Under the pieces are notes generated by a model that was not told the origin of the DNA, did no database searches, and saw only the letters and a list, made by a program, of their open reading frames with translations. Source: a virus. Taken from it: a stretch of 24,556 nt of DNA. The stretch is taken from the IMG/VR virus record IMGVR_UViG_3300027121_000019, positions 1-24,556 of that record; one strand, given 5' to 3'. Below are positions 1 through 24,556 of the stretch, one piece after another. Position 1 is the first letter of the stretch. Every line of letters starts with the position of its first letter. The position numbers and the translations under genes are program-made.

Positions 1-655
1 TGGGATCAAATGCATTGATATTTGTTGTAAATCCTTTCACACTATCCCAAGAAACACTGTTCTTTAGAATACCACTAGCATCAAGTCCAACATCAAGGTT
101 TGCTGCATCCGCAAACGAAATTGGTATTGGTGAAGTTTCTTGTGTTGTAGATGCTGTTGGATTTGCTTGGTCTATTTCTTTATTTTTTCTTACTTCTCTT
201 TGTGTTGATTGTATTTTGCCTCCAGGATGACCTGTAAATGGTTTAAATCCTGAACTCATATCTGCTTTTACATTCTGCTCACTAATTAAGTTCTTAACAC
301 CATCACTTCTGTGGAGAAGACCAAGAACTACTGGTTGTTGTGCGTCATCACCATCTAAGAAAAAACCAAAACAAGTTTCTCCACCTTTTAGATCTAATGT
401 TTTTCCTGTTCCTCCTTGAGCGCTACCAAAGGCAGGGTCTATCATTACCTGCGCCCAAGGTAAATCCTCATCACTCAAAACAGAACCAGAAAAAGGATGA
501 TAACCAATAATTCTTACTTTACAACGATAGTTCCAATCACCATTAAAATAATCTGCTGCCTTTTTCCAATAATCTGGATGAGCAACTTGTCCTATCCACC
601 AACTGAAACCATCTTTACCGATGTAATTGGATTTTAATAAAGCTTCTTCAATCAT
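1..655 (-). CDS. 5: Baseplate hub protein gp5-like (partial)
   Basis: Central spike/hub protein of the T4-type baseplate. The ATG is at 655 and the frame stays open to the left edge, so only about 218 N-terminal residues are present. They show the gp5 OB-fold layout: a WWIGQV strand, then WNYRCKVRIIGYHP, then LPWAQVMIDPAFGS and a glycine-rich CFGFFLDGDDAQQPVVLG strand, which parallels the start of T4 gp5 (WFVGVVEDR, RVRVRVVGLHP, LPWMSV). Whether a lysozyme domain or beta-helix follows cannot be seen. It overlaps the upstream 69-aa ORF by 8 nt (ATG inside its end) and is the last visible gene of the hub operon, directly after a gp27-like gene, as expected for proteins that form a gp27-gp5 complex. 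Confidence is high for gp5 identity by motif and context. Confidence 0.85.
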   Translation of the reverse strand, partial: MIEEALLKSNYIGKDGFSWWIGQVAHPDYWKKAADYFNGDWNYRCKVRIIGYHPFSGSVLSDEDLPWAQVMIDPAFGSAQGGTGKTLDLKGGETCFGFFLDGDDAQQPVVLGLLHRSDGVKNLISEQNVKADMSSGFKPFTGHPGGKIQSTQREVRKNKEIDQANPTASTTQETSPIPISFADAANLDVGLDASGILKNSVSWDSVKGFTTNINAFDP

Positions 656-857
656 TGTAAATTCTACACTCCAATGCGTTTGGGTTTAAATCACAAAATA
701 GTTCTAATGAATTTGGTGCCACTGTGGACTCTGGATGATTATTTTGATATTTTAAAAGTTCTTCCAGATATGCTTGTAGATATCTCTTTCTTTGTACGTT
801 CAATGAGGAATTTTCTAGTTCCTCATATATGTTGTTTATAAGTTCTTGTAGTTCCAT
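648..857 (-). CDS. Small conserved hypothetical protein between gp27-like and gp5
   Basis: A 69-residue ORF, mostly predicted helix in its first 40 residues (ELQELINNIYEELENSS, then RKRYLQAYLEELLKYQNN), ending with a Cys-containing tail (LFCDLNPNALECRIYND). It lies 5 nt downstream of the gp27-like stop and overlaps the gp5 start by 8 nt, so it is probably translationally coupled in the hub operon. I do not recognise a family. The position suggests a small baseplate or assembly factor, but that is inference only. Confidence 0.65.
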   Translation of the reverse strand: MELQELINNIYEELENSSLNVQRKRYLQAYLEELLKYQNNHPESTVAPNSLELFCDLNPNALECRIYND

Positions 858-862
858 TTCTC

Positions 863-2152
863 TTATTTATTTGGACTATAAAGACCGTAACTATCACGAA
901 TTAATCTCAAACTTGTAACCATTTGCCCACCCTCAAAATGATGTCTCAATTCTTTAATTAAATAATATCCACTCTGCTCTTCATCTGATGTCATATTTGT
1001 ATTTCTATCTATTCGTAGAAACTCTGCGTGAATAATTCCACCTGCTTTCAAATTTACATTACAAGGAACAACCATATTTAGTGCTTGTGTAAACAATAAA
1101 TTGTATCTAGAGTATGACATTGCCATATCAGCACCACTTCTTAACTTATCACTCACTGAACCATCTGGTTTTAATGCTCCCCTATCTGATGTTCTTACCA
1201 TAATACGAGAAATGCTATCACCAAACTCATCAGATACAGCAATACTTTCAGCACCACCCAATTTATTCTTAACTTGGTCTTTTACTTTATAAGTATACAA
1301 ATCCAAAGTATTGGAATACAAATCATAAAAATAAGTTTTATTTGCATACATACCAACTCGTAATGATTTCATTAAGTCGATATTCTTTTCATAGTTATAA
1401 TTTAATATATTAAAATTGGTTTTTGCCTGATTTTCTTCAATTACTTGCGTGAAAAGATAGTATGGTATATTTTCTTTATCGGCACTATTGGTTTGTATCT
1501 TTGTGCTTGAAACTAAACTATCAATACTTCTAAAATTAAATCCATCTTTGTTTTCATAAAATAAGAATCCAGCAGTTCCTCTTGCTTCTTCTCCTGAAGT
1601 TCCTGAATTTTGTCCGTTTGCTGGAACTGCTTTTGGTCCCAACCAAGTTAAAACGTGAAATGGTTTGCGATTGTTTCCGATGAAAGAATAATCATTTGAT
1701 GTTTGTTCTATGTTTTCAGTTTTATACTTTTTAGTTTTTAAATCATTTTTAAGAATTTTAGTAACAGTAGATTGCAAATTTCCTCTATAAATTGTCTGAC
1801 ATCTTGAAGTCTCATTTGTTAATCCTTCACGAGAAACAAGATGTAAAGTAAAGATTTCATTTGAGTGTTGTGCGTCAAGATTACTTACTTTATAAACATA
1901 TAAGTCATCAAGCACAAACTCACCAAAAGCAGTATCAACACTAATTGTAACTTTCTCTCCACCACGAATTGGTAAAATATTAAACAAGGACGAACTGTTC
2001 ATTAGTTGTGCTATAGCAGTCACACAAGGAGACAAAATATCCTCAAAATAATCAAAGAACAAACAAGAGTTTGTAACATCAACAGTTGTACTACCATCCA
2101 AAGTTTGAATGGTAAAATAATTGGGTTTAAATGAACCTACTGCTGCTGCCAT
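863..2152 (-). CDS. 27: Baseplate hub protein, gp27-like
   Basis: A 429-residue protein with no signal peptide. Its layout fits the gp27/gpD hub family: an N-terminal beta-rich domain (FTIQTLDGSTTVDVTNSC, then GGEKVTISVDTAFGEF), a middle region with the FHVLTWLGPKAVP and GFLFYENKDGFNFRSID strands, and a C-terminal domain ending GYYLIKELRHHFEGGQMVTSL, which resembles the last strands of hub proteins (T4 gp27: [22 protein letters not shown]). T4 gp27 is 391 aa. The start overlaps the upstream stop by one base (TAATG). Position immediately before gp5 supports the call, since the two form the (gp27-gp5)3 hub in T4. Direct sequence identity to T4 gp27 is low, so the name is a family- and context-level assignment. 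Confidence 0.65.
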   Translation of the reverse strand: MAAAVGSFKPNYFTIQTLDGSTTVDVTNSCLFFDYFEDILSPCVTAIAQLMNSSSLFNILPIRGGEKVTISVDTAFGEFVLDDLYVYKVSNLDAQHSNEIFTLHLVSREGLTNETSRCQTIYRGNLQSTVTKILKNDLKTKKYKTENIEQTSNDYSFIGNNRKPFHVLTWLGPKAVPANGQNSGTSGEEARGTAGFLFYENKDGFNFRSIDSLVSSTKIQTNSADKENIPYYLFTQVIEENQAKTNFNILNYNYEKNIDLMKSLRVGMYANKTYFYDLYSNTLDLYTYKVKDQVKNKLGGAESIAVSDEFGDSISRIMVRTSDRGALKPDGSVSDKLRSGADMAMSYSRYNLLFTQALNMVVPCNVNLKAGGIIHAEFLRIDRNTNMTSDEEQSGYYLIKELRHHFEGGQMVTSLRLIRDSYGLYSPNK

Positions 2153-4233
2153 TACGTTGCGGAAAGATTGGTGAGTAACATTGTTTTCATAAGACTATTT
2201 ACCACTTGACCTTCTGTTGGTCCAGGCATAATCACAGTTCCACCACCTCCACCTCCTCCAACAGGAATGAAGACTGGTTTTTGTCCTCCACTACCTCCAC
2301 CCATCATTATAGGCATAATCACAGAAGCACCACCTGGTTGATTATATGATGGATAACTACTCATTTGATTTATTAACCCTTTTTTATACATCTCAAGCAT
2401 TTTGGGGTCTGCTTCTGGTCCACCAATTCCAGGTCTCTTTGAAGCATCCATTATTGCTTTAATTCTGGAAAGATTTGAATTTGGATCACTTGCTTCATTT
2501 GCAATAATAGATTTATGATACATTACATTTAATTTTTGTGCTTTTGCTAATTTTTCAACCAATTCAGCAGTTTTTAAATTATATTCCTTTTCTCCAGAAG
2601 CACCAGTTTCACCTTTTGTCACATCAGCATGTCCTGCAAAAATATGATATGCTCGTTTAGGGTCTTTCATCATTGCTTCAACTATTTTTTTTGCATTTGC
2701 TTCAGCACCTAATGCCATATCTGATTCTAAAATATTTCCACCTCGATTTGTAACACCCAATCCTCCTCTAAAATTTTTACCATAAGTCCCGAAACTAGAA
2801 ACAAGTGCTTGAGAAACAGCAGTATCTGGACTAGTATTACTTGGAATTAATCCTGTTTTTTGTCCTTTTGCATTTGGGTCTGCGTGTAATTCTAAAACAA
2901 AAGGATTAGAACCTGCTCCCGAAACTCCTGCCTTTGGTTTGACTTTTATATTTCCACCAAATCTAAAATACTTATCTCCTTCATTATTTGGTATTGAAAT
3001 TCCACCTCCTCCTCTTCTAACTTCAAAATGGACGTGAGGTCCCGTAGAATTTCCTGTGCTTCCTACATTTCCAATTACAGTTCCAGGTTCTATTTGTTGT
3101 CCTTCTTTGACTGATATTTTACTTAAGTGCCCATAAAGAGTTGTATTGCCACCAGGGTGGGAAATCATAACCATATATCCGTATCCACCATCATTCCATC
3201 CAGCAGAAGTAACGGTTCCTGGTTGAATTACACTTACTGGGGTTCCATCTGGTCTTGGGTAATCAACACCAGTGTGTGTTCTCCCCCATCTCCATCCATA
3301 AGGAGAAGATACAACCCTACTTGGAATATCTCCACCTTCTGCAGTCATCTCTGGAAGTTCTCCTGGAAGTTCAGGAGAATCGGGAATTGCATCTGGATCT
3401 AAACCATAATCTAACATCATTTCATCAGAACCAGCAGCAGATGCGGCAGCATTTACCATTGAAGCAAATGATTTATTAATAAATTCTTCAAATTTTCCAA
3501 CCGACTGTTCGAATTTACTTATAGAATCAACAAAAGAACTAGACCCACCAGTAAGTGCTTTTTGTTTTTCTTCTTGTCCTTTTAATCGTTCGGCAAGTTT
3601 TTGTTTAAGAGCACTTCCACCTTCATATACCCTATCAGCAGTATATCCACCAAGAAAACTTCCAGCCATACTTCCAACAACAAAACCAAGTCCAGGAATA
3701 GGAATAAGTGCTTGACCGATTGCTCCCCCAAGAAGACTACCAGCAAGTGCTCCACCTGCTCCTGCTGCTGATTTTCCTACACTTTCACCTTCCGCAAGAC
3801 CAGTCGCAAAATCAAGTCCAGCAAATAGTGCATTACCAACACCAACTGCTCTCATACCACCCAATTTCAATCGTGGTCCTCTAATTGTTGGTTTTGGTGG
3901 TCTTATGTTTGATGGTTTTTGTGGTTTTCCTAACTTTCCTCTACCTGGAAACATATTACCAACAAATCCAGCAAGGTCCAATGCTCCACTAAACAAAGAA
4001 CCCAGTAGGTTTCCTGGTCTTCCAAAATTACTTGCGATATTTAAACTAGCAAGTGCTTTTATCTTTTTCTTGTCTGGTAGTTTTAATTTTTCTAATGACC
4101 TTTTTTCTACTTCTAAAAATTTACCAAAATTAATGTATTCACGTTGAAACTTTGGTAAAGAGCTTGACCTTGAACCAAGTGAAACAATATTATTTGCCGC
4201 AGCAACTAATGGAGAAGAGAGTGTTTTTTTCAT
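2152..4233 (-). CDS. Large hub/tail protein with M23 peptidase domain and permuted amidase-like region
   Basis: A 693-residue virion-type protein. Residues 1-100 are basic and partly helical. Residues 150-200 form a Gly/Ala-rich hydrophobic stretch (glycine-zipper type), possibly membrane-active. Residues about 303-410 are a complete M23 (LytM/lysostaphin) zinc endopeptidase: HTGVD (H320, D324), YGHL (H369) and GPHVHFE (H400, H402). Residues about 443-600 resemble an N-acetylmuramoyl-L-alanine amidase (Amidase_3-like), but with the motifs in permuted order: LELHAD, then NILE, then FAGHADV, then GASGEKEYNLK. The C-terminus is Gly/Met/Pro-rich. It is probably a peptidoglycan-cutting component of the injection apparatus. 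Its place in the operon matches genes 27-29 of T4, so a tape-measure or hub role is possible. It is joined to both neighbours by TAATG stop-start overlaps. Confidence 0.75.
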   Translation of the reverse strand: MKKTLSSPLVAAANNIVSLGSRSSSLPKFQREYINFGKFLEVEKRSLEKLKLPDKKKIKALASLNIASNFGRPGNLLGSLFSGALDLAGFVGNMFPGRGKLGKPQKPSNIRPPKPTIRGPRLKLGGMRAVGVGNALFAGLDFATGLAEGESVGKSAAGAGGALAGSLLGGAIGQALIPIPGLGFVVGSMAGSFLGGYTADRVYEGGSALKQKLAERLKGQEEKQKALTGGSSSFVDSISKFEQSVGKFEEFINKSFASMVNAAASAAGSDEMMLDYGLDPDAIPDSPELPGELPEMTAEGGDIPSRVVSSPYGWRWGRTHTGVDYPRPDGTPVSVIQPGTVTSAGWNDGGYGYMVMISHPGGNTTLYGHLSKISVKEGQQIEPGTVIGNVGSTGNSTGPHVHFEVRRGGGGISIPNNEGDKYFRFGGNIKVKPKAGVSGAGSNPFVLELHADPNAKGQKTGLIPSNTSPDTAVSQALVSSFGTYGKNFRGGLGVTNRGGNILESDMALGAEANAKKIVEAMMKDPKRAYHIFAGHADVTKGETGASGEKEYNLKTAELVEKLAKAQKLNVMYHKSIIANEASDPNSNLSRIKAIMDASKRPGIGGPEADPKMLEMYKKGLINQMSSYPSYNQPGGASVIMPIMMGGGSGGQKPVFIPVGGGGGGGTVIMPGPTEGQVVNSLMKTMLLTNLSAT

Positions 4234-5963
4234 TATCCGTCAACGATATTGTAAACCATTCTAGAATAAAGAACCAAGAAATTATCTGTATTTGCTGCTG
4301 GCAAAAATGGAACTGATGGTCCACTCCCTTGTGAAGGTGGAGGAGCACTTGCCCCACCACCACCTGTTTGTTGTTGTCCTCCACCACTCAAATTAATCGG
4401 CATCACAACAGGTTGTTGTTGCTGCTGTGATGGTGGTGGTTGAGAAACATTTGTTGCTAAGTTTTTATATTGTTCTCTTTTTTCTGGTGGAAGCATCCAA
4501 TCTGGCAAACCTGGGCCACCTTGTCCAGGTGCCGGTTTTAGTGTTGATGATGGTAATACTGGTGCTGGTGGTGCTCCAAGAATTGCACCTGGTGTTCTTT
4601 TGGACTGTCTTTCTCTTATTTGTTGTAAAAATTTTCTATTTTTTTGTTCGTGTGGATTGTTGGGTGTGTAAGCAGATCCAACTATTGGTTTGCTGTAGGC
4701 AGCTCTTTCAAATTCATTATAAAAAAGACTTGCTGCATCTTCTGGTGTTTTGGATGCTTTCATTCTTTCCAAAGTTCCAAGTTGTTGTGCTTCTATGACA
4801 CCATACTGCAATTGAGCTTGATTGCTCATTGGGTCAAGATTTTTTGATTTTGCCCATTCTCTAAATTTTGCCTCTCTGTTTTTATCTAACTGAAACATTC
4901 CAAAATAACCACCCTCTGGTGCATTAGTTCTATAACCACTTTCCCTCATCGCATTGGATAACATACCGTAAGCAACATTTTCTCCATAATTTTGTTTAAG
5001 ATAATCAAACATTTGAGATTCAATTTGTTCTTGATTCCCACTAATTATTCCTGTATCTGGTGGATTTATACCAGGACCACCAGGACCACCAGGACTACCA
5101 GGACTACTCCCACCACCTCCTCCACCACTAGAAGAACCCTTTGATTTTTCGTTCTTCATATTAAATAATTTGCTGATTACATTTGCAAATCTATCAACAA
5201 TTGAAGAAAACTTATCAACAACATCTCCAGGAATATCTGGCGATGTTTGTGCTGCTTGTGCTTGGTCTTGTGGACTATCAGAAAGTGCATTCACCGTACC
5301 AGCACCAAGAGCACCAAGTCCTAATGCACCAGCACCAAGAGCAAGCATTTTTCCTTTTCCACCCATCATTCTTCCTAGTCCTCTTGGAGCAGATTTCCTC
5401 AATCCACTACCAGGAATATCAACATCAAGATTCAATCCTCCACCACCAGAAGGTGAAGCAACAGGAAGATTGGATAATTGTTTTACAATTTTGATTATAA
5501 CTTGACGAATTAATTTTGCAACCTCAAAACTTTCAGTAAATGATTTTTTAAGTGTTTCTAAATTATCTCTTACCTTATCAATATTTTTTTTATTGCCAAA
5601 GAAATTTATAAAACCTAATGCAGTCTTATAAACATTTAAAAACTTACCAAGAATTCCAATTGGTTTTGCATCATCTACTTGTTTCAATCTTCTTTGATAA
5701 TCAGAAGAAAACCCTTGAAGTGTTTTATTAATTGTGCTCGTTACATTATTATTAATATTTGTAGATATTGTGCTTACAATACTGCCTGTCGCAGAAGGTG
5801 CTGGTTGAACTCCTGCTCTTTGAAATCCTACGATTTTATTTGCAGCACTATTCACAACAGAAGCACCAAGTATAGAACCACCCGAAATAAAGTTCTGTGC
5901 TGCTGCTTTATTTGTATTCTGTCTTCCTACTATTTTTTCTGGACTAAGAACAGAACTAACCAT
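4233..5963 (-). CDS. Tail protein with phage tail-lysozyme domain (possible tape measure/hub)
   Basis: A 576-residue protein. The N-terminal 165 residues are helical (TINKTLQGFSSDYQRRLKQV, LETLKKSFTESFEVAKLIRQ). Residues 200-225 are Gly/Ala/Leu-rich. A Gly/Ser/Pro linker at 276-300 includes a short PGGPGGPG collagen-like run. Residues about 310-450 match phage tail lysozyme (Phage_lysozyme2 type): YGMLSNAMRESGY with likely catalytic E341, GGYFGMFQLD and AASLFYNEFERAA. The C-terminal 100 residues are Pro/Gln/Gly-rich. It begins inside the last codons of the 59-codon ORF (8-nt overlap). Lying directly after a candidate G/GT-like chaperone frameshift, it occupies the tape-measure position of long-tailed phages, so it may be both a length/hub protein and a cell-wall hydrolase. 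The lysozyme domain is well supported; the tape-measure role is inference. Confidence 0.75.
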   Translation of the reverse strand: MVSSVLSPEKIVGRQNTNKAAAQNFISGGSILGASVVNSAANKIVGFQRAGVQPAPSATGSIVSTISTNINNNVTSTINKTLQGFSSDYQRRLKQVDDAKPIGILGKFLNVYKTALGFINFFGNKKNIDKVRDNLETLKKSFTESFEVAKLIRQVIIKIVKQLSNLPVASPSGGGGLNLDVDIPGSGLRKSAPRGLGRMMGGKGKMLALGAGALGLGALGAGTVNALSDSPQDQAQAAQTSPDIPGDVVDKFSSIVDRFANVISKLFNMKNEKSKGSSSGGGGGGSSPGSPGGPGGPGINPPDTGIISGNQEQIESQMFDYLKQNYGENVAYGMLSNAMRESGYRTNAPEGGYFGMFQLDKNREAKFREWAKSKNLDPMSNQAQLQYGVIEAQQLGTLERMKASKTPEDAASLFYNEFERAAYSKPIVGSAYTPNNPHEQKNRKFLQQIRERQSKRTPGAILGAPPAPVLPSSTLKPAPGQGGPGLPDWMLPPEKREQYKNLATNVSQPPPSQQQQQPVVMPINLSGGGQQQTGGGGASAPPPSQGSGPSVPFLPAANTDNFLVLYSRMVYNIVDG

Positions 5964-6135
5964 TTTGTTGTTGCTGCTGTTTTAATTTTTCTTCTTCGAT
6001 GTGTTGCTGTAAAAGTGCTAAGTAAATATCCCTCTCCCAAGGAATCATTGCTTCTATCTCAGTTAATGAATATTTATGGAACTGCATCAAGGCAAAATTA
6101 ATTCTAAAATATGACTCTAGTTCCATATGAGCCAT
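5956..6135 (-). CDS. 59-codon ORF, probable -1 frameshift extension of gp26
   Basis: A 59-residue reading frame (ATG at 6135, TAG at 5956-5958), helical and charged: SYFRINFALMQFHKYSLTEI, then MIPWERDIYLALLQQH, ending in a Gln-rich tail. It begins 2 nt after the gp26 stop, has no Shine-Dalgarno at usable distance, and lies exactly in the -1 frame of gp26, open back across the gp26 stop (Arg-Leu-Ser before the Met). The short IPWERDIYLALL segment recalls the T-part of tail-assembly chaperones of the lambda G/GT type. In T4 the gene after 26 is 51, a hub assembly gene of 249 codons, so this may be a reduced functional counterpart. It overlaps the next gene by 8 nt. Independent initiation cannot be excluded. 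Confidence 0.7.
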   Translation of the reverse strand: MAHMELESYFRINFALMQFHKYSLTEIEAMIPWERDIYLALLQQHIEEEKLKQQQQQNG

Positions 6136-6137
6136 AC

Positions 6138-6866
6138 TTAACCGAAAAAAGATGTCAATCCCTCCAACGTAACTTCACTTTCTGCTTTAGTTTTTGGATT
6201 TGTAACTTTTACGGTATGAGAAAGTCTAGGCATCGTATCAAAGAACCTCTCAATTTCCTTAAACTGATTTGGTGTTAAAGTTTCAATCCAATCAGTCAAT
6301 TCTTTTTTGGTAGAATCCGCAGCGGACCAACTTTCCTCTGCGTTAAAAATAACATCAATACAAGAAGCAATTATATCAAAAGACCTGTCAATACTTGATG
6401 AACTTTGATTTGAACTAAAATCAAAATTAGTTTTAATAAATTGGTCCAATGAAGGATACTTCATTCTCAAAACCAAATCAGTATCAAGTTGAATGTCTCT
6501 ATTGTGTTCTGGATCTTCTTGAACTTGAATTTGGTCTATGAAAACAGTCACTGGAACTTGCGTTTCTCCATCATCACCACAAGTTATAATCAAGTCAAGA
6601 CTTTCTCCAACTGACTTACCACGAACATTTAAGAAAATATATTCAATATCAAAAGTAGGTAATTCTTCTACTTTAATTCCTTTTGTTAAAATGCAATCTT
6701 TTAATACTTGCTTGATTGCATTTGTAATTTCTTTTGTGCTTTGACTTTCAAGAGCAAGAATTAATATCTTCTCTTCTTTGACTAAAAATGGTCTGTATTT
6801 AATTGTTTTTCCAGTTGATGGTAAAACCAATTCATATTGTGGAGTTGAAATCTTGGGTAATGGCAT
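6138..6866 (-). CDS. 26: Baseplate hub subunit gp26 (T4_baseplate family)
   Basis: A 242-residue protein of the T4 gp26 type. The N-terminus is typical (PKISTPQYELVLPSTGKTIK, then YRPFLVKEEKILILALES), with DCILTKGIKVEELPTFDIEY, FLNVRGKSVGE and a C-terminal WIETLTPNQFKEIERFFDTM. In T4, gp26 is needed to assemble the central hub of the baseplate. It is preceded by a late-promoter box 21 nt before the ATG and lacks a clear Shine-Dalgarno. Its last codons (TCT TTT TTC GGT TAA) carry a slippery heptamer that would give a 303-residue fusion with the following ORF in a minority of translation events. Size and gene order (26, small ORF, large tail proteins, 27-like, 5) follow T4 logic. Confidence 0.85.
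   Translation of the reverse strand: MPLPKISTPQYELVLPSTGKTIKYRPFLVKEEKILILALESQSTKEITNAIKQVLKDCILTKGIKVEELPTFDIEYIFLNVRGKSVGESLDLIITCGDDGETQVPVTVFIDQIQVQEDPEHNRDIQLDTDLVLRMKYPSLDQFIKTNFDFSSNQSSSSIDRSFDIIASCIDVIFNAEESWSAADSTKKELTDWIETLTPNQFKEIERFFDTMPRLSHTVKVTNPKTKAESEVTLEGLTSFFG
6144..6165 (-). promoter_or_regulatory. Programmed -1 ribosomal frameshift site at the 3' end of gp26
   Basis: The minus strand reads GGAGG (6165-6161), a 10-nt spacer, then the canonical slippery heptamer T-TTT-TTC (6150-6144) in the gp26 frame, two codons before its TAA stop. An internal Shine-Dalgarno about 10 nt upstream of the heptamer is the arrangement that stimulates -1 slippage in E. coli dnaX. After slippage, reading continues CGG-TTA-AGT-ATG into the 59-codon ORF. 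The GGAGG is 25 nt from that ORF's ATG, too far to be its own ribosome site. Confidence 0.75.
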
Positions 6867-6887
6867 AATTTATACTATCATTAAAAT

Positions 6888-6895
6888 TATTTATT
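6888..6895 (-). promoter_or_regulatory. T4-type late promoter box for gp26 operon
   Basis: AATAAATA on the minus strand, one mismatch to the T4 late box TATAAATA and fitting the NATAAATA form reported for cyanophages. Exactly 21 nt separate it from the gp26 ATG, the same gap as the perfect box before gp4. Confidence 0.6.
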
Positions 6896-6898
6896 CCT

Positions 6899-7657
6899 CT
6901 ATTTCCCTTTGTTTCTCTCCATTGTGTATCTAGTATATTGGAAAGTCACCGTTGTTTTTGTAATTTGACTTCCCTCATAAGTCAAAGGCATTGCAGTTAA
7001 ATTAGTTGGAAATGCATCAATCATTCTATAAGTCAAATGTGGGGAATATCCAATATTTTCTGGGTCATTACTATTAAAAAATCTTTCAAATTTTGTAATA
7101 GAAATAATTCTTTTATAGTCATCTGGATATCTGAATCGGAAAAAGTCTGGTCTTTCTTTTGCTCTACTATTACCTTGACCGACTTCACTTGCAGGAATCC
7201 TACCCAAGTCAGAATATAATGGATTAATATAATTCATCCATTCTTCAAAAAGTCTAATCAATTGATGCCTATTATCCACATAAAAAGTTACTGTAAATTC
7301 TGGAAAAATTCTTCTCGTTGGAAATCGTTCAATTGTTCCTTGACGACTTCCCATCTCTTCAGTGACATCAAATTGTGCTCCAGGAATTATTGCTTCCGCA
7401 CAATAAAAGTCATATAAAAATGTTTTTCTGTCATTTCTAGTGATATCAGAATCACTCAACCACTTCATCAATCCAGTTCCACCAGCATCGGCATCTTGAT
7501 TTGTTAAGTGTAAAGATAATTTAAATTGACTGGTAAGAGATAAATTTCCAAAAATATCTCTTGCTCCTGGAAGTCCGTTTTTTGGACTTCCATCAGTCAT
7601 TTTAACATAGAATGGTCCTATGTCTGGTTTTCCTCTTCCTGGAGCTGGAGAAGCCAT
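6899..7657 (-). CDS. Tail-tube-fold baseplate protein (gp19/gp54-like)
   Basis: A 252-residue protein with features of the T4 gp19 tube fold: an early strand (LTSQFKLSLHLTN), a FYCAEAIIPGAQFDV segment like the FQCKATALPAG strand of gp19, the pair FPTRRIFPEFTVTFYVD, a WMNYINPLYSDL helix region, DDYKRIISITKFERFF, and a final FPTNLTAMPLTYEGSQITK strand followed by VTFQYTRYTME. T4 has two baseplate proteins of this fold, gp48 and gp54; a clear gp48 is encoded at 8650, so this is a candidate for the gp54 (tube initiator) role. It is first in the leftward operon; 32 nt separate its stop from the gp26 start, and they hold the gp26 late box. The fold call is good; the exact gp54 name is inference. 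Confidence 0.65.
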   Translation of the reverse strand: MASPAPGRGKPDIGPFYVKMTDGSPKNGLPGARDIFGNLSLTSQFKLSLHLTNQDADAGGTGLMKWLSDSDITRNDRKTFLYDFYCAEAIIPGAQFDVTEEMGSRQGTIERFPTRRIFPEFTVTFYVDNRHQLIRLFEEWMNYINPLYSDLGRIPASEVGQGNSRAKERPDFFRFRYPDDYKRIISITKFERFFNSNDPENIGYSPHLTYRMIDAFPTNLTAMPLTYEGSQITKTTVTFQYTRYTMERNKGK

Positions 7658-7658
7658 C

Positions 7659-7666
7659 TATAAATA
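7659..7666 (+). promoter_or_regulatory. Perfect T4-type late promoter for the gp4 operon
   Basis: TATAAATA on the plus strand, identical to the T4 late promoter box, 21 nt before the gp4 ATG at 7688, in the short region between divergent genes. Confidence 0.8.
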
Positions 7667-7687
7667 TCTTAAGTGTTTATAATATGT

Positions 7688-8155
7688 ATGCCTCGTAACG
7701 AAGATAGTAAATATAGACAGGGAAAATATAGACCCCATAATCCACAAAAATATGGTGGAGACCCATCAAATATTGTTTATAGATCTTCTTATGAATTGAA
7801 GTTTATGCAATATTGTGATTTGACTGAAAGTGTAAACTCCTGGAAAAGTGAAGAATTTTGCATCCCCTACCGTTCACCAATTGATAATAAAGTTCACCGA
7901 TACTTTCCTGATTTTTTTGTGAAGTATAGAGATAAAGAAGGCAACAATCGAACTCTTGTTGTTGAAATCAAACCACAAAAAGACTTAAAAATGCCTGAAA
8001 CAAATCCAAAAAGAAGAACAAAGTCTTGGGCGTATTCAGTTAAAATGTGGGCCATCAATCAAGCAAAATGGGAAGCAGCAAGAGATTGGTGTGCTGATAG
8101 AAAATATGAGTTCAAGATTTTTACAGAAAAAGAATTGGGGATTCCAGTCAAATGA
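7688..8155 (+). CDS. 4: Head completion protein gp4-like
   Basis: A 155-residue protein of the T4 gp4 (gp50/65-group) head-completion family. Features: an N-terminal GKYRPHNPQKYGGDPSNIVY motif followed by RSSYELKFMQYCD, then KVHRYFPDFFV and LVVEIKPQKD, a D...E-x-K arrangement as in TnsA/PD-(D/E)XK nuclease-like folds, and a basic C-terminal part with SWAYSVKMWAINQAKWEAAR. In T4 this protein acts after DNA packaging to complete the head before tail joining. The frame opens with GTG at 7673, but ATG 7688 gives the family N-terminus and the correct 21-nt gap from the late promoter, so I chose it. No Shine-Dalgarno is visible. The stop overlaps the next start by ATGA. Confidence 0.85.
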   Translation: MPRNEDSKYRQGKYRPHNPQKYGGDPSNIVYRSSYELKFMQYCDLTESVNSWKSEEFCIPYRSPIDNKVHRYFPDFFVKYRDKEGNNRTLVVEIKPQKDLKMPETNPKRRTKSWAYSVKMWAINQAKWEAARDWCADRKYEFKIFTEKELGIPVK

Positions 8156-8649
8156 TCGCAGATGACATCAGAAAGCAAGCAGGCAACAAATATCGTAGCA
8201 CTGATTGGTGGACAAATTCACTAATGAATGAGTTGAGAAATCAACAAAAAAGAGATATTAATGAAGCAGATACTGGATTTATAAAACCAGGTGATTTGGT
8301 TTTCTTTTTATATTCCGCAAAGTATCCACAAAAATATGAATACTGGGATAAACACCCTTTGTCTTATGTTTTAGACATTAGTTTTAATGAAGGTTGGTTT
8401 CTTGGAGCAAATCTCCATTACCTCAATCCACAATACCGTGGAGGTGTCGCACAATCCTTTCTAAATAAAGAAGGAATTGTAAACGCACCCAAGAAAACTT
8501 TACACAAATACCTCTTCTCTGGGGTAATGACCGAATTCTTTAAAGTGCCTGAAAAAGAATGGAGAGAGGTATCATTACTTCCAACAGAGAAGTTTGTTGA
8601 TAAAAGAGGTCAACCAGTATTTAAAACCAAAGTTTGGGACGCACCATAG
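8152..8649 (+). CDS. Conserved T4-like phage protein of unknown function
   Basis: A 165-residue soluble protein with no signal peptide or membrane segment. Its core, KPGDLVFFLYSAKYPQKYEY then WFLGANLHYLNPQYRG, recalls a protein type widespread in T4-like phages with GDLVFF...YYD and GxNLHYLPP motifs, to which I cannot attach a function. It overlaps the gp4 stop by 4 nt (ATGA) and abuts the gp48 ATG with no gap, so it is clearly part of the late structural operon. A virion or morphogenesis role is likely by location only. Confidence 0.7.
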   Translation: MIADDIRKQAGNKYRSTDWWTNSLMNELRNQQKRDINEADTGFIKPGDLVFFLYSAKYPQKYEYWDKHPLSYVLDISFNEGWFLGANLHYLNPQYRGGVAQSFLNKEGIVNAPKKTLHKYLFSGVMTEFFKVPEKEWREVSLLPTEKFVDKRGQPVFKTKVWDAP

Positions 8650-10155
8650 ATGGCTCAAAATCCTAATATAAATTTTACAACCGCAAATAGTATAATTAAT
8701 GTTAATGGAACTATTGTGAAAGCCATTAATGTTAATGACCCTTCAAAATATTCTGCTGGACAACCAGTAGACCCAAACAGCAATGATCCTCTCATAAAAG
8801 GATTAAATTATACAATTGATGGTGGCCCAAATGGAACTGGAAAAGTAAGTTATTCTAAAAATGGTGTAAACTATGATAGTTTGAATAGTTATGCACAAAG
8901 TCCTGCAGCAAGATTTGGTGGTGGATATACAGCAAATACCACAAAGAATATTCAAACTGCAATGCAAAAAAATCTTGCAACTGCAATATCAACATCATTA
9001 CCAACACAACCATCTGCACAAAACCCAAATCCAGGTGGCAATATAGGAATAACAGCAGCAATACCAGGATTAGGTGGAATACAAGGGTTAATTGATGCAT
9101 TAACAACACCTGGATTGCCAGGTATACAAAACTTAAATTTTTCAAGCAAAAATGAAAAAGACTTATTTAAAAATGGAGGACTTTTAAAATATCCTAGTGA
9201 TATTTTAGAAAATCAACAAGATACATTACAAATTACAATGTATAACTATCAAGCACCTCTTGGAGATGCGTTTCTCAAAAGTAATTCATCAGATATTTTT
9301 GCAAAAGGATTACAAAGAAATAGCGCTCTAAAAGAACGTATAGGAACTGTAATTTTGCCAATTCCCTCTGGAATTCAAGACAATAATGCGATAAGTTGGG
9401 GTGATGATAGTATGAATAATTACTCTGCAGGAGTTGCAAATTATATGATTGGTAAAACACAAGAAGCAATACTGGGTCAAGCAGGTGCAGCAGCAGGTGC
9501 AGCAGCATTAGGAATATCACCACAAATGTTTATAACACTTTCGACACTTGCTCGTGCTGGGGTGTCCCCAGATAACCCTTTAATAAAACCTAGTATTATT
9601 TCTCAACTTTTGAAAAATGCTGGAGTTGAACTTCCAGCAGAAACTATTTTAGCAAGAGGTGCTGGTATTGTACCAAATTCAAATCTTGAATTATTATTTC
9701 AAGGTCCAACACTTCGTTCATTTGGTTTCACTTGGCGTATGAGTCCAAGAAGTGAACCAGAAGCAAGAAATGTAAAAAGAATTATTCGTATGTTTAAACA
9801 GGGTAGTGCTCCAAGAAAATTAAACTCACAATCTGGTGCTGGTGCTAATTCTCTTTTTCTTGGAACTCCAAATGTTTTTAAACTTTCATATAAAACAGCA
9901 GGAAATAAAGAAATATCTGGATTAAATAAATTTAAGATATGTGCTCTTGTCAATATGAGTGTAGTTTATGCTCCTGATGGTCAATGGGCTGCATATGATG
10001 AAGGACAACCAGTATCTTTAACAATGAATTTAAACTTCCAAGAAATTGAACCTGTATATGAAAGTGATTATCAAACAAATCTTTCAGATGAGTTTAAAGG
10101 TAATCTTAGATTAGATAATTATAGCCCAGTAAAACCAGATGATGTAGGATACTAA
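8650..10155 (+). CDS. 48: Baseplate tail-tube cap gp48
   Basis: A 501-residue protein whose C-terminal half matches T4 gp48 (tail-tube cap): LELLFQGPTLRSFGFTWRMS, then PRSEPEARNVKRIIRMFKQG, a FKLSYKT strand, FKICALVNMSVVYAPDGQWA and a final PVSLTMNLNFQEIEPVY strand. The N-terminal about 150 residues are Asn/Gly/Ser/Pro-rich (low complexity) and an Ala/Gly-rich hydrophobic segment (GQAGAAAGAAALG) lies in the middle, so the protein is longer than T4 gp48 (364 aa). gp48 sits on the baseplate and seeds tube growth with gp54. It starts immediately after the upstream stop (TAG-ATG) and is followed 1 nt later by gp53. Confidence 0.85.
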   Translation: MAQNPNINFTTANSIINVNGTIVKAINVNDPSKYSAGQPVDPNSNDPLIKGLNYTIDGGPNGTGKVSYSKNGVNYDSLNSYAQSPAARFGGGYTANTTKNIQTAMQKNLATAISTSLPTQPSAQNPNPGGNIGITAAIPGLGGIQGLIDALTTPGLPGIQNLNFSSKNEKDLFKNGGLLKYPSDILENQQDTLQITMYNYQAPLGDAFLKSNSSDIFAKGLQRNSALKERIGTVILPIPSGIQDNNAISWGDDSMNNYSAGVANYMIGKTQEAILGQAGAAAGAAALGISPQMFITLSTLARAGVSPDNPLIKPSIISQLLKNAGVELPAETILARGAGIVPNSNLELLFQGPTLRSFGFTWRMSPRSEPEARNVKRIIRMFKQGSAPRKLNSQSGAGANSLFLGTPNVFKLSYKTAGNKEISGLNKFKICALVNMSVVYAPDGQWAAYDEGQPVSLTMNLNFQEIEPVYESDYQTNLSDEFKGNLRLDNYSPVKPDDVGY

Positions 10156-10156
10156 A

Positions 10157-10990
10157 ATGTCATATTTCAGAGAACTTCCAAATTTCGAATATATTGCGAA
10201 TTTTCCTAATCAGTCATTTAATGACGATTATGTCGTAGCAAAAAATATATTCAAAAGAGCAAAATTACGTAGTGATATTGCAAATGCCGTAACTGCTTTT
10301 AACTATTATCAAATTATTGATAACGAAAGACCAGACCAAGTTGCTGCAAAAGTTTATGATAACGCAGAACTCGATTGGGTGATTTTAACCACCAACAATA
10401 TCACAAATATCAATCAAGATTGGCCGTTAGATAATAATAGTTTTTATAAGTATCTTATTGATAAGTATGGAAGTGATGAAGAACTTGGAAAAACACATCA
10501 CTGGGAAACTGTTGAGTTTAAAGATGAATATGGACGTGTTGTAGTTCCTGGTGGTTATCAAGTTGACCCAGCAAAAGCACTATCAGTCACCACTTCTGAA
10601 GGTCAAAACGATTATATTTTAAGTGAGTTTCCAAATGAAAATACAAATTATAGTATTACAATCAACTTAAATCAATATCTTCCTGTTTATAATGGTGAAA
10701 CAGAAACCGCACAAGCAATCATAAAAGATATTGATCTTAACTCGTCTACATTAAAAGTTGCTGGAAGACAAAATAAAATTGATATTAGTGTCACAAATAT
10801 TTTAGATAATTGGCCTACTAGTTGGGGAGGAAATACTACAATCAAGGGAAGATCTCAAAATACTAAAATTCAAGTTCTTGATATTGCATTTGAGAATGAT
10901 ATAATCCTTAATCCATTATTATATGAAATTGTAGGAGAAGAAGTAAATGGTGAAATTGTCCCTGTGTTTAAATTTAGACAACAAATCTAA
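10157..10990 (+). CDS. 53: Baseplate wedge protein gp53
   Basis: A 277-residue protein with the gp53 hallmark start (MSYFRELPNFEYIANFP) and the LysM-like segment YYQIIDNERPDQVAAKVYDN followed by AELDWVILTTNNI. gp53 joins the inner wedge to the hub in T4. It is longer than T4 gp53 (196 aa). The extra C-terminal part (about residues 150-277) is beta-rich, with repeated short strands (QAIIKDIDLNSSTLKVAGRQ, TKIQVLDIAFENDIIL), as seen in cyanophage versions. It is 1 nt after the gp48 stop, so translation is probably coupled. Confidence 0.88.
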   Translation: MSYFRELPNFEYIANFPNQSFNDDYVVAKNIFKRAKLRSDIANAVTAFNYYQIIDNERPDQVAAKVYDNAELDWVILTTNNITNINQDWPLDNNSFYKYLIDKYGSDEELGKTHHWETVEFKDEYGRVVVPGGYQVDPAKALSVTTSEGQNDYILSEFPNENTNYSITINLNQYLPVYNGETETAQAIIKDIDLNSSTLKVAGRQNKIDISVTNILDNWPTSWGGNTTIKGRSQNTKIQVLDIAFENDIILNPLLYEIVGEEVNGEIVPVFKFRQQI

Positions 10991-11006
10991 ATAAAATAAA
11001 AACCAT

Positions 11007-11303
11007 ATGTCTACCCCAACTCCTATAAGTGGTGTAAAAATAAAAATATCAACCGACGTTCAAGCAACTTCTATCACTGACACAAATTCGTCCAAAGTAT
11101 CAACTTCATCAATTAAAGAAGTAAGTAATTATGAATATGAAGTTTTGGAAAATGAAAAGAAAAGAAAAATATTAATCCTAAAACCAGAATACTTATCAGT
11201 CTTTGTAAGTGATATGAAAAATATTATGAAATATGCGGAATCTTCACAATACGTAGATCAAAATACTAAACGTGGTTATAATCCAAAAATAACTGGGGTG
11301 TGA
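11007..11303 (+). CDS. Small hypothetical protein, last gene of the gp4-gp53 operon
   Basis: A 98-residue protein with a Ser/Thr-rich N-terminal half (about residues 1-38) and a charged middle (EVLENEKKRKILILKPEYLS). No family recognised. It starts 16 nt after gp53 and ends 11 nt before the T-run flank of the convergent terminator, so it closes the rightward operon. A structural role is plausible from context alone. Confidence 0.6.
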   Translation: MSTPTPISGVKIKISTDVQATSITDTNSSKVSTSSIKEVSNYEYEVLENEKKRKILILKPEYLSVFVSDMKNIMKYAESSQYVDQNTKRGYNPKITGV

Positions 11304-11314
11304 ACCCTACAGAC

Positions 11315-11345
11315 AAAAAAATACCCCCGATTTTTTTCGGGGGTA
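11315..11345 (-). terminator. Intrinsic terminator of gp32
   Basis: A perfect 9-bp stem, TACCCCCGA (11322-11330) with TCGGGGGTA (11337-11345), and a 6-nt loop. Read on the minus strand it is followed by seven T (11321-11315), placed 27 nt after the gp32 stop. On the plus strand no T-run follows, so it mainly serves the leftward transcript, though the hairpin sits between convergent genes. Confidence 0.9.
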
Positions 11346-11372
11346 AAATGGATTTAAAAGTCGATTTTGAAA

Positions 11373-12275
11373 TCAGGACTCTGCCAACTTTTGGAAGTAT
11401 GAAAGTGCATCATCCTCGTCTTCGTCATCATCACTAGAAGCAGAAGAACGAACTGAAACAGATTCCTTCACAGAACGTGAAACTTCAACTTCTTCCTCTT
11501 CATCAATCGTTTCAGGGTCTTGGAACTTGGGAGTTCCCTTGAGACCAAGTGTATAATCAAGACGTTTCTTCAAATCTTCATAAGACTTGAATTCACTTGG
11601 AGCAACAAAATCATTCAAGTTATTGAGTGATTTGTAGATTGCTTCCAGTTCATCATCGTCATCAAGAAGAGCAGAAGGTGATGCAAATTCAGATTTATCA
11701 TAGTTCCAATAACCATCTTTCTTCACCAACTTCAGTTTGAAGTTAGCACCCTTCCAGAAATCAAAAGGATTGATTGGTTCTTCATCATCAAACTCTGGTT
11801 GCATAGAAGCCATAATCTTATCAAAGATTTTCTTACCAAACTTATAAAGGAACACTCGTCCTTCATTCGCAGGGTTCGCAGGATCTTTTACAACATAGAT
11901 GTTTGCGAAATACGAAAGCTTACGCTTGCGATCACGAACAATATTTTGATTATCTTTACTACCAGTATTCCAAAGTTCTCTGTTTGCTTCACATACAGGA
12001 CAGTTTTGTCCCAAAGTTGTGAGACAGTTATCAATCAACCAACCACCAGTTCCTTGAAATGCGTGAGACCAGACCTGAGCCCAAGGTAGATCACAACCTT
12101 CGGGAGCAGGAAGAAAACGGATTACAGCAGAACCAGTTCCACCTTTATCCATTACAGGTTTCCAAAAACGATCATCATCTTTGGAACCACCGTCGTTGAG
12201 TTTTTCAACTTGTTTGATGAGTTTCTCGGTCAAAGAACCCAGTTTTGATTGCTTCTTCAAATCAGCAAATGACAT
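11373..12275 (-). CDS. 32: Single-stranded DNA-binding protein gp32
   Basis: A 300-residue T4 gp32-family protein. The N-terminus (SFADLKKQSKLGSLTEKL) carries the basic LAST-type cooperativity motif. The core holds the zinc ligands H71, C84, C92 and C95 (H-x12-C-x7-C-x2-C) around NCLTTLGQNCPVCEANRE, then KRKLSYFANIYVVKDPANP, FLYKFGKKIFDKI, NPFDFWKGANFKLKLVKKDG and DYTLG. The acidic C-terminus (SSDDDEDEDDALSYFQKLAE) is the protein-interaction tail. It coats ssDNA in replication and recombination. The ATG has a GGAG Shine-Dalgarno 7 nt upstream. It has its own strong sigma70-like promoter and a leader made of 9-nt repeats, and ends at a terminator, so it can be transcribed alone. T4 gp32 represses its own translation by binding its leader. 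Confidence 0.95.
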   Translation of the reverse strand: MSFADLKKQSKLGSLTEKLIKQVEKLNDGGSKDDDRFWKPVMDKGGTGSAVIRFLPAPEGCDLPWAQVWSHAFQGTGGWLIDNCLTTLGQNCPVCEANRELWNTGSKDNQNIVRDRKRKLSYFANIYVVKDPANPANEGRVFLYKFGKKIFDKIMASMQPEFDDEEPINPFDFWKGANFKLKLVKKDGYWNYDKSEFASPSALLDDDDELEAIYKSLNNLNDFVAPSEFKSYEDLKKRLDYTLGLKGTPKFQDPETIDEEEEVEVSRSVKESVSVRSSASSDDDEDEDDALSYFQKLAES

Positions 12276-12277
12276 TT

Positions 12278-12327
12278 GTATTCTCCGTATTTTTTGTATT
12301 GAGAGTATTGGATGTATTATCCGTATT
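12278..12327 (-). repeat. Six 9-nt-period AATACNNNN repeats in the gp32 leader
   Basis: On the minus strand the perfect pentamer AATAC occurs six times at exactly 9-nt steps (plus-strand GTATT at 12278, 12287, 12296, 12305, 12314 and 12323), separated by the tetramers GGAT, ATCC, TCTC, AAAA and GGAG. The last tetramer is the Shine-Dalgarno and the final AATAC lies just before the start codon. The predicted transcript begins within or just after the first repeat, so at least five are in the mRNA. I propose it is the gp32 translational operator. Confidence 0.85.
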
Positions 12328-12328
12328 A

Positions 12329-12357
12329 ATTATAGCAGATATAAGGTCAGTCGTCAA
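12329..12357 (-). promoter_or_regulatory. Strong sigma70-like early promoter of gp32
   Basis: TTGACG (12357-12352), 17-nt spacer, TATAAT (12334-12329) on the minus strand, with TG-C immediately before the -10 (extended -10). The -35 overlaps the last bases of the upstream DUF1825 gene. Predicted start of transcription is near 12322, giving a leader of about 47 nt. Confidence 0.85.
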
Positions 12358-12679
12358 GGGTCTTTTCGAGGTTTTCAATCGACTCTTCCATCTTCGCAAA
12401 GAATGTATTGATATTGTCTCCTGGTTCTAATCCAAATAATAAAGCAGAATCAAGAATTCGATTCTTCATTTCTATTGCTTCTGGATCATTAGATAGGGAT
12501 AATCTAAAAATAAAGACTTTTTGTTTTTCTAAAAAATTCTTCATTGTTTCTAGAAGGTCCTTTTTTTTATCCGAATCGGAAAAAGGAATTTCAAATAATT
12601 CACTAAAAAGTTTGTGTTGAAGTTCATCAAGTTCAAACAAAGATTCTCTGACCTGTTCTGAATCAAAAAATCCACTCAT
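12347..12679 (-). CDS. DUF1825 family protein (cyanobacterial type)
   Basis: A 110-residue helical protein. The start MSGFFDSEQVRESLFELDEL, the middle LETMKNFLEKQKVFIFRLSL and the end NTFFAKMEESIENLEKTL match the layout of cyanobacterial DUF1825 proteins (GFFDSEIVQ..., MEALMDRYRIFMKRFELS..., LERM). These are known from cyanobacteria and their phages, with no assigned biochemical role that I know of. It is inserted between gp59 and gp32, which in T4 are adjacent, and overlaps gp59 by ATGA. Its 3' end contains the gp32 -35 box. A host-derived regulator or replication accessory is possible; function unknown. Confidence 0.75.
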   Translation of the reverse strand: MSGFFDSEQVRESLFELDELQHKLFSELFEIPFSDSDKKKDLLETMKNFLEKQKVFIFRLSLSNDPEAIEMKNRILDSALLFGLEPGDNINTFFAKMEESIENLEKTLDD

Positions 12680-13266
12680 AAAACAATCTCCTTGACAATT
12701 TGTTTATACTTTGCTACATCAATATTTAGAAAAGGTTGATACTTGCGAATTCTCAGACTGACGGTTTCCCACACTGGGTCTGTTAGTTTCTTATCAAACT
12801 TTTTCACATAACCCAATATCATATCCAATATAACCATTGTCTCCAAACTGATTGCTTTTTGAAAATACTTTTTGAGAATTTCTGGATGTTGATTGTTTTT
12901 TATCTCAAATAATTCCACAAAACTATCTTTGTTTATAAAGATTTCTGCTTCTGTTTTGAATAAGTAAAAAAGACTTTGAGATTTTTTCAACCAATTTGTA
13001 TAAACTTGTTCTCCATTCTCAATGATTTCACCAATCCATAAAGATTGAGTGTCATTACATTCTGCAAAGTTTGCTACAAAATATGCTTTGATTTCATCAT
13101 CATTTTTCTGTCTAGAAGTTCGTTCAAAGAAATACCTATCCTTCCTCTTATGAAAAGAATCCAGAGATGCTCTGGACTTTCCACAATATTTAAAGTAATC
13201 GTAATTTTCTTTTGTAAAATGATTTTTGAATGCTAAGTAAGTTTTATATACATCAAAAGGAGTCAC
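12676..13266 (-). CDS. 59: gp59-like helicase loader
   Basis: A 196-residue protein co-linear with T4 gp59: VYKTYLAFKNHFTKENYDYF, a KRKDRYFFERTSRQK block (T4 KRRDKYFFQKLSEK), SLWIGEIIENG (T4 DAWIGDIS), a helical middle, SLETMVILDMIL (T4 SFETFILLDSFL) and VWETVSLRIRKYQPFLNID (T4 VWNNYSIKLKAYRKILNID). gp59 loads the gp41 helicase on forked DNA coated by gp32. The start is GTG at 13266, overlapping the upstream TGA (GTGA); no nearer ATG gives the family N-terminus. Order gp33-like, 59, (DUF1825), 32 follows T4. Confidence 0.9.
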   Translation of the reverse strand: MTPFDVYKTYLAFKNHFTKENYDYFKYCGKSRASLDSFHKRKDRYFFERTSRQKNDDEIKAYFVANFAECNDTQSLWIGEIIENGEQVYTNWLKKSQSLFYLFKTEAEIFINKDSFVELFEIKNNQHPEILKKYFQKAISLETMVILDMILGYVKKFDKKLTDPVWETVSLRIRKYQPFLNIDVAKYKQIVKEIVL

Positions 13267-13517
13267 AATGGCAATTTAGCACGAGTAGTTTTTTTCAAAA
13301 AATTCAATTCCATAGCATCATTTTTAAGTTTCTCTTTCAATGGTTTAGAAACTAATTTAGATATAGTATCAATTTCAATGCTATTTTCTTCACAATATGT
13401 GACGATTGCATCAATATAATTGATTTTGGATTCTTTAACAATATTCTCTATATCCTGAGCGAACTTTTGAGGACATAGAAACTTGTTATTTAATTCTTCC
13501 TTGAGTTTATCATTCAT
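13263..13517 (-). CDS. 33: Probable late transcription coactivator, gp33-like
   Basis: The frame opens at 13640, but ATG 13517 (MNDKLKEELNNKFLCPQKFA) gives 84 residues and overlaps the exonuclease stop by 8 nt (ATGAATGA) instead of 131 nt, so I prefer it. The protein is helical with NYIDAIVTYCEENSIEID and a basic C-terminus (SKPLKEKLKNDAMELNFLKK, then TTRAKLPL). In T4, gene 33 lies immediately before 59, and cyanophage proteins of this size in this place are called late-promoter accessory proteins. T4 gp33 bridges the RNA polymerase flap to the sliding clamp at TATAAATA promoters, and such boxes are present in this window. Assignment rests mostly on position, size and the C-terminal motif. 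Confidence 0.6.
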   Translation of the reverse strand: MNDKLKEELNNKFLCPQKFAQDIENIVKESKINYIDAIVTYCEENSIEIDTISKLVSKPLKEKLKNDAMELNFLKKTTRAKLPL

Positions 13518-14250
13518 ACTGCTGAAGTTTATCTCTAACAAATTCTCTAATATATTCGGTGAGTAACTTAATGTACTTTCCTTTATCATACTCTTCATAA
13601 ATTTCGCATTCTCCATTTTCACAAGCCATAATGATGACAAATTTCTTTACCATTATACCAGTCATTTCATATAACATGCAAGCATAAGCAGCACATTGAA
13701 CGAAATAATGCTCAATCCAATCTCTTGGTTTTGGTTTCTTAGAAGTTTTAAAGTCAATGACTGCTAATTCACCATTGTATTCGGCAATACAATCAACAGT
13801 TCCCGCAATACCTAAAACTTTGCTATACAAAGAATTTTCAAGTGCGTGAATATTATTTATCTTATTCAAATAAGGTTTCGCAATTCCAAATAACATTTGC
13901 GAAATTGGAAGAACCTCAGAATTAAACTCTTCATTCTTCAAATACATTTCAGCAAGTGTATGCATATCAGTCCCACGACTGGTTGCTTGCTTTGTGATTT
14001 TATTTGCTTGTTCTTCTCCTACTTTTTTTCTCCAATCAGCAAAGAACTGACGGTTCTTATGACTGGTTACAGAAGTAATGGAGACCAATTTAATTAACTG
14101 GTCTTCATTTGGAACCTTATAATAACGAACTCCATCAATGGTCTCCCTCTCCAATTGAGGGAGATTCAAATTCACATAATTAAATCTTTCTATTTTCTTT
14201 TGCTTTGAACCATATAATTCATTATATTTTTCAATTAAAGGATTTGACAT
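13510..14250 (-). CDS. PD-(D/E)XK exonuclease (RecB/Cas4-like)
   Basis: A 246-residue nuclease. Core motif: GIAGTVDCIAEYNGELAVID then FKTSKKPKP, giving the D...D-x-K signature (D in GTVD, D and K in IDFKTSK), followed by the QxxxY-type segment HYFVQCAAYACMLYEMTG. An upstream RGTDMHTLAEMYL helix supplies the conserved His of the family. It probably processes DNA ends in recombination or degrades host DNA. ATG 14250 shares one base with the phoH TGA (TGATG); the GTG one codon earlier is less likely. It sits between phoH and the gp33-like gene in the replication cluster. Confidence 0.8.
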   Translation of the reverse strand: MSNPLIEKYNELYGSKQKKIERFNYVNLNLPQLERETIDGVRYYKVPNEDQLIKLVSITSVTSHKNRQFFADWRKKVGEEQANKITKQATSRGTDMHTLAEMYLKNEEFNSEVLPISQMLFGIAKPYLNKINNIHALENSLYSKVLGIAGTVDCIAEYNGELAVIDFKTSKKPKPRDWIEHYFVQCAAYACMLYEMTGIMVKKFVIIMACENGECEIYEEYDKGKYIKLLTEYIREFVRDKLQQYE

Positions 14251-15008
14251 CACAACCCGAGTTCAAGTTTTGCAGTAATATATTCTTTCACAAGACCAGA
14301 ACGAACAATGTCATCAACACCAAATTCGACCAGTTCGAATGAATCCATTTTTCTCAAAATATTCATAAAGTCAACAATGCCATTTCTCTCATTTGCTTTT
14401 ACTAAATCAGATTGAGTTGCATCACCACAAAAACAAATTCTACTATTTTCACCAACACGAGTGATAATAGAATCCAATTCGTGAAAATTAAGATTCTGCA
14501 TCTCATCAATAATGATAATTGAATTATCAAGTGTTGTACCACGAATAAAAGATGTACTCCAGAACTTTACAGTTTCCTGAGATTTGAGATTACCATAAAG
14601 CATCTCAAAATCAGCATCACTTGGCATCTGGAACATATACTTTACCATATTCTTATAAGGAATTTGATAAAGAGCAGACTTATCATCGTGGTCTCCTGGG
14701 AGAAAACCAATTTCACGAGTTGCTACAAGAGAACGAACCACATAGATTTGTTCGTATGGTGTTGTCTCATCAAATACATCTTTGAGTGCGTTGTACAGAG
14801 TGATAAATGTCTTGCCTGTACCAGCAGCACCATAAGCAACTAAATGCTTACCTTCCTCATATGCCTTAAAAAGTTTCCTTTGATTTTCTGTAAGAGGTTC
14901 AATATCAACCAAATAGTCAGCACTAATTGGTTTTCTTTTTTTCATTTGCCTAGTCGTCAAACCAACTCCAATTGGGTGGTTGTCATTGCTCCTTCTTTTT
15001 CTTGCCAT
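14250..15008 (-). CDS. phoH: PhoH-like ATPase
   Basis: A 252-residue P-loop ATPase of the PhoH family. Walker A is GAAGTGKT (residues 60-67), Walker B is NSIIIIDEMQNLN, with the typical LTENQRKLFKAYEEGKHLVA lead-in and downstream SRICFCGDATQSD. phoH is common in marine phages and belongs to the Pho regulon in bacteria. Proposed roles (RNA handling, phosphate stress) are unproven. The ATG follows the upstream stop by 2 nt. It heads a coupled run with the exonuclease, gp33-like, gp59 and DUF1825 genes. Confidence 0.92.
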   Translation of the reverse strand: MARKRRSNDNHPIGVGLTTRQMKKRKPISADYLVDIEPLTENQRKLFKAYEEGKHLVAYGAAGTGKTFITLYNALKDVFDETTPYEQIYVVRSLVATREIGFLPGDHDDKSALYQIPYKNMVKYMFQMPSDADFEMLYGNLKSQETVKFWSTSFIRGTTLDNSIIIIDEMQNLNFHELDSIITRVGENSRICFCGDATQSDLVKANERNGIVDFMNILRKMDSFELVEFGVDDIVRSGLVKEYITAKLELGL

Positions 15009-15010
15009 AG

Positions 15011-15253
15011 TTAAATAGGTTTTACATTTGCACCTGGGACTTTTGAAACCTTGTGTAGGACATCATTCCATCCAGGGTTTCTTCTGATATGTTTACTTAA
15101 TAAATCCCCAACCTCTCCTGGTGAGGCACAACCCTTAGACCAATCTCTATGCCATTCTGGATTGTCTTTATACCATTGAGTAATGTCATGAACACTCATT
15201 TCAATTACTTTTGTTTCACCAGTTTCTTTGTGAATAATTGGATATATTGCCAA
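15011..15253 (-). CDS. Small conserved phage protein, FmdB-like N-terminus, TTG start
   Basis: An 80-residue protein beginning (M)AIYPIIHKETGETKVIEMSV, a pattern like the MPxYxFxxxETGE start of FmdB-type and related T4-like small proteins, then DITQWYKDNPEWHRDWSKGC. The paired CxxC motifs of a zinc ribbon are not present. The start is TTG at 15253, chosen because a strong GGAGGT lies 7 nt upstream and no ATG suits. It precedes phoH by 2 nt. A possible weak promoter (TTGAGT, 18 nt, TATATA) lies in the 35-nt gap after thyX. Function unknown. Confidence 0.65.
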   Translation of the reverse strand: MAIYPIIHKETGETKVIEMSVHDITQWYKDNPEWHRDWSKGCASPGEVGDLLSKHIRRNPGWNDVLHKVSKVPGANVKPI

Positions 15254-15288
15254 AAGTTATACCTCCATTTTATATAAAATTATTTAGA

Positions 15289-16044
15289 TCAGGGACTCAA
15301 ACGTGCCTTATGAAGACGCTTCTCCTCATAATAACTAAAAATCTCAGGAACCCATTCTTTAATGATAGGGACCATTGCTTCACAAAGTGCCTGAATTTCT
15401 ACTTGTGCATCCAACTTTGCACGAAGATCGAGAAAGTGTAGTGCAGCACGAAGAGAGAATGAGACTACAAAGTTCTGACGAATATTTTGAGGAAGATAAT
15501 CGCGGAGATGTTCTTCTGCCATACCACGAGTATTGTAACCCTCTGCATACCTCTCAGATGCCGACAGACAAAACTTTAACTGCCTTTCGTAATCTTCCCT
15601 AGTCCATTCATACTTATGCCCTTTACGGTCAAGGTAGAGACCTTCTGGACGCACATAATAAACCTTTTCTGGTTTCAGTTCACCCTTGGCAACCTTAAGT
15701 ACACGACGACCAGTATAACGTTGAGATTGAACATCAAAAGACACACCAACACGATGAGTTCGTGCCTGAACCATTACATTATGAACAAATCCAACGCAAT
15801 CCAAAGTAATCGCAGGATGCTCCAATGGACCCCAGTGCCCACGTTCATTTGCAAGTAGTTGCTCAATAACCCATTTACCACATTCCTTTTCATTTGGTGG
15901 AAGTTTGGTATGAATGGGATCTTCGGAATAGTCATTCTTACCTCCTTGCCATACAAGAGTTTGTGGAAGTTGTGTTTGATTAAGCATCACAACTTTCATT
16001 TCTTTATCCAATTCAAGAAGATCTTTTGCTTTAATTGGTTTCAT
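15289..16044 (-). CDS. thyX: Flavin-dependent thymidylate synthase ThyX
   Basis: A 251-residue FAD-dependent thymidylate synthase converting dUMP to dTMP. The ThyX signature is intact: RTHRVGVSFDVQSQRY (residues 95-110, pattern RxHRxxSxxxxSxRY). Other family features are GHWGPLEHPAITLDC near residue 70 and, in the C-terminal third, QNIRQNFVVSFSLRAALHFL then DLRAKLDAQVEIQALCEAM, which carry the substrate-binding Arg/His. It supplies dTMP for phage DNA synthesis independently of host thyA. It overlaps the upstream small ORF by ATGA. Length is close to the usual 220-250. Confidence 0.95.
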   Translation of the reverse strand: MKPIKAKDLLELDKEMKVVMLNQTQLPQTLVWQGGKNDYSEDPIHTKLPPNEKECGKWVIEQLLANERGHWGPLEHPAITLDCVGFVHNVMVQARTHRVGVSFDVQSQRYTGRRVLKVAKGELKPEKVYYVRPEGLYLDRKGHKYEWTREDYERQLKFCLSASERYAEGYNTRGMAEEHLRDYLPQNIRQNFVVSFSLRAALHFLDLRAKLDAQVEIQALCEAMVPIIKEWVPEIFSYYEEKRLHKARLSP

Positions 16045-16208
16045 TTCTTTCCAAATCCTTTTGATGTAAGTTTTTCTAATTCAACAAGTTCATTTTCCAC
16101 AACTCTCAATTGTGATCTCATTTCTTTTAGTTGTTTGTCTGAATACAAATGTTCTTGTTTGATTAATCTTTTAAGTAGTTTAACTAATTGCCTCGATCTA
16201 CTAGTCAT
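16041..16208 (-). CDS. Small coiled-coil protein upstream of thyX
   Basis: The frame opens at 16238, but ATG 16208 (MTSRSRQLVKLLKRLIKQEH) is preceded by GAGG at about 6 nt and reduces the overlap with the 51-aa ORF to 8 nt; ATG 16211 is the alternative. This gives 55 residues, highly charged, with heptad-like leucines (SDKQLKEMRSQLRVVENELV, then ELEKL), so a coiled coil is likely. The stop overlaps the thyX ATG by 4 nt. No family recognised. Confidence 0.6.
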   Translation of the reverse strand: MTSRSRQLVKLLKRLIKQEHLYSDKQLKEMRSQLRVVENELVELEKLTSKGFGKK

Positions 16209-16356
16209 CATATTCCTCAAATATTTCATCGTAATCAATAATTTTTTGATTACTTTTTGCTTTATGTGCTTGAACGTCTGTGTAGATTTCTGCCTTCAAA
16301 GAATCCAAAAGCAGTTCCATATTCCTTATAATCAGTTTAACTTTTTCTCTATCCAT
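16201..16356 (-). CDS. 51-residue hypothetical protein
   Basis: ATG at 16356 and TAG at 16201-16203. Starts MDREKVKLIIRNMELLLDSL and ends acidic (IIDYDEIFEEYDD); mostly helical. It is the first gene after an early promoter at 16378-16406 and is coupled by an 8-nt overlap to the coiled-coil ORF and so to thyX. The promoter placement, tight packing and coupling support it as a real gene. Function unknown. Confidence 0.6.
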   Translation of the reverse strand: MDREKVKLIIRNMELLLDSLKAEIYTDVQAHKAKSNQKIIDYDEIFEEYDD

Positions 16357-16377
16357 ATAATAAAGTTATCTTCAGTT

Positions 16378-16406
16378 ATTCTACACAAAAAAAGGGGAGA
16401 AGTCAA
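16378..16406 (-). promoter_or_regulatory. Early promoter of the 51-aa ORF/thyX operon, embedded in a terminator
   Basis: TTGACT (16406-16401), 17 nt, TAGAAT (16383-16378) on the minus strand. The -35 lies in the loop and stem of the upstream gene's terminator and the T-run forms part of the spacer. Predicted start near 16371, about 15 nt before the ATG. Confidence 0.7.
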
Positions 16407-16416
16407 TTCTCCCCTT
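16387..16416 (-). terminator. Intrinsic terminator after the 99-aa ORF
   Basis: A 10-bp stem AAGGGGAGAA (16392-16401) with TTCTCCCCTT (16407-16416) and a 5-nt loop. On the minus strand the T-run (16393-16387) includes the stem end. It lies 2 nt after the stop at 16419. Confidence 0.9.
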
Positions 16417-16418
16417 AA

Positions 16419-16718
16419 TTATTTTCTTTTTTTTGTTTCTTTTGGGACATATCCATAAACTTTTGGACTTACTTTTCCATCAGTCCATTTAATTTCTTTA
16501 ATTGTACCCTTTCCATATTCATCATAATAAGTATCAAACACTTCCACCTTGCTGCCTGCTTGCACTATATCATATTTTTCTTTATCTTTTAGAAGATACG
16601 TCACAAGATAAGAATTTATAGGAAGACTCTTATCTTGTGCTAATGTTCTATCACAATCTTTATGTATAATATTCAATATTTTTCTCCAGTTTTCAACCTC
16701 TATTTCCCCAAACAACAT
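16419..16718 (-). CDS. Hypothetical protein with SH3-like C-terminal half
   Basis: The frame opens at 16769, but ATG 16718 (MLFGEIEVENWRKILNIIHK) limits overlap with the upstream gene to 26 nt, giving 99 residues. The C-terminal half looks like a small beta-barrel: KYDIVQAGSKVEVFDTYYDE, then YGKGTIKEIKWTDGKVSPKV, then YGYVP, with a very basic end. No family assigned; the barrel is my reading of strand pattern. It is followed immediately by a terminator, so it ends an operon. Confidence 0.6.
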   Translation of the reverse strand: MLFGEIEVENWRKILNIIHKDCDRTLAQDKSLPINSYLVTYLLKDKEKYDIVQAGSKVEVFDTYYDEYGKGTIKEIKWTDGKVSPKVYGYVPKETKKRK

Positions 16719-17256
16719 CAGGGTATGCTTCTGAAACAATTTCTTTATTGATTTTATATCTATTTTCAAGTTTCTTATCTTTACACAAACAAAGAATTTC
16801 TGCTTCTAATGGATGAAGACCTTCAAGAAGATTTACAAAAATATTTTCTCTACGAATTCCGTTCAACGTATCATTTCCACCTTTAATGAAATTATAAAAC
16901 TTAGTATATTCTTTGCGGATTGTAGAATATCTTTGATCAATTGCTCCTATTGATGAACCGCTCATTTTTTTGACCGCATCTTCAATTCTTTCAGACATTG
17001 TTGATGACTTCATATCATTGTCACCAAAAAATGGAACATCACCAACAGGAAGTAATGAAATCACTGATTCATCAAAATTCCAAATAAAAATTGCTTTTAA
17101 CGAATCATGTTCGTATGTTTTAAGAACTTCTACTTTCTTTGCCTTTGACCTTTGTTTTGAAGCAAGAGCAAGAATTTCAAATATAAATGGATTTGGAGGA
17201 AGAGTTTCGATCTCAGTCTCTGTCTTCTTCGTCGTCGTCGTCGTTGTCGTCGTCAT
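16693..17256 (-). CDS. Hypothetical cyanophage protein with Thr-repeat N-terminus
   Basis: 187 residues from ATG 17256. The start (MTTTTTTTT then KKTE) is encoded by an ACG/ACA repeat that is also read as Asp codons by the overlapping upstream gene. The body includes NPFIFEILALASKQRSKAKK, VEVLKTYEHDSLKAIFIWNF, an RRENIFVNLLEGLHPLEAEI segment and LCLCKDKKLENRYKINKEIV. The first in-frame codon, TTG at 17268, is possible, but ATG 17256 is simpler. The LHPLEAEILCLCKDKKL part recalls small conserved phage proteins often found near virion assembly genes, but I cannot name the function. Confidence 0.65.
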   Translation of the reverse strand: MTTTTTTTTKKTETEIETLPPNPFIFEILALASKQRSKAKKVEVLKTYEHDSLKAIFIWNFDESVISLLPVGDVPFFGDNDMKSSTMSERIEDAVKKMSGSSIGAIDQRYSTIRKEYTKFYNFIKGGNDTLNGIRRENIFVNLLEGLHPLEAEILCLCKDKKLENRYKINKEIVSEAYPDVVWGNRG

Positions 17257-17452
17257 AATTGTTTTCAAATCTAACTGCTAAAATTTCATCTGGTATAAGA
17301 TTACCATTTTCATCAAACATTTCTGGATGGGTATAAATTTGTCTCATCTGATTTTCATACAAGTGAGACTTCGTTAGCCAACCTATTACTCCACCCACAA
17401 GTAAAAATAAAAAAGTTAATAAACAAAAAATGGTGAGTTCTGATGCTAACAT
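17213..17452 (-). CDS. Small single-pass membrane protein with Asp-rich tail
   Basis: 79 residues. Residues about 6-26 form a membrane segment (LTIFCLLTFLFLLVGGVIGW), followed by a soluble part with YTHPEMFDENGNLIPDEILA and VRFENN, then an acidic tail (YDDDNDDDDEEDRD). The Shine-Dalgarno is GGAGAAGG just before the ATG. The start lies 17 nt after the upstream stop; the 3' 44 nt overlap the next gene in another frame. The HPEMxDENGNLIPDE segment looks conserved and is probably the functional part. Function unknown. Confidence 0.65.
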   Translation of the reverse strand: MLASELTIFCLLTFLFLLVGGVIGWLTKSHLYENQMRQIYTHPEMFDENGNLIPDEILAVRFENNYDDDNDDDDEEDRD

Positions 17453-17469
17453 TTTCCTTCTCCGAGAGA

Positions 17470-17655
17470 CTACGTTTTTTTTATCACTCTTAGTTCAATT
17501 TTAAAATGTATCTCTCGTTTAAAAAGAGAAAACATTTTTCCAAAACTGAACTGTCTAGAATCCAATTCTGGTTGATTTGTCCCTCCCTTTTTTCGAAGTA
17601 TTAACTCAACACCACGATTGATGTTTGTTCTTCCAGAATTATTTATAGTACTCAT
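17470..17655 (-). CDS. 61-residue hypothetical protein downstream of glutaredoxin
   Basis: ATG 17655 shares one base with the glutaredoxin TGA (TGATG). The product is very basic: NINRGVELILRKKGGTNQPE, then LDSRQFSFGKMFSLFKREIH and FKIELRVIKKT. No family recognised. The coupling, and the lack of any alternative gene in this stretch, argue for a real gene. It contains a perfect TATAAATA (17640-17647, minus strand) but no ATG lies at the 20-21-nt distance seen for other late boxes. Confidence 0.5.
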   Translation of the reverse strand: MSTINNSGRTNINRGVELILRKKGGTNQPELDSRQFSFGKMFSLFKREIHFKIELRVIKKT

Positions 17656-17903
17656 CAAAACATATTGTTCTCTTGTAAGTACTTTACTGTATCACTACAT
17701 CCACCAATATGCTTTTGGTCGAAAACAACTTGTGGAAATGTAGATCCTTCTCCAAATTCAGAATAGAATTCCTCTCTAGTGAATTGGGTTCCAAGTTCAT
17801 AGCAAATGACTGAATATCCTTTTTTGATACTCAGATCACTCAGAACCATTTTAATCTTGTCGCAATAGGGACAACCTTGTTTCGAATAAACTGTAAAACT
17901 CAT
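17655..17903 (-). CDS. grx: Glutaredoxin
   Basis: An 82-residue thioredoxin-fold protein with the dithiol active site CPYC (C11, C14) in SKQGCPYCDKIKMVL, the cis-Pro loop STFPQVVFDQKHIGG and the C-terminal GGCSDTVKYL glutathione-binding turn. It can supply reducing equivalents to ribonucleotide reductase, as T4 nrdC does. It is preceded by a 25-nt gap after the HNH gene. No obvious Shine-Dalgarno. Confidence 0.92.
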   Translation of the reverse strand: MSFTVYSKQGCPYCDKIKMVLSDLSIKKGYSVICYELGTQFTREEFYSEFGEGSTFPQVVFDQKHIGGCSDTVKYLQENNMF

Positions 17904-17928
17904 AAGACTATTGATAATGGTTTAAAAA

Positions 17929-18300
17929 TTAAGAAGCATTATTTCTACGTTGACGATATCTATATAAAGGTTGTTTTTCTTTATCATTCATCCAATCAAC
18001 TATAGCATTTCTTTTTTCTTGTGTAAAGAAGTCTTGGTTGTAATACCAAGTTTCCCAATCAGTATGTGCTTTTGACCGATTACAAGATTCACAACAACAA
18101 ACAACATTTGTAATAAAATCACTTCCACCTTTTGCTTGTGGAACTACATGATCGATTGTTAAATTTTGGTCGGAATCACAATAAGCACATTGGTGATTCC
18201 ATTTTTCTTTAATTGATTTTCTCCACAATCGTTTTGCTTCTTGATTTGATAAAGTTTTAAGATTAAACAAATATTCTTGTGGAGAAGTGTAAAGTTCCAT
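17929..18300 (-). CDS. HNH endonuclease
   Basis: 123 residues from ATG 18300 (the frame also opens with TTG at 18312). HNH motif: HQCAYCDSDQNLTIDHVVPQ, then AKGGSDFITNVVCCCESCN, with C38/C41 and C70/C73 zinc pairs, catalytic H51 (preceded by D50) and N65. The C-terminus is basic (YRYRQRRNNAS). It is a free-standing nuclease. It could be a homing enzyme or act in packaging or host DNA attack; no intron is visible next to it. ATG 18300 is favoured because a late-type box lies 20 nt upstream, matching gp4 and gp26. Confidence 0.88.
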   Translation of the reverse strand: MELYTSPQEYLFNLKTLSNQEAKRLWRKSIKEKWNHQCAYCDSDQNLTIDHVVPQAKGGSDFITNVVCCCESCNRSKAHTDWETWYYNQDFFTQEKRNAIVDWMNDKEKQPLYRYRQRRNNAS

Positions 18301-18319
18301 AAAGTTTAGCAACTTATTT

Positions 18320-18442
18320 TTATTTATTGTGAGTTTTTATAACTTTTATGAGTTCTTTTAGAGTAATATAGATGTAATGAAACTCATCATAATATGTAAT
18401 GTCATGATCTCTTTCAAGAATCATGAGAATCTTCTTTATCAT
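18320..18442 (-). CDS. 40-residue hypothetical protein
   Basis: ATG 18442 overlaps the upstream TGA (ATGA); stop TAA at 18320-18322. Sequence begins MIKKILMILERDHDITYYDE and ends ELIKVIKTHNK; helical and charged. It closes a chain of coupled small ORFs after gnd. Evidence is coupling and absence of another gene here. Function unknown. Confidence 0.5.
   Translation of the reverse strand: MIKKILMILERDHDITYYDEFHYIYITLKELIKVIKTHNK
18321..18328 (-). promoter_or_regulatory. Late promoter box for HNH gene
   Basis: AATAAATA on the minus strand, 20 nt before the ATG at 18300. It overlaps the last codons of the 40-aa ORF. It fits the NATAAATA form seen before gp26. Confidence 0.5.
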
Positions 18443-18723
18443 ACAATTACTGGTTCTTCCCGATCTTCTGGCAACCACACTTGCTGTTGCAATTCAATTG
18501 GTGGCAATTGTTCTTTTGCTGCAGGAAGTCCAATCTGACCAGGTAGTTGTTTATCAGTTGTGGAAGTTACTGTAATTACCTGGTCTAGAATGAATCTTTG
18601 GCGACTATAAGAACGATTTTCAGAATCAAATGCAACCATCATTATTGCATCATTAATGTCTCCACAATGAGCGATAATCCTTCCAGTCTTATTTTCTGTT
18701 ACGATCCAGTATTCGTTCATCAT
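18439..18723 (-). CDS. 94-residue hypothetical protein in the gnd cluster
   Basis: The N-terminal half looks like a small folded domain (NEYWIVTENKTGRIIAHCGD, then INDAIMMVAFDSENRSYSRQ and RFILDQVITV). The C-terminal half is Pro/Gln-rich and probably flexible (KQLPGQIGLPAAKEQLPPIE). It overlaps the 46-aa ORF by 35 nt and is coupled to the 40-aa ORF by ATGA. It lacks the CxxxC pair of CP12, so I do not call it that. Cotranscription with zwf/gnd suggests an early auxiliary role only. Confidence 0.6.
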   Translation of the reverse strand: MMNEYWIVTENKTGRIIAHCGDINDAIMMVAFDSENRSYSRQRFILDQVITVTSTTDKQLPGQIGLPAAKEQLPPIELQQQVWLPEDREEPVIV

Positions 18724-18829
18724 TTAATTGCTTTTCTACATTATAAGGCACCTGGGGTGATCTGTAAAGACCAGGCCAGGTGTCTCTAATAACTTCTGCG
18801 AGTTTATATGGAGTTTCTGAAGTTATCAT
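18689..18829 (-). CDS. 46-residue hypothetical protein coupled to gnd
   Basis: ATG 18829 overlaps the gnd TGA by 4 nt (ATGA); stop TAA at 18689-18691. It reads MITSETPYKLAEVIRDTWPG, then LYRSPQVPYNVEKQLNDERI. It fills the gap between gnd and the next ORF and overlaps that ORF by 35 nt in another frame. The composition looks like a genuine protein. Function unknown. Confidence 0.55.
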   Translation of the reverse strand: MITSETPYKLAEVIRDTWPGLYRSPQVPYNVEKQLNDERILDRNRK

Positions 18830-19848
18830 CGAACGTGATGACCCCCAAACATAAACCTCATTCCGTTCAAGATTTTTGCTCCGAAGGATCCGAGATTGCG
18901 TGAGTTAAATCTTTCAAATAAGGCAGTAGTAATAACAGGAGCGGGAACCCCCAGATCCACAGCGGCAGAAACAGTCCAACGACCCTCACCGCTGTCGGAT
19001 ACTCCTCCAGAGAACTGTTTAAGGCTACCATCCCTGCGTAGCACATCAGCAGTAAGGTCAAGTAACCAAGACCCAACCACACTACCACGACGCCATAACT
19101 CAGCAACCTCAGCAACGTCAATATCATAACAATAGGATTCTGGGTCTGCCATAGGGGCAACTTCCGCATCGCCTTCTCTAACATACTGAGCACCTGCATT
19201 TGCATTCTTAATAATGTTAAATCCTTCTGCGTATGCCTGCATAATACCATACTCAATACCATTATGCACCATCTTCACAAAATGCCCAGCACCAGGACCA
19301 CCACAATGCAACCATCCATATTCAGCAGAAGTTATGTCTGAGTCAAACTGAGTCCTGGGGGCAGCTCCAATTCCTGGGGAGAGTGCATTAAAAATGCGCG
19401 AACAAGTGGCGACTGCAGTATCTCCACCTCCAACCATAAGACAGTATCCACGATCCAGACCGTAAACACCACCACTAGTGCCGCAATCAATATACTGGAT
19501 GCCCTGCTTTGCAAGTCGTTCTGCTCTCTTCCGACTGTCTTTAAAATTGCTATTGCCATGATCAATAATAATATCTCCTTCACCACAATATCGTAGTAAC
19601 TCATTAATCGTCTCCTCTACTGTTTCTGCAGGTACAACCATCTGAAAAATACCTGGTTGACCATTCTTTTTAACTACTTTGACAAGATTTTCAATAGTAG
19701 TCACAACTCCATTCACATATCCTTTTTCATATGCTTCATTTGCTTTCTCATAATTTCTTCTATAACCCCAAACTTCAATTCCTGCCTTCATCATACGACG
19801 AGACATACCTTCACCCATTCGTCCTAATCCAATCAATCCTACTTTCAT
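18826..19848 (-). CDS. gnd: 6-phosphogluconate dehydrogenase, short form
   Basis: 340 residues; oxidatively decarboxylates 6-phosphogluconate to ribulose-5-phosphate and makes NAD(P)H. Rossmann motif GLIGLGRMGEGM at residues 5-15, followed after strand 2 by YRRN (R30, R31). Substrate motifs are CGTSGGVYGLDRGYCLMVGG and GGPGAGHFVKMVHNGIEYGI with the catalytic Lys/Asn. The length matches the short (about 300-340) class, not the 470-residue class. The RR after strand 2, where many short enzymes have an acidic residue, suggests NADP preference (inference). An AGGAG site precedes the ATG, 9 nt after zwf. It pairs with zwf to form the oxidative pentose-phosphate branch. Confidence 0.95.
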   Translation of the reverse strand: MKVGLIGLGRMGEGMSRRMMKAGIEVWGYRRNYEKANEAYEKGYVNGVVTTIENLVKVVKKNGQPGIFQMVVPAETVEETINELLRYCGEGDIIIDHGNSNFKDSRKRAERLAKQGIQYIDCGTSGGVYGLDRGYCLMVGGGDTAVATCSRIFNALSPGIGAAPRTQFDSDITSAEYGWLHCGGPGAGHFVKMVHNGIEYGIMQAYAEGFNIIKNANAGAQYVREGDAEVAPMADPESYCYDIDVAEVAELWRRGSVVGSWLLDLTADVLRRDGSLKQFSGGVSDSGEGRWTVSAAVDLGVPAPVITTALFERFNSRNLGSFGAKILNGMRFMFGGHHVR

Positions 19849-19857
19849 TTTTTACTC

Positions 19858-21189
19858 CTATTTTAATTTGAGGGGATAGTCCCACTTAGTAATCAGTTCT
19901 GTTTTTTGCCAAGGACCCCAAACACCTTCATTATAAAGATATGGCATTGTCATAATACGACATTGATCTCCAGTGCATAAAAGATCATCAACAATTCTCC
20001 AAGATTCTAACACTTCATCTGCGTGAACAAAGTGTGATTGGTCTTCATTGATTGCATCATAAAAAAGTTTTACATAACCATCAATTGCTTTTTCTACTGG
20101 ATAATGATACTGAAGAATTGCCGTTTCTACCTTGTCATTTAGACCAGGAGATTTAATATCAATACTCATATCCAAATGTGGATCTGGTTGCAATCTCATT
20201 ACAATTCTATCATTACAATCGTGTCCATCAAATAACTGTTGTGGTGGAGACTTAAATTTAATCACAACCTCAACACAATTTACAGGCATCTTCTTACCCG
20301 TCATAAAATGGAATGGAACTCCTTTCCATCTCCAATTATCAACATACAACTCACCAGCAACAAAGGTTGGAGTTTGAGAACCTGGAGTTACTCCTTCCTC
20401 ATTTTTATAATCATCATATTGTCCAAGAACTACATTATCACCCAGTCTTGTCGCTGCGAGAACCTTAACCTTCTCTCTGCGAATTTCTTTAGCATCATTT
20501 TTACAAGGAGGTTCCATTGCAATTAATGCAAGCACCTGAAGCATATGGTTTTGAAGCATATCTCTCACGGCACCAGCAGTATCATAATACTGAGCACGAC
20601 CTTCACAACCAATTGTTTCAGTTGCAAAGATTTGAACTTCTTCTACAAAGTTCCTGTTCCAAAGTGGTTCAAGTAAAATATTGCTAAAACGGGTGGCAAG
20701 GATATTATTAACAGTATCTTTGCCCAGATAATGGTCAATGCGATATACTTGTTTCTCGCGTAAATATCCAGCCACCACAGATTGTAAATGATTAGCAGAT
20801 TGAAGATCGGTGCCAAAAGGTTTTTCAATAATGACTCTGGATTTTTCTGCGTCATCTAACTTACCTGCTTCTTTTAGGTTTGTAATAGCATCAGCATATC
20901 TTTCTGGTGGAACTGATAGAAAATAAGTAGTGTCTTCATAAGAATCTATCAGTTTTAAAGATTCTAAATCACTCAGGTCACAAGAAACATAATCAAGTCT
21001 TTTAATAAACTCTTGAGAATAATGTCCTAAAATTTCAACCCAACTCTCCTTACTATGTTTGGTTCTGGAAGCACCAATAATTTTAAATCCTTTTGGTAAA
21101 AGATTTTTCTTATGAAGAGAATAAAGTGCTGGTATAAGTTTCCTTTTGCAAAGGTCTCCAGTTGCTCCAAATATAACTATTGATTTCAT
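19858..21189 (-). CDS. zwf: Glucose-6-phosphate 1-dehydrogenase
   Basis: 443 residues. NADP-binding FGATGDLCKRKLIPALYSL near residues 7-25, EKPFGTDLQSA at 122-132, catalytic RIDHYLGK at 150-157 and the FHFMTGKKMP loop. It oxidises glucose-6-phosphate to 6-phosphogluconolactone, generating NADPH, which phages can spend on deoxynucleotide synthesis. It is somewhat shorter than typical bacterial enzymes (about 490-510). The ATG overlaps the talC stop (ATGA), so talC-zwf-gnd is a single coupled operon from the talC promoter. Confidence 0.96.
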   Translation of the reverse strand: MKSIVIFGATGDLCKRKLIPALYSLHKKNLLPKGFKIIGASRTKHSKESWVEILGHYSQEFIKRLDYVSCDLSDLESLKLIDSYEDTTYFLSVPPERYADAITNLKEAGKLDDAEKSRVIIEKPFGTDLQSANHLQSVVAGYLREKQVYRIDHYLGKDTVNNILATRFSNILLEPLWNRNFVEEVQIFATETIGCEGRAQYYDTAGAVRDMLQNHMLQVLALIAMEPPCKNDAKEIRREKVKVLAATRLGDNVVLGQYDDYKNEEGVTPGSQTPTFVAGELYVDNWRWKGVPFHFMTGKKMPVNCVEVVIKFKSPPQQLFDGHDCNDRIVMRLQPDPHLDMSIDIKSPGLNDKVETAILQYHYPVEKAIDGYVKLFYDAINEDQSHFVHADEVLESWRIVDDLLCTGDQCRIMTMPYLYNEGVWGPWQKTELITKWDYPLKLK

Positions 21190-21848
21190 TCTTTTTGATT
21201 ATCAATAACGGTTTCCCAATCCTTCTGAAAGAGTTCTAGACCCTTATCAGTCATAATGTTCTTATACATTGCCCAGAATACAACTGGAGGAATTGTAACT
21301 ACATCAGCACCAGAAAGAGCAGATTGTTCTACCTGTCTTACATCACGAAGAGATGCTGCAAGAATTTGTGTGCTGGTTCCTGAGTAATCAAATGCCTTAC
21401 GAATGTTCTTGATAAGTTCAATTCCATCAATTGAATTATCCATCCAACGACCAACGAAAGGTGAGATGAATGTTGCTCCTGCCTTTGATGCAAGAATTGC
21501 TTGTGCTACTGAGAACACCAAGGTTACATTGACTTGAATTCCTTTATCAGAAAGAAACTTGCAAACCTTAAGTCCTTCTACGGTACAAGGAACTTTAATT
21601 GTAACTGCTGGTGCAATTGTATAAAATTTTTGTGCTTGTGAAAGCATTTCTTCGGCAGTATCTGCAACTACCTCAGCAGAAATACTTTCCAGTTTTGAAA
21701 AAGACTTTGTTATTTCTTCAATAACTTCTTGGAGTTGTCTACCACTTTTAAGAATCAAAGTGGGATTTGTAGTGACTCCATCCAATAGTCCAGTCTCATA
21801 TGCTGGACTAATCATTGAAACATCGGCTGTATCTAAAAAGATCTTCAT
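21186..21848 (-). CDS. talC: Transaldolase-like protein TalC
   Basis: 220 residues from MKIFLDTADVSMI, the standard TalC start; an in-frame ATG at 21866 would add MSSYFF. The TIM-barrel Schiff-base lysine is K85 in AVTIKVPCT. Other motifs are GVTTNPTLILKSG, GIQVNVTLVFSVAQA, FISPFVGRWMD and GADVVTIPP. This short (about 220 aa) type is the usual cyanophage transaldolase, linking glycolytic and pentose-phosphate sugars. The ATG directly follows a T-run after an inverted repeat that contains the promoter, and there is no clear Shine-Dalgarno, so initiation is unusual. It is the first gene of the talC-zwf-gnd operon. Confidence 0.95.
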   Translation of the reverse strand: MKIFLDTADVSMISPAYETGLLDGVTTNPTLILKSGRQLQEVIEEITKSFSKLESISAEVVADTAEEMLSQAQKFYTIAPAVTIKVPCTVEGLKVCKFLSDKGIQVNVTLVFSVAQAILASKAGATFISPFVGRWMDNSIDGIELIKNIRKAFDYSGTSTQILAASLRDVRQVEQSALSGADVVTIPPVVFWAMYKNIMTDKGLELFQKDWETVIDNQKE

Positions 21849-21853
21849 AAAAA

Positions 21854-21890
21854 AGTAAGAACTCATCTCTAATTATAATGAGTTCTTACT
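21854..21890 (-). repeat. 13-bp perfect inverted repeat centred on the talC -10 box
   Basis: Arms AGTAAGAACTCAT (21854-21866) and ATGAGTTCTTACT (21878-21890), perfect over 13 bp with an 11-nt loop that contains TATAAT. On the minus strand it is followed by a T-run (21854-21849), so RNA reading through from psbD would form an intrinsic terminator, while RNA from the talC promoter would lack the first arm. Confidence 0.9.
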
Positions 21891-21900
21891 AAGATGTCAG
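21872..21900 (-). promoter_or_regulatory. Early sigma70-like promoter of talC operon
   Basis: CTGACA (21900-21895), 17 nt, TATAAT (21877-21872) on the minus strand; one mismatch overall to consensus. Predicted start is near 21866-21864, at or next to the upstream in-frame ATG. Confidence 0.8.
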
Positions 21901-21926
21901 ATTTTGTTATGAATTAAAGACATAAT

Positions 21927-21949
21927 AAAAAAGACCCCGAAGGGTCTTT
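21927..21949 (-). terminator. Intrinsic terminator of psbD
   Basis: AAAGACCC, TTCG tetraloop, GGGTCTTT then T on the minus strand (stem 21930-21937 with 21942-21949). It starts 4 nt after the psbD stop. A stable UUCG-loop terminator. Confidence 0.93.
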
Positions 21950-21953
21950 AAAA

Positions 21954-23015
21954 TCAAAGAGCGTTACCTCTGGGCAAGACTTCCTCAGGGAACACAAAGT
22001 TCTCGTGAGGTTGATCTGCAGGTGCCATCCAAGCACGGAGTCCTTCATTTAAAAGCACGTTCTTTGTATAGAACGTCTCGAATTCAGGATCTTCAGCAGC
22101 ACGAATCTCCTGACTTACGAAATCATAAGCACGAAGATTGAGAGCCAGACCAATAATACCAATAGAAGAAGTCCAAAGACCCATAACGGGAACGAAAAGC
22201 ATGAAGAAATGAAGCCAACGCTTATTACTAAAAGCGATACCAAAAATCTGTGACCAGAATCTGTTCGCAGTAACCATTGAGTAAGTCTCTTCCTCTTGCG
22301 TAGGTTCAAATGCTTTGAATGTATTTGCTTGCTCACTATCTTCAAATAGAGTGTTTTCTACGGTTGCTCCGTGAATTGCACAAAGTAGTGCTCCTCCCAG
22401 TATACCAGCAACTCCCATCATATGGAAGGGGTTGAGAGTCCAGTTATGGAAACCTTGTAGGAACAGCAGGAATCGGAAGATTGCAGCAACACCAAATGAA
22501 GGAGCAAAGAACCAACTGGATTGTCCCAGTGGATACATTAAGAATACAGAAACGAATACTGCGATAGGACCAGAGAATGCAATTGCATTATAAGGTCTGA
22601 TGCCTACAAGACGAGCAATCTCAAACTGACGAAGCATAAATCCAATCAAACTAAAGGCACCGTGGAGAGCAACAAAGGTCCAAAGCCCTCCAAGTTGGAA
22701 CCACCTGACGATATCCCCTTGAGCCTCAGGACCCCAGAGCAGAAGAAGAGAATGACCCATAGCGTCTGCTGGAGTACTAACTGCCGCAGTAAGAAAGTTT
22801 GTACCCTCAAGATAGGAACTTGCCAACCCGTGAGTATACCAACTCGTAACGAAAGTTGTCCCAGTAAGCCAACCACCAAGAGCAAGGTAAGCAGTGGGAA
22901 AAAGAAGAAGTCCAGACCAACCAACAAAAACGAAACGGTCTCTCTTAAGCCAGTCATCAAGTACATCAAACCATCCCCATTGTGAAATTGGTCGTGAAAG
23001 TGTTGAAGAAGTCAT
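21954..23015 (-). CDS. psbD: Photosystem II reaction-centre protein D2
   Basis: 353 residues, full length, five membrane helices. Near-identical to cyanobacterial D2 in landmarks: [73 protein letters not shown] then [31 protein letters not shown], and the C-terminus [16 protein letters not shown]. With D1 it binds the reaction-centre pigments and QA, so the phage can keep PSII working during infection. Strong AGGAGG just before the ATG, its own early promoter at 23042-23070, and a UUCG terminator downstream, so it can be a single-gene transcript. Confidence 0.98.
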
Positions 23016-23041
23016 AACCTCCTATGTTATTTCTCATATTT

Positions 23042-23070
23042 AGTTTACAATACTTTACAAAAGAGGTCAA
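23042..23070 (-). promoter_or_regulatory. Early promoter of psbD
   Basis: TTGACC (23070-23065), 17 nt, TAAACT (23047-23042) on the minus strand, with predicted start near 23035 and a strong AGGAGG before the ATG at 23015. The -10 has two mismatches to TATAAT. Confidence 0.65.
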
Positions 23071-23083
23071 TGAGTGTTTCTAC

Positions 23084-23203
23084 TCATTCATAAATCATCC
23101 CAACAGTCAGTAAGACAAAGCAAAGTATTGTGAATATCATAAGTCCTATGCCTGCCCAGATTATCCAGTTAGGCATAGGTTCGTTTTGGGTATTATGAGA
23201 CAT
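23084..23203 (-). CDS. 39-residue single-pass membrane peptide between psbA and psbD
   Basis: ATG 23203, TGA 23084-23086. It reads MSHNTQNEPMPNWIIWAGIG, then LMIFTILCFVLLTVGMIYE: a short polar N-terminus and one membrane helix (about residues 13-36). Size and form resemble low-molecular-weight photosystem or cytochrome subunits, but the sequence does not match PsbT, PsbM, PsbJ, PetG or the Hli motif as I know them. The ATG follows the T-run of the psbA terminator with no spacer and no Shine-Dalgarno; an early promoter at 23232-23259 would start RNA inside that hairpin. Moderately likely to be real. Confidence 0.5.
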   Translation of the reverse strand: MSHNTQNEPMPNWIIWAGIGLMIFTILCFVLLTVGMIYE

Positions 23204-23229
23204 AAAAAAAGAGGGTTATTATACCCTCT
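23204..23229 (-). terminator. Intrinsic terminator of psbA
   Basis: AGAGGGT, 6-nt loop, ACCCTCT, then T-run on the minus strand (arms 23223-23229 and 23210-23216; T-run 23210-23204). It starts 26 nt after the psbA stop. Confidence 0.85.
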
Positions 23230-23231
23230 AT

Positions 23232-23259
23232 ATTATATCAGTTATTCAGTTTTTATCAA
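23232..23259 (-). promoter_or_regulatory. Early-type promoter overlapping the psbA stop
   Basis: TTGATA (23259-23254), 16 nt, TATAAT (23237-23232) with TG-A before it (extended -10), minus strand. Predicted start near 23226 falls within the first arm of the psbA terminator, so initiated RNAs lack a complete hairpin and could express the 39-aa ORF and psbD. Confidence 0.65.
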
Positions 23260-24155
23260 CCAATTGCAGGTGCAGTCAAGGCAATAGGAGTGTTCTCAAC
23301 AGCAGCAAGGTCAAGAGGGAAGTTATGAGCGTTGCGCTCGTGCATTACCTCCATCCCCAGTCCAGCACGGTTAAGAACATCAGCCCAGGTATTAACTACA
23401 CGGTTCTGACTATCAACGATACTTTGATTAAAGTTGAAGCCATTCAAATTGAAGGCCATCGTAGAAACACCAAGAGCAGTGAACCAGATGCCTACAACGG
23501 GCCAGGCAGCAAGGAAGAAGTGCAGTGAACGTGAGTTATTAAAGGACGCATATTGAAAAATAAGGCGTCCGAAATAACCGTGAGCAGCAACGATGTTATA
23601 AGTCTCTTCTTCTTGACCGAACTTATAACCGTAGTTCTGAGACTCATTCTCAGTGGTTTCACGAACCAGTGAGGAAGTAACCAGTGAACCGTGCATAGCA
23701 CTGAACAGTGAACCACCGAAGACACCAGCAACACCAAGCATATGGAAGGGGTGCATCAGAATGTTGTGCTCTGCCTGGAACACAAGCATATAGTTGAAGG
23801 TTCCAGAAATACCCAGAGGCATTGCATCAGAGAACGAACCTTGACCGAAAGGATAGACCAGGAAAACTGCACTCGCAGCAGCAACAGGAGCACTGTAAGC
23901 AACCATAATCCAAGGACGCATACCTAGACGGTAAGAGAGTTCCCATTCACGACCCATATAGCAGTAGATGCCGATGAGGAAGTGGAAGACAACAAGTTGG
24001 AAAGGTCCACCATTGTAAAGCCATTCATCAAGACTTGCTGCTTCCCAGATGGGATAGAAGTGAAGTCCGATTGCATTAGAAGAAGGAATAACAGCACCAG
24101 AGATGATGTTGTTTCCATACATTAGAGAACCAGCAACTGGTTCACGAATCCCGTC
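23256..24155 (-). CDS. psbA: Photosystem II protein D1, exon 2 (gene split by intron)
   Basis: This exon encodes D1 from about Asp61 to the end (residue about 359): [53 protein letters not shown] (D170), [20 protein letters not shown] (E189, H190, H198), and [20 protein letters not shown] with the Mn-cluster ligands H332, E333, H337, D342 and the A344 processing site. Residue 130 is Glu, the high-light D1 form. The first about 60 residues are absent upstream: the frame meets a stop in unrelated sequence carrying a homing-endonuclease ORF. So the gene is intron-split, with exon 1 beyond the right edge. The exact splice base is not fixed (near 24153-24158). ATG 24122 is an internal Met (residue 72), not the start. 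Confidence 0.9.
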
Positions 24156-24556
24156 GCTTACATCTAATAAACAACCATATCTTTTGACTTAGGTTGTTTC
24201 TGTTGACGAATTTGATTTGCTCGTTTTGCATTTTCTACTCTTCCACCGTTTTCTACCCACTCTTTCCAAGTTTGTAGATGAGAAATACATTCGGTTATTC
24301 TTTCTCCTCGTCTTACTCCCATATAAGGAAGTATTTGTTGCAGAATAGATAAAACCTTTTCTTTTTCTCCAATGTGAAGTGTATAAACTTGTTTACCTTT
24401 TACAGTTTTTCTTGATGGTGAAAAGTATGATTTATCTAAAAGTTTACTCAACCTTTGGATAATATCTTCATCTACCATAGAAACTTTGATAAAAGGTGCG
24501 GGAGGAATTTTAGAAGTTTCATAACGGTCTTTGGAACGATTATCTATTCCAAAGTA
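24156..24556 (-). other. 3' part of a probable group I intron in psbA
   Basis: Sequence from the loss of D1 homology to the window end. It contains an endonuclease ORF that stops 8 nt before the exon. Group I introns in psbA are established in cyanophage S-PM2 and relatives; the class here is inferred from that and from the endonuclease, since I could not fold the core from this fragment. The 5' end is outside the window. Confidence 0.7.
24164..24556 (-). CDS. Intron-encoded LAGLIDADG-like homing endonuclease (C-terminal part)
   Basis: The frame is open through the right edge, so the ATG at 24478 is probably internal; 130 codons are visible. Upstream residues read [20 protein letters not shown] then [20 protein letters not shown], which resembles the segment after a LAGLIDADG helix (G-E/D-G-Y-F...P.I...M.D.DII..L). 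[20 protein letters not shown] then [12 protein letters not shown] matches the common IxGxKAxxxLxxLLPYLxVKxxQAE end of these enzymes. The C-terminus is basic ([20 protein letters not shown]). The catalytic helix itself is outside the window. Such enzymes cut intron-less alleles and spread the intron; the stop is 8 nt from the exon. Confidence 0.7.

Follow-up and report, generated by a model that had tools for sequence, protein, structure and literature searches.

Genes and features at the talC locus

We analyzed a 24,556-nt stretch of DNA from a virus of photosynthetic bacteria (IMG/VR record IMGVR_UViG_3300027121_000019), hereafter the window. On its minus strand psbA, a 39-aa ORF, psbD, talC, zwf and gnd follow one another in this order (Table 1), the last three genes probably forming one operon. 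An intron probably splits psbA, as in the psbA gene of S-PM2. Ahead of the psbA exon, an ORF at 24556-24164 (minus strand), truncated by the end of the contig, looks by eye like a homing endonuclease of the intron-encoded type. psbD is followed by its own canonical terminator, located 39 nt upstream of the 5′ arm of the talC element described below.

Table 1 Positions of the talC element, of neighboring genes and of two further nested units in the window
Feature	Position	Strand	Remarks
Third nested unit	16378..16416	-	Terminator 16416-16392; -35 TTGACT from its loop (16406-16401); -10 TAGAAT 16383-16378 past the T-run; small ORF ATG 16356
zwf (19858-21189) and gnd (18826-19848)	18826..21189	-	Pfam
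talC, transaldolase (PF00923)	21186..21848	-	Conserved start MKIFLDTA
T-run abutting the talC ATG	21849..21854	-	Six T, ATG 21848 immediately after
3′ arm ATGAGTTCTTACT	21854..21866	-	Also predicted 5′ UTR
Predicted transcription start	21865..21866	-	Rule-based (-10 plus 7)
-10 TATAAT (21877-21872) and following TA	21870..21877	-	In the hairpin loop (21877-21867)
5′ arm AGTAAGAACTCAT	21878..21890	-	In the promoter spacer; pairing partly kept in relatives
-35 hexamer CTGACA	21895..21900	-	
Conserved upstream box TCTTTAATTCATAACAA / TTCAATTCATAACAA	21904..21920	-	About 40-55 nt upstream of the predicted talC start
Canonical terminator of psbD	21930..21949	-	AAAGACCC TTCG GGGTCTTT and T-run, -11.4 kcal/mol
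psbD	21954..23015	-	
Second nested unit, after psbA	23203..23259	-	-35 TTGATA 23259-23254, extended -10 TATAAT 23237-23232; hairpin 23229-23210, T-run, ATG 23203 of the 39-aa ORF

Upstream of talC lies a perfect inverted repeat, the two arms of which are complementary at 13/13 positions and separated by 11 nt. No other perfect inverted repeat in the window reaches 13 bp (loop of 3 to 20 nt), and any such repeat was present in 1 of 40 dinucleotide shuffles of the window. A sigma70-type promoter with 11 of 12 matches (5/6 to the consensus in the -35 hexamer) and a 17-nt spacer shares its bases with the repeat. The 5′ arm lies entirely within the spacer, the -10 box within the hairpin loop, and the predicted +1 falls where the 3′ arm begins. 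The original prediction from the sequence, of a 13-bp palindrome and T-run around the TATAAT of a near-consensus promoter, with one arm as the spacer and the other beginning at the predicted start site, agrees with these positions on the minus strand. When both arms were present, RNA folding yielded -17.2 kcal/mol (z -3.9), compared with -0.9 kcal/mol for RNA begun at 21866, in line with the further claim that the promoter's own RNA escapes the hairpin for want of the 5′ arm.

Among the features of an intrinsic terminator, the element has a stable stem and six T but not a G+C-rich stem base. The stem is A/T-rich, with 4 G-C among its 13 pairs, and its base is A-U rich. Nearly all talC elements carry the upstream box, as do two elements not associated with talC; it is possibly an activator site. 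An Rfam search of the window gave one match (E 0.57), far below the gathering score and outside the talC element. The NtcA site GTA-N8-TAC was discarded by eye, as the spacing does not fit the consensus in PMC3037559.

From the sequence, ATG 21848 is taken as the talC start codon. The TalC relatives in IMG/VR share the N-terminus MKIFLDTA, which begins at the ATG right after the T-run, a position that had been proposed as an alternative start. A leaderless start at ATG 21866 had also been considered. This proposal is unsupported because an ATG is found inside the 3′ arm at that position in 18/28 distinct elements and in frame in 16/28, so that 12/28 lack it or have it in another frame, and because MKIFLDTA starts from 21848.

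Conservation of the talC element

Elements were gathered by means of TATAATTA and the talC start, with the arms left free; the invariance of TATAATTA in relatives is thus by construction. The pattern CATAACA-N-TATAATTA alone was rejected as a finder, since it returned mostly chance matches. Besides the window, 28 distinct sequences have the element ahead of talC, with differing genes upstream: the box, TATAATTA, the arms and the T-run are retained at IMG/VR talC loci behind psbD and behind other genes. The predicted placement of the promoter ahead of the carbon genes holds, as it is conserved before talC, followed by zwf and gnd. No talC element was found in isolated phages by blastn.

Over the 29 distinct sequences, 84.4% of the stem cells are paired, compared with 80.2% in column shuffles (0/500 as high) and 45-56% in slid registers of the alignment. 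The covariation score of the stem is 0.177 versus 0.124 in shuffles (0/500 reach it), a modest signal because column shuffles already pair at 80% and the sequences are related. One inner stem pair is CG in 20 sequences, UG in 8 and UA in 1. The expected conservation of both arms with compensatory changes is seen in part: pairing and covariation exceed all shuffles, but about one third of the elements have a weak hairpin. Mean folding energies of the 28 elements are -10.6 kcal/mol for the full RNA and -1.0 kcal/mol for the promoter's own RNA. Hairpin stability ranges from -2.0 to -20.4 kcal/mol and is weaker than -7 kcal/mol in 9/28, indicating that the hairpin is not strictly required. A by-eye comparison of hairpins behind a psbD terminator with the others revealed no clear difference in strength. 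As the letters of the 3′ arm are conserved even where pairing is lost, this arm may have another role besides pairing.

The last 8 nt before the talC ATG contain 74% T (28 distinct elements), versus 26-35% before the first ATGs of long ORFs, a crude comparison because the first ATG of a long ORF is not always the true start. A good T-run is absent in two of the 28 elements.

Nested units at photosystem and other gene junctions

The same kind of unit was found elsewhere in the window. In the second nested unit (Table 1), the stop codon TGA of psbA lies within the -35 TTGATA. TATAATA is found there in the hairpin loop region, an arrangement shared by the relatives G001, G003 and G010.

Among distinct psbD ends at IMG/VR loci L083-L162, a hairpin and T-run are present in 58/72. 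In 26 of these psbD ends the stop codon TGA is directly followed by a -10 box (TATACT, TATAAT and the like), so that the TG of an extended -10 comes from the psbD stop. The predicted start lies no more than 3 nt from the loop start in 24 of the 26 cases, and folding gives -13.4 kcal/mol for the full RNA and -2.4 kcal/mol for the own RNA. The arms comprise 15 differing sequences, all types pairing. At 17 psbD ends NATAAATA, a box of the late type, adjoins the 5′ arm or extends into it. TGA stops occur with the extended -10 and TAA stops with NATAAATA, both abutting the terminator hairpin. The stop-codon version is also present in isolates, at psbA (136627) and psbD (138888) of S-PM2 and at psbD (168323) of Syn9, where gp219, located after psbD, starts right behind the T-run of the nested unit. 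Similarly, the annotated g293 of the freshwater isolate S-CRM01 begins right after the T-run of an independent case, in which TTGACA and TAGAAT are 17 nt apart, TAGAAT lies in the loop of GACTCCTC/GAGGAGTC, and six T follow.

Copies of the talC type occur once per genome scanned. At L248 and L508, the box and hairpin precede another gene, an unrelated small ORF; the box, TATAATTA and T6 are combined there with other arms, of the GAACCCT/AGGGTTC and AACCCT/AGGGTT type. Distant talC genes (L071-L073, L081 and L082) have unrelated sequence in which TATACT directly precedes a GC-rich hairpin, a T-run and the ATG.

Promoter-terminator overlap across genomes

We scanned the window, four IMG/VR relatives, S-CRM01, Syn9, RB49 and T4 for terminators (stem plus T-run) and for sigma70-like promoters (at least 10/12) overlapping them, using as a null model sequences with shuffled flanks and loops but intact stems. 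Overlaps were found at 3/8 terminators in the window (shuffled mean, 0.07). The relatives yielded 5/27 (0.22) for G001, 6/26 (0.43) for G002, 8/45 (0.85) for G003 and 4/23 (0.24) for G010, and the isolates 1/26 (0.11) for S-CRM01, 1/18 (0.06) for Syn9, 3/37 (0.54) for RB49 and 1/27 (0.82) for T4.

Positions were analyzed in 11 cyanophage sequences, with S-PM2, P-HM2, ACG-2014d and S-SSM7 (the last up to 220 kb) added. Promoter parts cluster at fixed terminator positions: the -35 in the loop, the -10 in the loop, or the -10 or late box next to the 5′ arm. In 15 cases versus about 2 expected, a -10 box ended 1-6 nt upstream of the 5′ arm; the other counts were TTGAC at the loop start 14 versus about 1.5, and ATG 6-11 nt past the stem 58 versus about 26; the late ATAAATA came immediately after the T-run in 13 cases. 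Many of these counts stem from homologous psbA/psbD junctions, which inflate them; they are thus not independent, and Poisson values are indicative only. Fusions of T4-type late boxes (ATAAATA) to terminator T-runs are common, e.g., at L298 (G002 121464) and at S-PM2 136627.

A model for the talC junction and its alternatives

The talC element is probably, in our estimation, a compact promoter-in-terminator junction that blocks incoming RNA and lets its own RNA escape. Its anatomy, conservation, partial covariation, recurrence and positional enrichment are evident at the sequence level. A host-type (sigma70-like) RNA polymerase would start the talC-zwf-gnd RNA at approximately 21866/21865. RNA coming from psbD or another upstream gene would contain both arms and fold into the hairpin, and the T-run that follows would cause partial termination; in upstream RNA that passes the T-run, pairing of the 3′ arm would extend to the start of talC. 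Transcripts from the talC promoter would lack the 5′ arm, and their U-rich leader would be short and unstructured. In other registers, this logic would also operate at psbA, psbD and further T4-like cyanophage junctions.

The original prediction held that the element cleanly insulates psbD. This is weakened by the psbD terminator just upstream and by the relatives with weak hairpins, whereas the nesting itself is supported more widely than was then known, since nested promoter-terminator units recur in the window and in cyanophages. With rather less confidence than for talC alone, we suggest that self-escaping terminators could be a general junction part of T4-like cyanophages, in which about 40-55 bp end the upstream RNA and start the next one, with the start at the hairpin loop so that only incoming RNA folds; the photosystem stop codon would even provide the TG of the extended -10. 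A terminating polymerase might also start anew at the same place.

The main rival to termination is translational locking alone, of the T4 gene e or I-TevI type: read-through RNA would continue unterminated and its hairpin would hide the talC start region, and translation would be confined to RNA begun at the nested promoter. The geometry is that of T4 e, soc and I-TevI (PMC2988022, PMC3014915), the hairpin ends 5 nt from the talC AUG, the stem is A/T-rich, and the separate psbD terminator makes a second terminator look redundant. We nevertheless consider such a lock unlikely, as a Shine-Dalgarno sequence is found in the arm (-16..-5) in 0/28 elements, the T-run is mostly kept although this role does not need it, and the GC-rich hairpins and long T-runs of the other registers resemble true terminators.

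The palindrome had also been proposed to be a DNA operator, i.e., the site of a dimeric regulator over the -10. The long perfect symmetry centered on the -10 would suit it, and the strong conservation of the upstream box suggests that an activator or repressor binds this DNA. However, a fixed operator is disfavored because relatives differ in the letters of the arms but largely retain the pairing, with T-G pairs at the inner position described above, and because the same box has other arms at another gene (L248, L508). G-U cells outnumber A-C cells 16 to 6 in the inner 10 pairs, though the tie over all pairs (19 versus 19) makes this a weak test of RNA versus DNA. Altogether, an operator appears very improbable. 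Equally doubtful is that selection acts on the promoter, upstream box and 5′ UTR only, the hairpin being a chance or fading by-product or a protector of upstream RNA 3′ ends: TATAATTA and the 3′ arm do persist in the 9/28 elements with weak hairpins, but chance rarely yields a perfect 13-bp repeat, covariation is above all shuffles, and nesting recurs with unrelated sequences.

If promoter-in-terminator junctions operate as proposed, they explain how photosynthesis and sugar genes of host origin are kept insulated in cyanophages at the cost of very little DNA. The rule that the start site lies at the loop would find promoters and terminators that separate prediction would miss or misread. Cultured phages, among them S-PM2 and Syn9, would allow a direct test, and the element would offer a compact one-way insulator for engineering.

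Comparison with known systems

Promoter early stem-loop (PeSL) cassettes occur before different genes and may mediate gene shuffling through their many similar copies. Those of T4-type phages are reportedly the subject of work by Arbiol et al. in 2010 and Comeau et al. in 2014. Passages of PMC4503421 and PMC5931544 cite them as composite promoter-terminator motifs of T4-like phages. Like a PeSL, the talC element combines a sigma70-like promoter and a stem-loop terminator in one small co-directional unit. Both types are small units with a host-type promoter, found in T4-like phages ahead of different genes. In RB49, however, the arrangement is tandem, with the promoter after the terminator (12/37, 1.66 expected; TTGAC 24-29 nt past the loop start), whereas the talC promoter and hairpin share bases. 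An ordinary terminator beside a promoter likewise has a stem and T-run, but in the talC element the loop contains the -10 and the T-run leads straight into the start codon.

In those parts of Sullivan et al. (PMC3037559) that deal with them, promoters and terminators are predicted separately, and no mention of nesting was found there. Our search, which ran without the original PeSL and Syn9 transcriptome papers and is thus weak evidence of novelty, found no paper describing nested promoter-terminators in cyanophages.

In T4 e, soc and I-TevI, a hairpin with a late promoter inside it blocks translation of long transcripts (PMC2988022, PMC3014915). As in T4 e, soc, 49 and I-TevI, the talC promoter lies in the hairpin region and its own RNA, by the predicted start, lacks the 5′ arm, so that only read-through RNA folds. 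The promoters of T4 e and I-TevI are of the late TATAAATA type and that of talC is of the sigma70 type (TATAATTA), although at psbD of relatives this role is also taken by late boxes. Unlike the T4 hairpins, the talC element has a T-run after the stem, and its expected effect includes termination; moreover, no Shine-Dalgarno sequence or AUG is paired in the stem, which ends 5 nt before AUG 21848. The nested arrangement is therefore, as far as the literature was searched, new as a variation on the theme of PeSL cassettes and T4 hairpins.
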